Assembly: GCA_945878725.1 (NCBI GenBank)
Contig: CAMCTY010000001.1
Coordinates: 1-64,000, forward strand
Reading direction: 5' to 3'
DNA from: Bifidobacterium breve
GTDB lineage: Bacteria > Actinomycetota > Acidimicrobiia > Acidimicrobiales > Acidimicrobilacustridaceae
DNA length: 64,000 nucleotides
Below the pieces are notes generated by a model. That model saw only the letters and a list, made by a program, of their open reading frames with translations. It did not search any database and was not told the DNA's origin. Of the stretch, positions 1 to 64,000 are shown in pieces; position 1 is the first letter of the stretch, and every line of letters starts with the position of its first letter. The position numbers and the translations under genes were made by a program.

Positions 1-17
1 TAGCGAATCGATTTCGG

Positions 18-1184
18 TCACGGGGTCTCCAAAAATTCGGCGTAGCGAGAAAGATACGGTGAAAATCGTTCGTCGAGCTCCGGGCGCGACAAGCTCCACT
101 CCTCAAGCGAATAGGAATGCGATCCGAACCGGTTCTGGCGATGCTCGGAACTGTGCTTCCTCATTGCCGATTCGGCTTCTGCGCTGAATTCGATTCCGAG
201 TTCCCCGTAGATCGCGGCAACTGTCGCAATGGGATCAGTAACGAGGTCCGAATAGGCGACGTCGACGAATGCATCGCCACGACCGGCGGTGATTTGCTCG
301 TCGCGGAACGCATTCTGGTTGTCGAGGAGTGTGCCGACGACCTCCGGCCACGTTGCGCGGATGTAGTCGGTCCAATCCGCGTCGCTGAACGTACCGGTGA
401 GTGACTTCACGAGACTGCAGACGGAGGCCACGACGTTGGCGGGATCACGATGGGTGAGGACGAAGCGCGCGTCGGGGTAGACGGCAAGTAGCGCTGACGG
501 ATCCACCAGATGAACCGGTGATTTCAACTGCCATCGGCCTGTGTACTCGGACTGGAGTGTCTGGAGGACCATTCGGTGATAGCCGTAGGCGGGCCGATGA
601 TCAGCAGCGAGTAGCCATTGCATGTACCCGTCAACATTGAATGTCGTTGCGAGGTGCAGGCTCGTGAACTCCTGACCGAGCAGAACGGCACACTCGATCG
701 GCATGTCGGGTGGATCGTGATGGATGCTCTTAAATTCCGGGTTGATCATTCCGAGCATGTCGGGAGCGTCGAGCGCATCGAGAAATCGTTGATCGGTTCG
801 ATAGCCGGAGCGCGTCGGCGGCGGAACGGAATCGCCCGCCTCCCAGTGCAGCAACGACCGGTTGGCGGGATCGGCCGAGAGGAGATGGCTGAGAGCAGTT
901 GTGCCCGTGCGCGGGAGTCCGATCAGAAATACTGGGGCGTCGACGGGAGTGGCGGCGGCGGTGGGGTTTTTTTCGTGCCAGTCGACAACACGGAGTCGGT
1001 TTACGAGATTGCCGAGGCACATCCCCTCAGCGGCGGCTTCGCCGATGGCGTTGAACTGCCCATCCCGCGCTGTCGAGTCGAGGAACACGCCAAGGCCCTC
1101 ACGGAATGATGGATCACCGAAGTTCTGAAGCCCACCGGATGCGTCTGACGCGGCGCGCAGTAGTTCGTCGATTGTCATACCCAT
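18..1184 (-). CDS. PAPS-dependent sulfotransferase family protein
   Basis: Predicted cytosolic sulfotransferase that moves sulfate from PAPS to a hydroxyl or amine; the acceptor cannot be told. The 5'-phosphosulfate loop is visible as GLPRTGTT (about residues 90-97), preceded by a strand PVFLI, and the 3'-phosphate motif appears as RFVLTHRDPANVVAS near residue 240. About 388 residues, matching the Sulfotransfer_3 type common in actinobacteria. The frame stays open to 1301, but ATG at 1184 has a GGGGGGA tract 8 nt upstream and gives the normal N-terminus (MGMTIDELL). It is divergent from the carboxylase gene at 1283, sharing a roughly 100-bp upstream region. Family call is firm; substrate unknown. 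Confidence 0.85.
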   Translation of the reverse strand: MGMTIDELLRAASDASGGLQNFGDPSFREGLGVFLDSTARDGQFNAIGEAAAEGMCLGNLVNRLRVVDWHEKNPTAAATPVDAPVFLIGLPRTGTTALSHLLSADPANRSLLHWEAGDSVPPPTRSGYRTDQRFLDALDAPDMLGMINPEFKSIHHDPPDMPIECAVLLGQEFTSLHLATTFNVDGYMQWLLAADHRPAYGYHRMVLQTLQSEYTGRWQLKSPVHLVDPSALLAVYPDARFVLTHRDPANVVASVCSLVKSLTGTFSDADWTDYIRATWPEVVGTLLDNQNAFRDEQITAGRGDAFVDVAYSDLVTDPIATVAAIYGELGIEFSAEAESAMRKHSSEHRQNRFGSHSYSLEEWSLSRPELDERFSPYLSRYAEFLETP

Positions 1185-1282
1185 GGTGTGAATCCCCCCG
1201 GATCGAAGCAGTGCACGAAAGGTACTCCCCGGTGCCGCTCGACCAGCAATGATGGAGAGGTTCGCATCTCCGGGAGAATTAC

Positions 1283-2791
1283 GTGACCGATTCCGATTCA
1301 ACAGCAGACGTGCCCGGCGGTTGGGGACCAGCGCTCCAGGATCTCGCTGAAAGGCGCTTGGCCGCCCGAGCGATGGGTGGCGAGGAACGCCTTGCGAAGC
1401 GTCGGGTCAAGGGACAACTCAATGCGCGTGAGCGGATCGATCATCTCCTTGATCCCGGTTCGTTCCGCGAACTCGGGACGCTCGTGGGCGATATGCCGGG
1501 GGACGGAATCGTGGCCGGGGCGGGTCGTGTCGATGGTCGTCCGGTCATGGTGGGCGCCGAGGATTTCACGGTGTTGGCCGGTTCGATCGGATCGGGCAGC
1601 ACCTCGAAGCGCTGGCGCATCGCTGAACTCGCCCTTGCCGAGCGCATCCCGCTGATCATGCTTCTCGAAGGTGCCGGTCACCGAGGCGGTGGAGGCGGGG
1701 GTCGCGCTCCGACCGATCTGCTCATCCAGGCGAAGTGTTCGGGACGGATTCCTGTGGTGAGCGCCGTGATGGGCCCGTCGGCTGGACACGGCGCTCTCAT
1801 CGTGCCGATGTCGGATTTCAGCGTCATGACTGCGGACGGTGCGGTGTTCACCGCCGGCCCACCAGTCGTTAAAGAATCGTTAGGCGAGGACATCTCCAAA
1901 GAGGATTTGGGTGGCCCGTCGGTCGCCGTCGCGAGTGGGCTCATTCACAACGTTGCGCAGAATGATGTCGCGGCGCTCGACATGATCCGTCACTACCTCA
2001 TGTTCTTCCCGTCCAGTGCGTGGTCGTACCCGCCGCGCGTTGCCGGTGCAGATCAGGAACCGCGACCGACTGACGAACTGTTGAGCATCATCCCTCGCGA
2101 CACGCGCAAGGTCTACGACATGCGCGATGTGCTCGACGTCATCTTTGATGACGGAAGCTGGTTCGAGGTCCAAGCCGGTTTCGGGCCGGCGATGATTTGC
2201 GCTCTTGCGCATCTCGGCGGCGAACCGGTAGCGGTTATCGCCAACGAACCAAACGTTCTTGCCGGATCAATTGATTCCGCGGCCGCGGACAAGGCGGCAC
2301 ACTTCATCACGGTCGCCGATTCGTTCCATCTCCCTCTCATCTTTCTTGCTGACAATCCGGGAATGCTCCCGGGGAGTGCTTCGGAACGCGCTGGGGTGCT
2401 GCGCAGTGGAGCTCGCATGTTCGCAGCGCAGACGCAAGCGCAGAGCCCGAAGCTGCATCTCACGTTGCGTAAGGCCTACGGGTTCGGATCGATGGTTATG
2501 TCCATGGTCGGTTTCGATAATCAGTCGGCAACCTTCGCGTTTCCAGGGGCGACGCTCGGTGCCATGGGGGCGAGCGCGATGAGCCGCGCAACGGGAGCGA
2601 AAGCCGACGAGGCGGCGGAGCTGCGCGAAGCCGAGCTACAGGCGTCGTACCGCTCCGCATCAAATCTCGGCTTCGATGAACTCATTGATCCTCGCGAAAC
2701 TCGAGCTGTGCTTATCGATGCGCTTGACCGAGCGCTCCTCCGTCGTCAGGTTGCCGCCGAACCAGTTAGCCGAACAGCAATAATGCCCTGA
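1283..2791 (+). CDS. Acyl-CoA carboxylase beta (carboxyltransferase) subunit
   Basis: Carboxyltransferase subunit of a biotin-dependent acyl-CoA carboxylase (propionyl- or acetyl-CoA type), moving CO2 from biotin to acyl-CoA. The 502-residue length and order fit the AccD/PccB family: N-terminal crotonase-like domain with NARERIDHLLDPGSF, the GAGHRGGGGGG oxyanion stretch near residue 130, and a C-terminal domain with VIANEPNVLAGSID and LADNPGMLPG. The GTG start at 1283 is supported by GGGAGA 6 nt upstream. No biotin carboxylase/BCCP subunit lies in the window, so its alpha partner must be elsewhere. Could also be a methylmalonyl-CoA decarboxylase-like member; acyl specificity is not readable. 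Confidence 0.88.
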   Translation: MTDSDSTADVPGGWGPALQDLAERRLAARAMGGEERLAKRRVKGQLNARERIDHLLDPGSFRELGTLVGDMPGDGIVAGAGRVDGRPVMVGAEDFTVLAGSIGSGSTSKRWRIAELALAERIPLIMLLEGAGHRGGGGGGRAPTDLLIQAKCSGRIPVVSAVMGPSAGHGALIVPMSDFSVMTADGAVFTAGPPVVKESLGEDISKEDLGGPSVAVASGLIHNVAQNDVAALDMIRHYLMFFPSSAWSYPPRVAGADQEPRPTDELLSIIPRDTRKVYDMRDVLDVIFDDGSWFEVQAGFGPAMICALAHLGGEPVAVIANEPNVLAGSIDSAAADKAAHFITVADSFHLPLIFLADNPGMLPGSASERAGVLRSGARMFAAQTQAQSPKLHLTLRKAYGFGSMVMSMVGFDNQSATFAFPGATLGAMGASAMSRATGAKADEAAELREAELQASYRSASNLGFDELIDPRETRAVLIDALDRALLRRQVAAEPVSRTAIMP

Positions 2792-2886
2792 TTCCAAGTA
2801 AGCGAGTCTTTTTCTGTAGGGAATGAACCGTGTTCTAGCTTGCGGCCGGTAGTGTTTCGCCGCTGCCGGTGATTCGCCCGCAGCTC

Positions 2887-2910
2887 TGACAGGTCGTTCG
2901 TGGCCTGTCA
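2887..2910. repeat. 7-bp inverted repeat upstream of the PLDc_N/SHOCT gene
   Basis: TGACAGG (2887-2893) and CCTGTCA (2904-2910) are perfect inverted copies around a 10-nt spacer, ending 25 bases before the ATG at 2935. It could be an operator for the downstream gene or a weak hairpin trailing the carboxylase gene. No U-tract follows. Nothing else recognisable was seen in 2792-2934. Confidence 0.3.
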
Positions 2911-2934
2911 TGGTTCGCAAATTTGGAGGCACCA

Positions 2935-3330
2935 ATGGTTCTTGCAGCAACGGACTGGGGCGTGGGCGAAGTTGTCCTCACGTTCCTCTGGTTCACAATG
3001 TTCTTCATCTGGATTTGGCTCGCGATCAGCGTGTTCATCGACATCTTCCGTAGCCCTGACATGGGTGGAATCCACAAGGCCCTCTGGGTCCTTGCGATCT
3101 TCGTTGTTCCGTTCCTCGGCGTGCTCGTCTATCTCATCGTCCGCGGTGGGAAGATGGCGACGCACAACATCGAAGCCGCCAAGGCTCAGGACGCAGCGAT
3201 GCAGGATTACATCCGTTCGGCAGCGGGCACGACCCCGGCCGACGAACTGCACCGTCTTGCCGAACTCAAGGACCGCGGAGTCATCGACGACGCCGAGTTC
3301 CAGAAGCTCAAGTCCAAGGTTGTCAGCTGA
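2935..3330 (+). CDS. Small membrane protein with PLDc_N and SHOCT domains
   Basis: A 131-residue integral membrane protein. Two hydrophobic helices (about residues 10-35 and 48-70) form a PLDc_N-type module with the typical ALWVLAIFVVPFLGVLVYLIVRG segment. A charged linker leads to a C-terminal SHOCT helix pair (DELHRLAELKDRGVIDDAEF). The function of this architecture is unknown; SHOCT is thought to mediate oligomerisation. ATG 2935 is preferred over TTG 2923 because GGAGG (2925-2929) sits 5 nt upstream of it. It stands alone: the gene before ends 143 bp earlier and a strong hairpin follows. Confidence 0.75.
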   Translation: MVLAATDWGVGEVVLTFLWFTMFFIWIWLAISVFIDIFRSPDMGGIHKALWVLAIFVVPFLGVLVYLIVRGGKMATHNIEAAKAQDAAMQDYIRSAAGTTPADELHRLAELKDRGVIDDAEFQKLKSKVVS

Positions 3331-3397
3331 TTTCTTTTCGTTGATCGACGAGTGAGTCGATCGTTCGGATAGCCGGCAAGCTGCCGGTGAGTTTTGA

Positions 3398-3429
3398 AGA
3401 AGTGACCCGGGTCCGCCCGGGTCACTTCT
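3398..3429 (+). terminator. Hairpin terminator after the PLDc_N/SHOCT gene
   Basis: A perfect 14-bp stem (arms 3398-3411 and 3416-3429, core GTGACCCGGG) closes on a TCCG tetraloop, 67 bp after the stop codon at 3330. There is no U-run, as is common for actinobacterial hairpin terminators. It also separates the small gene from the flavoenzyme gene at 3458. Confidence 0.75.
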
Positions 3430-3457
3430 GCGTTATGGCCCTTTTCGGCAGCAGTCC

Positions 3458-5593
3458 GTGACGAACATCCACCTAGGATCCGTCTCTGTGACTCACACCC
3501 ATCTTCTTTCTCCAGGCCTCATCGGAACGATGACGACTCGTAATCGCATCGTCATGCCGGCGATGGATCAGAACTGTTGTGACGAAGGTGAGATCACCGA
3601 TCTCAATATCGCCCACTACGAGGCACGGGCCAAGGGCGGTGTGGGTCTCCTCATTCTCGAGACGTCAGCCGTTGCGTGGCCTGTCGGAGCTACATCGATC
3701 CATCAGCCGGCGTTGTCCGAGGATCGATTCATCCCTGGTCTGACACGACTGGCCGAAGCTGTTCATCGCCATGGGTCCCGGATGGTGGTGCAGGCCTGCC
3801 ATCACGGAAAGACCGCGGGTGTCGACGCGATGCAGGAGAGGGAACAACTGGTTCCGTCGCTGCCGCTTCCCGGAGACGTACCCGACATCAGCGCGATCAC
3901 GATGCCAGAGTTGATGAAGATGGCCGCTCTTACCGGCGGCAAGCGGGCGACACAGCGCGAAGCATCGGTTGACGATCTTGCGTGGGTTGTCGATCAGTTT
4001 GCCGACGCCGCTGATCGCGTGCAGCGGGCTGGTCTTGACGGGATCGAGATTCATGCTGCGCACGGCTATCTCATCTCGACATTCCTCTCACCCCGCTACA
4101 ACAAGCGCACAGATGACTACGGCGGTTCGGTTGAGAATCGCGCCCGATTGTTGGTGGAGATCGTTACGGCTGTTCGCGCTCGGTGCGGGCCCGATTTCGC
4201 ACTCATCGTTCGTCTTGATGGCCGCGAGTATGCCGAAGGTGGCATCGGCCCGGAACTCTCGGCGGAGTATGCGGTGCTGGCCGAGGCCGCGGGTGCAGAC
4301 GCGATTCATGTTTCGGCGAGTTCGCCGAACGCAATGGGTGCAGGGTTCACCGATGGTCCGTTGCCATGGAAACCGGATCAGTACCTAGGACTCGCGGCGG
4401 TAGTGAAGCTGCGCGTTTCTATTCCGGTTATTGCTGTCGGTCGCATCTCGCCCGATGCCGCCGAAACCCACATCTCGAATGGCGATTGCGATTTCGTCTC
4501 AATGGGTCGACAACTGCTGGCTGATCCCGAGATTCCGGCAAAGCTCCTCGCCGGTCGACCTGAACATGTCCGCACATGCATCAACTGTTTTGTCTGCGTG
4601 GCGCAGAACTTCTGGGATGGCGCTCCGATCTGCGCAGTGAATGCCGAACTGGGCCACTACGACGAGGGTCCCATCCCTCCGGCCGAACCGCGTCGAACGA
4701 TCGTCGTCATCGGTGGCGGCCCCGGAGGCATGGAGACGGCGCGGGTCGCCGCAATTCGCGGGCACCGAGTGATCTTGCTCGAGAAGAGTGAGCAACTCGG
4801 AGGAACGATGCGGTTTTCGTCGCTCACTACGCCCATGAACGCAGAACTCGTTCGTTATCTCTCCAACGCGATCACTGATCTTGATGTCGACATCAGGCTC
4901 TCGACGGTGGCAACACCGGAGATGGTCACTGCCCTTGGCGCCGATGTCGTAATCGTCGCTACAGGAGCCAAGCGGGTCCGTCCCGATGTTCCCGGTGCTG
5001 ATCTTCCGCACGTGCTCTCGGGTGACGACCTTCGGGCGTTGCTCACCGGCGATGATCCGTCGGCGGCGAAACGTCTACCCCTTCACCAGCGAGTTGTGGT
5101 GACACTCGGCCGCTCGCTCGGTTTCCTGTCGAACATCGACCGCGTGCGGTCGCTTTCGAAGCGATGGATGCCAGTGGGCAGGAATGTTGTGGTGATTGGC
5201 GGCGGTTTGGTTGGCGTCGAACTTGCGGAATTCCTTGCCGAGCGGAAGCGCAAGGTGACGGTTCTCGAATCGGGCGAGAAGTTCGGTGTCGAAATGGCCC
5301 ATCCCCGTCGAGCCCGTGCGCTGCATGAAGCGCGTGGCCACGGAGTCACTCTCGTTGCGTCGGCCGCGCTGGTTGCAATCAGGAAGGGCGCAGTCGACTA
5401 TCAGGTCGGCGAAGAAATCCTGACGGCGATGGCCGACACTGTCGTGATCGCGAGTGGCGTACTGCCGGACGAGTCGCTCGCCGAACGTTTCAGAGCCGCA
5501 GGACTCGACGTACGCGTCGTCGGTGACGCCGCATCGGTGGGCTACATCGAGGGCGCCGTGCGAAGCGGTTACGTAACCGCCCGCGCGCTGTAG
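3458..5593 (+). CDS. NADH:flavin oxidoreductase, 2,4-dienoyl-CoA reductase (FadH) type
   Basis: A 711-residue three-module flavoenzyme of the 2,4-dienoyl-CoA reductase / trimethylamine dehydrogenase class. Residues 10-370 are an Old Yellow Enzyme TIM barrel (HAAHGYLISTFLSPRYN with the catalytic-site His pair; NKRTDDYGGS). A 4Fe-4S site follows: CINCFVC then Cys after 11 residues. Two Rossmann dinucleotide folds come next: VVIGGGPGGMETAR near residue 415 and VVIGGGLVGVELAEF near 580. It probably reduces an unsaturated acyl-CoA or enone with NAD(P)H through FMN, FeS and FAD. GTG 3458 is the upstream start; GTG 3488 is an alternative, and neither has a strong Shine-Dalgarno. Substrate not determinable. 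Confidence 0.85.
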   Translation: MTNIHLGSVSVTHTHLLSPGLIGTMTTRNRIVMPAMDQNCCDEGEITDLNIAHYEARAKGGVGLLILETSAVAWPVGATSIHQPALSEDRFIPGLTRLAEAVHRHGSRMVVQACHHGKTAGVDAMQEREQLVPSLPLPGDVPDISAITMPELMKMAALTGGKRATQREASVDDLAWVVDQFADAADRVQRAGLDGIEIHAAHGYLISTFLSPRYNKRTDDYGGSVENRARLLVEIVTAVRARCGPDFALIVRLDGREYAEGGIGPELSAEYAVLAEAAGADAIHVSASSPNAMGAGFTDGPLPWKPDQYLGLAAVVKLRVSIPVIAVGRISPDAAETHISNGDCDFVSMGRQLLADPEIPAKLLAGRPEHVRTCINCFVCVAQNFWDGAPICAVNAELGHYDEGPIPPAEPRRTIVVIGGGPGGMETARVAAIRGHRVILLEKSEQLGGTMRFSSLTTPMNAELVRYLSNAITDLDVDIRLSTVATPEMVTALGADVVIVATGAKRVRPDVPGADLPHVLSGDDLRALLTGDDPSAAKRLPLHQRVVVTLGRSLGFLSNIDRVRSLSKRWMPVGRNVVVIGGGLVGVELAEFLAERKRKVTVLESGEKFGVEMAHPRRARALHEARGHGVTLVASAALVAIRKGAVDYQVGEEILTAMADTVVIASGVLPDESLAERFRAAGLDVRVVGDAASVGYIEGAVRSGYVTARAL

Positions 5594-5627
5594 TCATTTG
5601 GCTTTGGCTTCAGCGTTCGAATGCGAA

Positions 5628-5655
5628 TCGGGATCGGACCGAAGTCCGATCCCGA
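5628..5655. terminator. Bidirectional hairpin between convergent genes
   Basis: A perfect 12-bp stem (5628-5639 with 5644-5655, core GGGATCGGAC) with loop CGAA lies between the FadH-type gene ending at 5593 and the convergent peroxiredoxin ending at 5665. The position and symmetry suit a terminator serving both strands. Confidence 0.7.
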
Positions 5656-5664
5656 ACGCAACTT

Positions 5665-6147
5665 CTAGAGACGGTCGAGAACTGCGGAGCAGGCGCTGAC
5701 CTCAACGCCACCGTTCTCGTCGACCTCAATGCTGGTGACGACGCCGTCTTCGATGATCGCGGCGTAACGCTTCGAACGGGTTCCGAGTCCGAAACCGGTT
5801 CCGTCCATGACGAGTCCCATGGCTTCGGTGAACTCACCGTTGCCATCGGCCAGCATGACGATTGACTCGCCCACGCCTTGGTCTTCAGCCCATGCGCCCA
5901 TAACGAACGCGTCGTTGACGGAGATGCACGCGATGCGATCGACGCCCTTACCGGTCAGTTCAGCGGCCTGCTGGACGAACCCGGGAAGGTGGACCTTCGA
6001 GCAGCCGGGCGTGAATGCACCGGGTACTGCGAACAGGACGACGCGGCCGGTTCCGAGGACCGCTCCGGTTGTGGTCTTTTCTGGTCCCTGCGCTCCCATG
6101 GTGAAGAGCTCGATGTCGGGAATGTTGTCTCCGGTTGAAATTGTCAT
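5665..6147 (-). CDS. Peroxiredoxin, Prx5 (redoxin) family
   Basis: A 160-residue cytosolic thiol peroxidase that reduces peroxides. The peroxidatic Cys sits in PGAFTPGCS (near residue 50), the Prx5 form of the PxxxTxxC motif, and a second Cys near the C-terminus (SACSA) may resolve it. The pattern ISVNDAFVMGAW is also typical of Prx5. It is the last gene of a minus-strand run that begins with the low-molecular-weight phosphatase, 38 bp after the membrane protein gene. Electron donor (glutaredoxin, thioredoxin or mycoredoxin) is unknown. Confidence 0.85.
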   Translation of the reverse strand: MTISTGDNIPDIELFTMGAQGPEKTTTGAVLGTGRVVLFAVPGAFTPGCSKVHLPGFVQQAAELTGKGVDRIACISVNDAFVMGAWAEDQGVGESIVMLADGNGEFTEAMGLVMDGTGFGLGTRSKRYAAIIEDGVVTSIEVDENGGVEVSACSAVLDRL

Positions 6148-6185
6148 GACGTCATCGTAGGGGCGGGAGTCGCAGCGAGGTCGGT

Positions 6186-6662
6186 TCAGCCGAACGGCCC
6201 GATGTTGCCCTCGGAGAATGCCAGTAGCGAGAAGTAAACGAGCAGGAAGGCTTGAGCGAGGTCGGCGAAGGTGCGGATCTGGTCGCGGGCTTCGGGTGGT
6301 CCGTCGGAGTGCAGTCGCTTGGATAGAAGGACGGCAATCAACCCGATGGCGGCCGCCGATGCGGTGGCGATCGCCTGCTGGCTGACGTGCAAGTGGAAGG
6401 CGACGGTGGCAACCGCGTAGATGGCGATCAGCATCTGGGCCAGGCCGATAACCCGAAGGCTGGAGGAAACCGGATCAAAGAGGATCCTGCGGAATCCGTT
6501 CACCAATCCTGCGAAGCCAGCGGAGAAAAGGGCGACAGGGGCCACGGCGTCAATGGCCGACTGCGTCGCAACTTGGTTGAATCCGAGGACGTACCCGAAT
6601 CCGGCAAGACAAAGAGCTACGACGAACGTGACGTCGTCTGTGCGGCCGCGGGTGTCGTTCAT
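6186..6662 (-). CDS. Hypothetical multi-pass membrane protein
   Basis: A 158-residue protein I do not recognise. At least four hydrophobic segments are visible (about residues 12-32, 40-55, 70-92, 98-115) plus a C-terminal stretch LAQAFLLVYFSLLAFSEG. The ATG start overlaps the gatD stop by 4 nt (ATGA), so it is translationally coupled to the lipid II amidation genes. A cell-envelope role is inferred from context only. Confidence 0.6.
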   Translation of the reverse strand: MNDTRGRTDDVTFVVALCLAGFGYVLGFNQVATQSAIDAVAPVALFSAGFAGLVNGFRRILFDPVSSSLRVIGLAQMLIAIYAVATVAFHLHVSQQAIATASAAAIGLIAVLLSKRLHSDGPPEARDQIRTFADLAQAFLLVYFSLLAFSEGNIGPFG

Positions 6663-7453
6663 GATCCCCGAAGGATGTCACGCCATGAGCGTCGGGGGGC
6701 CAGTTCGTGCTTTCGGGCTGCAGTGACCCTGTCGGATCTCAGCAGATCGATCTCGGAATCATCGAGAGGAGCGAAGGAGTCCACTCCTGTGGCCCACGCA
6801 AGAAGTAGGTCGGCGAGACGAGGATTACGGGCGAGAGCAGGACCGTGGAGATAGGTCCCGATGATTCGTCCGGTCACGACGCCTTCGGTGCCATCACCGT
6901 TGCCTTCACCGATCTCGACGCGGCCGAATGTTCGAGCTTCGGCACCGGGAACAGTCCTTCCGGCGTGATTCTCAAAGCCGGTCAGGATTCCGATATCGAA
7001 CGAGTGGCCATCGGGAGCGAGGATGGCCACGTCGCCGGTGAGGAGTTCGCCAACAGCTCTCGGTCGGTCGACACGGATCGTGTCGCAATCGAGGAGGCCG
7101 AGCCCGGGCTGGTCATTGCCGTGTGCGTCAGGAAATCGATGCCCAAGAATCTGCATACCGGCGCAGATCGCAAGGACGGTTGCGCCTGAGTCGACAGCGC
7201 GGTGAAGTGCACGACTCGACGCAAGTTCTGCTGCTGCCTGTACCTGTGGCCCATCTTCGCCGCCGCCAACGAGATACAGATCACATGAATCCGGAACCGC
7301 TTCGCCGGCAGCGACGGTGACAATGTCAACGTCGACGTCGCGCCACGCGAGGCGACGGGCAAGAACGATCGCGTTACCGCCGTCGCCGTAAGTGCCGAGT
7401 AGGTCGGGGAACAGAACGCCGATACGAATAGCAGACTCGCGGGACATGGTCAT
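6659..7453 (-). CDS. gatD: Lipid II isoglutaminyl synthase, glutaminase subunit GatD
   Basis: Class I-like glutamine amidotransferase of the CobB/CobQ type that supplies ammonia to MurT for amidating the D-Glu of lipid II in the cytoplasm. Visible features are IRIGVLFPDLLGTYGDGGN at the N-terminus, the nucleophile Cys in AICAGMQILGH (near residue 96) and a histidine in GTYLHGPALARN near the C-terminus. 264 residues, normal for GatD. The start overlaps the murT stop by 4 nt, the standard murT-gatD arrangement. Confidence 0.9.
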   Translation of the reverse strand: MTMSRESAIRIGVLFPDLLGTYGDGGNAIVLARRLAWRDVDVDIVTVAAGEAVPDSCDLYLVGGGEDGPQVQAAAELASSRALHRAVDSGATVLAICAGMQILGHRFPDAHGNDQPGLGLLDCDTIRVDRPRAVGELLTGDVAILAPDGHSFDIGILTGFENHAGRTVPGAEARTFGRVEIGEGNGDGTEGVVTGRIIGTYLHGPALARNPRLADLLLAWATGVDSFAPLDDSEIDLLRSDRVTAARKHELAPRRSWRDILRGS

Positions 7454-8727
7454 TCGGGTCCACCAACACGGTCCAGGTATTCCTGAAAGGCTGTGTAATT
7501 GGAAGCGATGTCAACAGCGCACTGCGGATCGTGATGAGGGGAATCGGCGACGAGGCGGAGCGCCTCATCAAGTGTTTCAGCGATGACGTGTTCAACATCG
7601 GCATAGTGAAGTCGCACGGCAAGATCATGTCGTCGTTCGCCCAGAGCGACGACGAACCGATCGCCAAGTCGTTCGAAGTCGACGTCCCAGAGCCACGAAG
7701 GATCGTGTCCGTCAGCAATGCGCGCGTTGATGGCCACGATCACGGGGGCCGGTGAGGGAGCGAGATGCGCGAGCGCCTCGTGCCATCCTGCTGGATTCTT
7801 GGCGAGCAGGAGTCGAATGGAAACACCGTCGAGGCGAGTGACGCGATAGCGGCCGGCTACTTCGGTGACAGTTCCGACTGCCCGGGTGGCTGCTTCGGGT
7901 TCCGCGCCCAATCGGCATGCTGTCGCGACAGCGAACGCGGCGTTCGCCCGGTTCACTCGCCCGGGAAGTCCGAGTTCGAGGTCCATGGATCGATTGTCGA
8001 TCGTGATGGTCGAATCGTCCCAGACGATGTCGGGCGTCGGCCGCTGAAGATCGCAACCGGTGCAGTGCCAGGAGGAACGCTCGAATTCGATCCGACCTGA
8101 ACAGGCAGGACATCCTGCGGCATCGGAGGTCCAGTCCTGGCCAGTCGCGACCCACGTGACGTCGGGGGCATCGGCCGCGGCCCATACGACAAGAGGATCA
8201 TCGGCGTTTGCGATGACGTTGCGGGGGAGCGCCCGGCCGATTGCTGTCTTCCAGTGCTGCGCGAGTTTGCGTACTTCCTGCGAACGATCGAGTTGATCGC
8301 GACTGAGATTGAGGAGCAGGACCGTCTGAGCGCCCGTGGCATCCAGAACGGAACCCACCCATCGTTCGTCCACTTCGAGGACAGCGGGTTCAGTCAGCGC
8401 TGTCGACCCGAGCGCGGCGATGATTCCCGGCGTCATGTTTGCACCGAGCGAGTTGGAAACTACGGGCCCTGTGGTTTCAAGCGCGACACTCAACATCCGA
8501 GTTGTTGTCGTCTTGCCGTTGGTGGCGCTGACGATCACGACATCGCGGTGAGCTGTCAGATTCCGAAGCAGGTTTCTATCGATGAGAAGTGAAGCCCGAC
8601 CGCCGATCACGCTGCCGGTTCCGAAGTGCACGAGGCGTGATGCGCCGGCAACGGCCCGACCGACACCGACAGCGATGCGGCTCCTGATGCTCAGGCGGGC
8701 TGGAGGGGAAGCGGACGAGGTGGACAC
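7450..8727 (-). CDS. murT: Lipid II isoglutaminyl synthase, Mur ligase subunit MurT
   Basis: ATP-dependent Mur-ligase-like subunit that, with GatD, converts the D-isoglutamate of lipid II to D-isoglutamine. It has the P-loop NGKTTTTRML near residue 70, a Mur central domain, and the MurT-specific zinc ribbon CPACSGRIEFERSSWHCTGC (two CxxC pairs about residues 205-224). 425 residues. Start is GTG 8727 (MSTSSA). It follows the phosphatase gene by 48 bp and is coupled to gatD by an ATGA overlap. Confidence 0.92.
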   Translation of the reverse strand: MSTSSASPPARLSIRSRIAVGVGRAVAGASRLVHFGTGSVIGGRASLLIDRNLLRNLTAHRDVVIVSATNGKTTTTRMLSVALETTGPVVSNSLGANMTPGIIAALGSTALTEPAVLEVDERWVGSVLDATGAQTVLLLNLSRDQLDRSQEVRKLAQHWKTAIGRALPRNVIANADDPLVVWAAADAPDVTWVATGQDWTSDAAGCPACSGRIEFERSSWHCTGCDLQRPTPDIVWDDSTITIDNRSMDLELGLPGRVNRANAAFAVATACRLGAEPEAATRAVGTVTEVAGRYRVTRLDGVSIRLLLAKNPAGWHEALAHLAPSPAPVIVAINARIADGHDPSWLWDVDFERLGDRFVVALGERRHDLAVRLHYADVEHVIAETLDEALRLVADSPHHDPQCAVDIASNYTAFQEYLDRVGGPE

Positions 8728-8775
8728 GACTTCCCAAGACTACCGGTGGGGACTCTTCGACCCGGGGTGATCGGG

Positions 8776-9330
8776 TCAGGGAAGGCGGGCCCGGAATTCG
8801 TTCCGGACGTGCTCGAGTAAGCCGATGCACGCGGCCTCGATCAGGTCGTAGACGACAACGAATCCGTCATCTCCTCCGAACCACGGATCCGGAACATCGC
8901 CCTCCCACGGGTCGGCACGGAGCCTCTCTGGCGAACTGAGTGACGGATCGAATTCGCGGAGCCGACGTATTCGCCCGCGTAGGTCCGGTTCGGGAGTGCG
9001 GTCGAGAAGGTCGGTGACGTTCGCGCTATCCATCGCGAGGATCATGTCGTAGAAGGCGGCATCCCCTGGATGGAAGGTGCTGGAGCGGGAGGTGAGACGA
9101 AGGCCACGCCTGGCCGCTTCGGCGAGTGCCCGCTCGTCGGGGTCCTTTCCGAGATGCCATGCCGCGGTTCCCGAACTGTCGATCTTGATGTGATTGTCCA
9201 GGCCGGCATCGGCGACCAGGGCAGTCATGATGCCCTCAGCGGTGGGGGATCGACAGATGTTTCCGAGGCAGACGAAGGTGAGGCGGACTGGTTCGGGCTC
9301 GGGCATGTTGGGAGTCTGTCGCGTCTGCAT
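8776..9330 (-). CDS. Low-molecular-weight protein tyrosine phosphatase
   Basis: Cytosolic phosphotyrosine phosphatase. The P-loop CLGNICRSP (C-x5-R-S) is near the N-terminus, and the catalytic Asp pair is DPWFGGDD near residue 150. 184 residues, within the family's upper size range. Start is uncertain: ATG 9330 or ATG 9306, which removes the first 8 residues; neither has a clear Shine-Dalgarno. It heads the minus-strand cluster with murT and gatD, suggesting a link to envelope or capsule regulation, which is inference. Confidence 0.88.
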   Translation of the reverse strand: MQTRQTPNMPEPEPVRLTFVCLGNICRSPTAEGIMTALVADAGLDNHIKIDSSGTAAWHLGKDPDERALAEAARRGLRLTSRSSTFHPGDAAFYDMILAMDSANVTDLLDRTPEPDLRGRIRRLREFDPSLSSPERLRADPWEGDVPDPWFGGDDGFVVVYDLIEAACIGLLEHVRNEFRARLP

Positions 9331-9467
9331 TCGTTGTTGCGACCGGAGAAGCGGAGATCAGCAAGAATGGAGGAGAAACCAGTCAGAGATACAGAAACGA
9401 TCACCGTGCCGGTTGCGCACGTGACCGGGTGGATTTCCTAAAGCAGCGATCGGGACGAGGACGGAAC

Positions 9468-10274
9468 ATGACTTTGAACGCAGATCCAGATACGAATCCG
9501 GCGACCGGCGATTTCGCAGGGCGAACTGGCGCGGCATTGGTAACCGGCGGAACGGGTGGTGTCGGCGCGGCAATCTGTCGAATGCTCGCCCAGCGGGGCA
9601 GCGACGTGTTCTTCACGTTTCGCAGCAACGCCGTCGCCGCAGCCGAGCTCGAGGCCGAACTGCGTTCGTATGGCGTTGGTTGTTTCTCGATGGCAGCTGA
9701 TCTTGTCGACGAGCACATGGCGGCGCTTGCCGTCGAGCGCACGATCGCCGAGTTCGGCGGCATGCACACGTTCGTGCATGCTGCGGGGCCACATGTGACG
9801 CAGATGCATCTGAGTCGCGTCGAACCATCGATGTATCGGTCGCAGATTGAGGGCGAAGCGGTTGCCTTCTTCAATGTCGCGCAACCGGCTCTTGCCCACT
9901 TGCGCCTTTCCGGCGGGAGCATCGTTGCGGTGACTACCGCGGCAACTCGTCGCTATCCGGTGCGCGACGGACTCTCATCAGGCACAAAGGGTGCGGTCGA
10001 AGCAGTCGTGCGGGCAATCGCCGCCGAGGAAGGGCGTTTCGGAATCCGGGCGAACTGCGTCGGACCGGGGATGCTGACCGACGGTATGGCAGCTCGGTTG
10101 ATGGCCTCGGGCGATCTTGATGACGCTGCGCTTGAGGTCACGATGCGGAACATTCCGCTGCGGAAGTTCGGCGATGCAATCGACATTGCCGAGGCTGTCT
10201 GTTTTCTCGCCTCGGACCGCGCTGACTTCATCAGTGGCCAGATGCTTGACGTCGACGGCGGCTACGGAGTCTGA
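9468..10274 (+). CDS. SDR-fold oxidoreductase with atypical active site
   Basis: A 268-residue Rossmann-fold short-chain dehydrogenase/reductase relative. The cofactor loop TGGTGGVGAA is intact, as is the C-terminal FISGQMLDVDGGYG. The catalytic YxxxK motif is altered: the segment reads GLSSGTKGA, with Ser where Tyr is expected and Thr-Thr where the catalytic Ser normally sits. It may be non-catalytic or use a different mechanism. GTG 9429 is in frame, but ATG 9468 with GAGG 7 nt upstream is the better start. Its last 13 bp overlap the convergent oxygenase gene. Confidence 0.8.
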   Translation: MTLNADPDTNPATGDFAGRTGAALVTGGTGGVGAAICRMLAQRGSDVFFTFRSNAVAAAELEAELRSYGVGCFSMAADLVDEHMAALAVERTIAEFGGMHTFVHAAGPHVTQMHLSRVEPSMYRSQIEGEAVAFFNVAQPALAHLRLSGGSIVAVTTAATRRYPVRDGLSSGTKGAVEAVVRAIAAEEGRFGIRANCVGPGMLTDGMAARLMASGDLDDAALEVTMRNIPLRKFGDAIDIAEAVCFLASDRADFISGQMLDVDGGYGV

Positions 10275-11233
10275 ACAGCCGCGGCGGCCTCTGCCGCTTC
10301 GGCCTCAGCGAGTCCGGTGATTGCCCACGCAAGAGTGCGGACGATTGTCCGCGCCGCTGGTTGCACAACGAGCGAATCGGCACCCGGAACAAGAGGAAGC
10401 CGAAGTTCGCGCCGGACCCACGACGGAAGTAGACCGACTGCGGCCGGTGCGAGCACGGCATAGGCCGGTCGGGCCGGAACGGGAATCGGCGGAATCATGA
10501 GCCAGCGGGCGGCATCGCGGCCTTGCTTGTTGACGCGCAACTCGGGTCGGATCTTGCGCATGTACTCGGCTAATTCAGCGACAGAGCGTGCCGGCGGTTC
10601 GCCGTCCAACTTCTCGCACACAATCGCCATTTCATTGACGTACGTGTTTGCATCGGCATCGGACAGGGGAGTGGCACCGAAGCGCTGGTAGGCGCGCAGG
10701 AAGCTGTCGACCTCCGAGTGGTGCACCCAGGAAATCAGATGCGGATCCGATGCGGAATAGGGACGACCATCGGGAGCGGTGCCGACGACCCTCGTGTGAA
10801 CACGCTTGACGAGTGCGAAGGCGGCTTCTGCTTGCTCGGTGGTGCCGAACGTGGTGGCAGCCACGAACTGACTCGTGCGGGCCAGACGCTTGTCGGGATG
10901 ATGCCGATAATCGCTGTGGTCGGCGACTCCGGCCATAGCGAGCGGATGCATCATCTGCAGCAACAGCGCCCGGATTCCCCCGATGAGCATGGCGCCATCG
11001 GAATGGATTCGCCACGTGACACTGTCTGGACCGAAGAGCCCGGGATCTCCCTCAACGGGCAGACCGAGATCGCGAACCGGCGGTTGGTCTCCGGCGATGA
11101 AACCGCGAAGGTTGCGTCCGAGTTCCACGCGGAATCGGCCCACGAGCGAACCGATTGACTCGGCCGCAGCCATGACGGCGGGCGGAATGAGAACATCTCG
11201 CGGCTCGGACATGTCTTGAGGATACGGGGGCAT
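10262..11233 (-). CDS. Oxygenase MpaB / DUF2236 family protein
   Basis: A roughly 323-residue protein of the MpaB/rubber-oxygenase catalytic family (DUF2236), heme-type oxygenases of mostly unknown substrate in actinobacteria. Family features are the DSVTWRIHSDGAMLIGGIRALLLQMMHPLAMAGV block, a histidine-rich DHSDYRHHPDKRL and WVHHSEVDSFLRAY. ATG 11233 (MPPYPQ) or ATG 11212 (MSEPRD) are plausible starts; the frame is open to 11368, but that would run antisense into the riboswitch. It is convergent with the SDR at 10274. Confidence 0.8.
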   Translation of the reverse strand: MPPYPQDMSEPRDVLIPPAVMAAAESIGSLVGRFRVELGRNLRGFIAGDQPPVRDLGLPVEGDPGLFGPDSVTWRIHSDGAMLIGGIRALLLQMMHPLAMAGVADHSDYRHHPDKRLARTSQFVAATTFGTTEQAEAAFALVKRVHTRVVGTAPDGRPYSASDPHLISWVHHSEVDSFLRAYQRFGATPLSDADANTYVNEMAIVCEKLDGEPPARSVAELAEYMRKIRPELRVNKQGRDAARWLMIPPIPVPARPAYAVLAPAAVGLLPSWVRRELRLPLVPGADSLVVQPAARTIVRTLAWAITGLAEAEAAEAAAAVQTP

Positions 11234-11284
11234 GGCCCGATTCCGGGGGTCGGGCGAAAGGCGGCCCGGGTCGGTGGTTGACGC

Positions 11285-11460
11285 TGGCGCTGATGTGTGG
11301 TTCGGTTGATCCACAACACAACCCGCCGCCGTGGGGAAAGCCGGTCTAATTCCGGCGCTGACCCGCAACCGTAGGTGACTGTTCTAGGAAGAGATCGGGC
11401 CGGAAATTCCGGGGCGTTCGGTTCCTGGGGGGTCGCAAGCCGGAATGCCCACGATTGGCG
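11285..11460 (+). promoter_or_regulatory. Cobalamin (B12) riboswitch
   Basis: The actinobacterial form of the B12 box is visible: GGGGAAAGCCGG (11333-11344), then TTCCGGCGCTGACCCGCAAC (11350-11369), and downstream CGCAAGCCGGAATGCCC (11434-11450), matching the conserved core helices and the later A-rich internal element of cobalamin riboswitches. It lies immediately upstream of the DUF4430-ecfT-ecfA-ecfS operon, so B12 should repress the operon. Outer boundaries are approximate. It is on the opposite strand to, and just upstream of, the oxygenase gene. Confidence 0.9.
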
Positions 11461-11516
11461 GGACGCTCCATCACAAAACCGTCGTCGGATTACGGGAGGT
11501 GGGGCTCGGGCCGGTC

Positions 11517-11533
11517 GGCGGGTGATTCCCGCC
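11517..11533 (+). promoter_or_regulatory. Hairpin in the riboswitch expression platform
   Basis: GGCGGG (11517-11522) and CCCGCC (11528-11533) form a 6-bp GC stem with a 5-nt loop between the aptamer and the GTG start at 11590. It may be part of the ligand-controlled switch, but no competing pairing was worked out. No U-tract follows, so translational control seems likelier than termination. Confidence 0.4.
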
Positions 11534-11589
11534 TGCATCCGGGGTCGGGTCCTGACGCCCGTCCGGTTTCCCGCCCGAAGGAATCGCTC

Positions 11590-12483
11590 GTGCCCATCTC
11601 CACCAGGTTCCCGAATCGCCGCCGGTTCGGCGCGTTGGGTTTCTGGATGGCGCGTGTCGGGCTGGGTGCAGTTTTCACCGCCGGCCTCATCGGGCTCGGT
11701 TCGGTAGGCGGATTGCCGAGTGCATTCGCAGATTCGTGTGGGGGCCCAGTCCCGTCCGGTTCGGTTCGGGTCGTGATGGTCGTCGACGCCGGCGAGACAT
11801 CGGCCGGTGCGTCATCGGTGTGTCTCGTTGTCCCGTCCGGAACGACAGGCTCGCAACTTCTCGCTCGTAGGGCCGCTGAACTCGGGATGGCCTCACCTCG
11901 TTACGCAGGCAGCGGACTGTTGTGCGCGATCGACGGTTTCCCGGCGACGGGATGTGGCGATCGGACCTCAGGTGGATTCGCCTACTGGGCCTATTTCAGT
12001 GGCACGTCGGGCGCATGGAACTACGGCAGTTACAACCCGTTTATTCGCCGCATGGCCGACGGAGACATCGAGGGATGGCGGTATGTCTCCGGTACCGGCG
12101 GCGCACAGGATCCGCCGCCGCGCATTGCCCCGTCGCGATCTCTCTTTCCTCCGTTGGTGCTCGACTCGGTTCCCGTTTCTCCGGCAGGTGATTCCGGATC
12201 AGTTCCAACTACGGCATCAAGGCCAGGTGCATCGGGTGGCGCGAATGCTCCCGCTGATATCGCGGCGGGTACCACCGACGGGGGAGAGGTCGCCGATGGC
12301 GCCAAGAGTGTCACGGGTGCATCGGACTCAATCGCCTCTGGTCTCGTCACCGATGACGTCGTGATCGTGGCGAGCTCGTCGGGCGGAAGCGGAGTGGCCC
12401 CGTGGCTCGGCGTGGGTGTGACCATGCTCCTTGCGGTAGCGCTCGGTCTCGGCGCCTTTGTTCGCACGAGGAGTCGATCGTGA
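11590..12483 (+). CDS. Secreted, membrane-anchored transcobalamin-like (DUF4430) protein
   Basis: First gene of the riboswitch-controlled operon, 297 residues. A signal peptide ends around LPSAFA|DSCGG (near residue 47). A DUF4430-like module covers about residues 55-165, with VVPSGTTGSQLLARRA and GGFAYWAYFSGTSGAWNYGSYN, a fold related to the beta domain of transcobalamin and intrinsic factor. A Ser/Gly/Ala-rich stalk follows, and a C-terminal membrane helix (VGVTMLLAVALGLGAF) ends in RTRSRS. It probably captures corrinoid outside the cell and presents it to the ECF importer; that role is inferred from the domain and operon. Start GTG 11590 has AAGGAA 6 nt upstream. Stop overlaps ecfT by 4 nt. 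Confidence 0.82.
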   Translation: MPISTRFPNRRRFGALGFWMARVGLGAVFTAGLIGLGSVGGLPSAFADSCGGPVPSGSVRVVMVVDAGETSAGASSVCLVVPSGTTGSQLLARRAAELGMASPRYAGSGLLCAIDGFPATGCGDRTSGGFAYWAYFSGTSGAWNYGSYNPFIRRMADGDIEGWRYVSGTGGAQDPPPRIAPSRSLFPPLVLDSVPVSPAGDSGSVPTTASRPGASGGANAPADIAAGTTDGGEVADGAKSVTGASDSIASGLVTDDVVIVASSSGGSGVAPWLGVGVTMLLAVALGLGAFVRTRSRS

Positions 12484-13601
12484 CGGGTACCAGTGTTCGG
12501 CCGAGGCGCCTTCTGCACCCAGGCGCGTGGTGGATCTGGTCGATCGCACTCGCAGCGGCAGCCCTTAGGACGACGAACCCGCTCCTGCTCGGGCTTGTTG
12601 TCGTTGTAACGGCATTTGTTGTCGCGTCGCGCCGGAGTGATGCTCCGTGGGCACGTTCGTTTGCAAGCTTTCTCCGGCTCGGTGTGATCGTGATCGCGAT
12701 TCGACTCGTGTTTCAGATCCTCTTCGGAAACCGAATCCCGGGACATACGCTTTTCACAATTCCCGAGTTGACGCTGCCGGATTGGGCTGCGGGAGTCAGC
12801 ATTGGTGGGCCAGTCACCGCCGAGGCGATTGTCGGCGCGATCTATCAGGGACTCCGGCTTGCTGTGGTGCTCGCTTGTTTTGGCGCGGCGGCATCACTGT
12901 GCAGCCCCTATCGACTGTTGCGCGCGCTTCCATCGGCTCTTTATGAAGCGGGTGTCGCGGTAACCGTTGCACTCACGTTTGCACCGCAGGCGGTGATTGC
13001 CGCTCGGCAAGTTCGCGACGCGCGTCGACTTCGTGGTCGATCGGAGCGTGGCGTTCGGGCTTGGGCGGGATCAGCCATGCCAGTACTCGAGGGAGCACTC
13101 GATCGAGCCGTGGCGCTTGCCGCATCGATGGACTCCCGTGGCTACGGCCGTCACGGCGATTCGCCAATCTCGTTGCGTCGAGCCGGCAGCGTGCTGACGC
13201 TTTTCGGAATCGCTTGCATCGCCGTCGGGTGTTACGGCATCCTCGACCCAGGTGCTCCGGCAATCCTGCGATTGCCAGCGCTCGGACTCGGTGCCGTAGC
13301 GCTAGTCGCCGCCCTTCTCCTCGGCGGCCGGAGTCATCACCGGTCGCGCTATCGACCCGATCCGTGGGCCTCGGCGGAATGGATCGTTGCGCTGAGCGGG
13401 GTCGCCGCATTCGTTGGGATGGTCATCGCCGGCCGAAATGGTTCCGGACTTGATCCTTCCGTGTACCCGCTCGAAATCCCGCCGCTTCCTGCGGCGGCCC
13501 TCATCGGCATTCTTTTCGCCGCCCTTCCTGCTTGGGCGGCTCCGATACCTCCTTCGTTTGCGTCGGTGGCCGTTCCTACAGGGTTGGAAGTGGCGGCATG
13601 A
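12480..13601 (+). CDS. ecfT: ECF transporter transmembrane coupling subunit (EcfT)
   Basis: Transmembrane coupling component (EcfT/CbiQ fold) linking the ATPases to the substrate-binding subunit of an energy-coupling-factor importer. 373 residues with about eight hydrophobic segments. The cytoplasmic coupling region shows QVRDARRLRGR and the second Ala/Ser-Arg-Gly motif SMDSRGYGR. The C-terminal extension has three more membrane segments. GTG 12480 overlaps the previous stop (GTGA), with GAGGAG 6 nt upstream. Its stop overlaps the ATPase start (ATGA). Confidence 0.88.
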   Translation: MTGTSVRPRRLLHPGAWWIWSIALAAAALRTTNPLLLGLVVVVTAFVVASRRSDAPWARSFASFLRLGVIVIAIRLVFQILFGNRIPGHTLFTIPELTLPDWAAGVSIGGPVTAEAIVGAIYQGLRLAVVLACFGAAASLCSPYRLLRALPSALYEAGVAVTVALTFAPQAVIAARQVRDARRLRGRSERGVRAWAGSAMPVLEGALDRAVALAASMDSRGYGRHGDSPISLRRAGSVLTLFGIACIAVGCYGILDPGAPAILRLPALGLGAVALVAALLLGGRSHHRSRYRPDPWASAEWIVALSGVAAFVGMVIAGRNGSGLDPSVYPLEIPPLPAAALIGILFAALPAWAAPIPPSFASVAVPTGLEVAA

Positions 13602-15238
13602 TCAGGTTTGATCACGTGTCGTTTACGTATCCGGACGCGACGCGTCCGACGCTCTTCGATCTTGATTTCGAGATTCCCGAAGGTGAACTGTGCCTGGTCA
13701 TCGGATCGACGGGAACCGGAAAGTCGACGCTCCTTCGGGCGATCAACGGGCTAGTTCCGCGGTTCTCGGGCGGACTGCTCACCGGACGCGTGACCGTCGA
13801 CGGACGTTCCACCGAGTCGGTTCCTCCTCGCGAGTTGGCCGACGTCGTTGGCTTCGTGGGTCAGGATCCGGCAGCGGGCTTCATCACTGACATGGTGGAG
13901 GATGAACTCGCTCATGTCATGGAAAATCTCGGTGTCGCTCCTGACGTGATGCGCCGCCGCGTGGAGGATGTGCTCGATCTCCTCGGGCTTCACGAACTAC
14001 GCAACCGGCCACTCGCCACTCTCTCCGGTGGACAACAACAACGTGTTGCCATCGGAGCTGTTCTCACGGCGGGACCGCGAATCCTGGTGCTTGATGAGCC
14101 CACCTCTGCCCTTGATCCGGCGGCAGCCGAAGAGGTACTCGCCGCCCTAACCCGACTGGTCCACGATCTTGGAATAACCGTGGTTGTCGCAGAACACCGA
14201 CTTGAGCGCGTAGTCCAATACGCCGACCGTGTCGTCATCGTTCCCGGCGCAGGTGAGAGAGTGATCGTGGGACTTCCTGCTGAGGTGCTCGCTGATTCTC
14301 CTGTCGCCCCGCCTGTTGTTGAGCTCGGGCGACTTGCTGGTTGGTCGCCGCTGCCGCTGTCGGTCCGTGATGCACGCCGTTCGGCGCCGATGCTGCGAGA
14401 GCGCCTCGCCCCACTGGCTCCGCATGTTTCCGATCAACTGGTCAGGTCATCATCAACCGAACCAATCGCACGGACAACTGATCTCCACGCTGGATACGGT
14501 CCGGTCACCGCGTTACGCGGGATCGACATGGCGGTCCATGCTGGCGAAGTCGTTGCGATCATGGGTCGCAACGGTGCCGGCAAGTCCACACTCCTCGCGC
14601 ACCTTGTCGGGCTCCGTGAACCACTTCGGGGCGAGGTGCTGGTGCAGGGTCGCCAACCTCATCGACTCTCGGCGCGCGATGTCGTGCGTTCGACGGGACT
14701 TGTTCCGCAGGACTCGGGCGTGTTGCTGTATCACGACACCGTTGCTGCGGAATGTGCCGCGGCAGATCGTGACGCCGATCTTGCGCCCGGAGCGACCCAG
14801 ACAGTGCTCGATCGACTCGTGCCCGGCATTGATCAGCGTGCCCATCCCCGTGATCTCTCGGAAGGGCAGCGTCTCAGCCTTGCTCTCGCGATCGTGCTCG
14901 GTGCCGAGCCCCCGTTGGTGCTGCTCGATGAGCCAACTCGCGGGCTCGACTACGCCGCCAAGCAACGACTCATTGCGATTCTGCGCGATCTTGCTGCGGC
15001 CGGTCACGCGGTGGTGTTGGCCACCCACGATGTAGAAGTTGTTGCGGCGGTCGCTGACAGGGCAATCGTCCTTGCTGATGGTGAAGTGGTGGCCGATGGT
15101 CCTGCGCGCAACGTGGTTGTTCACTCGCCCGTCTTTGCGCCGCAGGTCGCAAAGGTTCTCGCTCCCGAACCGTGGCTCACCGTGGCTGAAGTCTCGAGGG
15201 CCCTTGATCTGCTCGCCGGTTCAGGTGCGTCAGCATGA
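13598..15238 (+). CDS. ecfA: ECF transporter ATPase, two fused ABC domains (EcfA-EcfA')
   Basis: A 546-residue protein with two complete nucleotide-binding domains, powering the B12 importer. Domain 1 has Walker A GSTGTGKST (near residue 35), signature LSGGQQQR and Walker B ILVLDEPTSALD. Domain 2 has GRNGAGKST (near 320), a degenerate signature LSEGQRLS and LVLLDEPTRGLD. Fusion of the two ECF ATPases into one chain is common in actinobacteria. The ATG overlaps the ecfT stop, and its own stop overlaps the S-component start. Confidence 0.9.
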   Translation: MIRFDHVSFTYPDATRPTLFDLDFEIPEGELCLVIGSTGTGKSTLLRAINGLVPRFSGGLLTGRVTVDGRSTESVPPRELADVVGFVGQDPAAGFITDMVEDELAHVMENLGVAPDVMRRRVEDVLDLLGLHELRNRPLATLSGGQQQRVAIGAVLTAGPRILVLDEPTSALDPAAAEEVLAALTRLVHDLGITVVVAEHRLERVVQYADRVVIVPGAGERVIVGLPAEVLADSPVAPPVVELGRLAGWSPLPLSVRDARRSAPMLRERLAPLAPHVSDQLVRSSSTEPIARTTDLHAGYGPVTALRGIDMAVHAGEVVAIMGRNGAGKSTLLAHLVGLREPLRGEVLVQGRQPHRLSARDVVRSTGLVPQDSGVLLYHDTVAAECAAADRDADLAPGATQTVLDRLVPGIDQRAHPRDLSEGQRLSLALAIVLGAEPPLVLLDEPTRGLDYAAKQRLIAILRDLAAAGHAVVLATHDVEVVAAVADRAIVLADGEVVADGPARNVVVHSPVFAPQVAKVLAPEPWLTVAEVSRALDLLAGSGASA

Positions 15239-16083
15239 CGGACGTGAGCGTGCGGGCTGATCGATCCGCCGTCTCCGCTGTTGCACTCCGTCCCCGTTCA
15301 TGGATGCTTTTGTTTGTCGCATCGCTTCTGGGGATCATCGCGTTCGGCTGGCCGCTTTTCGCAGGTGCCACAAGTGCGGCTGATCTCGCCCACACTGGCG
15401 ATGCGCCGTGGATCTTTGTGATTCTGGTTCCCCTACTACTCGGTGTGATCTTGGCCGAACTCGCCGAAGGATCGCTCGACTCGAAGGCGATTGCGTTGTT
15501 GGGTGTTCTTGCGGCGTGTGGCGCAGCGCTCCGACTTCCTAGTGGCGGCGTTGCCGGATTCGAGCCGGTGTTCTTCTTGCTTATTCCCGCGGGCCGGGTG
15601 CTCGGTCGCGGTTTCGGATTCGTCCTCGGAGCCCTCACACTTTTCGTGTCGGCTTTGTTGACCGGAGGCGTGGGGCCTTGGCTTCCGTTCCAAATGTTCG
15701 GCGCCGCGTGGATCGGATTCTTCGCCGGGTGCCTGCCACCCTTGCGCGGTCGGGCTGAACTGTGGATGTTGGCGGGCTACGGAGCCGCATCTGCCCTTGC
15801 CTACGGACTGGTCCTCAACCTCTGGTTCTGGCCTTTTGTTGTCGGCGGCGAAACGGCAATCTCCTATGAGGCCGGAGCTGGGTTTACGGAGAATCTTCAG
15901 CACTTCTGGGCGTTCCACATCTCGACATCGTTCGGCTTCGACATTCCTCGGGCGGTGTTCACCGCAGTGTTCATGCTGATCGCCGGCCGACCCGTCCTCG
16001 GCGCCCTCCGTCGGGTGTCGCGCCGGGCTGCGTTCGGAATGGCAGTCGAGTTCGATTCCAGCCCGGATCTCGTCGGCCGCTGA
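15235..16083 (+). CDS. cbrT: ECF transporter substrate-binding (S) component, cobalamin type
   Basis: Membrane-embedded S component expected to bind vitamin B12; 282 residues with six or so hydrophobic segments (first about 22-42). The block RVLGRGFGFVLG followed by LLTGGVGPWLPFQMFGAAW resembles actinobacterial CbrT-type S components. The cobalamin riboswitch and transcobalamin-like first gene support B12 as substrate. The start overlaps the ATPase stop by 4 nt. The gene symbol is a family-level assignment. Confidence 0.83.
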   Translation: MTDVSVRADRSAVSAVALRPRSWMLLFVASLLGIIAFGWPLFAGATSAADLAHTGDAPWIFVILVPLLLGVILAELAEGSLDSKAIALLGVLAACGAALRLPSGGVAGFEPVFFLLIPAGRVLGRGFGFVLGALTLFVSALLTGGVGPWLPFQMFGAAWIGFFAGCLPPLRGRAELWMLAGYGAASALAYGLVLNLWFWPFVVGGETAISYEAGAGFTENLQHFWAFHISTSFGFDIPRAVFTAVFMLIAGRPVLGALRRVSRRAAFGMAVEFDSSPDLVGR

Positions 16084-16150
16084 ACCACGGGGATCGAGTT
16101 CATTCGTCGAAGAGTTGCGTCGTGAGGGTCGCGATGGCAAACGTACGGTC

Positions 16151-16321
16151 ATGACAAAGCGAGTGTTCGTAACCCGGCGACTTCCGGAACCTGGTTTCCG
16201 GCAACTTCTTGATGCAGGAATCGAGGTTGTCGTCAATGACGAGGATCGTCCGGTGACGAAGGACGAACTGCTGGCTGGAGTCTCGGGTGCCGATGGAGTG
16301 ATCGCAATGCTCACGGATCGA
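16151..16321 (+). pseudogene. 2-hydroxyacid dehydrogenase, 5' fragment
   Basis: The first 57 codons match the N-terminus of D-2-hydroxyacid dehydrogenases of the glyoxylate/glycerate reductase type: KRVFVTRRLPEPGF, then ADGVIAMLTDR. Homology ends after DR at about 16321; the frame stays open to 16393 but then reads antisense through the FAD-oxidoreductase fragment. The NAD fold and catalytic residues are missing, so it cannot be active. The break coincides with GATC at 16316-16319. Confidence 0.75.
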
Positions 16322-16324
16322 ACG
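16316..16324. other. Breakpoint joining two truncated genes (junction 1)
   Basis: The 9-mer GATCGAACG is the point where the plus-strand 2-hydroxyacid dehydrogenase 5' fragment and the minus-strand FAD oxidoreductase 5' fragment meet, both reading inward. The identical 9-mer lies at the second breakpoint (33082-33090). The cause may be deletion, rearrangement or an artificial join. Confidence 0.7.
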
Positions 16325-16596
16325 GAGAAACTCATCTCACTGTGCTGGCTGGGAACGTTCAGCCTCTCAAGCAGTTTGATGAAGTTGGGATAGTTGCGTT
16401 CGTTGAACACGATGAAACCGGTATCGACGGCGACCGAAACCGGATTTCCGAATGCATCAGGCACAGTCACGTCGACGGTGTTGGTATGTCCCCCCGGTCG
16501 GTCATTGTTTTCGAAAACGGTGACATCGTGATGGGGATCAAGTAGATGGGCGCAGGTGAGTCCAGCGATTCCCGAGCCGATTATGGCGATCTTCAT
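16318..16596 (-). pseudogene. FAD-dependent amine-oxidase-like protein, 5' fragment
   Basis: About 92 codons match the N-terminus of NAD/FAD-dependent oxidoreductases of the amine oxidase family: KIAIIGSGIAGLTCAHLL (FAD Rossmann motif), ENNDRPGGHTNTV, DTGFIVFNERNYPNF and MSFSVR. Homology then stops at the GATC breakpoint; the open frame continues antisense through the ECF S-component gene and is not real there. The start overlaps the upstream SDR stop by 4 nt. In other bacteria this protein is followed by DUF1365 and a CFA-synthase-like methyltransferase, both absent here. Confidence 0.78.
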
Positions 16597-17603
16597 GATG
16601 GTTGAGGACCGGAACCACTGTTCTCTTCACACCATTTCCAGAGACGAGCGCGCTCGCCGGCCGGAGCGGATGTCCCGGGGAATTTGGTAATGCTCCGTCG
16701 ATGACGATCGAGCCAGAAACCGCCTCCCACGCCAATGAGGCCTTCGTCGGCAGCGGCCAGCCACACGAGTGTGTCGGCCCCGGCATCAGGCGATCGCAGG
16801 ACGGGTTTGGTCACGGTGTGGAACCGGGGGAGCGAGTGCTCGACGCCTGGTGTGTCTACCCAACCGGGATGCATTGCGTTGAACAGCACACCCGTCCGGC
16901 ATCGTCGCGTCCATTCGGCGTTGAGTTCGACCTGTGCTCGTTTTGCTCTGGCGTAGGCGCGCACACCGTTGTAATCATCGGGGGTCATGACGAGCGTGTC
17001 GACATTGAGCCGCTCCGAATACATGCCGCCGGACGCAATGGTTATAACGCGACCAGCAACGGGTCCTGCTTCCAATGCCGGAAGCAGCAACGACGTGAGC
17101 AGAAACGGCCCCAGCACTTGGGATGCGATGGTCATCTCGATGTCTTGGGGTGACAGCGCATACGTCGGAGATAGTGCGCCAGCGTTGTGTACCAGCACAT
17201 CGATGGATGCGTGTTGTGTCGTTATTTCGGCCGCGATCGATCGAACCGCTTCGAGGTCTCCCATGTCCGCAGTACTCGTGTGGACAATCGCACCTGAGTT
17301 GCGCAGCGCTGATGCAGTGGCGTCGACTCTGCCGGGATTGCGGCCAACGAGATGCAACGTCGCTCCGAGTTCACCGAGTCGAGTTGCCGCGGCAAGTCCG
17401 ATTCCTGAGGTGAAACCAGTGAGGACAACGACGCGGCCGTCGAGTCGCGGCAGTGGGTTGGCGTCCCATGCCTCAAGCCGCTTGCGCACGGCGAAACCGA
17501 TCGTGCTCCAACTGGGGGCTATCACCGCCTCCAGAACCGCATCGCTGATCGCCGCGAATGCTCGTTGGATGCCTTGTTGATCTGAAATCGACGGGAGGGT
17601 CAT
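16593..17603 (-). CDS. SDR-family dehydrogenase (DHRS12-like)
   Basis: A 336-residue short-chain dehydrogenase/reductase with an N-terminal extension of about 55 residues. It has TGFTSGIGLAAA (cofactor loop), DVLVHNAG, catalytic Ser in TIASGGMY and YARAK (YxxxK). This is the SDR type usually found upstream of the FAD amine-oxidase-like gene, DUF1365 and a CFA-synthase-like methyltransferase. Here the FAD gene is coupled by an ATGA overlap but cut short. It follows the B12-binding regulator by 20 bp on the same strand, so co-transcription is likely. Confidence 0.85.
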   Translation of the reverse strand: MTLPSISDQQGIQRAFAAISDAVLEAVIAPSWSTIGFAVRKRLEAWDANPLPRLDGRVVVLTGFTSGIGLAAATRLGELGATLHLVGRNPGRVDATASALRNSGAIVHTSTADMGDLEAVRSIAAEITTQHASIDVLVHNAGALSPTYALSPQDIEMTIASQVLGPFLLTSLLLPALEAGPVAGRVITIASGGMYSERLNVDTLVMTPDDYNGVRAYARAKRAQVELNAEWTRRCRTGVLFNAMHPGWVDTPGVEHSLPRFHTVTKPVLRSPDAGADTLVWLAAADEGLIGVGGGFWLDRHRRSITKFPGTSAPAGERARLWKWCEENSGSGPQPS

Positions 17604-17623
17604 TGGGGGGGGCCTGATCCGGT

Positions 17624-18463
17624 TTAGGAACTTGTGCGGATGCGTGCTTCGGCGAGACTGTCGAAGGCTTGCATCATCGCGGTCGATGACGACGTGACGA
17701 AATCGGCACCGAGGGATTCTGGATCTTCCATTTCGACGAGCGCATGACCGCCAAGGACCACCGGACAGTTGAGTTCGGAATGGACCAGCGAGATTATTTC
17801 GCTGATTGCCTCGGCATTAGGTCCGGTCGTGGCGCTGATGCCCACGGCGATCAGGCGGTCGGCGTGACGGGCGGCATCGACGAATGACTCGGCAGGGGTG
17901 TTTGCTCCGAGATCAAGGACATCGAAACCCTGACCACGAAGGAGATCGGCAGCCATAGCTCCGGGGACGCTGTGCTGATCGCCAGACGGAGCGCCAATGA
18001 TCACGGTGCCGCGCTTTTTGCCTGCCCGATTGAAGTGCGGACCAAGTCTGCCGATGAGTCGGAGAGCAACAGCGGTGGCCCGGTGTTCTTCGGCAATGGT
18101 GGCGCGTCCGGCCGCCCATTCGGCGCCGATCTGAGCAAGAGCGGGGGCGAGTACATCGAGATAGATCTGGGCGGGCTCGACCCCTGCGTTCAGAGCGGAT
18201 TCGATGACCGTCCAGGCGCCGCCTTCGTCGCCGATCACGAGACGGGCTTCGAGCCGCTTGTGGAAATCGGCCTTCGGGCGGCCGTTTGTCGCTGACGGAG
18301 CCGGCCCCTTCCGGAACGAGTCGACATCGGCGGCGGCCACGCGCCATTCGCCACCGACCTTGATCGCCGAGAGCTGCCCAGTGCGGACATACCGATAGGC
18401 GGTCATGTAGTGAACGCCGAGACGGGTGGAAGCCTCGGTGAGGCTGATCAGTTCATCTGGCAT
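17624..18463 (-). CDS. CarH/LitR-like B12-binding transcriptional regulator
   Basis: A 279-residue predicted cytosolic DNA-binding regulator. Residues 4-52 are a BldC/excisionase-type helix-turn-helix (LISLTEASTRLGVHYMTAYR, then a wing GGEWRV). Residues 68-145 form the helical B12 cap, with W116, E126 and H127 giving the exact W-x9-E-H pattern of CarH photoreceptors. The Rossmann B12-binding domain follows, with H164 in GDQHSVPG as the likely lower axial ligand, then GADFVTSSS. It probably represses DNA in the dark and releases it when light breaks the Co-C bond. Start ATG 18463 is chosen over the longer open frame (to 18697) because the HTH begins there. Confidence 0.85.
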   Translation of the reverse strand: MPDELISLTEASTRLGVHYMTAYRYVRTGQLSAIKVGGEWRVAAADVDSFRKGPAPSATNGRPKADFHKRLEARLVIGDEGGAWTVIESALNAGVEPAQIYLDVLAPALAQIGAEWAAGRATIAEEHRATAVALRLIGRLGPHFNRAGKKRGTVIIGAPSGDQHSVPGAMAADLLRGQGFDVLDLGANTPAESFVDAARHADRLIAVGISATTGPNAEAISEIISLVHSELNCPVVLGGHALVEMEDPESLGADFVTSSSTAMMQAFDSLAEARIRTSS

Positions 18464-18606
18464 GGGCTGGCACCGCCTCTCGTCCGGATCGTTGGGGACT
18501 ATCCGGTTCAGGAAACGCGAATTCGCCCGGGTGACTGACATGAACGCTACCGGCCCACGTTTCCGGGAGCCCGGTCGGACGACGATCGCGACGCCGTTTT
18601 GCCTAC

Positions 18607-19287
18607 TCAGCGACGGCGAAGACGGGTCATGACGGCAGGAACCGACGCCAGAATCTCGGCTTCGAGGTTGGATTCGAGCCAATCCCGATTGCGGCAATGC
18701 AGATCGTCGGCAGGGTCGAAGCGGTTGAGCACCACGATCGGCGTCGCCACGTGTGAGCCCCGGTCAATGGCTTCAAGCGTGAGGCGAATCGAATTGATGG
18801 TCCCGAGACCGGCATCGGCAATGACGAGGATCAGATCGGGTTGAAGCGCCTCAATAAGGGTGATGGCGTCGCCGTCGGCGGCCTGAGGAGAGCGCACTCC
18901 GCCGGCAGTCTCGACCATGCCGACGTCAGGGATGAGCACGGGCCACGAAAGTTCGTCGACAAGATCGGCGATGGTGAACGGCGCACGACCGAGCGCTTCG
19001 GCGGCCATCGGAGGCGCCATGGGCACGGGATACCAACGATGTCGGGGTGAGACATCGGCTGGATCTTCGCCGCTTGCCTCTGCGAGCACATGGGCATCGG
19101 TCAAGCGGTCGCCTGGATCGAATGACTGGACCGGTTTCCGAGCAGCGACATCGAAGCCTTCGGCGCGCAGATCGCGAAGCAACCGGGCGGCGACCCAGGT
19201 CTTGCCGACTTCGGTGCCAGTGCCGACGACGACAACGAGAAGGTGCGGCCGAAATTTCGAGGTTTCCATTTCCCGCGAACTGCTCAT
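18607..19287 (-). CDS. bioD: Dethiobiotin synthetase BioD
   Basis: ATP-dependent carboxylase that closes the ureido ring of DAPA to give dethiobiotin. The P-loop is GTGTEVGKTW near residue 22, with ARKPVQSFDPGD after it, and MVETAGGVRSP matches the conserved E-x-AGG motif. 226 residues, normal. The start overlaps the bioF stop by 4 nt. It is the last biotin gene of the ABC1-bioA-bioF-bioD set; 143 bp without a recognisable feature separate it from the regulator gene. Confidence 0.92.
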   Translation of the reverse strand: MSSSREMETSKFRPHLLVVVVGTGTEVGKTWVAARLLRDLRAEGFDVAARKPVQSFDPGDRLTDAHVLAEASGEDPADVSPRHRWYPVPMAPPMAAEALGRAPFTIADLVDELSWPVLIPDVGMVETAGGVRSPQAADGDAITLIEALQPDLILVIADAGLGTINSIRLTLEAIDRGSHVATPIVVLNRFDPADDLHCRNRDWLESNLEAEILASVPAVMTRLRRR

Positions 19288-20444
19288 TGGAGGTCTCCGG
19301 GCACGAATCCGAGCTCAACGAGTGTCGAGATAAGAAGCATGATCTCCGCATCGGAGTGGGACGCGGATAGTGCGATCCGGAGCCGACTCTGACCCGCCGG
19401 AACTGTCGGCGGGCGTATGGCGGGAACGAGAAGTCCACGCTCGAGAAGAGCCGCCGCCGCATCGAGCGCGGCTGCTTCCCCGCCAAGGATCCACGGGATG
19501 ATCGGGGTTACGTGGCCTGGAGCGATTCTGTCGACGTGGGACTGAAGGGTCTGGACCAGCCTGTCCCCTTCGGGTGAGCCGAGGATTCCGATGGCGGCGA
19601 GTGCGGCAGCGGCGTCGGCGGGACTCGATGCGGTCGTGAAGATGTAGGAGCGAGCCCGGTTCACGAGGAGTTCCACCATCGGCCGGGATGCGGCGACGAA
19701 TCCGCCGAGCGCACCGAGCGTCTTTGACATCGTCCCAACCTGGACGATGAGATCCGGGCGACCGGAACCGGAAGGAACGTCCTGGAGTACCGAGTGGGCC
19801 TCGTCAAGAACGAGTAGAGCGTCGAACTCCGCGCAGAGATCGGCGAGTTCATCGACAGGGGCGACGTCGCCATCCATCGAGAAAACCGAATCGGTGACAA
19901 CGATCATCCGTAATGCCGACGACGCCGCCATGCCGGCCCTGAGAGAAACAAGATCGAGATGTGGGTAGATCGTGACTGCCGCACCGTTGGCGCGCGCTAG
20001 GCGGCAGCCGTCGACGATCGACGCGTGGTTGAGTTCATCGGAAAAGATTTGGACGTCTCGACGGCCGAGCGTTGAGAGAAGGCCGAGGTTCGCGGCGTAG
20101 CCAGTCGGAAAGGCGATGGCGGCCTCGGTCTTGCGCCAAAGAGCGATCGCCGATTCGAGATCGTGATGAACCGGTCGTGATCCAACGACGAGGCGCGACG
20201 CTCCGGAACCGGAGCCCCATCGCTCAATCGCCTCGACAGCGGCAGCCGTTACCGACGGATGTTGTGAAAGACCGAGGTAATCGTTGGAAGCAAAGGAGGT
20301 GACCTGTCGACCGGTGGCGACAAGAGTGCCGCGTGGACCGACGGAATCGAATGAGCGAGGTTCGCGCCACTGGCCGGCCGCGCGGATGGTCCCCGTCTCA
20401 CCGGCAACCCATGCGCTCCACGAACGGGTCGAATCGTTGGTCAT
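19284..20444 (-). CDS. bioF: 8-amino-7-oxononanoate synthase BioF
   Basis: PLP-dependent condensation of pimeloyl thioester with alanine, the first ring-atom step of biotin synthesis. Visible features are FASNDYLGLSQHPSV, GSGASRLVVGS, the HASIVDG loop, LVLDEAHS (PLP Asp and His) and TMSKTLGALGGF, which carries the Schiff-base Lys. 386 residues. Both ends overlap neighbouring bio genes by 4 nt. Confidence 0.92.
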   Translation of the reverse strand: MTNDSTRSWSAWVAGETGTIRAAGQWREPRSFDSVGPRGTLVATGRQVTSFASNDYLGLSQHPSVTAAAVEAIERWGSGSGASRLVVGSRPVHHDLESAIALWRKTEAAIAFPTGYAANLGLLSTLGRRDVQIFSDELNHASIVDGCRLARANGAAVTIYPHLDLVSLRAGMAASSALRMIVVTDSVFSMDGDVAPVDELADLCAEFDALLVLDEAHSVLQDVPSGSGRPDLIVQVGTMSKTLGALGGFVAASRPMVELLVNRARSYIFTTASSPADAAAALAAIGILGSPEGDRLVQTLQSHVDRIAPGHVTPIIPWILGGEAAALDAAAALLERGLLVPAIRPPTVPAGQSRLRIALSASHSDAEIMLLISTLVELGFVPGDLQ

Positions 20445-21766
20445 CCGACGCAGATCTCATCGATCGATTCGGCAAGCACATCAACGATGCGATCAATCTC
20501 ATCGGCAGTCGTCGTGAGGATCGGCATAATCACGACGACATCGCCGAGTGGGCGCAGCAAAACGCCGCGTCGTACTGCTGCGGCGCAGACGCGTCGACCC
20601 CAACGAAGATCGTCGGCTGGTGGTGCGAGTTCGACGCCGGTCATCAACCCGCGGCGGCGGATGCTTCCGACGGCGGCACGGTCCGTGGCCATTTCGGCCA
20701 GGCGGGCGCCGAGTTGGGCGCCACGTTCACGCACGTTGACAAGAACGTCGAGTTCGTCGAAAAGCTGGAGATGGCGTAGTCCCACCGCGGCGGCGAGAGC
20801 GTTGCCGGAAAAAGAATGACCGTGGTAGAGCGTCATCTCCGAAAGATCAGGTCCGAGGAACGCCTCGTAGACCCGGCGCGAAGCGACAGTCGCCGCCATA
20901 GCGAGGTACCCGCCGGTGAGACCCTTGCCAATGCACATGATGTCGGGACGGATACCGCACTGCTCTGAGGCGAAGAGCGTTCCGGTTCGTCCGAAGCCGG
21001 TCGCAACCTCGTCAGCGATCAGCAGCACATCATGCTCGCGGCACGCAGCCGCGACGCGCTCGACCGATTCGGGATTGGTTACCCACATCCCTACCGCACC
21101 TTGCACGAGTGGTTCGATGACAACGGCCGCAAGCTCGTGGGCATGGGCGGCGATCATCGCAACCGCGGCTTCGGCCCATGCCGCATCGTCGTAACCGGGG
21201 GCGCGCAGGACGCTGAAACGAAGGGGATCGAACATGTCGGTTCCGAACCCGCCAGCGCCAACAGAGATCGCTCCGATCGTGTCACCGTGATACGCGCCAC
21301 CGAGTGCGAGATAGCGGGTGCGGCCGGAGATCCCCTGATTGGTCCAGAACTGAAATGCGATCTTCAGGGCCTGCTCGACTGCCGCAGCACCGTCGGACGC
21401 GAAAAGGAAATGCGGTTCGGCTACCGGGACCCTCGGCGCGAGTGCTTCGGCAAGTTCAATCGTGATGCGATTGCCATTGCCGAGCATCGTGGAATGGGCG
21501 ACCCGATCGAGTTGCTCGCGTGCAGCTTGGTCGAGCTCGGGAACGTGATGGCCGAGCGTGGTGACCCAGAGCGATGAGATCGCATCGAGATAACGGCGTC
21601 CGTCGACATCGATGAGTTCTCGTCCTTCGGCTGACTCGACGATGATCGGCTGGTTGTCGACATAGCTCGACATCTGGGTGAACCCGTGCCATACAACGGC
21701 CGCGTCGCGTGCTGCCCACCGTTCATGCGCGGAAGTCATGAGAGGAGAGGGCTGTCCATCGTTCAC
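20441..21766 (-). CDS. bioA: Adenosylmethionine-8-amino-7-oxononanoate aminotransferase BioA
   Basis: PLP aminotransferase making 7,8-diaminononanoate from KAPA with S-adenosylmethionine as amino donor. Features are the N-terminal VVWHGFTQM, SSLWVTTLGH, GAYHGDTIGA, LLIADEVATGFGRTG (PLP Asp) and CIGKGLTGGY (catalytic Lys). GTG 21766 is chosen because it overlaps the ABC1 kinase stop in a GTGA pattern; this gives 441 residues. ATG 21739 is an alternative. Confidence 0.92.
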   Translation of the reverse strand: MNDGQPSPLMTSAHERWAARDAAVVWHGFTQMSSYVDNQPIIVESAEGRELIDVDGRRYLDAISSLWVTTLGHHVPELDQAAREQLDRVAHSTMLGNGNRITIELAEALAPRVPVAEPHFLFASDGAAAVEQALKIAFQFWTNQGISGRTRYLALGGAYHGDTIGAISVGAGGFGTDMFDPLRFSVLRAPGYDDAAWAEAAVAMIAAHAHELAAVVIEPLVQGAVGMWVTNPESVERVAAACREHDVLLIADEVATGFGRTGTLFASEQCGIRPDIMCIGKGLTGGYLAMAATVASRRVYEAFLGPDLSEMTLYHGHSFSGNALAAAVGLRHLQLFDELDVLVNVRERGAQLGARLAEMATDRAAVGSIRRRGLMTGVELAPPADDLRWGRRVCAAAVRRGVLLRPLGDVVVIMPILTTTADEIDRIVDVLAESIDEICVG

Positions 21767-23283
21767 TCGGGCAGTTTCGCACGAAGGGCGGGCTGCTGAC
21801 GTCCGCGCCAACGTTCGATCTCGTGACCCATTGGCGTGGACGGAGGACCATTCACGAATGGCCAGATTTCCTCAGCCAGACGGCGCCAGTTCCCCGTGGC
21901 ATGAAGCTCCCCGAACATTGAGTACAGGCCGAGATTGATCCGCTGGATGACGACGAAACTGGGCGGGACGTTCGCCGCCTTCTGGATCTTCGAGAACGGG
22001 CCGCTTGTATCGAATATGCGTCGGATCGACTCGGAGCCGAATTCTGGGGTGATCGTATAGATCCCGTCTTCGTGGACGAAGTCGTAGAAGTGCTTGAGGT
22101 AATCGAACACGTCGGCATCGCCGACGTCGAGACCAACCGGGAGCAACCCGATCTTCTCGACAATCGAGCGGAACTCGGCGGGATCGGGATCGAGGACGAT
22201 GCTCTTGATCATGTCGCCAAAGTCCACGACTTCGGTTGGGGTGAACTGCTTGACCAGACCGAAATCAAGGAACGTGATCTGGCCGCCAGGTCGGAAGAGA
22301 TAGTTGCCGGGATGAGGATCGCCATTGAACGCGGCCAGACGGAAGAGGCTTCCGAACGCGAAACGGTAGAGAGTCTCGGCGGCCAGGTTCTTCTCCTCCT
22401 GTCCCCACGTGAGCATCTCGCTCCAGTGGACGCCGTCGGCGAGTTCGGTCGTCAACACCCGAGTCGACGAGTACTCGGGAAAGACCTGCGGAATATGGAT
22501 CGTGGGATGGTCGAGATAGGCAGACCGGAACAGTTCCTGATTGCGCGCCTCGTTCACGTAGTCGAGTTCCTCGACGAGTCGCTCGCGCAGTTCGGCAACG
22601 ATCGCGTCCTGCTCGAGGCCGGGGAAGAGGAAGCCAAGGCCGGCAAAGATGAGACTCGCGTTGTCGAGATCGGAAGCAATCGCCTCGGCAACTCCGGGAT
22701 ACTGGACTTTTACGGCCACCGCTTTTCCGTCGCGGGTCATCGCACGATGGACCTGCCCGATCGACGCGGAGGCGATCGGCACTGGATCCCATTCGGCGAA
22801 CACGACGTCGGGCGCCGCACCTAGTTCTTCGACAATCACCGCGGCCGCAAGTTCGGCGCTCATGGGCGGTGCGTTGTGTTGAAGTTCGGCAAGCACCGTG
22901 CGCACGTGTTCGGGAAGACCTTGATCGAGATAGCTGAGCATCTGCCCGATCTTCATCAGGGCGCCCTTCATGTTGCCGAGGGACTCGGCGATCTGCTCGG
23001 CCGTCTTCAACTCAAATGCCGTGTCGAGTTCGCGCCGCCGTCCGGCATCAACGAATGCCCGTCGAGCCCGGTGGGCGACGTAGGACGAACCAGTCTGGGC
23101 TCCGAGCAGAGCAATCTGGAGATTCCGACTGCGGCGGGCCTTGAAGCGGACCGGTGAACTGTTGGCACTGTTGCGACCACGATTGCGACGGTTCTGAAGA
23201 AACAGTCGTGCGATCGATGCGCCAATCAGTGCTGCTAGTGCGGAGAGCAGGGCAATTCGGGGCGCTTTTCGGGGGAAACTCAC
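21763..23283 (-). CDS. ABC1/UbiB-family atypical kinase
   Basis: A 506-residue member of the ABC1/AarF/UbiB/ADCK family. An N-terminal membrane helix (about residues 8-28) is followed by the family signature MKIGQMLSYLD (KxGQ), SASIGQVHRA, VAVKVQYPGV, FNGDPHPGNY and FLDFGLVKQ (metal-binding DFG). These kinases or ATPases are linked to quinone and lipid metabolism. It is the first gene of the operon with bioA-bioF-bioD, coupled to bioA by GTGA. Why it travels with biotin genes is unclear. Confidence 0.88.
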   Translation of the reverse strand: MSFPRKAPRIALLSALAALIGASIARLFLQNRRNRGRNSANSSPVRFKARRSRNLQIALLGAQTGSSYVAHRARRAFVDAGRRRELDTAFELKTAEQIAESLGNMKGALMKIGQMLSYLDQGLPEHVRTVLAELQHNAPPMSAELAAAVIVEELGAAPDVVFAEWDPVPIASASIGQVHRAMTRDGKAVAVKVQYPGVAEAIASDLDNASLIFAGLGFLFPGLEQDAIVAELRERLVEELDYVNEARNQELFRSAYLDHPTIHIPQVFPEYSSTRVLTTELADGVHWSEMLTWGQEEKNLAAETLYRFAFGSLFRLAAFNGDPHPGNYLFRPGGQITFLDFGLVKQFTPTEVVDFGDMIKSIVLDPDPAEFRSIVEKIGLLPVGLDVGDADVFDYLKHFYDFVHEDGIYTITPEFGSESIRRIFDTSGPFSKIQKAANVPPSFVVIQRINLGLYSMFGELHATGNWRRLAEEIWPFVNGPPSTPMGHEIERWRGRQQPALRAKLPE

Positions 23284-23426
23284 CGTCGGAATCTATCGGC
23301 CGTGTGCCCAGCTCAGCCTTTCGGGCCGACAGAAGTCCGCAACGTACGCGAACTGCGCCCTATGTGGATTCTTTATGACGGGTAGCGTCGGACACAATCA
23401 TTCGACTCCACAAAAGAGCGTGAGCC

Positions 23427-24956
23427 ATGAGCGAAACCGGAATCGTCGCAACAACGCAGGGTCGGATCGAAGGGTTCGAGAACAAGGGCGTCTGGCAGTT
23501 CCGGGGGATTCCGTATGCGGCTCCGCCGACGGGTGATCGTCGATTCATGCCACCGTCACCCCCTGAACCATGGGACGGAGTTCGCTCAGGCCGCGAATTC
23601 GGGGCGACAGCGATGCAACCGACTGGCGGGGTCACTGCGTTTTTGGGTGATGTCGTCGAGAACACTTCTGAGGACTGCCTCTTCCTCAATGTGTTCTCGC
23701 CCAGTTGTGACGAGGCGAAGCGCCCGGTCATGGTGTGGATCCATGGCGGAGGATTCAGCAGCGGTTCGTCGTCGATCCCTTGGTACGACGGAAGCGCGCT
23801 GGCATTGCGCGGCGATGTTGTTGTCGTCACCATCAACTACCGACTCAGTGCGCTCGGGTTCCTGTGGCTTGGTGATCTCGATCCGCAATACCGATCGAGC
23901 GGCGTCAATGGTCTGCTTGACCAAGCAGCCGCACTTGCGTGGGTGAACGCGAACATCTCCGGGTTCGGCGGCGATCCCGACAACGTCACCATCTTCGGCG
24001 AGTCGGCCGGCGCGATGAGTGTGTCGACGCTTCTCGCCGTACCTGCGGCGCGTGGGCTGTTCCATCGGGCCATTGCGCAGAGCGGAGCTGCATCAAACAC
24101 CTTCACTCCAGAGACCGCTTCGGTCATTACTTCGCGGGTGATGGCGAAACTCGGTGCAACGACTCTCGACGAGGTTCTTGCTGCGTCGGCTGAAGCGATC
24201 ACGGAAGCGGCCGGATCAGTCGAAGGGGCGCTCTCTTCTGATGCCTCCGCGATTGCCGGACCTACCGGTCTGGCCTTGTCGATGGCGACCCAGCCAGTGG
24301 TCGATGGGGAGTGGCTCCCGATGGATCCGCTTGTTGCTGTAGGCGCGGGAGAAGCGGCAGATGTCCCCCTGTTAATCGGAACCAATCTCGACGAGTGGAA
24401 CCTCTTCCGGTTCATGAGTCCTGGAAGCCTGGATCATCCAGAGCTCCTTGACCGTCTCGAACGAGTTTTCGGTGAGCGACACGAGGTACATGACGTTTAC
24501 ACCGCTGCCATGCCGGAAGCTTCGCCGGATGATCTCTGGAGCGCGGTTCTCACCGACTCGAGTTTCCGAATCCCGGCGCTGCGTCTCATCGGGGCGCGGA
24601 TGCACGGGCTCGCGGCGACGTATCAGTACCTCTTCACGTGGAAGAGCCCAGCGTTCGGTGGAATCCTCGGATGTTGTCATGCGCTCGAGATCCCATTCGT
24701 CTTCGGAGTGCTCGACAATTCGGGCGCATCGCTCTTCCTTGGTGGCGACGCTACCGACGAACTCCGTCAACTGTCCGGAGCAATGCAGGACGCGTGGTTG
24801 GCGTTCGCGCGCACCGGTGATCCGAACGTCGCAGGGTTGCCGGAGTGGCCCGAAGCCGATGCGGCCGAGTGGCCGGTCATGGTCTTCAACGTGGTGCGCG
24901 AACTCGTCGACGATCCTGCCGGAGCGCAACGGCTGTTGTGGAGTGGTGTCCAATGA
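23427..24956 (+). CDS. Type B carboxylesterase
   Basis: A 509-residue alpha/beta-hydrolase of the carboxylesterase/cholinesterase family. It has [22 protein letters not shown], the oxyanion region [12 protein letters not shown], nucleophile Ser in FGESAGAMS (near residue 193) and catalytic His in [11 protein letters not shown]. No signal peptide is seen, so it is probably cytosolic. Start ATG 23427 (MSETGIV). Its stop overlaps the queC start (ATGA), an unexpected pairing. Ester substrate unknown. Confidence 0.9.
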
Positions 24957-25675
24957 CGGAGCCTGCAACGGGTCGCGTTGCAATCGTGCTCTTCTCGGGC
25001 GGTCTGGACTCGACAACGTGTCTTGCCATCGCGAAGTCCGAAGGTTTCACGCCCGTCGCACTCAGCTTTCGTTACGGACAGCGACACACAGTTGAACTCG
25101 ATTGCGCCGCAGAGATCGCTGCATCCGAAGGCGTCGAGCACCTGATCGCCGACATTGACCTCGCTGCGTTCGGCGGTTCGGCTCTGATCGACGCTTCGCT
25201 TGCCATTCCGAAACATGAGTCACTCGAAGAACTCGCTGCTGAAGATCCCGGTAACTCAGGGGTTCCGATCACCTATGTTCCAGCGCGCAACACCATCTTT
25301 CTGAGTTTCGCTTTGGCAGTTGCCGAAGTGCGCGGGTCATCAGATGTGTACATCGGGGTGAACGCTGTCGACTACTCGGGCTATCCCGATTGTCGCCCCG
25401 AGTTCGTCGAAGCGTTTCAGTCGATGGCCAACCTCGCTACGCGCGCGGGAGTGGAGGGAGATCCGCTGGTGATCCACACACCTCTCATCGCCATGACAAA
25501 GGGCCAGATCGTTCAGCTTGGTGCGGAACTCGGCGTGGACTACAGCCGCACCTCAACGTGTTACGACCCCGGCGCCGACGGAGGCGCATGCGGTCACTGC
25601 GAAGCCTGTCTCCTTCGAGCCAGAGGCTTCGACGATGCCGGAATCGCCGATCCGACTAGGTACACCTCGGGCTGA
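24953..25675 (+). CDS. queC: 7-cyano-7-deazaguanine (preQ0) synthase QueC
   Basis: ATP-dependent conversion of 7-carboxy-7-deazaguanine to preQ0 for queuosine or other deazapurine products. It shows the PP-loop [44 protein letters not shown] and a zinc site, Cys in TCYDPG plus CGHCEAC. 240 residues, normal. ATG 24953 overlaps the esterase stop by 4 nt. No queD, queE or folE-type genes are nearby, so the rest of the pathway must lie elsewhere. Confidence 0.93.
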
Positions 25676-25743
25676 ACCCGATGTGATGCTGTACGTCGGG
25701 GGCGATTCCTGGCGGCAACATTCCGAGTCTACGCTGTTGATTC

Positions 25744-28700
25744 ATGGCATCAATCTCCACTTCTCCTCGCATCCGCCCCCTTCTCCTTGGCATCGCGGCC
25801 GTAGGCGTTTCGATCGCGATGTTGGCATCAAGCTGCACAAGCTCGGACGATTCGCGATCGCGTTCGGCCGGAGCTGCCGCTGGAAATCCGATTGATCTTC
25901 CGGCACTTCCGTCTGGTTCAGGTTCCGGTGAGCGCGTGCCTCTGTGGTTCGGAGCGACAGTCGCTCCCGACACGTGGGTTTCGAGTTCACTCTCGCCGAC
26001 CCTTGTCGTTCCGGGGGCAACTGGCGCATGGGACTTCACCGTCACCGATCTCTCGGGGGGTACGTCAACCTTCGGTTCGAAGCAGTTCAAGGAGAATGGT
26101 GCAAGTGCGCGCATTCCCCTCGGAACCCTGAATGATCGACAGGCGTACACCTGGACCGCAACTAGCGCGGGGCAACAATCGGTTGCTGGCACATTCTCGG
26201 TAGATACGCAGCTTTCCGATGTACAAGATGTCGACACGGTCGGCGGGGTCGCCACCAGTCTCTCGTCGGGCGAAGCGTCCTTCTCGTGGTCATCGCATGC
26301 GATGCAGTCGCTCGGCGGTTCGGTCGGCATCGGCCTCCAGTTCCAAGGCTCGAATCCTGTGGATTCGGGAGTACCGGCGGGCTGGAAACTTCTGTCGTCG
26401 AGTGGCAGCGGCTACGTGTCAGTCGTGACGCGCGAGGACGGCAGTATCGGGCTTGTCTCGAAGAACGGTCAGGTGTCGAACTACCGCGAGGGAGCAGGCG
26501 GCTCGTGGGATGCAGTCAAACTGTCGGGTGACTCGCTCGACACGTCGGGTCTGGCTCCTGTGATCATTGCCAATCCCGACAAGTCGTGGTCCGTGACAAC
26601 GAAGGGATCGACATCGACCTTTGTTGATGACAACGGCGACGGCACCGCGAACTTGAGCGGCGTCTCTAGCGACGGCAAGCCGATGCTGCAGCAGAACTGG
26701 GACGGTGGGTTACTTCGTTCGATCACCGATCCAGTCTCGGGGCGTTCTCTCGATCTTGTCTATGGCGGCGGCTCGTGTCCGAAAGCGGCACCTGGGTTCG
26801 TGGCCGCTCCGAAGGGCATGTTGTGTCAGGTGAAGTTCTGGGACGCCTCGACCAGCTCAATCTCCTACGTTGCCCTTGCCGACGGTTCGGTGTCGATCGG
26901 CCGGATGGCTGACTTTCCGGAGGCCGGTGCCGATGGTGCGGTGGTCTTCGATGTGGCGTACGACGCTGCAGGTCGCATTGCCCGTACCCGCTCGCCGCTT
27001 GTTGCAGTTGCGGCAGCTTCGAATCTGATTCCGTCCGACGATTCTGCCTACTGGTCCGAGATCCTCTACACACCCGAAGGTCGAGTGCTCACCGCAACGG
27101 AACCCGCGCCGTCAGTGGGTGGCACCCGTTGTACGCGGACCTACCGCAACGAGGGATCGCAGACGACAGTGAACGACGGTTGCCTTGGACGCGACCTCGG
27201 AACCGTAACGTTCGATTCCACGACGTTCTTTGCCCTGCGAGAGAGCAACGTGCTTGGACAGGAGCGAGTCAGCACCTGGAACTTTGCGTCGGGCGAGTTG
27301 CTGTCGGTCAGCGATTTCACGGGCCTCGTTACGGCCAATCGCTTTGTCAACGGCCTCCTGGTCGAGACCAGAGGCCCGGCGCGCGAGACGGGCGCGGCGC
27401 AGTCGACACTTCGTCAATACGACGAGTCCTACACAGACTCCGCTGAAGGGATCGCCATGCGCGGTCTCGACGTCACCTACTGGCCTTCGGCCACAGAACG
27501 TGGCGACAATGCCATTCAGGAACTTGGTCCGATTATGGGTGGCACCTTGGCACCGTCACTGACCCTCAACTGGGATTCGTCGCCGGCGGGTAACAACGCA
27601 GGCTGGTCTGCACTTATGACCGGCGCGCTCACGATTGGTCAGGCTGGTTCGTACCGATTCGAGTCCGGGAACACGAACGCGAAATTGCGCGTAGCAAATA
27701 TTGCCTGTGAAAACGGTGGATGCGATGCCGTATCACTGCCGGCCGGGCCGGTTTCGATTCGGGTCGACGTGTCGTCGGCCGAATCGCGTTCGTCAATTGA
27801 TCTGACCTGGGCGGGTCCGGACACCGGCGGTGGCTCGCAGTCGATTCCGACCGATCGTCTCGGACCGCAGTACGGCTACGCCACCGAGATGAATGTGGTC
27901 GATCCGAATGCGGTGCGGTCCGGCGTCGAGAATATTTCCCGATCGTCCTATTCGAACCCGGCAACCGGCTTGCTGACATCGCGTGTCAATGGTGCCGGTT
28001 CCGTTTCGAAGGTGACGTATGAGTCCGCAGGTTGGAACCGGGCTCTGGCGTCCACGCTGCCGGCAGGGAACGTGCTGCAATCCACATGGTGGGGCGACAA
28101 GGAAGCAGCTGCAGCGCCCTGCGCCGGCGCGAAGAAAGTTGTACAAGCCGGAGCATCGAAGAACTCAATCACCCCGGGCCCGGATGGTGCTGACGGACCT
28201 TCGGCACAGCAGTGGTACACGGCGTCAGGGCGAATCGCCGCGACTGCGATGAGCGGCGGTGCAACTCAGTGCATGACCTATGACTCGGCTGGTCGGATTC
28301 TCTCGACCGAGACGCTGAACATGGGGAGGGTCACCAAGTCCGTGTACGACTACGCCGTCGGTGGCAATCCGTTGATGTCCTCGGTGACGGCGACACTTGG
28401 TTCCGAAGTCACCACGATCTCAGTCGAAGTGGATCTCGCTGGTCGCACGGTTCAGACGATCGATCCGTTCGGGGTGATCATCTCGAAGACTTATGACACC
28501 CGTACGGGACTGACCGCATCGACGACGACGACAGCCCCAGGGTCGGCTCCATCGGTCACGACGAACACCTATGACAAGTTCGGTCAACTCGAGTCGCTTG
28601 CGATTGACGGTCGAACAATGGCAACCGTCAACTACGACGGTCTTGGTCTACCGGCCACGGTGACCAACGGAAATGGCGTCACCTCGACATTCGGTTACGA

Positions 28701-30285
28701 CAACTCCGATCGGCTCATCTCTGCTGTACGCAAGGCAGGCAACGGGGGGAATTTCACCTCCAGTCGCGTGCTTTCCGCGGGTGGATCGACGTCGCAGGCG
28801 ACCGTTGCCGCCAACGGTCGAACCTCGACGTTCGATTACACGCATGACGCATCAAGCCGACTCTCGGCGGTATCGGTGAGTGCCGGGCTTGTGCCGGAAC
28901 AGAAGTCATGGGAGTACACCTACGACGCCAACTCGAACCGGTCGACGCAGAAGCAGTCAGTGAACGGCGTTGCCTCGTCGAGTTACACCTATTCGTACGA
29001 TTCGGCCGATCGACTCACGAAAACAAACGATCCGACTGCGTCAGACGCGATTGTGTACGACAGTCGCGGTAACGCGACAACGTTGGGGTCCAACACGTTT
29101 ACCTACGACGCGTCGAATCTTCTGGTTGAGGTCTCTGATGGAACCATCACAATCGGCTACGACCGCGATGTCAACGGTTCGATCTTCTCGAAGCGCACAA
29201 CCGTCGCCGGTGCCACAACCACAGTTTTTTACGCCGCCGGTGGCGTCATTCTTGATGAGGAGAAGCGCCCCGTCGCACAGATTATGACGTTGCCTGGTGG
29301 TGTTCTGTTCACCCGATCGGTGACACCTGCGGTTCCGAATCGGTGGGACTACACCACGATTTCGGGCGACCGGTTCTTCTCCACGGATGATGCCGGATCG
29401 CTGACCGGAGACGTTTCGGTATTCGATCCGTTCGGCCAGTTGCTCACCGCGCCGACTCCCGCGAATCCGGCGCTTCCCGATCTCTCGTGGCAGGCCGCGA
29501 CAGGTAACGAAACCGCGGCCCTGAAGGTCGCGATCGTCGTGATGGGATCGCGTGTGTATGTTCCCGCTCTCGGCCGGTTTATCCAACTCGATCCGGTTGC
29601 CGGCGGTTCTGCTAACGGCTATGACTACGCCAACCAGAGCCCACTCGCAATGTCCGACCCCTCAGGTGAGGCGGCAGGGGATCCCGGTTGGAGTAACTGG
29701 CTGGGGATGGGTCTCGTAGCTATCGCCGGTGTGGCGGGCAGTCTTCTGACGCCGGCATCGTGGGGCCCGAAAGCTGCAATGATGATCGGCAGTCTTGTGG
29801 GCTTGATGGCCGGTGTTGCGAACGTCGGGGTGCAGCTTGCCACTGGCACAGCTTCGGTCGTCGATATCGGGACGTTGTTTGTGGGCCTTCTGGCCGGAGT
29901 TGCCGGCGGTTCGATCATCGGCAAGATCCGATGGGCCCGTTATCAGAAGTCGCTTCCTGAGAACATGGATCTGGTTGACTTCGTTCTGAACGAAGCGAAG
30001 TTTTCCAAGTCCGCCGGAATAACTGGAAGGGGAGGAAGCGGGGGGGGATATACGAGTTCAAACCTCGCTACGGTCCGCACAACAGAACGCGCAACGGTGA
30101 GGCCACCGTCGGGCGCCCAGGCCCCGGTGCAGCCCGGCGCGGCGGCCATCGGACGTGCACCTTCGGTATCGCCGGTCGCCGCCCCGGTTCGGAGTCGGCC
30201 GCCAACGTATCGTCCTGCGTCAGGGATTTCTGGAGAAATGGACCCCGTCATGATGAAATTCGTCAGGAGACTTCTCGAAAAGTAA
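25744..30285 (+). CDS. Large RHS/YD-repeat lipoprotein with PA14-like domain
   Basis: A 1513-residue exported protein. The N-terminus has a hydrophobic helix and lipobox-like ASSC (Cys about residue 31), followed by a Ser-rich linker. Residues 60-560 hold beta-rich modules I do not recognise. About 570-690 resembles a PA14 domain (GLDVTYWPS, then GSYRFES and SIDLTWAG). About 780-1260 is made of YD repeats (YDSAGRI, YDKFGQL, YDASNLL). The RHS core ends near 1300 with LGRFIQLDPVAGG and MSDPSGE. A hydrophobic stretch (about 1312-1395) and a Pro/Ala-rich tail end the protein; no toxin domain was recognised and no immunity gene follows. Adhesin or secreted shell is likely. Confidence 0.85.
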   Translation: MASISTSPRIRPLLLGIAAVGVSIAMLASSCTSSDDSRSRSAGAAAGNPIDLPALPSGSGSGERVPLWFGATVAPDTWVSSSLSPTLVVPGATGAWDFTVTDLSGGTSTFGSKQFKENGASARIPLGTLNDRQAYTWTATSAGQQSVAGTFSVDTQLSDVQDVDTVGGVATSLSSGEASFSWSSHAMQSLGGSVGIGLQFQGSNPVDSGVPAGWKLLSSSGSGYVSVVTREDGSIGLVSKNGQVSNYREGAGGSWDAVKLSGDSLDTSGLAPVIIANPDKSWSVTTKGSTSTFVDDNGDGTANLSGVSSDGKPMLQQNWDGGLLRSITDPVSGRSLDLVYGGGSCPKAAPGFVAAPKGMLCQVKFWDASTSSISYVALADGSVSIGRMADFPEAGADGAVVFDVAYDAAGRIARTRSPLVAVAAASNLIPSDDSAYWSEILYTPEGRVLTATEPAPSVGGTRCTRTYRNEGSQTTVNDGCLGRDLGTVTFDSTTFFALRESNVLGQERVSTWNFASGELLSVSDFTGLVTANRFVNGLLVETRGPARETGAAQSTLRQYDESYTDSAEGIAMRGLDVTYWPSATERGDNAIQELGPIMGGTLAPSLTLNWDSSPAGNNAGWSALMTGALTIGQAGSYRFESGNTNAKLRVANIACENGGCDAVSLPAGPVSIRVDVSSAESRSSIDLTWAGPDTGGGSQSIPTDRLGPQYGYATEMNVVDPNAVRSGVENISRSSYSNPATGLLTSRVNGAGSVSKVTYESAGWNRALASTLPAGNVLQSTWWGDKEAAAAPCAGAKKVVQAGASKNSITPGPDGADGPSAQQWYTASGRIAATAMSGGATQCMTYDSAGRILSTETLNMGRVTKSVYDYAVGGNPLMSSVTATLGSEVTTISVEVDLAGRTVQTIDPFGVIISKTYDTRTGLTASTTTTAPGSAPSVTTNTYDKFGQLESLAIDGRTMATVNYDGLGLPATVTNGNGVTSTFGYDNSDRLISAVRKAGNGGNFTSSRVLSAGGSTSQATVAANGRTSTFDYTHDASSRLSAVSVSAGLVPEQKSWEYTYDANSNRSTQKQSVNGVASSSYTYSYDSADRLTKTNDPTASDAIVYDSRGNATTLGSNTFTYDASNLLVEVSDGTITIGYDRDVNGSIFSKRTTVAGATTTVFYAAGGVILDEEKRPVAQIMTLPGGVLFTRSVTPAVPNRWDYTTISGDRFFSTDDAGSLTGDVSVFDPFGQLLTAPTPANPALPDLSWQAATGNETAALKVAIVVMGSRVYVPALGRFIQLDPVAGGSANGYDYANQSPLAMSDPSGEAAGDPGWSNWLGMGLVAIAGVAGSLLTPASWGPKAAMMIGSLVGLMAGVANVGVQLATGTASVVDIGTLFVGLLAGVAGGSIIGKIRWARYQKSLPENMDLVDFVLNEAKFSKSAGITGRGGSGGGYTSSNLATVRTTERATVRPPSGAQAPVQPGAAAIGRAPSVSPVAAPVRSRPPTYRPASGISGEMDPVMMKFVRRLLEK

Positions 30286-30297
30286 AGGATGTGTGGA

Positions 30298-30345
30298 CCA
30301 CTGGGTGGTGACGGAATCAACAACGATTCCGTCACCACCCAGTGG
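30298..30345. terminator. 21-bp perfect hairpin between convergent genes
   Basis: Arms 30298-30318 and 30325-30345 are exact reverse complements (core GGGTGGTGACGGAATC) around a 6-nt loop AACAAC. It lies 12 bp after the RHS gene stop and 14 bp before the convergent bcp stop, so it most likely terminates both. The stem is unusually long and perfect for a terminator. Confidence 0.8.
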
Positions 30346-30359
30346 TTAGGAACTAGTGG

Positions 30360-30809
30360 TCAGGAAGCCGAGATGATGGCGAGTGCCTCGTCGATGTGCT
30401 TCTTGGGCTTGAACTGCGACGTGAACGTGCCGCGCACGATGCCCTCGGGATCAATCACGTAGGTGACGCGCCCGGGGATGAGGCCAAGGGTCTTACCCAC
30501 GCCGAACGCCTTGCGGGCAGTGCCGTCGACATCGGCGAGGAGTGTGAAGGGAAGGTTGTACTTCAGCGCGAATGCCTTGTGAGATTCCACCGAATCGGAA
30601 CTGATGCCGACAACTTTGGCGCCGGCATCGGTGAAGGCCTCGTAGCTGTCACGGAACGAGCAGGACTCGGCCGTGCAACCGGGCGTGTCGTCCTTTGGGT
30701 AGAAGTACACGACGGCCCATTGGCCGCCAAGTGATGCGAGCGAGACGGGCGACCCGTCCTGATCGGGCAGGGTGAAATCGGGCGCGGGCTGTCCTTGGGT
30801 GACTGTCAT
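30360..30809 (-). CDS. bcp: Thioredoxin-dependent thiol peroxidase (Bcp/PrxQ)
   Basis: A 149-residue cytosolic peroxiredoxin reducing hydroperoxides. The peroxidatic Cys is in DDTPGCTAESCSFRD and the resolving Cys is five residues later, the PrxQ/Bcp arrangement. The C-terminal VTYVIDPEGIVRG is also typical. ATG 30809 (MTVTQG) is the family start; the frame extends 13 codons further without support. It is divergent from the parA-like gene by about 98 bp. Confidence 0.92.
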   Translation of the reverse strand: MTVTQGQPAPDFTLPDQDGSPVSLASLGGQWAVVYFYPKDDTPGCTAESCSFRDSYEAFTDAGAKVVGISSDSVESHKAFALKYNLPFTLLADVDGTARKAFGVGKTLGLIPGRVTYVIDPEGIVRGTFTSQFKPKKHIDEALAIISAS

Positions 30810-30907
30810 GGTCGGGTAAGCATCGAATAGGCGCTGCTTATTCCGCAAAGCCCCGATTTCCCTGATGATTGTCGGACGAAGCTGGGGTCTCGCGGTACCT
30901 TTGTGCC

Positions 30908-31753
30908 ATGCCCGTTGTCGCCGTGGTCAATCAGAAGGGCGGCGTGGGCAAGACCACCGTCGCTCTCGGCCTTGCTTCTGCCGCCGCATTTCGCGGGGCG
31001 AAGGTGTTGGTGGTTGATCTCGATCCACAGGCCAACGCCACCAGCGGACTTGGCATCTGGGAGCCGGCAACCAGTGTCGATGCCGCTCTTGAGATCGACC
31101 GTCCCGGATCCGCACGTTCCCTTGCCGTGCCATCCACTTGGACGATTCCCGGCGGGACGGCTCCGGATGCCCTTGCCAGCACCCCGGCACTCGCTGCCCG
31201 CGAACCGCACCTCGCCAATGACGCCATCGGCGCCCAAGACCGATTGCAGCAGGCTCTCGAAAACAACGGCTACGACCTCGTCGTCATCGACTGTCCTCCG
31301 TCGCTCGGCCTGCTCACGATTAACGGCCTGTTCGCAGCGGACCGGGCGCTGATTGTTACTGAACCGGGAGCGTGGGCCTCCGATGGTGTGGCCAACATCC
31401 AACTCACTATCTCGCGCATAGCGTCACGCCGCGATGGGCGTCCCGCGATTGCTGGCGTTGCCATCAACCGACTCGGTCGCACCCGCGATGCGCATTATTG
31501 GCACACCGCACTGCTCGAGCAGTACGGCGATCAGGTGCTTGCGCCCGTTCATCTGAGGGCGGCAGTCGCCGAGGCATCGGCACAGTCGCTTCCGATTCAT
31601 GGTCTTGGTAACCGGCAGGGTGCCAGTGAAGCCGCCGTCGAATTCGATGTGCTCCTGAATGCCGTTGTTCCCGAGCTTTTCGGAACATCCCCAGCGAACC
31701 CGGCAGTTGCCACTGTCCCGCTCCCGTCAGGAGAATCCGATGTCGTCGTATAA
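30908..31753 (+). CDS. ParA/Soj-family ATPase (orphan)
   Basis: A 281-residue Walker-type ATPase of the ParA family, acting on the nucleoid or in positioning of cell components. It has the deviant Walker A VNQKGGVGKTT (residues 7-17), the DLDPQANATSGLG motif and VVIDCPPSLGLLT. There is no N-terminal DNA-binding domain. No parB follows; instead a small tail-anchored protein overlaps its 3' end by 14 nt, suggesting a dedicated partner. This is probably not the chromosomal parA, given the missing parB. Confidence 0.87.
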   Translation: MPVVAVVNQKGGVGKTTVALGLASAAAFRGAKVLVVDLDPQANATSGLGIWEPATSVDAALEIDRPGSARSLAVPSTWTIPGGTAPDALASTPALAAREPHLANDAIGAQDRLQQALENNGYDLVVIDCPPSLGLLTINGLFAADRALIVTEPGAWASDGVANIQLTISRIASRRDGRPAIAGVAINRLGRTRDAHYWHTALLEQYGDQVLAPVHLRAAVAEASAQSLPIHGLGNRQGASEAAVEFDVLLNAVVPELFGTSPANPAVATVPLPSGESDVVV

Positions 31754-32093
31754 CCCCCAGCGTGGTCGCGGTCGGCCGGTTCCTTCATCAACGGAACAAG
31801 CGCCCGTCGATGCGATTCTCGAAAACCATCCGGTTACCCCTGGTCTTCCTGAGGACATCGAGATCGACGTCACTCCAGTAGGTGAGACGGTCATCCCCAC
31901 TGTCGAGGCCACTGCCACTGCCGAGATTGTGGCCGACAGTTTCCCGCAGATGCCCCAACGAGCACCATCATTTGCCGGGTCGCCAATCGTTTCGTCATCG
32001 GCAAAGCCGGGTAACTCGAAGCTTGTGATCGCGCTCGCGGCGGCACTCGCTGCGGTTGTAGCCGTCGTGATCTGGCAACGTCGCCGTCGCTAA
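31740..32093 (+). CDS. Small tail-anchored protein, partner of the ParA-like ATPase
   Basis: A 117-residue protein with no family I recognise. The N-terminus is short, basic and proline-rich (NPQRGRGRPVP), the centre is acidic and rich in Val/Thr/Glu (about 30-70), and the C-terminal 25 residues form one membrane helix (LVIALAAALAAVVAVVIW) ending in QRRRR. The topology fits a cytoplasmic domain held at the membrane. ATG 31740 has AGGAGA 5 nt upstream and overlaps the ParA-like gene, so the two are translated together. It may anchor or activate the ATPase, by inference. Confidence 0.7.
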   Translation: MSSYNPQRGRGRPVPSSTEQAPVDAILENHPVTPGLPEDIEIDVTPVGETVIPTVEATATAEIVADSFPQMPQRAPSFAGSPIVSSSAKPGNSKLVIALAAALAAVVAVVIWQRRRR

Positions 32094-32108
32094 TCAGTCC
32101 TGGTTGTT

Positions 32109-32882
32109 TCAGACGAGAAGGTTTGCCTGAAGCGAGTCGATCACATCGGACTCAATGCCGATGTGATTCACGTAGCCAGTAATGGAGCCGTAGGTCGCGT
32201 TGACATGGGCGAGGAACATGATCATCGCCTCGGGCGGCGTAGCGAGGTAGGCCGAGGGCTGATCGTTCATAGCGGTCAGCGATTCGGGGCTGTCCTTCTT
32301 GAGCCGCTCGACGAGTGAATCCATGGCGATTCCCGTGAGGGCGTAGTCGCCCACGATGGTTTCTTCGTCGACGCCGACAAGGGACAGAACCATGGCGGCC
32401 AGAACGCCGGTACGGTCCTTGCCTGCTGCGCAATGGAACACGGCGGGAAGTGATTCGACCGAGGCAATGGTGCGTAACGAGTTCGCAAGTGCTGGTGCAC
32501 CGACGGTCAACATCTCGATATAGAGACTGCCCAGAACGTCGCCCGCGTCGGCATCGGGATCGAGATCCTTTGGCTCCCAAGCCTGACCGAGCACCGGGAA
32601 ATGGAGATGGAGGATTCCGAGATGATCGGCTTCGATCCGGCCATGATCCACTTCGGTAGCCGTGCGCAGATCGAGAACGCTGCGCATGCCGAGGCCGGCG
32701 AGTTCATCCAGCTCGACCTCGTCGAGTCGGTGGAGCGCGTCTGCGCGAAAGAGCGTGCGCCATTTGACTGATTTGCCGCCGTGGCCCCGATAGCCACCGA
32801 GATCACGGAAGTTGAATGCGCCTCGGAATCCGATATGGCGATCGGGATGGTCGAAGACGGGGGAGGACTTGATCTCAGACAT
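32109..32882 (-). CDS. Tyrosine/serine protein phosphatase (dual-specificity type)
   Basis: A 257-residue phosphatase of the bacterial PtpB-like family. The P-loop HCAAGKDRTG (C-x5-R) is near residue 153, and the N-terminal FRDLGGYRG with FRADALHRL is characteristic; the extra Lys and Asp in the loop link it to phosphoinositide-tolerant members. Start ATG 32882 (MSEIKS) is preferred; the frame extends 15 codons upstream. It follows the truncated histidine-kinase fragment by 44 bp on the same strand. Confidence 0.87.
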   Translation of the reverse strand: MSEIKSSPVFDHPDRHIGFRGAFNFRDLGGYRGHGGKSVKWRTLFRADALHRLDEVELDELAGLGMRSVLDLRTATEVDHGRIEADHLGILHLHFPVLGQAWEPKDLDPDADAGDVLGSLYIEMLTVGAPALANSLRTIASVESLPAVFHCAAGKDRTGVLAAMVLSLVGVDEETIVGDYALTGIAMDSLVERLKKDSPESLTAMNDQPSAYLATPPEAMIMFLAHVNATYGSITGYVNHIGIESDVIDSLQANLLV

Positions 32883-32926
32883 GGCCGTAAGGCTAGGGGT
32901 TGGGGATGAACTCGCCGACAACTCCA

Positions 32927-33088
32927 CTAGTCGCGAAGAAGAACTACCGCATCTAGCCCGCCGCCATCGGCGACCCGCAGTTCAATGTCGGCACCTTCAG
33001 ACGCGAGAAGTTTTTGCACGATGGCCAAACCGAGACCACTTCCGCCCAGTTCACCTCGGGTGGTCCCGGCCCGCCAGAAACGATCGAA
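32927..33088 (-). pseudogene. Sensor histidine kinase, 3' fragment
   Basis: The last roughly 53 codons match the end of an HATPase_c domain: FDRFWRAG (F box) and GGSGLGLAIVQKLL (G2 box), then a strand DAVVLL. Everything upstream (dimerisation His, N and G1 boxes, sensor) is missing; the frame beyond 33088 reads antisense to the ApbE fragment and has no homology. The break lies on GATC at 33082-33085. Not functional as it stands. Confidence 0.75.
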
Positions 33089-33090
33089 CG
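33082..33090. other. Breakpoint joining two truncated genes (junction 2)
   Basis: GATCGAACG is the point from which the histidine-kinase 3' fragment (minus) and the ApbE 3' fragment (plus) read outward, each lacking its 5' part. The same 9-mer marks junction 1 at 16316-16324, where two genes lack their 3' parts. Confidence 0.7.
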
Positions 33091-33322
33091 CTCGACGGGG
33101 CGCCCTTCGCGCAATGGTCTCGCTGCGGTGACTGTTGTCGCGGCGAATGCGGCATGGGGTGAGGTACATGCCAAAGCTGCACTTATCGCCGGGCCGTTTA
33201 ATGGAGTATTCCTTCTCGCTCAGGCCGGGCTCTCGGGACTGCTCGTACAGGACGACGGCAGCGTTCTCACCGCCGGCGCCATCGACGATTACCTCATCAA
33301 CGACTCGGGCGTGTCATTGTGA
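33083..33322 (+). pseudogene. FAD:protein FMN transferase (ApbE), 3' fragment
   Basis: About 79 codons resemble the C-terminus of ApbE flavin transferases: STGRPSRNG (family form DPxTGRP), LAAVTVVAANAAWGEVHAKA, then GVFLLAQAGLSGLLV. The N-terminal FAD-binding two-thirds is missing. The open frame starts at 33014 but its first part is antisense to the kinase fragment. The stop overlaps the next gene start (GTGA), consistent with an original apbE plus ferric-reductase-like operon. Inactive unless the break is artificial. Confidence 0.72.
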
Positions 33323-33930
33323 CATCCATGTTCTCTGTCGTTCTCGCCGCTTCGAATTTGTGGTGGTATGTGGCTCGGTCGGCGGGAATCGTGTCGTGGG
33401 TGCTTCTTGCACTTGCGGTCCTGTGGGGTCTTGCGCTGTCGACACGTGCACTCGGGAAGCGACCGGCTGGTCCGTGGCTTCTCGATCTACATCGTTTTCT
33501 CGGCGATCTCTCGGTGCTATTCGTTTTCGTTCACATGCTCGGGTTGTTCCTTGACACGTACGAACCCTTCAGCTTGGTGGAACTGCTTGTTCCATACGCA
33601 AAAGATTGGAAGCCCGGGCCAGTTGCGTGGGGGATTGTCGCGTTCTATGTATTGCTCGCCGTCGAGGCAACATCACTGCTCAAGAAGCACCTGCCGAATC
33701 GTCTCTGGCACGGGGTTCACCTCGCGAGCTACGCGCTGTACGCGTTCGCCACTATCCATTTACTTACTGCCGGAACCGATCGTCAGAATCCACTCCTGCG
33801 TTGGAGCGTGATTGGTTCGATCGGTGTCGTCGTGTTCTTCACGGCCTACCGCTCCATTGGTCCCGGTCGCGCTGCGAGCATCAGGTCCGCCGGCAAGACA
33901 AAAGTCACGAGTGGCGAGCCAAAGCCCTGA
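33319..33930 (+). CDS. Ferric-reductase-like transmembrane protein
   Basis: A 203-residue membrane protein of the ferric reductase-like transmembrane family, with six hydrophobic segments. Candidate heme-ligand histidines lie in DLHRFLGDLSVLFVFVHMLG (helix 3) and in WHGVHLASYALYAFATIHLL (helix 5). It probably carries electrons across the membrane, with ApbE-made covalent FMN on a partner protein. GTG 33319 overlaps the ApbE fragment stop. Downstream, the crotonase gene converges with only 5 bp between the stops. Confidence 0.82.
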   Translation: MTSMFSVVLAASNLWWYVARSAGIVSWVLLALAVLWGLALSTRALGKRPAGPWLLDLHRFLGDLSVLFVFVHMLGLFLDTYEPFSLVELLVPYAKDWKPGPVAWGIVAFYVLLAVEATSLLKKHLPNRLWHGVHLASYALYAFATIHLLTAGTDRQNPLLRWSVIGSIGVVVFFTAYRSIGPGRAASIRSAGKTKVTSGEPKP

Positions 33931-33935
33931 GGTTG

Positions 33936-34649
33936 TCAGTCGGCCGGAAGTTCAACCGTAAACGTGGCGATGTCTTCGACGAGTTCGCGGCGCATCTTGG
34001 CGACAGCCTCACCGCGGCAGTTGGCGCGGGTCATGGCGAAAGGCTTGGGATGCAGACGCTCGCCAAGTTCGGCCGCCGTGGCGACGGCGGTGGCGACAAC
34101 ATCGTCATCGGGCACAAGACGGTCGAGGTAGCCGGCATTCACTGCCCCGGCACAGTCGTAGACGGTCGCGTGATTCACGGCTTTGGTGAATTCGGCGATG
34201 CTGAGTGAGTTGCGTGCAAGCTCGACAGCGAAGCGCGGAACGGGCATGCCGATCGCGATTTCGTTGAGGCCAATCTTGTAGTTGCCCTCGGCCCCGATCC
34301 GAACATCGGCGGCCATCAGAAGGATTGCGCCCATGGCGAATGCATGACCCGTCGATGCCATCACGACCGGCATCGGGAACTCGTGGATCTCAAGAGCGAG
34401 TTCGGCACCAGCCTTGAGTAGGTCGCGGGCAGCTTCAGTGCTTGAGGTCATCGTCGGAAGATCGAATCCCGCCGAGAAGCGGCCGGGACGACCGGCAATG
34501 ACGACGGCTCGGGCTTCGTTCCGGGCCTTGTCGAGCGAACTGCGAATCGCAGCGGCGATTTCGTGGCTGATCGCATTTGCCTTGCCGTCGTCGATGGTGA
34601 TGACGGCGACGGATCCTTGGAGTTCGTAGTTGACGGCGGTTTCGGTCAT
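33936..34649 (-). CDS. Enoyl-CoA hydratase/isomerase family (crotonase) protein
   Basis: A 237-residue crotonase-fold protein. It has the N-terminal VAVITIDDGKANAIS, the oxyanion loop FSAGFDLPTM and a second, atypical helix motif HAFAMGAILLMAADVRIG. The usual catalytic Glu pair is not evident, so hydratase activity is uncertain; isomerase or thioesterase chemistry is possible. Short for the family but complete. It is followed on the same strand, upstream, by the DUF3097 gene's 3' end 66 bp away. Confidence 0.83.
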   Translation of the reverse strand: MTETAVNYELQGSVAVITIDDGKANAISHEIAAAIRSSLDKARNEARAVVIAGRPGRFSAGFDLPTMTSSTEAARDLLKAGAELALEIHEFPMPVVMASTGHAFAMGAILLMAADVRIGAEGNYKIGLNEIAIGMPVPRFAVELARNSLSIAEFTKAVNHATVYDCAGAVNAGYLDRLVPDDDVVATAVATAAELGERLHPKPFAMTRANCRGEAVAKMRRELVEDIATFTVELPAD

Positions 34650-34715
34650 GTCGAAACGCTAGCCGCCGGAAAAACGGTCACCGGACTCGTCATCGGCACG
34701 GGCGAGCGAAGTGGA

Positions 34716-35546
34716 TCAGGCCGGTTCGGTGACGAAGTCGATGAGTTGCTCGACCGCCCCGACTAATGGAGGTTCGAGATCGGCATAGCTGGACACCGAG
34801 TTGAGGATTTTCTTCCAGAACAGTCGGGGATCGTCGACCCCGAGGGCGGCGCAGACTCCCTCTTTCCAGGATTGACCCCTCGGAACATCCGGCCACGCGG
34901 CGATGCCCACGACCTGCGGCTTCACGGCTGCCCAGATGTCGACGTAGGGGTGACCGGTCACGAGGACATCGGGATGGTCGACACCATCGGCAATTCGTGT
35001 TTCCTTCGAGTTGTCGACCAAGTGATCCAGAAGCACGCCGAGACGGCGGCCGGGACGAGGGCCGTACGAGCGCACGATCTCGAGCAGGTTGTCGGCGCCA
35101 TCGAGCAACTCAACGACGACACCTTCCACCCGAAGATCGTCGCCCCACACTTTCTCGACCAGTTCGGCATCGTGAACGCCTTCGACAAGTAGGCGACTGG
35201 CACGAGCTATCCGCGCAGGCGCACCCGGCACGGCGACTGAACCTGAAGCTGTGCGTTGCGCTGGAGCAGCCGAAGCTTTTGGTCGGGCGAGGCTGACCTG
35301 TTTGCCCTTTACGTCGAATGCGCCATCGCGGAGTTTGACCTGATGATCGCGACCGTTGCGATCGCGAATCGTGACGATCGCGGAATCACAGGCGACGACG
35401 ATGCCCCAAAGTTGCGTTCCGCGAACCTCAACTTCGAGCCCGGGTGTTGCCGCGATGAGTGGTGGCGGACGCTTGACCCGCGGCGCATCACCGTCAAGGT
35501 CAAGGGGCTCCGAGAGGATCCCTTTGCGATAGGGGATTTCGGCCAA
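34716..35546 (-). CDS. DUF3097 family protein
   Basis: A 276-residue protein of the actinobacterial DUF3097 family, function unknown. The N-terminal part (EVRGTQLWGIVVACDSAIVTIRDRNGR) looks like a small beta-barrel. The conserved centre reads LVEGVHDAELVEKVWGDDLR, then GVLLDHLVDNSKE and HPYVDIWAAVKP, resembling a Toprim-like acidic site (E, then DxD-like residues). It starts 3 bp after the ABC ATPase stop, so it belongs to the same transcript. Confidence 0.82.
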   Translation of the reverse strand: MAEIPYRKGILSEPLDLDGDAPRVKRPPPLIAATPGLEVEVRGTQLWGIVVACDSAIVTIRDRNGRDHQVKLRDGAFDVKGKQVSLARPKASAAPAQRTASGSVAVPGAPARIARASRLLVEGVHDAELVEKVWGDDLRVEGVVVELLDGADNLLEIVRSYGPRPGRRLGVLLDHLVDNSKETRIADGVDHPDVLVTGHPYVDIWAAVKPQVVGIAAWPDVPRGQSWKEGVCAALGVDDPRLFWKKILNSVSSYADLEPPLVGAVEQLIDFVTEPA

Positions 35547-35549
35547 GTC

Positions 35550-36296
35550 TCAGAGACCGCCGACGAGTTCGCGGATCTTGGCCTCGGTGGCGGGACCGTC
35601 ATACGCGAGTTCTCCATCGCGCAGACCGATGCATCGGGTGGCATGCGACACGAGATCAAGTTGATGGGTCGAGCACACAACAGTGGCACCCTGCTCGACG
35701 ACATCGCTCAGGACTTCGACGAGCGTTTCCTGTCCGGGTGTGTCGAGACCAACGAAGGGCTCGTCGACAAGCATCACGCGGAACGGGCGAATGAGTCCGA
35801 GGATCAGACCGGTCTTCTGCTTCAGGCCGCGGCTGAATCGCGAGGGGAGATCGTCGATGCGATCGGTGAGGCCAAACATCTCGACAAGATCGTCGGCGTA
35901 TTCCTCCCAGTCCTGGGTGGAATGGAGACGGGCGATGTATTCGATGTGCTCGCCGAGACTGAGATCGTCGTAGAGGACCGGGTTGTCGGGAAGGTACGAG
36001 AGCGCAGCGCGCGCTTCAACGGTTCCGGCGGGAAAGCCTTGGATGAATGCCCAACCGCTCGTCGGCTCAAGCATGCCTGACGCAAGACCGAGGAACGTTG
36101 ACTTACCAGCTCCGTTGGGGCCGACAAGCATGATGAGTTCGCCTTCACCGATCTCGAGATCGAGCTCGGTGACGAGGCCCATGCCATCGCCGTAGTCCTT
36201 GCTCAGATCGAGTGTCTGCAACGAGGCGCCGAGGTTGAGGCGTGGCTCGGTGGCGGGCGTGGGTGGCTGCTTCGGGAGTTTGAATGCTGAGGTCAC
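35550..36296 (-). CDS. ABC transporter ATP-binding protein
   Basis: A 248-residue ABC ATPase for the adjacent permease. It shows Walker A GPNGAGKST, signature FSRGLKQKT (variant of LSGGQ), Walker B VMLVDEPFVGLD and switch His in STHQLDL. GTG 36296 overlaps the permease stop (GTGA); the open frame is longer, but the extension is antisense-type sequence over the permease gene. The class resembles drug or lipid exporters. Cargo unknown. Confidence 0.87.
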   Translation of the reverse strand: MTSAFKLPKQPPTPATEPRLNLGASLQTLDLSKDYGDGMGLVTELDLEIGEGELIMLVGPNGAGKSTFLGLASGMLEPTSGWAFIQGFPAGTVEARAALSYLPDNPVLYDDLSLGEHIEYIARLHSTQDWEEYADDLVEMFGLTDRIDDLPSRFSRGLKQKTGLILGLIRPFRVMLVDEPFVGLDTPGQETLVEVLSDVVEQGATVVCSTHQLDLVSHATRCIGLRDGELAYDGPATEAKIRELVGGL

Positions 36297-37858
36297 AGGT
36301 GCTTCGGCTTCCGTGTGCGGAGATAGAGGATTGCGGCACCGACGGCGAACAATGCGTACACCGTCGAGTTTCCAACTTTGGTTGTGTTGAGGAGTTCGAC
36401 ATCGGAACCGGCGCCCAGTAGCGGCAGCAATGCAACGACCGTGATTGCCGGAGGAATGACCAAGCGGGCGACCATGAGCCAACCCATGACATCGGGACCG
36501 AGTCCGGCGAGTGCGGCGACATCGGGGGCGCCTTGTGCAGTGCTGATCGTGGCCGCTGAGGCCGATGCGAGCGCGGCGGGAACAATGATGATCAGCCCGA
36601 GTTTCCAGACGACCGTGAACGGCACGAACACCAACGACGCCGCCCCGGCGATGAGGCACAGCAGGACCATGATCGTGAAGGCCGCGGCCAAATGGCGAAG
36701 GAGGAATGCTCCGGGTGCTTCGGGATAGCTCTCCCATCGGGTCGGATGGTCAACCTCTTGTGCGGTCGGCTCTGATGCGTCGTAAGCCGCCAAGTACAGG
36801 GCGAGCGCCGCGATGATGATGGCGGGAACAGTGCCGCGCCATACCAGCCCAAGTGAAAGTCCGGCGATTGCGGCAAGCATGACCATACGGATGAGGCGGG
36901 GGAGCGGGAATCGCAGATAGCTCTGCCAATCGCGCTTCCAGACCGGAGGAACAATCGTCTTGCGTTTGGCGCGACCGATACGGATCCAGGGCTTGAGTCG
37001 TGCGTTCTCTTGCGAGAGTTGGCGACGCAACAACACGACGGTGCGGACATCTTGAAGGGTGACAGCGAAGCGGAGTTGTGCGACGAGTCCGGCCCGACGA
37101 AGCGCATGTTCAATCGAGATCTCACCGATGCGGGCGAGTCCGAGCAATGCAATGACCGGAACGATCACCAGTCCCACAAGTCCAACAAGCCGAAACGTGA
37201 TCGGCCAGAACGCCATGTCAGCCATCATCGTGAACGGTGACGTCGTGCGCTTCCCGATCACATCGAGCACCGACCACGCAATAAGAATGAAGGCGGTGAT
37301 GTTGGCCGGCCACCAGCGGATTCGCCGACCGGACGTAAACATTGCGGTTGCCGAAGCCAGAACGCCGGCGAGGGCAAAGGCGCCCGCACAACAGGCGATA
37401 GCAGCAACAGGGTTCACCGGAAGACGGCGAGACGCAACGAGTCCGATGATCGCCCCGGCGACGGCTCCGGCGAATCCGAGGAATCGAAGTTGTTTGATGG
37501 CCGGGCGACGAACGACCTCGGCACGCGACACGGGAGCCATGAGTTCGTGCATGACGACGGGTGCTTCGAGAACGAGCGGACCGCCGCGGCCTCCGGATCG
37601 CAAACCGATACCCACCGCGATGGCGAACCCGAGGCCGAGCCACATCGGGGCCTCGTTGGCGAAGTTCATCGCGTCGGCGTCGCTAAGTCGGTTCTCGGGG
37701 AGTTGGCTAGCCGCGAACAGGATGAAGATCACGGCGGCAAGGCCAACCATGTAGACGCGGTAGAGCGCGTCTATCCAGTGAACTTCGGAAAGTCGGTTAT
37801 GACGCCGGGCCCGGCGCAGTTCCCGCAGCGCCTCTGTGTTTGCGTCGACGTCGATCAC
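36293..37858 (-). CDS. ABC transporter permease (large multi-pass membrane protein)
   Basis: About 521 residues with roughly twelve hydrophobic segments, partner of the ATPase encoded downstream. No family motif beyond general ABC-2-like export permease features was recognised. The frame is open to 37933, but GTG 37858 (VIDVDANTEALR), 11 bp after the ABC-F stop, gives a sensible cytoplasmic N-terminus; no clear Shine-Dalgarno supports either. A central cytoplasmic segment (about 295-345) is Arg/Lys-rich (RIGRAKRKT). Confidence 0.72.
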   Translation of the reverse strand: MIDVDANTEALRELRRARRHNRLSEVHWIDALYRVYMVGLAAVIFILFAASQLPENRLSDADAMNFANEAPMWLGLGFAIAVGIGLRSGGRGGPLVLEAPVVMHELMAPVSRAEVVRRPAIKQLRFLGFAGAVAGAIIGLVASRRLPVNPVAAIACCAGAFALAGVLASATAMFTSGRRIRWWPANITAFILIAWSVLDVIGKRTTSPFTMMADMAFWPITFRLVGLVGLVIVPVIALLGLARIGEISIEHALRRAGLVAQLRFAVTLQDVRTVVLLRRQLSQENARLKPWIRIGRAKRKTIVPPVWKRDWQSYLRFPLPRLIRMVMLAAIAGLSLGLVWRGTVPAIIIAALALYLAAYDASEPTAQEVDHPTRWESYPEAPGAFLLRHLAAAFTIMVLLCLIAGAASLVFVPFTVVWKLGLIIIVPAALASASAATISTAQGAPDVAALAGLGPDVMGWLMVARLVIPPAITVVALLPLLGAGSDVELLNTTKVGNSTVYALFAVGAAILYLRTRKPKHL

Positions 37859-37869
37859 AGTTGATGAAT

Positions 37870-39702
37870 CTACCGGTGTTGGGAGGGGGGCCCGGCGGCG
37901 CTCGCCTCGGCCTCTTCCGCGAGAGCGAGCCACTGTTCTTCGGCCCGATCGAGGGAATCAATGATTTCGGCATGCAGACGACCGAGTTCTGCGAGTTCGG
38001 TGTGGTCGACCTGGCCAGCTTTTTCGGCCATCGTTGCCTCGATCGCAGTCCGCTTCTTGCCGAGACGGATGATGTCCTTGTCGAGGTCCTTCATGAGATG
38101 TCGGAGAGTGCTGGCGCTGCGGGGCTTCGCCACAGGTGTCTTGCCGGCTGCTTTGGTGGGCTTCGTCCCGTCGCCGGGTTTCGGAGAGACTTTCTTTGCT
38201 GGGGTCTGCGAGGGGAGGGTCGTCGCCCGGCCTCGAGCCCGGTTAGCCCTGCGCTCGTCTTCCCACGCCGCGTAGCCGCCGCGGCGACGGCCAGGCTTGC
38301 GGGTGCCATCCATGACCATGACGTCGGCGACGGTTCGTTCGAGGAACGCTCGGTCATGACTCACGACGATGAGGGCGCCCGGCCAGTCGTCGAGGAACTC
38401 TTCGAGAACGCGCAACGTATCGAGATCGAGATCGTTGGTGGGTTCATCGAGGAGAAGAACGTTCGGCTTCGCCGCAAGGATGAGTAGCAGTTGCAATCGG
38501 CGACGCTCGCCGCCAGAGAGCAGCTCGATTGGAGCCCATTGCGCGTCGCCGTCGAACCAGAATGATTCAAGCAGTGCTGCATCCTGCCAATCAGGTTGAC
38601 GATGTCCACCAGTGACGGCATCGCGCACTCGTTGTTTCGGATCGAGGGCGACTCCGACCTGGTCGTAGTAACCGATGCGTGCTGTCGGTCCAGGAACAAC
38701 GGTTCCGGTGGTGGCCTCACGTCGTCCGGCGATCAGGTCGAGCAGCGTCGACTTGCCGGCGCCGTTTGGGCCAACCAAGCCAAGACGCTCGCGCGGATCT
38801 AGGAGGAGCTCGACCCCTTCGAAAAGAGGCGCATGTCCCTCATGAGCGAACGCAACATCATGCAGTTCGATGACTTTGTCGCCAAGACGGGGTGTCCCGA
38901 ACCACAGATCGGGAATGCCCTGACGAGCCGGCGGTTCGGCACGGGTCTCGATGAGAGCAGTGGCGGTTTCGATGCGCGCTTTTGGCTTGCTCGTTCGCGC
39001 CGGCGCACCTCGTCGCAGCCACGCCAGTTCCTTACGCGCAAGAATCTTTCGACTTGATTCGGCGTTGGCAGCCTGCTCCTCGCGGTCAGCTCGACCTTCG
39101 AGATAGGCGTCGTAACCGCCGTCGTGGATGTAACCGGTTCCCCGGTCGAGTTCGAGAACCTTGGTGGTCACTCGGTCGAGAACGTGCCGATCGTGGGTGA
39201 CGAGGATGAGCCCACCGCGGTAGGACGCAAGACGATCCTCGAGCCATGCGATCGCATCGATGTCGAGATGATTGGTCGGCTCATCGAGGACGAGCAGATC
39301 GCTCGCCTGAACCAGCGTGCGAGCGAGGGCGACGCGCTTGGCCTGCCCTCCTGAGAGTCGGCTCGTGTCGGCATCGCACAGAGGTGTCATGCCGAGATGA
39401 TCGAGAACTGCCGCGGCTTCCCATGGTTGTTCTGCGGCGTCCTCGACGGCGGCCAGAACGGTTCCCGGCGGAAGTATCGGCCGCTGGGCCAGTGCTGCAA
39501 CGCGGACGTCACGACCCTGGCGGACTGAACCGGTCTCCGCAGTGGCCTCACCAGTGAGTACGGACAGGAGGGTGGATTTCCCGCAGCCGTTGAGCCCGAC
39601 AATGCCGATTCGGTCGCCGGAAGACACCGTGAACGACAGATCGGTGAAGAGGGGTTTACCCGGTCGGCTCATGCCGACCCGTTCGACGTCGACGAGGATC
39701 AC
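37870..39702 (-). CDS. ABC-F family ATPase (ribosome-associated type)
   Basis: A 610-residue protein with two ABC domains and no membrane segments, typical of ABC-F translation factors that act at the ribosomal E site. Domain 1 has GLNGCGKST and LSGGQAKRV with LVLDEPTNHLDI; domain 2 has GPNGAGKST and LSGGERRRL with LLLDEPTNDLDL. A linker precedes the second domain, and the C-terminus is a charged coiled coil (about 530-600), as in Uup. GTG start 39702. First gene of the minus-strand run to DUF3097. Confidence 0.9.
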   Translation of the reverse strand: MILVDVERVGMSRPGKPLFTDLSFTVSSGDRIGIVGLNGCGKSTLLSVLTGEATAETGSVRQGRDVRVAALAQRPILPPGTVLAAVEDAAEQPWEAAAVLDHLGMTPLCDADTSRLSGGQAKRVALARTLVQASDLLVLDEPTNHLDIDAIAWLEDRLASYRGGLILVTHDRHVLDRVTTKVLELDRGTGYIHDGGYDAYLEGRADREEQAANAESSRKILARKELAWLRRGAPARTSKPKARIETATALIETRAEPPARQGIPDLWFGTPRLGDKVIELHDVAFAHEGHAPLFEGVELLLDPRERLGLVGPNGAGKSTLLDLIAGRREATTGTVVPGPTARIGYYDQVGVALDPKQRVRDAVTGGHRQPDWQDAALLESFWFDGDAQWAPIELLSGGERRRLQLLLILAAKPNVLLLDEPTNDLDLDTLRVLEEFLDDWPGALIVVSHDRAFLERTVADVMVMDGTRKPGRRRGGYAAWEDERRANRARGRATTLPSQTPAKKVSPKPGDGTKPTKAAGKTPVAKPRSASTLRHLMKDLDKDIIRLGKKRTAIEATMAEKAGQVDHTELAELGRLHAEIIDSLDRAEEQWLALAEEAEASAAGPPSQHR

Positions 39703-39841
39703 GACTGCGAGGCTACGGCCTCGCCACCATGCTCACGACGGGCCGGCCGGTTTGCACCTCGGGGGAATGTGGGGCTGCGTCCGTCGAATTGATGGCACTA
39801 GCGTGACGGCAGGTCGTCGGGGGACGATCTCACTTCACGAC

Positions 39842-41104
39842 ATGTCGGAAATCACCTCAACCACCTACGCCCCGGTGCAGTCTCCGGTGGTGGCGCCGGA
39901 CGGTGGTCGGGCGCGCCCACGACGCAACCGCTTCGATGGGATCTCGGAGCGATGGTGGACACCGCTCGCCTTGTTCCTCTCGCTAGGCGTGCTGGTTTGG
40001 TTTGCGGTTTGGTTCGGCAACGTCTATCTCCCACATGATTCGTTTTTTCCCTCCCGGCCCGGAATCGTCGGGGGCACCTGGTTCGAGGGTTGGAATCGTT
40101 GGGACGCAGAGTGGTACCGGACGATCGTCCGCGAGGGCTACGTCTACTTCCCGGGACCCCAATCGTCGGTCGCGTTCTGGCCCTCCTATCCGCTGGCGAT
40201 AAAGGCCTTGAGTTGGGCCTTTCCGAGCATCTACATCACCGGTTCGGTTCTCACAGCCGTGTCGGGTGCAGCCGCGGTGATGATGTTGCGCAAGTGGGCA
40301 GGAATCTTCGTCCCGGCGAAGGTCGCCATGGCCGGCGTTGTCCTGTTCTGCGTCTATCCGTACAGCTTCTATCTGTATGGCGCTGTGTACGCCGATGCGT
40401 TCTTCGTGGCAGCGGCCATTGGTGCTTTTCTTCTTGTCGAACGCGATCGCATGTTTTGGGCGGGACTCGTGGGCATCATCGCTACTGCGGGACGTCCAGC
40501 CGGACTCGTCGTTGCCGCGGCCCTTGTCCTTCGCGTGATCGAACGTCGCAACGACGCGAACGGAGTCGAGGGTTTGGCGGCCAGATTCGATCCGCGTTCG
40601 ATGACACGGTCCGACGTACCGATATTCCTCTCTCTCGCCGGCCTAGGTGGCTGGTGCACATTCCTCTGGGTCAAGTTCGGTAACCCGCTTCTCTTTGTGA
40701 CCATCGAAGGGAGCAAGGGCTGGGACCAAGGCGCCGGGCCACCGACCTGGCTGAAGTTCCAGTTGATACGCGATCTTCAGAATCGACCGTTCACCGGGTC
40801 GACGATCGGACTCGTCTTCCAGGGGCTCCTGGTATTTGGTGCTCTGGCCCTCGTTCCGCACGTGAAGCGCCGATTCGGTTGGTCCTACGCTTTGTATGTG
40901 ACTGGTGTTCTCGCGCTGCCGCTTCTCGGTACCAAGGACTTTCTTGGTGCCGGCCGCTATCTAGTGGCCGCATTCCCCTGCGCGATTGTCATGAGTGAGT
41001 TGCTGTCGGCTCGACCGCGACTCAGGTCAGTTGTCGTGGCGGTCTCGCTCCTTGCGATGCTGGGCTTCGCGATGGCCTTCGGGCGCGGGTCCTATCTCGC
41101 CTGA
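39842..41104 (+). CDS. PIG-V-like membrane mannosyltransferase
   Basis: A 420-residue polytopic membrane protein resembling GPI mannosyltransferase 2 (PIG-V) relatives used by actinobacteria for lipid or cell-wall mannosylation with polyprenyl-phosphate-mannose. The key lumenal motif WNRWDAEWYRTIVREGY is at about residues 83-99, followed by FWPSYPLAIKAL. Around ten hydrophobic helices. ATG 39842 (MSEITS) is chosen; the open frame extends far upstream over the ABC-F start. It is divergent from that gene with 139 bp between. Confidence 0.83.
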   Translation: MSEITSTTYAPVQSPVVAPDGGRARPRRNRFDGISERWWTPLALFLSLGVLVWFAVWFGNVYLPHDSFFPSRPGIVGGTWFEGWNRWDAEWYRTIVREGYVYFPGPQSSVAFWPSYPLAIKALSWAFPSIYITGSVLTAVSGAAAVMMLRKWAGIFVPAKVAMAGVVLFCVYPYSFYLYGAVYADAFFVAAAIGAFLLVERDRMFWAGLVGIIATAGRPAGLVVAAALVLRVIERRNDANGVEGLAARFDPRSMTRSDVPIFLSLAGLGGWCTFLWVKFGNPLLFVTIEGSKGWDQGAGPPTWLKFQLIRDLQNRPFTGSTIGLVFQGLLVFGALALVPHVKRRFGWSYALYVTGVLALPLLGTKDFLGAGRYLVAAFPCAIVMSELLSARPRLRSVVVAVSLLAMLGFAMAFGRGSYLA

Positions 41105-41208
41105 GCGCCCAACCGTGCGCCCGAAATGTCAAACCTCGGTCGGAGGGCGGTAGCGTTGCGTCCACGGTGTTGGGCGACAGAGCCCGACGTTTCCTCCGAG
41201 GAGTTCGA

Positions 41209-41898
41209 ATGTCAGGCAGCGATGTTTCTGGAAGCGGTACCGATTTGGCTGACTCGGCAGTTCTCTCCGAAACGGCGCAAGACACGAATGCCTTTGTGCT
41301 CACGCTGACCCCAGAAGCGCTCGCGAAGGTCCACGAAATCCGAGAAGGCGAAGATGAGCCGGGCACGCTGTGTCTCAGGGTCGAGATCACCGGCACCGCC
41401 GGAACTGAGTACGCCTACGACCTTGCGTTCGCCGAGATCAGCAGCCTCGAAGCCGAAGATGACCTTTCGGTCCAAGACGGTCTCAGCGTTGTGGTCGCCG
41501 CCGAGAGCGTTGATCGCATGCGCGGAGCGACGCTCGACCTGCCTCGCACGAGTGGTCAGGCCGGCCTCGTCATCCGTAATCCAAACCGACCGACACCTCC
41601 GAACCCGTTCGAGGGGCGCGACATCGTGCTCACCGGCGACATCGCCGAGAAGGTCACGCAGCTCCTCGTGGAATCGATCAACCCTGGCCTGGCATCACAC
41701 GGTGGTTTTGCTGAACTCGTTGGCGTGGACGACACCACGGTGTTCATCACCATGGGCGGCGGCTGTCAGGGCTGCGCAATGAGCGCGGCGACACTGCGAG
41801 ACGGGATTCAGACCGCCATCCGTGACGCGATCCCGGAGGTCACCGAGATCATCGATGCGACCGATCACACGGCCGGGGACAATCCCTTCTATACGTGA
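41209..41898 (+). CDS. nfuA: Fe-S biogenesis protein NfuA (degenerate A-type + NifU domain)
   Basis: A 229-residue Fe-S carrier delivering clusters to apo-enzymes. Residues 30-125 are an IscA/HesB-like domain lacking its cluster Cys residues; residues 140-220 are a NifU C-terminal domain with the CxxC cluster site in GGGCQGCAMSAATL. This two-part layout is that of NfuA. ATG 41209 has GAGGAG 5 nt upstream. It precedes the DUF35/thiolase operon but a 184-bp gap separates them. Confidence 0.88.
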   Translation: MSGSDVSGSGTDLADSAVLSETAQDTNAFVLTLTPEALAKVHEIREGEDEPGTLCLRVEITGTAGTEYAYDLAFAEISSLEAEDDLSVQDGLSVVVAAESVDRMRGATLDLPRTSGQAGLVIRNPNRPTPPNPFEGRDIVLTGDIAEKVTQLLVESINPGLASHGGFAELVGVDDTTVFITMGGGCQGCAMSAATLRDGIQTAIRDAIPEVTEIIDATDHTAGDNPFYT

Positions 41899-42082
41899 CC
41901 AGTTCTTCGTGACCGGCGCGGTTCGGCTGGTTGTCGAAGAAATTGCTCAGCAGCGTTAAGTACCTCTAGGGTCGGGTCACCGGCAGGGGGCGTCGGTACG
42001 GGGCAATCCCGGGCCGTGGTCCTCACCGAGAAGCGCAAGCCGGAATTCCAGCGGCGCCGATCATCGATCAGAAAGAGGAACC
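41899..42082 (+). promoter_or_regulatory. GC-rich structured leader upstream of the DUF35/thiolase operon
   Basis: 184 bp without a gene. It contains several GC-rich complementary stretches (for example GGGGCAATCCCGGGCC, 42000-42015) and the 13-mer CGCAAGCCGGAAT (42034-42046), which is identical to part of the cobalamin riboswitch at 11434-11446. The B12 box itself is absent, so no riboswitch class is claimed. It may be an untranslated leader or just the promoter region. AGAGGAACC precedes the ATG at 42083. Confidence 0.3.
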
Positions 42083-43105
42083 ATGCCAGACGTTGTCCAT
42101 GAGTCCGTCTTCAACCTGCAGTTTCCGTTTACGCGGACACTCGGGTCCACGCTGAGCACGTTTTTCTCGGCGTTGGCGCAGGGGCAGATCATCGGTGTGC
42201 GCACCGGTGGTCGCGTGATCGCCCCGCCGCTTGAGTACGACCCCGACACGGGAGCCGATTCCGGCACCGAGTACGTCAAGGTCGGACCCAAGGGCACGGT
42301 GTCAGCATGGACGTGGGTTCCCGAACCCACCCATCTCCACACCATCAAGAACCCGTTCGCCTTCGCGTTCGTCACACTCGACGGCGCTGACACGGCGATG
42401 ATCCACCTTGTTGATGCTGGCTCGGAAAGCGCCATGAAGCCGGGAATGCGGGTCGAAGCGACCTTCAAGCCGGTCGACGAGCGTGTCGGTCGCATCGACG
42501 ACATTCTCGCTTTCGTGCCCGCCGCCGATCCCGCGCCGAGCGCTGGAGCCGGTGATCCATGGGACGCTCCGGCTGAACCCGAGATCACTACCCAGGACTC
42601 CTTCTGCGATCTCGTCTATGTCGACAACACCTCGGCGCCGACGCTCTTGTGGATGGAAAGTCTCCTCAACGGCAAGTTGATCGGCCAGAAGTGCCCGGTT
42701 TGCAATCGCACATTCGTGGGGCCTCGTGGCTTGTGCTGCATCGACGCCGTCGAACTCGACGAAAGCCATCTTGTCGATGTTCCCGATCGTGGGGTCATCA
42801 CCAACTTCACCGTCATCACACCGGTCCAGTATCCGGGTCAGCTCGAGACGGAGCCTTTCGCCCGTTGCTCGATCCTTCTCGATGGAACCGATGCCGTTAT
42901 GGCACAGCAGTCGATCCTCGACATGCCCGCGAGCGAAGTCCGTGTCGGCATGCACGTTGCTGCGGTCTGGGTGCCGGAAGCCGAACGCGATGTTTCCGAA
43001 ATCGGAAACCGCGGTTGGGGCAGCGGTGGGGATTGCATCAGTGGCTGGCGCCACACAGGTCAACCGGATGAGCCGGAAGAGAACTACCTCGAACGGATGA
43101 TGTGA
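42083..43105 (+). CDS. Tandem OB-fold DUF35 protein (acyl-CoA-binding, thiolase partner)
   Basis: A 340-residue protein with two OB-fold DUF35 modules (about 20-150 and 195-320), whereas most family members have one. A zinc-ribbon-like stretch lies before the second fold: KCPVCNRTF then LCCID, so one of the usual four Cys is replaced. DUF35 proteins form complexes with thiolase-fold enzymes and bind the CoA substrate, as in steroid side-chain aldolases (Ltp2-ChsH2). The gene sits directly before two thiolase-fold genes, overlapping the first by 1 nt. Confidence 0.83.
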   Translation: MPDVVHESVFNLQFPFTRTLGSTLSTFFSALAQGQIIGVRTGGRVIAPPLEYDPDTGADSGTEYVKVGPKGTVSAWTWVPEPTHLHTIKNPFAFAFVTLDGADTAMIHLVDAGSESAMKPGMRVEATFKPVDERVGRIDDILAFVPAADPAPSAGAGDPWDAPAEPEITTQDSFCDLVYVDNTSAPTLLWMESLLNGKLIGQKCPVCNRTFVGPRGLCCIDAVELDESHLVDVPDRGVITNFTVITPVQYPGQLETEPFARCSILLDGTDAVMAQQSILDMPASEVRVGMHVAAVWVPEAERDVSEIGNRGWGSGGDCISGWRHTGQPDEPEENYLERMM

Positions 43106-44175
43106 TGACACGCACAGAGAACGACATCGCCATTGTCGGGTTTTCGCAGTCACCAATGGTGCGACGCTCGCAGAAGACCGAGACCGAAATGTTGTTACCG
43201 GTTGTGCAGAGCGCAATCGCCAGCGTCGGTCTCACCAAGAACGACATCGGTTTTACGGTGTCCGGTTCATGTGACTACCTGTCGGGTCAGGCCTTTTCGT
43301 TCGTTTCGAACGTCGACGCCTACGGCGCATGGCCACCGATCAACGAGTCGCATGTCGAAATGGACGGGGCTTGGGCGCTTTACGAGGCTTTCGTGCGTCT
43401 GCTCCAAGGTGATATCGACACGGCGGTTGCCGCCGGCGTTGGTAAGAACTCGAACTCGGATCCGAGCACGTTGTTCACGATCGAGATGGATCCGTACTAC
43501 CTGACGCCCATCGGTGCCGATCCGTGGTCGATGGCCGCGATGCAGGCACGTGCCTACCTTGACTCGGGCAAGGCCACTGAGCGCGATTTCGCCGAAGTGG
43601 TTTCCCGCAACCGCAGCAATGCGAAGTCGAACCCGCATGCACAGGTGTCCGGCGATTTCGACATCGACGAACTCCTTGCTGCGGACTACATCCGGAACCC
43701 GTTGCGTCGTCATGACCTTCCGCCGACCACTGATGGTTGCGCGGCAATCGTGCTCGCACGCGGCAAGAAGGCATACGACCTCTGTGAGCGTCCGGCCTGG
43801 ATCACTGGTATCGACCATCGCATTGAGGCGCATCTGCCCACAATGCGTGCCGACATCACGAAGTCGGTGTCGACAGCACTCGCCGCAAAGGGCGCCGGTG
43901 TCGGAAACGCACCGATCGACGTCGCCGAGATCTACGCACCCTTCAGCTTCCAAGAGCTGATCGTCCGCGAAGCCCTCGGACTCGACGCATCGACGGAGAT
44001 CAACCCGTCCGGTGGCTCACTTGCCGCCAACCCAGTGATGGTGTCCGGACTCATCCGCATGGGTGAAGCCGCAACCCAGATCATGAAGAACGGCAAGCGT
44101 CGTACGCTGGCTCACGCCACGTCCGGCCCGTGCCTCCAGCAAAACCTCGTGTGCGTATTGGAGGGAGACGAATGA
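43105..44175 (+). CDS. Thiolase-fold (SCPx/Ltp-like) protein 1, no nucleophilic Cys
   Basis: A 356-residue thiolase-superfamily protein. It keeps DIAIVGFSQSP and the C-terminal PSGGSLAANPVMVSGLIRMGEA with HATSGPCLQQN, but at the nucleophile position the sequence is VEMDGAWALYEAF, with no Cys. That favours a retro-aldol or structural role over thiolysis, as reported for Ltp2-type aldolases. The ATG at 43105 shares one base with the DUF35 stop (TGATG); GTG 43102 is an alternative. Coupled to the next gene by ATGA. Confidence 0.83.
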   Translation: MTRTENDIAIVGFSQSPMVRRSQKTETEMLLPVVQSAIASVGLTKNDIGFTVSGSCDYLSGQAFSFVSNVDAYGAWPPINESHVEMDGAWALYEAFVRLLQGDIDTAVAAGVGKNSNSDPSTLFTIEMDPYYLTPIGADPWSMAAMQARAYLDSGKATERDFAEVVSRNRSNAKSNPHAQVSGDFDIDELLAADYIRNPLRRHDLPPTTDGCAAIVLARGKKAYDLCERPAWITGIDHRIEAHLPTMRADITKSVSTALAAKGAGVGNAPIDVAEIYAPFSFQELIVREALGLDASTEINPSGGSLAANPVMVSGLIRMGEAATQIMKNGKRRTLAHATSGPCLQQNLVCVLEGDE

Positions 44176-45329
44176 GCCATCAGCCCGTCGCCGTAGTCGG
44201 TATCGGACAGACCCATCACAAGAAGCGTCGTGGGGACGTCTCGATCGCCGGCCTTGTCCGCGAGGCCGCCGTGCGCGCCCTCGAAGACGCAAACATGGAT
44301 TGGGGCGACATTGACGCCGTAGTCCTCGGCAAGGCACCCGATCTTTTCGAAGGTGTCATGAAGCCGGAGATGTACCTTGCTGATGCTCTTGGAGCGGTCA
44401 ACAAGCCAATGTTCCGAGTGCACACCGCCGGTTCGGTGGGTGGCTCGACCGGCATTGTCGGTTCGCACCTCGTGAGCAGTGGTCGTCACAAGCGGGTTCT
44501 GTCGCTTGCCTTCGAAAAGCAGTCTGAAGGCAACGCCCAGTTCGCACTTGGTGGTGGCAAGTCTGGCTCGATTGGCGCCGGTGGTGCGTTTGCACCGTTC
44601 ATCCGTGCGTACATTCGTCGCTCGGGTGCACCGGAAGACATCGGTTGGCGCGTTGCCGTCAAGGATCGCCTCAACGGCGCCAAGAACCCGTACGCCCATC
44701 TCAAGCTGGCCGATATCACCATCGACAAGGTCCGCGAATCCCCGATGATGTGGGATCCTTTGCACTTCCTCGAGTCATGCCCGTCATCTGACGGCGCGTG
44801 CGCGGTGATCTTCACCGACGAAGATGGCGGCAAGGCCGCATCGAAGCCGCCGGCCTGGGTTCTCGCGACAGCGATGAAGAGTGAGCCGTCGACCTTCGCT
44901 GGACGCGATCCCGTGAGCCCACAAGCTGCTCATGACTGCTCCGACGAGATCTACAAAGCGATCGGTGTAACAAATCCCCGTGAGCAGATCGACTGCGCCG
45001 AACTGTACGTTCCGTTCAGTTGGTACGAGCCGATGTGGCTCGAAGCCCATGACATCGCCGCTCCCGGTGAAGGATGGAAGATGACCGAACGGGGCGATAC
45101 CGCCCTTGGCGGATCGTTCCCGGTCAACATGTCCGGCGGCGTGCTTTCGTCCAACCCGATCGGTGCATCCGGTCTTCTGCGTTTCGCCGAAGCTGCGCTT
45201 CAGGTCCGCGGACAGGCCGGCGATCACCAGGTCGGTGGCGCCAAACTGGCGATTGCGCAGGCCTATGGCGCGAACGCACAGTTCTATGCCATGTGGGCTG
45301 TTGGTTCCTCACTCAACCCGTTGGGCTGA
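44172..45329 (+). CDS. Thiolase-fold (SCPx/Ltp-like) protein 2, no nucleophilic Cys
   Basis: A 385-residue paralogous thiolase-fold protein. Features include VAVVGIGQTHHKKRRGDVS at the start, VHTAGSVGGSTGI where a CASG-like nucleophile is expected (Cys absent, Gly-Ser present), and GGVLSSNPIGASGLLRFAEAALQVRG near the end. With the DUF35 protein and paralogue 1 it probably forms one complex acting on a CoA-linked side chain. ATG 44172 overlaps the previous stop; a hairpin terminator follows. Confidence 0.85.
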   Translation: MSHQPVAVVGIGQTHHKKRRGDVSIAGLVREAAVRALEDANMDWGDIDAVVLGKAPDLFEGVMKPEMYLADALGAVNKPMFRVHTAGSVGGSTGIVGSHLVSSGRHKRVLSLAFEKQSEGNAQFALGGGKSGSIGAGGAFAPFIRAYIRRSGAPEDIGWRVAVKDRLNGAKNPYAHLKLADITIDKVRESPMMWDPLHFLESCPSSDGACAVIFTDEDGGKAASKPPAWVLATAMKSEPSTFAGRDPVSPQAAHDCSDEIYKAIGVTNPREQIDCAELYVPFSWYEPMWLEAHDIAAPGEGWKMTERGDTALGGSFPVNMSGGVLSSNPIGASGLLRFAEAALQVRGQAGDHQVGGAKLAIAQAYGANAQFYAMWAVGSSLNPLG

Positions 45330-45348
45330 GCGACATAACGAATGTGAC

Positions 45349-45376
45349 CGGAGGCGGCCTGTTTGGGCCGCCTCCG
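45349..45376 (+). terminator. Hairpin terminator after the thiolase operon
   Basis: CGGAGGCGGCC (45349-45359) pairs perfectly with GGCCGCCTCCG (45366-45376) around a 6-nt loop, 19 bp after the thiolase-fold 2 stop. No U-tract. It marks the end of the DUF35/thiolase operon, before the patatin gene at 45416. Confidence 0.75.
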
Positions 45377-45415
45377 TCGCGCTCGATCGCAGCAACGTGA
45401 TCTGGGGGACGTGAC

Positions 45416-46243
45416 ATGACTAAAGCGCTCGTGCTTGGCGGTGGCGGTGTAGCTGGGGTGGCCTGGGAACTCGGCGTCCTCGATTCCTTGTTTGCGGCGG
45501 GGGTTGACCTCACCGATGCAGACCTGGTTGTCGGCACTTCGGCGGGCTCGGTGGTCGCAGCCCAGATCTGTTCCGGCGAGGCACTGAGCGCTCTGTGCGA
45601 TCGTCAATCGGACTCAGGATCTGAGCTGAAGGCTCCCGGCAACTTCGCTGACCTCATTGACGCGTTCGTCGGAGCGCTCGCCGGAAATCCCGAAGAGGAC
45701 GAGCGCAACCGACGAATCGGGAAGATCGCACTTTCGGCAACAACTGTCGACGAATCTGCACGACGTGATGTGATCCTGTCGAGACTTCCGTCGACGCAAT
45801 GGCCAGCGCGCAATCTGGTGATCACCGCAGTGGATGTCGAAACCGGAGAGTTCGTGACGTTCGATCAGGCGAGTGGGGTTGAGCTCGTTGATGCGATCGG
45901 CGCCAGCTGCGCGGTTCCCGGCGTATGGCCGCCCGTCACGATTGGTGATCGGCGTTTCATGGATGGGGGAGTGCGATCGATAGCGAACTCGGATCTCGCC
46001 GATGGTTACGACGTGATCGTGGTCCTCGCCCCGCTGACGGGAACACTCGGCCGTCCCTTCGCCGCTGAAATCGACGCGTTGCGTGTATCTGGTTCCGTGG
46101 TCGAAGTGGTCGAAGGCGATGCCACCTCGTTGACCGCGTTCGGTGCCGATCCGCTTGATCCGGCGACTCGTATCCCGGCACTTGCTGAGGGCCGTCGACA
46201 GGGCGCCGCATTCGTTACTCGTTTAGCGGAGATCTGGCGATGA
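45416..46243 (+). CDS. Patatin-like phospholipase
   Basis: A 275-residue Ser-Asp dyad lipid hydrolase. It has the glycine-rich oxyanion loop LGGGGVAGVAWELG, nucleophile elbow GTSAGS (near residue 42) and the DG dyad in FMDGGVRS (near residue 182). No signal peptide, so it is cytosolic. It starts a new transcript after the hairpin and overlaps the MarR gene by 4 nt (ATGA). Confidence 0.88.
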   Translation: MTKALVLGGGGVAGVAWELGVLDSLFAAGVDLTDADLVVGTSAGSVVAAQICSGEALSALCDRQSDSGSELKAPGNFADLIDAFVGALAGNPEEDERNRRIGKIALSATTVDESARRDVILSRLPSTQWPARNLVITAVDVETGEFVTFDQASGVELVDAIGASCAVPGVWPPVTIGDRRFMDGGVRSIANSDLADGYDVIVVLAPLTGTLGRPFAAEIDALRVSGSVVEVVEGDATSLTAFGADPLDPATRIPALAEGRRQGAAFVTRLAEIWR

Positions 46244-46734
46244 GATCGACGAGCAGTAGTGACTCTGCGGAGGTCCTTCGGAGATTGCGGGAAGATCTCG
46301 GCTCGCTGCGCCGCATCATCGGTAGTCAGCGACTCGACCGCCTTATCGCTGTGCGTTCGGGAGTTTCAATCGGGGTCGTGGCGGTCGCAGTACTCGGCAA
46401 GGTCATTGATGACGGACCCATGCGGATGACCGACCTTGCCGACGCGGTCAGGATGCATCCTGCGGCGTTGACCCGACAGGTCCAGGCGCTCGAGACGGAA
46501 GGGTACGTTGAGCGCAGTGCAGATCCTCTCGACGGTCGAGCCTCCGTCGTGAGCGCAACACCAATCGGGCGCGCCGCACATCGCCAGATCGAGGCAGCGA
46601 ATGACGAGATCATGGCGGAACAACTTGCCGATTGGCCGTTTTCCGATCTTGTCGAATTGGTAGACGGACTTGATCGTCTCGTTGCCGACCTGAGGGCGGT
46701 TCCGGCCAAACGACGCGGGAAGTCCGCAGGATGA
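46240..46734 (+). CDS. MarR-family transcriptional regulator
   Basis: A 164-residue winged-helix regulator. The DNA-binding core reads MRMTDLADAVRMHPAALTRQVQALETEGYVERSADPLDGRASVVSATPIG, matching MarR helix-turn-helix plus wing (DxRxxxV form). It is coupled to the patatin gene and 7 bp before the acyl-CoA ligase gene, so it may control this small catabolic operon in response to a lipid or aromatic ligand. Confidence 0.87.
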   Translation: MRSTSSSDSAEVLRRLREDLGSLRRIIGSQRLDRLIAVRSGVSIGVVAVAVLGKVIDDGPMRMTDLADAVRMHPAALTRQVQALETEGYVERSADPLDGRASVVSATPIGRAAHRQIEAANDEIMAEQLADWPFSDLVELVDGLDRLVADLRAVPAKRRGKSAG

Positions 46735-46741
46735 GTTCTCA

Positions 46742-48385
46742 ATGAGCAACAACGAGGCGGAGATGTTCAGGGCTGATCCTGCCGACGCGGCAGCGTGGCG
46801 CGCCGCCGGATGGTGGGGTGACGACACCGTGGCGTCGATGGTCGCCCGCTCCGCACGAACGCAACCTCAGGCCGTTGCTTACGTGGCTGATGGACGGCGC
46901 TATACGTGGGCCGAGTACGAGCGCGACTCGGATTCGATTGCCCGCGTGTTGCTCTCCGGATCGCTGCTCCCAGGCGAACGCGTCGCGGTGATGATGCCGG
47001 ACGGTCCTGCTGTACACGCAGTATTCGTCGGAATCGAAAAGGCGGGCTTAGTCGCTGTCGGTATCGGTGCCCGTGCCGGTGATCGCGAGACGGCACATCT
47101 GCTTTCGCTAACGGGGGCACGAATACTCGTGACAACACCCGACCAGCACAATCGCACTGCGGAAGATCTGCGTTCCGATGTCGCGTCACTTGGCGCAACT
47201 CTTGATCGCATGGTGCTCGTGGGTCGCGACGCTCTTGTGGTTGATGCTGATCTCCCTAAGGGTGTCGTCGTTGATGATTCGATCGGGTTACAACCCTCCG
47301 ATCCCGATGCGCTGTTCTTGCTCAACTCAACATCGGGAACAACAGGGCTTCCGAAGTGCGTGATGCATACGCAGAACCGCTGGTTCTACTTTCATGAACT
47401 CGCGGCCCGTGCGGGCCGGTTTGCCAATGACGAGGTTTTCTTCGGTGCCCTGCCGGCCCCATTTGGATTCGGTCTCTGGACCGCGCATTTCACGCCAGCG
47501 ATTTTGGGATGTCCGACAGTCGTTATGGAGAAGTTCGACGCACACGCGGCGCTCGATCTGATCGAGTCCGAACGCGTCACGGTGTTGTGCTGCGTTAGTA
47601 CGCAATTCATCATGTTGCTCAATGCACAGGCCGAGAAGCCGCGTGACTTGAGTTCGCTGAGGTCGATGTTCACTGGAGGCGAGGCAGTTCCGTTTGAGCG
47701 GGCGGCAGCGTTCGAAGACACAACCGGTGCGAAGGTGCTCCAGTTCTACGGTTCGAACGAGACTGGAGCGCTTAGTCACACGACTTTGGACGACGACCGA
47801 GAACATCGCTTCGGCACCGCCGGCCGCGTGATCGACGAAATGAATGTCCGACTTCTGGATCCGGAGACACATGCCGACGTCGCTCCGGGAATCGTTCGGG
47901 GGCAACCGGCCTGCAAGGGGCCAGCCATGTGCCTTGGCTACTGGGGCGACGATGGGGCAAACCGTCAACTTTTCACCGAGGACGGGTGGATGCTCATGGG
48001 CGATATTGTCGAGTTTGATGCCGATGGTTACGTGAGCGTCGTCGGGCGAACTTCGGACTTCATCATCCGGGGTGGCAAGAACATCAGTGCTCCGGCGGTC
48101 GAAGCCGAACTCGCCACTCACCCGGCAGTGGCGATGGCCGCTGCGGTTGCGTTCCCGGATCCGGTCTTCGGCGAGAGGGTGTGCGCCTATGTGGAACTTC
48201 GCAGTGGGGCCGCTCTGACTCTTGACGATTTGGTTGCCCATCTGGCGTCGCGTGGTGTTAGCCGCGAGTGGTATCCGGAACATCTGGTGATCGTCGACGA
48301 GCTTCCTCGTTCGTCGGGCGGCAAGGTCGCTAAGGGTGAACTCAAGGATGATGCAAAGCGCCGCTCCGCCGACCTGAACGGTTAA
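46742..48385 (+). CDS. AMP-dependent acyl-CoA synthetase/ligase
   Basis: A 547-residue ANL-superfamily ligase activating a carboxylic acid to its CoA thioester. It shows the P-loop NSTSGTTGLPK, the FYGSNETGALS motif, GWMLMGDIVEFDADGYVSVVGR and the C-terminal Lys in SSGGKVAKGEL. Substrate class (fatty, aromatic or bile/steroid acid) is not readable, though the neighbouring thiolase-fold and patatin genes suggest lipid catabolism. ATG start 46742. Confidence 0.9.
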   Translation: MSNNEAEMFRADPADAAAWRAAGWWGDDTVASMVARSARTQPQAVAYVADGRRYTWAEYERDSDSIARVLLSGSLLPGERVAVMMPDGPAVHAVFVGIEKAGLVAVGIGARAGDRETAHLLSLTGARILVTTPDQHNRTAEDLRSDVASLGATLDRMVLVGRDALVVDADLPKGVVVDDSIGLQPSDPDALFLLNSTSGTTGLPKCVMHTQNRWFYFHELAARAGRFANDEVFFGALPAPFGFGLWTAHFTPAILGCPTVVMEKFDAHAALDLIESERVTVLCCVSTQFIMLLNAQAEKPRDLSSLRSMFTGGEAVPFERAAAFEDTTGAKVLQFYGSNETGALSHTTLDDDREHRFGTAGRVIDEMNVRLLDPETHADVAPGIVRGQPACKGPAMCLGYWGDDGANRQLFTEDGWMLMGDIVEFDADGYVSVVGRTSDFIIRGGKNISAPAVEAELATHPAVAMAAAVAFPDPVFGERVCAYVELRSGAALTLDDLVAHLASRGVSREWYPEHLVIVDELPRSSGGKVAKGELKDDAKRRSADLNG

Positions 48386-48434
48386 CCAACCCCAAAATCT
48401 CAAGCCGCTCGTGGGCCTGGCGGGGTGCGGCTGA

Positions 48435-49337
48435 CTACCAGCGTTCGATGGCGGGGGCGTCGGTAGCGTGCAGGTCGAGGAGGATCATGTCGACGGTGGC
48501 GTCGTCGGCGTCGAGTTGCGGAAGCCGCACTGATCCGCAACCAAGGCCTAGCCGGTTCATCACGGCTTTGGTGGCACGGATTCCGCCATTGCCGTAAAGC
48601 ATCCTCGAAATTCGGACAACCTCGATTGCCATTTTCGCGCTGGCTTCAGTGTCGCCGGCGTCGAAATTCGAGATGACCGACGCGCACATCCGGGGGATGA
48701 GGTTGGCCTCGGAACTGAGAAAGCCTTGGGCCCCGAGGGTCAGCGCCGCGAATCCGTGAGTAGGTCCACCGACGTGGATTTCGACGCGTCCCTCCATAAT
48801 GTCGAGCAACTCTTCGAGCGGTTCGATGTTGGCACAACTGAGATTGACTCCCACGAGATGGGGATAGGTGTCGGCCAGCAAGGCAAGCAGATTTGGCTCG
48901 AGAAGGTAACCAACCGACTGGTGTGACGAGACCACGCAGGGAAGCGATATGCTGTCGAGCACGGTCGCGAGATAGAGCTCGATCTCGCGTGGCGTCGGTC
49001 GGTGACCATGGCCGGGATCGAGTGAGTACACCTGCACCGCATCCACACCGACATCGGCTGCCATGGCGATGTACTCGATCATCTGCAGTGCAGTTCGGGG
49101 TTCGATGCCCATCGCTCGTACCGGAACGCGTCCACCGATCTGGTCGACGCCGATCTCGAGTACTTGTCGCGCCTCGACGTCGGTGAACGTGAAGCCTTCC
49201 CCGCTCCCGCCGCCACCCAAATACACACCAACACTCGCGTCAGCCATGCGGTCGAGGTGGTCGCGTAGAGCAAACTCGTCGATCTTCCCGTGGACATCGA
49301 ACGGGGTGATGCTGATGACGAATGTCGATGCCTTCAT
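48435..49337 (-). CDS. DapA-like (dihydrodipicolinate synthase family) protein, Schiff-base Lys missing
   Basis: A 300-residue TIM-barrel protein of the DapA/NAL superfamily. The pyruvate-site loop is GGGGSGEG, and FAALTLGAQGFLSSEANLIPRM matches the C-terminal part. Where the family has GxK with the Schiff-base Lys, this protein reads VGVNLSCAN, and the catalytic Tyr region is SSHQSVGYLL. It is therefore unlikely to be an ordinary class I aldolase; a repurposed or non-enzymatic protein is possible. Divergent functions are common in this superfamily. Confidence 0.8.
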   Translation of the reverse strand: MKASTFVISITPFDVHGKIDEFALRDHLDRMADASVGVYLGGGGSGEGFTFTDVEARQVLEIGVDQIGGRVPVRAMGIEPRTALQMIEYIAMAADVGVDAVQVYSLDPGHGHRPTPREIELYLATVLDSISLPCVVSSHQSVGYLLEPNLLALLADTYPHLVGVNLSCANIEPLEELLDIMEGRVEIHVGGPTHGFAALTLGAQGFLSSEANLIPRMCASVISNFDAGDTEASAKMAIEVVRISRMLYGNGGIRATKAVMNRLGLGCGSVRLPQLDADDATVDMILLDLHATDAPAIERW

Positions 49338-49380
49338 GGACGTGATCGTAGATGGGCTGTTTGTTTGCAGCGTCCCAAAC

Positions 49381-50157
49381 TCAACGCGCTGTCCAGCCGC
49401 CGTCGACCATGAGGATTGACCCCGTCATGAACGATCCTGCATCTGAGGCAAGCAACAGGAGAGCACCGTCGATCTCGCGAACGTCACCGGCCCGTTGCAT
49501 CGGGGTATTGGTCTCGATGAAATTGCTTCCGCTGCCGGTGCCCAACATGTCATCAGTCATCTCGGTGGCGAACCAACCCGGGCAGATGGCGTTGACCCGC
49601 ACACCCTTACGAGACCATTGCAATCCGAGTTCCCGCGTGAGGTTGACTAGACCGCCCTTCGCGGCTGGATAACCGGTCTCCTTGACCGGCGTTGACCCGA
49701 CGACGCCGAAGATCGAAGCGATGTTGATGATCGACCCTCGTCCCCTCTGAACCATGGAGACGCCGAAGAGTTTGCTGAGATGCCACGCCGCGATGAGATT
49801 CAATTCGAGCGACGCTTCGAAATCGGCGAGCGTCTCCTGCTCAATTGCCGCTGATCGAACGAAACCGGCGTTGTTCACCAGAATGTCGAGCGGTCCGAGA
49901 CGAGCCTCCACGTCGGCCGCGAGCTGCACGCGCGCGTCGGCGTCGGTCAGGTCAGCCGGAAACGCAATGATCGATTCGTTCTGATCGGCGAGAGCATCCA
50001 ACCGGTCGGCCCGACGGGCCGTCACGGCCACTGTCGCCCCGGCGGCGGCGAGCGTGTGCGCCATTCGCAGGCCGAGTCCGCTCGATGCGCCGGTTACAAG
50101 TGCGGTGCGGCCTCGGAGATCAAAGATCTGCGCGGGAGACTGGATTTCGGTGTTCAC
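49381..50157 (-). CDS. SDR-family oxidoreductase
   Basis: A 258-residue classical short-chain dehydrogenase/reductase with all key features: TGASSGLGLRMA, NNAG, catalytic Ser in IINIASIFG, Tyr-Lys in GYPAAKGG, and the C-terminal GSILMVDGGWTA. GTG 50157 has AGAGGA 5 nt upstream, better than ATG 50184. Probably NAD(P)H-dependent and acting on a hydroxy- or oxoacyl substrate. Divergent from the amidohydrolase gene with 107 bp between. Confidence 0.9.
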   Translation of the reverse strand: MNTEIQSPAQIFDLRGRTALVTGASSGLGLRMAHTLAAAGATVAVTARRADRLDALADQNESIIAFPADLTDADARVQLAADVEARLGPLDILVNNAGFVRSAAIEQETLADFEASLELNLIAAWHLSKLFGVSMVQRGRGSIINIASIFGVVGSTPVKETGYPAAKGGLVNLTRELGLQWSRKGVRVNAICPGWFATEMTDDMLGTGSGSNFIETNTPMQRAGDVREIDGALLLLASDAGSFMTGSILMVDGGWTAR

Positions 50158-50264
50158 GGTGGTCCTCTGCTTGTCGCATGCCAATCGGCGGCGCGTTCGT
50201 CCCTAGACTGTCGTGGTGCGTCGGTCCGAGGGGGGATCGTCGCATCACAACAGGGGGAATTGCT

Positions 50265-51389
50265 ATGGGGGAATCATCGCAGGCCGGTAACGGTGGGCGT
50301 CGCTATCAGTTGATCTCGGGTGACAGCCATGTCAACGAACCACCTGATCTCTGGATCGATCGCGTTCCGGCGGCCATGCGCGATCGTGCCCCGCGGATTG
50401 AGCGTTTCGAGGAAGGTGACGCGTGGGTCCTTGAAGGCGTTGATGATCCGATCAACTTTGGGATGAACGCCTGCGCTGGACTTGCCCCGGAGGACATGAA
50501 GGGTTGGGTGCGGTTCGAGGACATCCGTCGCGGCGGTTACGACCCGGCGGCCCGTATCGCCGAGATGGACCAGGACGGGGTCGATGCCGAGGTGTTGTAC
50601 CCGACGCCTCGACTCTCGTCGGCGATCACCGCGCACCGCGACGCCGACTATCACCATGCGATGGTCCGGGCTTACAACGATTGGATCTCCGAGTTCGTCG
50701 GCTATGCCCCGGACCGGTTTGGCGGTCTGATTTGGGTTCCTAACCGCGGGGTCGAGGAAGCGCTGGCCGAGATCGCCCGCGTCGCCGACCGGCCCGGCAT
50801 GCGCGGCGCGCTGATGATCGCCTGGCCCCATGGTGGACTTTCGCTTGAGCCTGAGGACGACAAGGTTTTCGCAGCATTGGTCGAGCGGGGTCTGTCGCTC
50901 AACATCCATGTCGCGATGACACAGTCGATGCCGGCCTCCCACAAGGCGAAGCTGCCTGGCTATGGGCGTTTCTTCGATGCCCCGAACCGCATGATTCAGA
51001 TGATCTTTGACGGCGTCTTTGATCGTTTCCCCGAGCTCGATGTGATGTTCGCCGAAACCGATTTTGGTTGGGTTCCTTACGTGAAGGAGCAGATCGACAA
51101 CAACTATCTGCGGCTCGACGCGGTGAGCCGGTTTGGACTCGAAATGCTTCCGAGCGAGTACATCGCCCGTCATTTCCACTTCGGCTACATGACAGACACG
51201 TTCGGTTTGCGCAACATCGGCGACGTGGGGGTCGAACGCGTCCTGTGGTCGAATGACTATCCGCACATCAGTGCCGACTGGCCGCACTCGTGGCGCGTGA
51301 TCCAGGCCTCAACCTCGGGGATGAATCCTGCTGATCGCCATGCGGTTCTGGCCGGAAACGCGATGCGTCTCTACGGATTCGGTCGCTGA
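50265..51389 (+). CDS. Amidohydrolase 2 family protein
   Basis: A 374-residue metal-dependent hydrolase or decarboxylase of the amidohydrolase-2 family (ACMSD-like TIM barrel). The N-terminal metal motif is GDSHVNEP (a D-x-H form), other candidate ligands lie in WPHGGLS and NIHVAM, and the conserved Asp is in WSNDYPHISADWPHS. ATG 50265 has AGGGGG about 7 nt upstream; the open frame extends much further without support. Substrate unknown; catabolic genes surround it. Confidence 0.85.
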   Translation: MGESSQAGNGGRRYQLISGDSHVNEPPDLWIDRVPAAMRDRAPRIERFEEGDAWVLEGVDDPINFGMNACAGLAPEDMKGWVRFEDIRRGGYDPAARIAEMDQDGVDAEVLYPTPRLSSAITAHRDADYHHAMVRAYNDWISEFVGYAPDRFGGLIWVPNRGVEEALAEIARVADRPGMRGALMIAWPHGGLSLEPEDDKVFAALVERGLSLNIHVAMTQSMPASHKAKLPGYGRFFDAPNRMIQMIFDGVFDRFPELDVMFAETDFGWVPYVKEQIDNNYLRLDAVSRFGLEMLPSEYIARHFHFGYMTDTFGLRNIGDVGVERVLWSNDYPHISADWPHSWRVIQASTSGMNPADRHAVLAGNAMRLYGFGR

Positions 51390-51417
51390 TCGCAACCAAC
51401 CTCGACGATCCGACGTT

Positions 51418-53274
51418 TCAGATCGAAGCGATCTGATCGGCGTTCATCATCGACAGTGCCGAGGCGGTGATTCCGGCGGCATCGAGACCAAGGTCGGCCA
51501 AGATCGCATTGGGTTTGCCATGCGCAATGTACTGAGCAGGAATACCGAGTACCCGTACTCGAGGCTCGGCTTGACCGATCGTAAGTTCGGCGAGCTTGTC
51601 ACTGAGTGACATTCCGACGCCACCATCGCGCAAGCCGTCTTCGATAGTGAGCACGTGAGGATGACGGGCCGCATCGGCCAGCATGATCGGATCGAGTGGC
51701 TTCACGACTCGCGCATCCCAGAGCGACACAGAAATGCCTTCGGCGGCGAGCATGTCGGCGGCGGCCTCGGCAGCATCCAGCATCTTTCCGACGCTCACGA
51801 TGCACAGATCAGTCCCAGCCCGAAGTTGGCGGGCATTGAGTCCGCTGCCGACCTCGGATTCGGGGACCTGCCGGGCGGCAGTCTTTGCCCAACGAATAGC
51901 GACGGGACCATCGGTGATCTCGAGAGCGTCGTGAAGCATCTGCCCGATTTCCTGATACGAGGATGGGGCGAACACCGTCATCCCCGGGACCTTTGTAAGT
52001 AGGACCATGTCGAGGATTCCGTGATGACTTGGGCCGTCGTCACCGGTGATGCCGGCGCGGTCGAGGCAAAAGATGACGGGCTCGGAATGCAGGCCGGCAT
52101 CGAGATTGACCTGATCGAAGGCACGGGTGAGGAATGTTGAATACACGGCGAAGACGGGTCGGAGTCCACCCATCGCCATGCCGGCGGCAGCGGTCACCGC
52201 GTGCTGCTCGGCGATGCCGACATCGATCATGCGGTCCGGGAAGCGTTCGGCGAAGGGAAGCAGGCCGGTCGAGTCCGGCATAGCTGCGGTGATGGCAACG
52301 AGTTCGGGGCGAGCTTCGCCTTCTTTGAGCATCGCTTCGGTGAACGCCGCGGTGTACGAACCCGGCTTGGATTCCGAGGTGTCATGGAGACGCTTAACGG
52401 GATCGTTCTCGGCGGGGCCGTACCCGCGCCCCTTTTGCGTGAGTACGTGGATGACCTGAGGGCCACCGCTCATTTCTTTTGCGTTAGCTAGTGCACGCTC
52501 AATGGCGGCGACGTCATGTCCGTCGAAGGGGCCGGAGTAACGAACACCGAGCGATTCGAAGAAAGCTGTCGGCTCCCACATTTCGCGGATAGCGGCTTTC
52601 GTGGCGTCAAGACCGCGTTCGGCAAGGCCACCGACAATGGGGATCTCCGCGAGGAGTTTCTCGAGCCGAGCCTGTCGGCGCATGTAAACGGGATTGTTGC
52701 GGATCTTGACCAAACTCTCGCCGAGGCGGGAGACCGTCGGGGCATACGAGCGACCGTTGTCATTGAGAATGATGATGCAATCGAGTCCGGCGTGACCGAG
52801 ATTATTGAGACCCTCGAACGCCATGCCTCCGGTCATTGCCCCGTCACCGATGACAGCGATGACTCGCCGGTCGGAACCTTTGGCCTTCTCGGCGGTTACG
52901 AGTCCGTACGCCCAACTCAGGACGGTGGAGGCGTGACTGTTCTCGATCCAGTCGTGCTCGGACTCCGATCGAGACGGGTAACCAGACATCCCGTCGGCCT
53001 GACGGAGTCTGGCGAATCCGCCCGTTCGGCCGGTGACGATCTTGTGGGGATAGGACTGGTGTCCGGTGTCCCACAGGATCATGTCGTCGGGAGATTCGAA
53101 TACCCGGTGAAGGGCAAGCGTGAGTTCCACGACTCCGAGATTGGATCCGAGATGTCCGCCATGTTCGGTCACTGAGTCGACAATGAGTTGTCGCATTTCG
53201 GCGGCGAGGATCTCGAGTTGGCGATAGTCAAGGGCCTTGAGGTCGGCCGGCGAGTTGATCTTCTCGATGATCAT
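51418..53274 (-). CDS. dxs: 1-deoxy-D-xylulose-5-phosphate synthase
   Basis: Thiamine-diphosphate enzyme for the first step of the MEP isoprenoid pathway. It has HGGHLGSNLGVVELT, DTGHQSYPHK, the TPP motif GDGAMTGGMAFEGLNN, QKGRGYGPAE, and the transketolase-like second half with DRAGITGDDGPSHHG. 618 residues, normal. ATG 53274 (MIIEKINS) is the family start; the open frame continues 56 codons upstream. Convergent with the amidohydrolase gene. Confidence 0.95.
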   Translation of the reverse strand: MIIEKINSPADLKALDYRQLEILAAEMRQLIVDSVTEHGGHLGSNLGVVELTLALHRVFESPDDMILWDTGHQSYPHKIVTGRTGGFARLRQADGMSGYPSRSESEHDWIENSHASTVLSWAYGLVTAEKAKGSDRRVIAVIGDGAMTGGMAFEGLNNLGHAGLDCIIILNDNGRSYAPTVSRLGESLVKIRNNPVYMRRQARLEKLLAEIPIVGGLAERGLDATKAAIREMWEPTAFFESLGVRYSGPFDGHDVAAIERALANAKEMSGGPQVIHVLTQKGRGYGPAENDPVKRLHDTSESKPGSYTAAFTEAMLKEGEARPELVAITAAMPDSTGLLPFAERFPDRMIDVGIAEQHAVTAAAGMAMGGLRPVFAVYSTFLTRAFDQVNLDAGLHSEPVIFCLDRAGITGDDGPSHHGILDMVLLTKVPGMTVFAPSSYQEIGQMLHDALEITDGPVAIRWAKTAARQVPESEVGSGLNARQLRAGTDLCIVSVGKMLDAAEAAADMLAAEGISVSLWDARVVKPLDPIMLADAARHPHVLTIEDGLRDGGVGMSLSDKLAELTIGQAEPRVRVLGIPAQYIAHGKPNAILADLGLDAAGITASALSMMNADQIASI

Positions 53275-53323
53275 TGGGTCATTCCTTGCCCAAATGGCTC
53301 GACCGACCGGAAGGGAGGGCGAA

Positions 53324-54208
53324 TCATCCGGGAAAATCCGAAGGGGAAGCCGTTCCTGACGTAGCGGTCGGAAGGGACTCTGCTGGAACGGTATCTGCTC
53401 GAACTGGGTCCTTCTGCATCGCAGCTGCCAGTTTCGAGCCAAGGAACCAACCGATTGCGACGATTAGCGCCCCACCGAGGGCATCAAGCCAGTAATGGTT
53501 CCCCGTGATCACGACGGTGACGAGGGTGAGAACGGGATACAAAGCGGCCAGAACTCGAGCTGAGCGGTGTCGAACTCGCGGAACGAGAACGAGGGCGCAC
53601 CAAAGTGCCCATGCGAAATGGAGACTGGGCATAGCCGCGTATTGGTTCGAGATCGACGCCATGGTCGACGTGTTGAACGACCAGAGCCCTCCGTGAACCG
53701 CCAGGGTGTCCACGAACATAGGAAGCCCCGTTGACGCCGCGATCGGGCCGGCCCCGTAGGCGCAGTCGCATAACAACCTTGGGGGCATGAGGGGGAAGAG
53801 GGCGAAACCGACGAGGGCGAGACCGGTTGCGATCATGATCGTGTTTCGCCACGTCGGATAGTCGCGGGGATGTCGCCATGCAAGCCAAATCAGGACCGAC
53901 GCGGTGACGACAAAATGGAATGACCCGTAGAAGATGTTGAGTACCCGAAGCAGTAGCGGAACTCCGAGGAACCATGACTGGATGATCGCCTCGTTGAAGA
54001 TCCCGAGCGTCTTTTCGATGTCGATGATCTGGACCGCATTGTTGAAAGCCTCGATCGAGTCAACGGATGCGGATCCGAATCGATTTCGCACTAGGGAATA
54101 CGCCAAGTAGAAACCGAGCACGTAGAGGGACTCTTTCCACCATTTCAGCTGCGGAGTCGGGGAAGAGTCATCATTCCGATTGGCAGCGCGGTGGTTTCGC
54201 AATTTCAT
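53324..54208 (-). CDS. PAP2-superfamily membrane phosphatase/transferase
   Basis: A 294-residue membrane protein of the PAP2_3 (inositolphosphotransferase-like) group. About six hydrophobic segments; the catalytic signature is split as MPSLHFAWAL (C2-like His) and GNHYWLDALGG (C3-like His). It may dephosphorylate or transfer a phospholipid headgroup. Start overlaps the flippase-like gene stop by 4 nt (ATGA), so the two work together. Confidence 0.83.
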   Translation of the reverse strand: MKLRNHRAANRNDDSSPTPQLKWWKESLYVLGFYLAYSLVRNRFGSASVDSIEAFNNAVQIIDIEKTLGIFNEAIIQSWFLGVPLLLRVLNIFYGSFHFVVTASVLIWLAWRHPRDYPTWRNTIMIATGLALVGFALFPLMPPRLLCDCAYGAGPIAASTGLPMFVDTLAVHGGLWSFNTSTMASISNQYAAMPSLHFAWALWCALVLVPRVRHRSARVLAALYPVLTLVTVVITGNHYWLDALGGALIVAIGWFLGSKLAAAMQKDPVRADTVPAESLPTATSGTASPSDFPG

Positions 54209-55341
54209 TGCGCGGTTTGGCGGACTCGCCCACCGACGGCGAATGCGGGTGCACCGACGAGACTCACAACAAGATTGAGTCCGTAGAGCACGAGGCCAAG
54301 AGCGACGGCCTGCTCAGCGGGAACACCTAAGGGAGTCAGGAAAAGAACGAATGCCCCTTCGCGGACGCCGAGACCGGCGATTCCGATTGGCAAGACCTGG
54401 ACGATGAGCACGGCGGGATAGAACGCGAGCAGTGCCGTGATGCCGAGCCAGCCGAATCCGAGCCCTGCGGCGACCATGAGGGCCGAGACGCAGAGCGCAA
54501 GTTGGTAAACAAGTCCGGCGAGAATGATCCCGAGCGTTTCCCACGGATGGGTCCGAAGTTTGCTGACGCCGAGGTGGACCGCACCAACAAATCGACGCCA
54601 TCCCTCTTTCTGGGCGAAGCGCCCCCCGAGCCTTGCGTTGTCGGCGATCAGGAGGATGGCGATTAGGGCGAAGAGTGTGGCCATGCCGACGGTGAGAGCG
54701 AGCACGGTTGCCTGTCCGAGATTGCGGAGTGGTGGATTAATGACGAGTCCGAAGAAGGTGATCACTGGCAACACCAGCCATCCGGTGAGGCGTTCGAGCA
54801 CGACCGAGGCAAAACTCGCTGCGGAATCACCGTTTGAGCGGGACAAACGCGAGACCCGCAGAACGTCCCCGCCAATTGTGGTCGGAAGGACATTGGAGAC
54901 GAACTGACCTGCGAAGTAGAGCGGTACGAGAAACCGCAGAGTCGACGGAATGTCCATGGCCCGAAGGACTTGTTGCCAACGGATTGCCGAGAGCACGATG
55001 CCGGCCGCCATCATGAGCGCAGCGCCAAGAAGCCAGAAGATCGTTGCGGTGCTCCATTCCGGAGCCACCTCGGACCATTCGAAATCCGGGAATCTCGTAT
55101 AGAGAATGCCGAGCATGAGGGCACTTGCCCCTAGTCGCAACGGAAGGGCCCAACGATGGCGACGCTCGGGGCGATGGCCTGCTGTTTCAACGGCGTCGAT
55201 GAGGCCGGTGATCGAATCCGATGCCAGATGGGCAAGACCCGGTTCTGTTCCGGTCGCGGAACCGTCGAGCAGGGCGGCGCCATGGTGAGCAGACGGAGCG
55301 GTGTCGCTCGTGTGCTCGGCCGACGGCGGCAGTTCAGGCAT
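54205..55341 (-). CDS. Flippase-like membrane protein (LPG synthase TM region / UPF0104)
   Basis: A 378-residue polytopic protein of the lysylphosphatidylglycerol synthetase/UPF0104 family, lacking the aminoacyl-transferase domain. Eight or so hydrophobic segments after a 65-residue soluble N-terminus. Family signatures are RWQQVLRAM, FVSNVLPTTIGGDVLRV and the C-terminal GIAGLGVREGAFVLFL. A lipid-export role is inferred from family and its PAP2 partner. The 207 bp upstream (55342-55548) hold no recognisable feature. Confidence 0.83.
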   Translation of the reverse strand: MPELPPSAEHTSDTAPSAHHGAALLDGSATGTEPGLAHLASDSITGLIDAVETAGHRPERRHRWALPLRLGASALMLGILYTRFPDFEWSEVAPEWSTATIFWLLGAALMMAAGIVLSAIRWQQVLRAMDIPSTLRFLVPLYFAGQFVSNVLPTTIGGDVLRVSRLSRSNGDSAASFASVVLERLTGWLVLPVITFFGLVINPPLRNLGQATVLALTVGMATLFALIAILLIADNARLGGRFAQKEGWRRFVGAVHLGVSKLRTHPWETLGIILAGLVYQLALCVSALMVAAGLGFGWLGITALLAFYPAVLIVQVLPIGIAGLGVREGAFVLFLTPLGVPAEQAVALGLVLYGLNLVVSLVGAPAFAVGGRVRQTAQ

Positions 55342-55548
55342 TTGGCCAGTCTAGGAACGGATGGAGTTTGAGGGTGATTGCCTCTGGAATCCTGCATTGC
55401 TCTGGGGTCAAGCAGAGTCGGCGGCTTGCCCGCAGGCCGGGTTGGAGAAGCATCAGCGGTACGCTTCCACGCTTAGCGCCGGCCCGGCCAGCCCGAACTT
55501 TTCCCGGGATGGACCACCCGCATGGGCGGCGGAACGAAAGGACCGACT

Positions 55549-56940
55549 GTGATCGAGCAATCTGTACTCGAACGTGTTCTTGGCGAGGCGCTTCGCACTG
55601 GTGGTGAATTCGCCGAGATCTTCGCGGAGGATCGTCGCAATTCATCCGCTCTTCTTGATGACGGCAGGGTCGAGGAACTCACGTCGGGTCGCGATCGCGG
55701 CGCTGGTATCCGCGTCGTCGTCGGTGACACGACCGGATTCGCGCATACAGCTGATCTGACCGAAGCGGGATTGCGGGCTGCGGCAGAAGCAGCAGCCGCT
55801 GCTGCACGCGGCGGAGGTGGCGGGGTTCGGACGATCGCCCTGACCCGCCAGAGCGCGACGCGCGGTTACGAAATCGAAGTGCTGCCCGGTGATGTTCCGA
55901 AGGCCCGAAAGGTCGAGTTACTTACCCAAGCCAATGACACCGCCCGCAGTACCGATGGGGCGATCAGTCAGGTCTCGGTGAGCTACGGCGACACCCGTCG
56001 GCGCATTCTTGTGGCCAACTCGGACGGGCTCTTCGCCGAAGACGACACGGTTCGGACCTTCTTCTCGGTGAGTTGCGTGGCCAGCGGTGACACGGGAATG
56101 CAGACCGGGCGCGAGAGCATCGGTCACACAATTGGTTTCGAACTTTTCGACCGCTATGACATCGATGAACTGGCTCGTAACGCTGCGGGTCGCGCGATTA
56201 CAAAGCTGGCGGCCCGACCGGCCCCGAGCGGACAGATGCCAGTCGTGATTGGCAGCGGTGGTGGCGGCGTCCTGTTCCATGAAGCCTGCGGCCACGGCCT
56301 CGAAGCTGACCTCGTCTCCAAAGGTGCCTCGGTCTTCCGTGGTCGGGTGGGTCAGCGCGTTGCCAGTCCGGGCGTCACGGTGGTCGACGATGGAACGATG
56401 CAACGCGAGTGGGGCAACATCGCCATCGATGATGAGGGCAACCCCGCACAGCGCAATGTGCTCATCGAAGATGGCATCCTGACCGATTACATGTGGGATC
56501 ACCTTCGGGCCCGTAAAGAAGGTCGGGCCAGTTCCGGTAACGGTCGCCGTCAGAGTTACCAGCATCTTCCGATGGTGCGCATGACCAATACCTATCTGCT
56601 TGCCGGAACCGAAGACCCAGATTCGATCATCGCCTCAACGCAGAAGGGTGTGTATGTGAAGCACCTCGGTGGCGGTCAGGTCAACACCGCAACCGGCGAC
56701 TTCGTGTTTGGTATGACCGAGGCCTATCTCATCGAGAACGGTGAGGTGACCGAACCTTTACGCGAAGGAAACCTGATCGGCAACGGGCCAGAGGTGCTTC
56801 AGCGCATCGATGCACTTGGCAACGATTTCGCCATGGGACCTCCCGGTACCTGCGGCAAGGATGGCCAGGGTGTTCCGGTCGGTGACGGCGTCCCGACGCT
56901 TCGCGTTTCGTCGCTCACCATCGGTGGCACCGCCTCATGA
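55549..56940 (+). CDS. tldD: TldD-type metalloprotease
   Basis: A 463-residue Zn-dependent peptidase subunit of the TldD/PmbA family, which as a heterodimer trims unfolded peptides and RiPP leaders. The active-site HExxxH is in LFHEACGHGLE (near residue 245), and the C-terminal zinc-site Cys lies in PGTCGKDGQ. GTG 55549 has AAAGGA 6 nt upstream, better than ATG 55522. It is coupled by ATGA to the first tldE gene. Confidence 0.9.
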   Translation: MIEQSVLERVLGEALRTGGEFAEIFAEDRRNSSALLDDGRVEELTSGRDRGAGIRVVVGDTTGFAHTADLTEAGLRAAAEAAAAAARGGGGGVRTIALTRQSATRGYEIEVLPGDVPKARKVELLTQANDTARSTDGAISQVSVSYGDTRRRILVANSDGLFAEDDTVRTFFSVSCVASGDTGMQTGRESIGHTIGFELFDRYDIDELARNAAGRAITKLAARPAPSGQMPVVIGSGGGGVLFHEACGHGLEADLVSKGASVFRGRVGQRVASPGVTVVDDGTMQREWGNIAIDDEGNPAQRNVLIEDGILTDYMWDHLRARKEGRASSGNGRRQSYQHLPMVRMTNTYLLAGTEDPDSIIASTQKGVYVKHLGGGQVNTATGDFVFGMTEAYLIENGEVTEPLREGNLIGNGPEVLQRIDALGNDFAMGPPGTCGKDGQGVPVGDGVPTLRVSSLTIGGTAS

Positions 56941-58280
56941 GCGAGGATCTTCTCGCCCTCGGCGATCGCATCGTGGCAATGGCGCGTCCCGGTGAACAAC
57001 TCGAGGCCGTTGTCGTGCGCGGAACGGAAACAGAGATCCGCGTGTATGGCGGCGAGGTCGAATCGCTTTCGTCGGCACAATCGCAGGGCATGGGTATCCG
57101 GGTCATCGTGGATGGACGTCAGGGATTCGCGTACGCCGGGAGTCTTGAGGAATCGGTACTCGCCGAGACGTTGGCCGAGGCCCGCGACAACGCTGGCTTC
57201 GCCACATTCGACGAGCACGCTGGTCTGGCCGAACCCGACGGCGTAGCGGTTCCGGAACTCGATCTCTACCGATCCGCACTCGAGTCATTCTCCCCCGACG
57301 CCAAGATCGCGCTTGCTGTTGAACTCGAGCGAGCGGTCCTTGCTGCCGATCGTCGGATCTCGGGTATTGAATCTGCGGAATACGTCGATTCGATTGGGGA
57401 AGCCGCGGTTGTGAGCACCACGGGTGTCCGGTCGTTCGGTCGCGACACGAACTGCTATGTGGCGACGTACGCAATGGCGACAGTGGATGACGATACGCAG
57501 ACCGGATTCGGCTTCTCTGTCGGGCGCGAGCCCTCTGAACTCGTTCCGTTGCGCGCCGCCACCGACGCCGCCGAGCGCGCCACGCGCATGCTCGGAGCGA
57601 CACAGCCATCGAGCGGGCGACTCACCGTCGTCCTTGATCCATGGGTCACGGCGCAATTCCTCGGACTCATCGGTTACACACTCAATGGTGACGCTGCCCA
57701 AAAAGGCCGTTCGCTTTTTGCCGAGCGTCTTGGTGATGAGGTCGCGTCACCTCTACTTACCCTGATTGATGATCCGACCGACACGCGGGCATTCACGGCT
57801 ACCGACGCCGACGGCGAAGGTCTTGCGGCGCGGCGCAATGTTTTGATCGAAAACGGTGTTCTGCAGAAGTTCGTCCACAACGCCTACTCAGCGCGTCGGG
57901 CCGGCACAGTGAGCACAGGTAATGCCGTGCGCGGATTCACGAGTACGCCGTCAGTGGGTTGCATGGCTGTATCTCTGGTTCCGGGTATCACTGATCCGGC
58001 AACACTCATTGCCGGAATTGCCGATGGTGTGCTTGTCCAGGAAGTTTCGGGTCTTCATTCCGGCGTGAATCCGGTGAGTGGCGATTTCTCGACGGGGGCG
58101 GAGGGTCTTCGCATACGAAACGGTGAACTTGCCGAACCGGTGCGCGAATTCACGATTGCCTCGACTCTCCAGAAGATGCTCCGCGATGTTCAAGCTGTGG
58201 GTTCCGATCTGCAGTTCCTTCCCATGAATGCGGCGGGGGTTTCATTAGTTGTGGCCGACCTCACGATTTCCGGATCGTGA
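56937..58280 (+). CDS. PmbA/TldE-type protein 1
   Basis: A 447-residue TldE/PmbA subunit: same fold as TldD but without HExxxH (the site region reads VLDPWVTAQFLGL). Family features are EIRVYGGEVESLSS, GMGIRVIVDGRQGFAY and GLHSGVNPVSGDFSTGAEG. It should form a heterodimer with TldD, shaping the peptide channel. Both ends overlap neighbours by 4 nt. Confidence 0.88.
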   Translation: MSEDLLALGDRIVAMARPGEQLEAVVVRGTETEIRVYGGEVESLSSAQSQGMGIRVIVDGRQGFAYAGSLEESVLAETLAEARDNAGFATFDEHAGLAEPDGVAVPELDLYRSALESFSPDAKIALAVELERAVLAADRRISGIESAEYVDSIGEAAVVSTTGVRSFGRDTNCYVATYAMATVDDDTQTGFGFSVGREPSELVPLRAATDAAERATRMLGATQPSSGRLTVVLDPWVTAQFLGLIGYTLNGDAAQKGRSLFAERLGDEVASPLLTLIDDPTDTRAFTATDADGEGLAARRNVLIENGVLQKFVHNAYSARRAGTVSTGNAVRGFTSTPSVGCMAVSLVPGITDPATLIAGIADGVLVQEVSGLHSGVNPVSGDFSTGAEGLRIRNGELAEPVREFTIASTLQKMLRDVQAVGSDLQFLPMNAAGVSLVVADLTISGS

Positions 58281-59653
58281 GTTCTTCATCGTTCGATCCT
58301 CCTGACGAGGAATGCGCCGACCTGCTTGTCATCGCGCAAGATGTGGCACGGCAGGCGACAGACGGTGAGCAACTCGAGGCATTCGTCGGGCGTTCGTCAT
58401 ACACAACAGTGCGAGTGCACGGCGCTGAAGTCGAGTCATTCACAGCGGCGTCGACAGCCGGAATCGGGATCCGCGTTGTGCGCGATCATCGACAAGGTTT
58501 CGCATGGTCCGGCAGCCTCGATCCCGATGTCATTGCTGATGCGCTCGACGAAGCGCGCGACAACGCGACTTTTGCCGAACCCGACGAATGGGTTGGTATG
58601 GCCGAACCCGACGGCATCGAACCGGTTCCGTTCGAGGCGTTCGACGCGGAGATCGCCGCGTTACCTGCCGAGCGCAAGATCGAGATGGCCCTGGAACTCG
58701 AGCGCCGAGTCCGGGCGGGTGATCCTCGCATCACCGGAGTCCGCGTGGCGTCGTTCTCCGATTCGAGTGGTCGATTTGCTGTCGCCTCGAACATGGGTAT
58801 CGCTGGGGCTGGGCGCGGTGCGTGGTGCTCAATGAGTGCACTTGCTTTGGCCGCCGATGGCGACGAGACCTACACGGGTGCCGGATCAACCTCGGGATTC
58901 CACATCGCGGAACTCGACTTGGATAAAGCAACCGACGATGCGGTTTTGCGGGCCACTCGGCTTTTCGGTGCTCGTCCAGTGCCGTCGCAGCGCCTTGCGG
59001 TTGTGTTCGAACCTCGACTTGCTGCCACTCTCGTCGGATTGCTCGGTTCGACTCTCACCGGCGACCGTGTTCTGCGGGGCCGGTCACCTTTCGCTGATCG
59101 CGTGGGGGATGCCATCGCGGTGAGCGGTCTCACTTTGGTTGACGATCCGACCGATCATCGTTCTTACGCAGCCGACATGTTCGATGGCGAAGGTCTGGCC
59201 TGTCGCCGCAATGTGTTGGTCGACGAAGGGGTGCTGCAGGGTTTCCTGTACGACAGCGCCACGGGTCGTCGGGCTGGTCGACCAAGTACGGGTTCAGCCG
59301 TGCGCGGAATCTCCTCGACGCCGAGCGTTGGGTGTCAGGCACTTTCAATTCTGCCCGGAGCGGGATCGCACGATGAGTTGATAGCCGGAGTCGGCACTGG
59401 GATTTATGTGCAGTCGATGACAGGCCTGCACTCCGGTGTGAATCTCGTGAGTGGCGACATTTCAGTTGGTGTCGAGGGTCTCATGATTCGCAACGGTCAA
59501 TTGGCCGAACCGGTCCGAGAGGTCACCATCGCATCGACGCTGCAGCGCATGTTGCTTGACATCTCCGCCATCGGCGACGATCTCGAATGGTTGCCGGGCG
59601 GCACTGGTTGCCCAACAATCGTTGTTGGTGAAGTTTCGTTGAGCGGCACCTGA
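58277..59653 (+). CDS. PmbA/TldE-type protein 2 (tandem paralogue)
   Basis: A 458-residue second TldE-like paralogue, clearly related to its neighbour (VRVHGAEVESFTA, GIGIRVVRDHRQGFAW, GLHSGVNLVSGDISVGVEG) and likewise lacking HExxxH. GTG 58277 overlaps the previous stop. A three-gene tldD-tldE-tldE' operon is unusual; the second TldE may give an alternative partner or a different substrate. A 27-bp gap follows before the convergent UppP gene. Confidence 0.87.
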   Translation: MSSSSFDPPDEECADLLVIAQDVARQATDGEQLEAFVGRSSYTTVRVHGAEVESFTAASTAGIGIRVVRDHRQGFAWSGSLDPDVIADALDEARDNATFAEPDEWVGMAEPDGIEPVPFEAFDAEIAALPAERKIEMALELERRVRAGDPRITGVRVASFSDSSGRFAVASNMGIAGAGRGAWCSMSALALAADGDETYTGAGSTSGFHIAELDLDKATDDAVLRATRLFGARPVPSQRLAVVFEPRLAATLVGLLGSTLTGDRVLRGRSPFADRVGDAIAVSGLTLVDDPTDHRSYAADMFDGEGLACRRNVLVDEGVLQGFLYDSATGRRAGRPSTGSAVRGISSTPSVGCQALSILPGAGSHDELIAGVGTGIYVQSMTGLHSGVNLVSGDISVGVEGLMIRNGQLAEPVREVTIASTLQRMLLDISAIGDDLEWLPGGTGCPTIVVGEVSLSGT

Positions 59654-59680
59654 GCTGTTCACCGCGCCCGGCGAACGCGT

Positions 59681-60724
59681 TTAGATCACGCTGGTTGCGA
59701 TCAGGCCGATCGTGACTGCAGCAACTACGAGTCGTTCCCATCCGAATACGGCGAGGCTTCGGGTCTGAAGCCAAGTAACCATCCAGCGCACCGCGATTAC
59801 GGCGAATACGAAGGCGACGACGAGGCCCACCAACGGATCGAACCATCCGTAGGCGTCAATCACGGTCGAACCGTTCTTCCCGCTTTCGTAAATCGTTGCG
59901 GCACCGAGGGTCATAAGACCGAGCAGGAAACTGAATTCCACCGCCGCTGCAAGCGTCGTTCCGACGGCAAGTGCGGCGAGGATGGTGACAAGGCTGCGGC
60001 TCGTGCCCGGCCACATCGCGAGAACTTGAGCGACGCCGATGATGAACGCCTGCCGGGGAGCGATGTGCGTAATCGATAGACCGGGGCGATCGGGTTTGAT
60101 GCGCGGGGCCAGTACAAGAAGCACGATGCCGCCGACGATCCACGCGGCGATCACGGGGCCAGTGCCGAGCAAGTGCTCTTTAATCGAACTTTCGAAGAGC
60201 ACGCCGACGATGACGGCGGGGACGAACGCGATCACCAGCGAAAGAAGGAGTGATCGGCCTTCGGCGTTGCGGCCGAACAGCCCTTGAAGGAGGGTGAGAA
60301 TGCGGCGGCGGTAAAGAACCAGCACCGCGAGGATTGCCCCGAACTGGATGGCGATGGCGTAGCTGTCGGCGGCATCTTTGGTCGCTGATGTATCGCCGAT
60401 GCCCAGGATTCGTTGTGTGACGATGAGATGGCCGGTGGAACTGATGGGCAGATACTCGGTTATGCCCTCAACGGCACCGAGAACAATGGCCTTCCACGTC
60501 GTCATCTGGCTATCGGCTGCGCTTCGGTCCTCGGTGGTGAGGCCTGTTGCTGCGGTGACTTCCGATGTTTCGGTTGCTGCCGTTGCTGTCGACGAGTGGA
60601 CAACGGACATCGCCACAGTCATGACGAGCAAAACGACAACGAGCGCAGCCACGAAGCGAAGTGATCGTCGACGAAGCAGGTGCAACCAGACAACGACTGG
60701 CGACAAGGCGAGAGATTCGGGCAC
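59681..60724 (-). CDS. uppP: Undecaprenyl-diphosphatase UppP, N-terminally extended
   Basis: Membrane enzyme recycling undecaprenyl diphosphate for cell-wall synthesis; also linked to bacitracin tolerance. It has EGITEYLPISSTGHLIV, GTSRSLVTILAALAVG and eight-helix architecture. Before the normal start (MTTWKAIVLGA at 60505) the frame carries an extra hydrophobic helix (LRFVAALVVVLLVMTVAMSVV) and a Ser/Thr/Ala-rich linker. GTG 60724 includes it; ATG 60505 gives the standard length. The extension could be a signal-like segment, or the shorter start could be right. Confidence 0.83.
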   Translation of the reverse strand: MPESLALSPVVVWLHLLRRRSLRFVAALVVVLLVMTVAMSVVHSSTATAATETSEVTAATGLTTEDRSAADSQMTTWKAIVLGAVEGITEYLPISSTGHLIVTQRILGIGDTSATKDAADSYAIAIQFGAILAVLVLYRRRILTLLQGLFGRNAEGRSLLLSLVIAFVPAVIVGVLFESSIKEHLLGTGPVIAAWIVGGIVLLVLAPRIKPDRPGLSITHIAPRQAFIIGVAQVLAMWPGTSRSLVTILAALAVGTTLAAAVEFSFLLGLMTLGAATIYESGKNGSTVIDAYGWFDPLVGLVVAFVFAVIAVRWMVTWLQTRSLAVFGWERLVVAAVTIGLIATSVI

Positions 60725-60764
60725 GGAAATGACGCTACTTCTCCGCTCCTGCACCGATGCGTTC

Positions 60765-61523
60765 TCAGCCCGGAGCGACCAACACGAGCGCAATCGACGC
60801 ATCAAGGCTGGCCTGAGCGACGAACGGCGCTTCAAGTGCACTCACGGCGATGGTGATCGAGTCTGGACCGACGGCGATGACCCGGGCAGATTTGGCTACC
60901 CGACGGGCGGCGAACTTCGGATCGGTGGGTGACGCGGCTGCAGAACCCGACCGTGACGCGTCGAAGGGAGCGAATGCATCGACCCGGTCGCCCACACCAA
61001 CCGCTGGTGATGCGGGCCCTGTGGGAACGGCGATAGCCCGACCGCCGGCGGGTATGAGCGTCTCGGGGCCTGAGCCGTTGTCGCCCGACAGGCGCCTATC
61101 GATAATGACCTCACCCTTTCCGATCCGCTCGGTTGCCGTGCGCCCGGAGTCGGATGTGATGGCGCCTTGCGGGAGCAAGCCGACTGGCCAATTCCGCATG
61201 TCGGTGTTCGATTCGTCAATCACGGTGCCCGGCGCGATATCGGCGGTGGCCACAAGGACCGAGCGTTGCTCGCCATAGGCCAACCGGACGGCATCGGCGC
61301 GATGGAGAGACGATCTGACGAACAGGCCAACGATGAGTGCGAGCACGACCGTGACGATCCAGAGAGTTCCTCGTTGGGGAAGTCGTGGCAGGCGCAGGAC
61401 CGCCTCGGAGATGAGTTCCGAGAAGCGGCCGAGGGTTCGCGAGTTCCCCGGGTATCGCTCGGGTTGGTTAGCAGCGAAGCGCACGAGTCCCTCGGCGAAA
61501 AGATGGAGGAGGGCGAGTCGCAA
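60765..61523 (-). CDS. SAF-domain membrane protein (CpaB-like)
   Basis: A 252-residue protein: short cytoplasmic N-terminus (about 1-52), one membrane helix (TLWIVTVVLALIVGLFV), then an extracytoplasmic SAF beta-clip domain (VATADIAPGTVIDESNTD through GKGEVIIDRRL) and a second beta-rich part with AIAVPTGPASPAVGVGDRVD. This resembles CpaB/RcpC pilus-assembly proteins, but no pilus genes are adjacent. Ends 40 bp before the uppP start. Confidence 0.75.
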   Translation of the reverse strand: MRLALLHLFAEGLVRFAANQPERYPGNSRTLGRFSELISEAVLRLPRLPQRGTLWIVTVVLALIVGLFVRSSLHRADAVRLAYGEQRSVLVATADIAPGTVIDESNTDMRNWPVGLLPQGAITSDSGRTATERIGKGEVIIDRRLSGDNGSGPETLIPAGGRAIAVPTGPASPAVGVGDRVDAFAPFDASRSGSAAASPTDPKFAARRVAKSARVIAVGPDSITIAVSALEAPFVAQASLDASIALVLVAPG

Positions 61524-61603
61524 TCGGGGTAAGGCGGCGCGCGAACGGTGAATAGCGACGCCACTGTAGGAACTGGCGATCGCACCCGGAAGGGCGCGAT
61601 GGC

Positions 61604-61936
61604 TCAGCTTGCGGGGGTTGACTTAGCCGGAGTCGGCGCAGGCGCCGGGGCTGCAGGTTTGGCTGCTGAATCGCCCGAAGATGCGGGAGTCGCGGCTGTC
61701 GATGCTGCGGCCGAAGAACCCGAATCAGTCGAAGTCGCCGGCGTCGTCGTTGACGTCGTACCGCGACTGTCGTTCTTGTAGAAACCGCTGCCCTTGAACG
61801 AAATACCGACCGATCCGAACTTTTTCTTGAGCGCGCCTTTGCACGAAGGGCACTCGGTCAGGGGCTCGTCAGTAAACGCCTGTGTGGTCTCAAATTCGTG
61901 GCCACAGTCTTTGCAGCGGTATTCGTAGATCGGCAT
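61604..61936 (-). CDS. FmdB-type zinc ribbon protein
   Basis: A 110-residue small regulator-like protein. The N-terminal zinc ribbon has YRCKDCGHEFE and CPSCKGAL (two CxxC), followed by the FGSVGISFKGSGFYKND family stretch and a low-complexity Ser/Thr/Ala/Pro tail (about 65-110). ATG 61936 (MPIYEYRC) is the conserved start, with GGAGG 9 nt upstream. Divergent from galU with 154 bp between; exact function unknown. Confidence 0.88.
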   Translation of the reverse strand: MPIYEYRCKDCGHEFETTQAFTDEPLTECPSCKGALKKKFGSVGISFKGSGFYKNDSRGTTSTTTPATSTDSGSSAAASTAATPASSGDSAAKPAAPAPAPTPAKSTPAS

Positions 61937-62090
61937 TCGTCGTTTCCTCCGGGCAGTCCCGGGCGCTAGCACTCGTGTTATGAGACTGCCAGCATAGCGA
62001 TCGGTCGCAGGCTCACCCCATGCGGTGAATCGGGACAGGGAATCGCATCCCGCCATCTACGATGGCTCCGTTGTCGAACGAGGGGAAATC

Positions 62091-62975
62091 GTGGCGAAGA
62101 CCCGTGTGACCAAGGCAGTGATACCGGCAGCGGGTCTGGGCACCCGTTTCCTTCCGGCGACGAAAGCGCAGCCGAAGGAAATGTTGCCGATCGTGGACAA
62201 GCCGGCGATCCAGTACGTGGTCGAGGAAGCGGTTCGATCTGGCATCGACGACATATTGATCATCACCGGCCGCGGCAAGCGGACTCTTGAGGATCATTTC
62301 GACCGAAACTTCGAACTCGAGTACTACCTGGCCGACCGGGGCAAACACGACGATCTCGAAGGTGTGCGCGACCTCGCCGAACTGGCCGACATCCACTACG
62401 TGCGTCAGGGCGAGCCGCTCGGACTCGGCCACGCCGTGTCAGTGGCCCGCAAACACGTCGGTGACAATCCGTTCGTCGTGATGCTCGGCGACGACATCAT
62501 GGCCGAACACTCGACCGTGCTCTCCGACATGATCGACACACACATGGAAACTGACGCGTCGATCGTGGCGCTCATGGAATTTCCGCTCGACGAGATCTCG
62601 TCCTACGGCTGTGTCGATCCGGAATCAATCGACGGCAACCTCGTCAAGCTGCGCGGCATCGTCGAAAAGCCGGCGCCGGCCGATGCACCATCGAACCTCG
62701 CGGTGATGGGCCGGTATGTGTTCACGCCTGCCATCTTCGAGGTTCTCGAGGACGTGAAGCCGGGTGTCGGCGGCGAGATTCAACTCACCGACGCAATTGC
62801 GCTGTTGCTCCGCGCCGATCCGGTATTCGGATTCGTATTCGACGGTGGTCGCTTCGACATCGGAAATAAGAGCGATTACCTCCGGGCGACGGTCGAGCTG
62901 GCAATCGAACGCGACGATCTCGGCCCCGATTTCCGGGCGTTCCTGATCGACCTTGTCGATAAGCGTCTGAGGTGA
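62091..62975 (+). CDS. galU: UTP-glucose-1-phosphate uridylyltransferase
   Basis: Makes UDP-glucose from UTP and glucose-1-phosphate for cell-surface glycans. It has the nucleotide loop IPAAGLGTRFLPATKAQPKEMLPIVDKPAIQYVVEEA, GLGHAVSVARKHVGDNPFVVMLGDDI and VEKP. 294 residues, normal. GTG 62091 has GAGGGG 6 nt upstream; the open frame extends 22 codons earlier without support. Its stop overlaps the moeA start (GTGA). Confidence 0.94.
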   Translation: MAKTRVTKAVIPAAGLGTRFLPATKAQPKEMLPIVDKPAIQYVVEEAVRSGIDDILIITGRGKRTLEDHFDRNFELEYYLADRGKHDDLEGVRDLAELADIHYVRQGEPLGLGHAVSVARKHVGDNPFVVMLGDDIMAEHSTVLSDMIDTHMETDASIVALMEFPLDEISSYGCVDPESIDGNLVKLRGIVEKPAPADAPSNLAVMGRYVFTPAIFEVLEDVKPGVGGEIQLTDAIALLLRADPVFGFVFDGGRFDIGNKSDYLRATVELAIERDDLGPDFRAFLIDLVDKRLR

Positions 62976-64000
62976 TCCCGCTCGGCGAGGCCAGACGATT
63001 CGTATTGGACGGCTGCGCTTGTTCGCGTACCGAGTCGTTGCCCCTGCACGCTGCGCTCGGTTGTGTCACAACGGCAACGGTGTCGGCCGAAGGTCCCGTT
63101 CCACCGTTCGCCAACACGGCGATGGATGGTTTCGCAGTGCGTGCCTCCGACACGACTGATGCGCCGGTTGTACTGCGAATCACGGGCACGGTGCGCGCCG
63201 GTATGTCGGGGCTCGACAACCCAGTCGGTGCCGGCGAAGCGGTGCGGATCATGACTGGTGCACCGGTTCCTCCCGGCGCTGATGCCATCGTGATGGTCGA
63301 ACTCACTAACGCCGGCGACGATGGCGAAACTGTGACGGTGCTCGAGGCCGTGCCCGTCGGTAATCACATCCGTCCGGCCGGCGACGACGTCGTATCGGGA
63401 GATGTGGTTCTGCATCCCGGGATTGCTCTCACTCCCGGGCACCTTGGTTTGCTGGCCACCATCGGAGCAACGCATGTTGAAGTTGTGCGGCGGCCCCGAG
63501 TCGGCGTGATCTCGACTGGTGATGAACTCATCGACGACGGCTCGGCGCTCGAACCTGGTCAGATCCGGGATTCGAACCGGCTGACGATCCGATCGCTGGT
63601 GGCCGAAAGCGGATTCGAGGCGATCGACCTCGGACTGGTGCGTGACGACGAGCAGGCGATCTCCGATGCGCTCCTTGCTGGCGTCGAAACCTGTGACGCG
63701 TTGGTCACGACCGGTGGCGTGAGCATGGGAGATTTCGACTTCGTGAAGGTGGTCCTCGACCGCATCGGCGACATGCGCTGGATGCAGATCGCCATCAAGC
63801 CGTCCAAGCCATTGGCGTTCGGCACAATCACCCGCCCATCAGACGGCACGAAGGTGCCGGTGTTCGGTCTGCCGGGTAACCCGGTCTCGTCGATGGTCAG
63901 CTACGAGCTTTTCTGCCGCCCCGGGCTCCGCAAGATGGCCGGGTTCGACGAAGCCAATCTTGATCGTCCGACGGTTCTCGCCATCGTCGAGGAACCGCTG
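62972..64000 (+). CDS. moeA: Molybdopterin molybdenumtransferase MoeA (cut by window end)
   Basis: Inserts molybdenum into molybdopterin-AMP during cofactor synthesis. The frame opens at GTG 62972, overlapping the galU stop, and runs 343 codons to the window edge without a stop. Signatures are FANTAMDGFAV, IMTGAPVPPGADAIV, STGDELID, TTGGVSMGDFDFVK and GLPGNPVSSMVSYELF. The missing part is the C-terminal domain IV, about 60 residues. No other molybdenum-cofactor gene is visible. Confidence 0.93.
   Translation, partial: MIPLGEARRFVLDGCACSRTESLPLHAALGCVTTATVSAEGPVPPFANTAMDGFAVRASDTTDAPVVLRITGTVRAGMSGLDNPVGAGEAVRIMTGAPVPPGADAIVMVELTNAGDDGETVTVLEAVPVGNHIRPAGDDVVSGDVVLHPGIALTPGHLGLLATIGATHVEVVRRPRVGVISTGDELIDDGSALEPGQIRDSNRLTIRSLVAESGFEAIDLGLVRDDEQAISDALLAGVETCDALVTTGGVSMGDFDFVKVVLDRIGDMRWMQIAIKPSKPLAFGTITRPSDGTKVPVFGLPGNPVSSMVSYELFCRPGLRKMAGFDEANLDRPTVLAIVEEPL

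Follow-up and report, generated by a model that had tools for sequence, protein, structure and literature searches.

A regulator gene in a 64,000-nucleotide stretch of DNA from a freshwater actinobacterium (the whole stretch is hereafter called the window) encodes a protein, REG, whose description as a CarH-type, light-signature B12 domain carried on a BldC/excisionase-type helix-turn-helix (HTH) is supported by the analyses below. Judged from its sequence, REG is probably a cobalamin-dependent photoreceptor and transcriptional repressor that would sit on a promoter palindrome in the dark with adenosylcobalamin (AdoCbl) bound and be released by light.

The REG reading frame (17624..18463, minus strand) is open and gives 279 residues from an ATG start. 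All three of its Pfam domains, encoded on the same strand, exceed their cut-offs. The HTH_17 (BldC/excisionase-type) DNA-binding domain (residues 6-50, 18314..18448, minus strand; 39.8 bits, gathering cut-off 27) is joined by a linker to a two-part B12 domain. The latter consists of a B12-binding_2 four-helix cap (residues 69-139, 18047..18259, minus strand; 47.4 bits) with G113xxW116 and E126-H127, and of a B12-binding Rossmann domain (residues 153-256, 17696..18007, minus strand; 51.6 bits) with G186xxxP190 and H164, the predicted lower cobalt ligand. The preliminary description had proposed an HTH_17/BldC-type head instead of a MerR domain, and this is what was found, with no match of REG to the MerR models of Pfam. 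The head also matches the NCBIfam "excise" model (TIGR01764) above its cut-off. The nearest solved HTHs are those of phage Gp37 and BldC (6ama), both weak matches (E about 0.8 for BldC). In the homologue alignments, the HTH helix V17-HYMTAYRY-25 is near-invariant and few stretches are as well conserved as the recognition region; since part of the homologue set was found through peptide seeds that included HYMTAYRY, the invariance of that stretch in the genome_contigs set is partly a selection effect.

An AlphaFold2 model of REG, built on an alignment of 70 homologues, has a mean pLDDT of 94.2, with a low-confidence linker at residues 55-60. Its best PDB fold matches in Foldseek are photocobilins, the B12 domain of CtMerR, and TtCarH, ahead of methionine synthase. 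By translation, Pfam and the model alike, the protein stops at residue 279, just past the B12 domain, and a bilin-binding globin-like domain is absent.

The light-responsive cobalamin signature, comprising GxxW, EH, GxxH and GxxxP, has been validated by experiment and crystal structure (PMC11796333). It is complete in REG as G113AEW116, E126H127, G161DQH164 and G186ANTP190. Together with the CarH-like fold of the model, this signature places REG within the SignatureFinder definition of a light-responsive cobalamin-binding domain. Nine residues separate W116 (codon 18116-18118) from E126-H127 (18083-18088), and H164 is encoded at 17972-17974. These four residues align without a gap on W156, E166, H167 and H204 of CtMerR (8jbs), the roles of which have been described (PMC11796333). 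Furthermore, G113, W116, E126, H127, H164, G186 and P190 do not vary among 91 homologues or in the 70-sequence alignment. Except for G113 and W116 in one of the six seeds, the signature residues lie outside the seeds, and their conservation is far beyond chance. The W116-x9-E126-H127 motif read from the DNA in the preliminary description is exactly placed, and its assignment of H164 to the lower-ligand position agrees with both the CtMerR alignment and the homologues. Its view of this motif as a mark of CarH has to be widened, as a W-x9-E-H-type motif also occurs in photocobilins and is not CarH-specific (PMC10979010).

The position of TtCarH H132, the bis-His ligand, is occupied by Ala117 in REG and by histidine in 4 of the 91 homologues. 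H132 is needed in TtCarH for the bis-His state and for monomerisation, so a CarH-style release is not guaranteed in REG. The second histidine is also missing from CtMerR and the photocobilins (PMC11796333); a light response without it is thus known, but CarH-style monomerisation should not be assumed for REG.

In an unrooted tree of B12 domains, 18 REG rows form one side of a branch (99/93), while 12 actinobacterial MerR-type proteins and TtCarH form another group (97/93); the photocobilins are nearest to REG. MetH, a long branch, and one wrongly framed row were left out of this tree, and the TtCarH sequence was taken from PDB alignments. An earlier tree in which the wrongly framed row and the long-branch MetH were misplaced was rejected. 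In sequence terms, the REG family is a clade separate from MerR-type CarH and common in Acidimicrobiia. REG scores 69.9 bits with the CarH equivalog model (NCBIfam NF052513), for which the cut-off is 400, and the match covers only model positions 79-267, the sensory part. By this test REG does not belong to CarH, yet it most likely works in the same way. The CarH-like identity first given to REG accordingly holds for its light-signature B12 domain, and we call it CarH-like rather than CarH because its sensory domain groups on the photocobilin side and has no equivalent of H132. That grouping could also mean that REG signals by a route other than DNA, like a photocobilin or in another way, with the HTH making protein contacts. 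This we hold to be very improbable, as the recognition region of the HTH is highly conserved and a candidate operator co-occurs with the gene.

REG was found in 33 of the 37 genomes of the window's family and, in a single-protein search, in 36 of 148 genomes of the class at the threshold used, a few being weak B12-domain-only matches. The genome_contigs set yielded 203 REG loci, of which the best 80 were kept; they reach Dormibacterota (L064) and the cultured Actinopolymorpha rutila DSM 18448 (L096), in which REG forms an operon with a photolyase gene. To our knowledge, every characterised B12 photoreceptor repressor has a MerR head. The literature examined makes mention of generic HTH-CBD fusions (PMC11796333), and no BldC-type family, operator or regulon was found in it.

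Within the window, a short-chain dehydrogenase (SDR) gene lies 20 bp downstream of REG (16593..17603, minus strand; Pfam adh_short, synteny) and is likely in the same operon. By synteny, it corresponds to the SDR of an SDR/FAD/DUF1365/CFA gene set seen in relatives. Its stop overlaps by 4 bp a truncated FAD/amine-oxidase-type gene (16306..16596, minus strand) of which only the first 97 residues are present; the gene is intact in the nearest relative, L030 (431 aa). At 16306-16345, this gene (minus strand, from 16596) and a hydroxyacid-dehydrogenase gene (plus strand, from 16154) are both shortened and joined to each other across some 13 bp. What is missing from the two was not found elsewhere in the genome, and the junction is either a deletion or an assembly misjoin. 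Upstream of REG, past an intergenic region of 143 bp (18464..18606, minus strand), lies bioD (18607..19287, minus strand; Pfam AAA_26, synteny), and the order bioA-bioF-bioD-REG is common to same-genus relatives. An ECF-type transporter cluster at 11455-16083, which stays near REG in relatives, comprises an SCO2322-family secreted protein (below cut-off), a CbiQ-like permease, a fused double ATPase and an S-like membrane protein; it is possibly an importer of a vitamin, perhaps B12. The window also holds a gene for a 1513-aa RHS-repeat protein whose N-terminus is lipoprotein-like (25744-30285), and its genome encodes methylmalonyl-CoA mutase, an AdoCbl user. Carotenoid or photoprotection genes linked to REG were met in relatives and not in the window itself.

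Unsupervised EM motif discovery was run on 67 sequences, of which 62 were non-coding regions upstream of REG and 5 were FAD divergent promoters, and returned a 12-bp palindrome, TTTAGYRCTAAA, with a log-likelihood of 144 versus about 40 for shuffled input. The motif from an earlier run had been rejected, as it proved to be the end of the coding sequence of a conserved gene upstream. TTTAGYRCTAAA was present in 5/5 FAD divergons scanned. Allowing at most one mismatch, 37 sites were found in 1.04 Mb of loci, as against zero in a single Markov-randomised copy; the majority are upstream of REG, of sigma-REG or of FAD/SDR/DUF1365/CFA operons.

The association was then examined in an evenly drawn sample of 148 genomes of the class, minus an AT-rich dwarf genus and a single genome whose REG is fragmented. 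Perfect sites occur in 19 of 32 REG-positive versus 3 of 81 REG-negative genomes (Fisher p=2e-10; p=2e-7 with the dwarf genus included), p-values that overstate certainty because the genomes are related and not independent. A reversed-pattern control had no association with REG presence in this sample (p=0.55). In the REG-positive genomes, 12 of the 23 sites fall within 5 kb of REG, where 0.08 would be expected.

The palindrome is missing from the REG promoters of most of the window's genus. In the window, a scan of the region 18464-18606, which the preliminary description had put forward as the DNA target, gave no TTTAGYRCTAAA with 2 or fewer mismatches, no informative inverted repeat and no RNA structure (z=0.21). 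The proposed target was therefore not upheld: no recognisable operator was found there, and the one strong site of this genome (G000) lies outside the window, at G000:C7:41174-41185. Absence of the palindrome at REG in the window's genus and in ImuA'/ImuB loci, along with a few REG-negative genomes that have sites, would fit an account in which another regulator binds TTTAGYRCTAAA and controls both REG and light-stress genes, REG itself having a different operator. We consider this improbable, since palindrome presence tracks REG and, in several genomes, the sites lie 45-120 bp from it, so that it is simplest to assume autoregulation through a site that co-evolves with REG.

The G000 site is the only one at no more than one mismatch in 2.26 Mb. 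SUMT/hemD is 84 bp away from it and is followed by hemB and an aminotransferase gene interpreted as hemL; the likely ATG of whiB is at a distance of 61 bp. A photolyase gene adjoins the site, and its own promoter is without one. In all 20 site loci inspected (those of G000, of 18 further genomes of the genus and of G035, which belongs to another genus), the site is part of a 15-bp conserved island between whiB and SUMT/hemD with diverged flanks; the same-genus genomes G009 and G010 have zero sites. One 12-bp site per genome, as is usual in the window's genus, makes for a sharp prediction. Elsewhere in the family, G033 has one perfect site in the promoter of REG, at a distance of 45 bp, and another in a divergent carotenoid promoter; the latter is flanked by polyprenyl synthetase-CrtI-CrtB on one side and by two lycopene cyclase genes and a hydroxylase-like gene on the other. 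In G027 and G029, a site lies just upstream of a glycosyltransferase-CrtO-REG operon. Carotenoid genes were thus found near REG or a palindrome site in all three genomes.

Neighbours within 5 kb of REG were counted in 79 loci with a called REG (78 relatives and the window). Genes were called with a codon-log-odds caller and identified by Pfam/NCBIfam on representatives, some cluster labels (e.g., HemH, Grx) being assigned by eye. ImuB (29 loci) and ImuA' (26) were the most frequent, followed by SDR (15), DnaE2 (12), CFA synthase (10), FAD oxidoreductase (10), DUF1365 (8), HemH (8), an RpoD-type sigma factor (8), Fpg (7), DPRP (5) and photolyase (4). In two loci, the REG and photolyase genes overlap by 4 bp. 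A Polyketide_cyc2/SRPBCC-like gene leads the SDR/FAD/DUF1365/CFA operon right after the palindrome at L107:7798-8310, L183:1553-1999 and L200:1515-1967 (Pfam on L107 only). In L196, L203, L204 and L205, the palindrome stands beside genes for fasciclin-type lipoproteins and a pair of ECF sigma and putative anti-sigma factors, an arrangement that we take to recall the mycobacterial SigK regulon.

Many Ilumatobacteraceae-type genomes have imuA' and imuB directly after the sensor gene, often with dnaE2 nearby. The TTTAGYRCTAAA palindrome is absent from the ImuA'/ImuB loci; in nearly all of them (e.g., L043, L103) another conserved element, TGCGTGACCGTGC, was found between a small upstream gene (c2) and REG. 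It is conceivable, though we would not count on it, that Acidimicrobiia and neighbouring phyla have a second lineage of B12 photoreceptor repressors, independent of MerR, and that this lineage controls a light-gated DNA-damage-tolerance operon in addition to pigments. If true, translesion mutagenesis would be switched by sunlight via vitamin B12.

These neighbours also bear on whether REG senses B12 availability or cofactor form instead of light. AdoCbl would then report cobalamin status, and REG would adjust heme/B12-precursor metabolism and that of the biotin neighbourhood. The sole G000 site at the SUMT/hemD-hemB promoter, that is, at the shared tetrapyrrole branch, and the nearby ECF-type cluster with its SCO2322-family gene are in line with such a role. 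Nevertheless, the light-signature residues are kept without exception, and in the relatives both the gene neighbourhoods and the palindrome sites involve photolyase, mutasome, carotenoid and LitR-regulon-type lipid genes, not B12 genes; we therefore regard a B12-status sensor as unlikely. Gene context and the shared palindromic candidate operator instead lend independent support to light-linked regulation.

As a light-released repressor, REG would hold AdoCbl base-off in the dark between the helical cap, whose W116, E126 and H127 would surround the adenosyl group, and the Rossmann domain, whose H164 would sit on the cobalt. We infer that AdoCbl binding would stabilise an oligomer whose BldC/excisionase-type heads grip the promoter palindrome TTTAGYRCTAAA directly. 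Green or blue light would cleave the Co-C bond and expel the adenosyl group, and the oligomer would loosen. The genes freed by light may include those for carotenoids, membrane-lipid modification, DNA repair and alternative sigma factors, as well as tetrapyrrole genes in the window's genus. A separate BldC-headed clade, with its predicted operator and small regulon, would mean that the B12 light sensor was put to use in transcription control on more than one occasion. The uncultured, little-studied Acidimicrobiia of sunlit freshwater and soil would gain a specific circuit for responding to light, and a compact switch for green light, paired with an orthogonal operator of its own, would become available.

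Among known systems, CarH/LitR (TtCarH, 5c8d) shares with REG the cobalamin domain with GxxW, EH, GxxH and GxxxP, an N-terminal DNA-binding head and, for the relatives of REG, a carotenoid and photoprotection gene context. REG differs in its HTH_17 head of BldC/excisionase type in place of MerR, in Ala117 in place of H132, in its distinct clade and in its candidate operator TTTAGYRCTAAA. CtMerR of Chloracidobacterium thermophilum (8jbs) has the ungapped four-residue match and likewise lacks the second histidine, but its head is of the MerR type (its N-terminus aligns to MerR-CarH) and it groups with the CarH clade. The photocobilins (SasPcob, 8j2w/8j2x; AbDPcob, 8j2y) are the closest relatives of the REG B12 domain by profile, fold and tree; they carry a bilin-binding domain, whereas REG has an HTH head.

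BldC (6ama) and other excisionase-type HTH_17 proteins resemble REG, weakly, in their small winged-helix HTH head of about 45 residues. BldC proper is a small stand-alone protein that binds head-to-tail direct repeats. It is without a sensory domain, whereas the REG head is fused to a B12 domain and the REG-associated site is a palindrome. Finally, the class II LitR regulon of Pseudomonas (PplR/PmlR) overlaps with the REG neighbourhoods in photolyase, SDR, FAD oxidoreductase and UfaM/CFA-type methyltransferase genes (PMC9758184). In P. mendocina, photolyase, SDR, FAD-oxidoreductase and ufaM genes surround the class II LitR gene, and phrB and ufaM are induced 25-33-fold by light (PMC9758184). 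Class II LitR differs from REG in having a LOV protein partner (PMC9758184) and, as a LitR/CarH-family protein, a MerR head.
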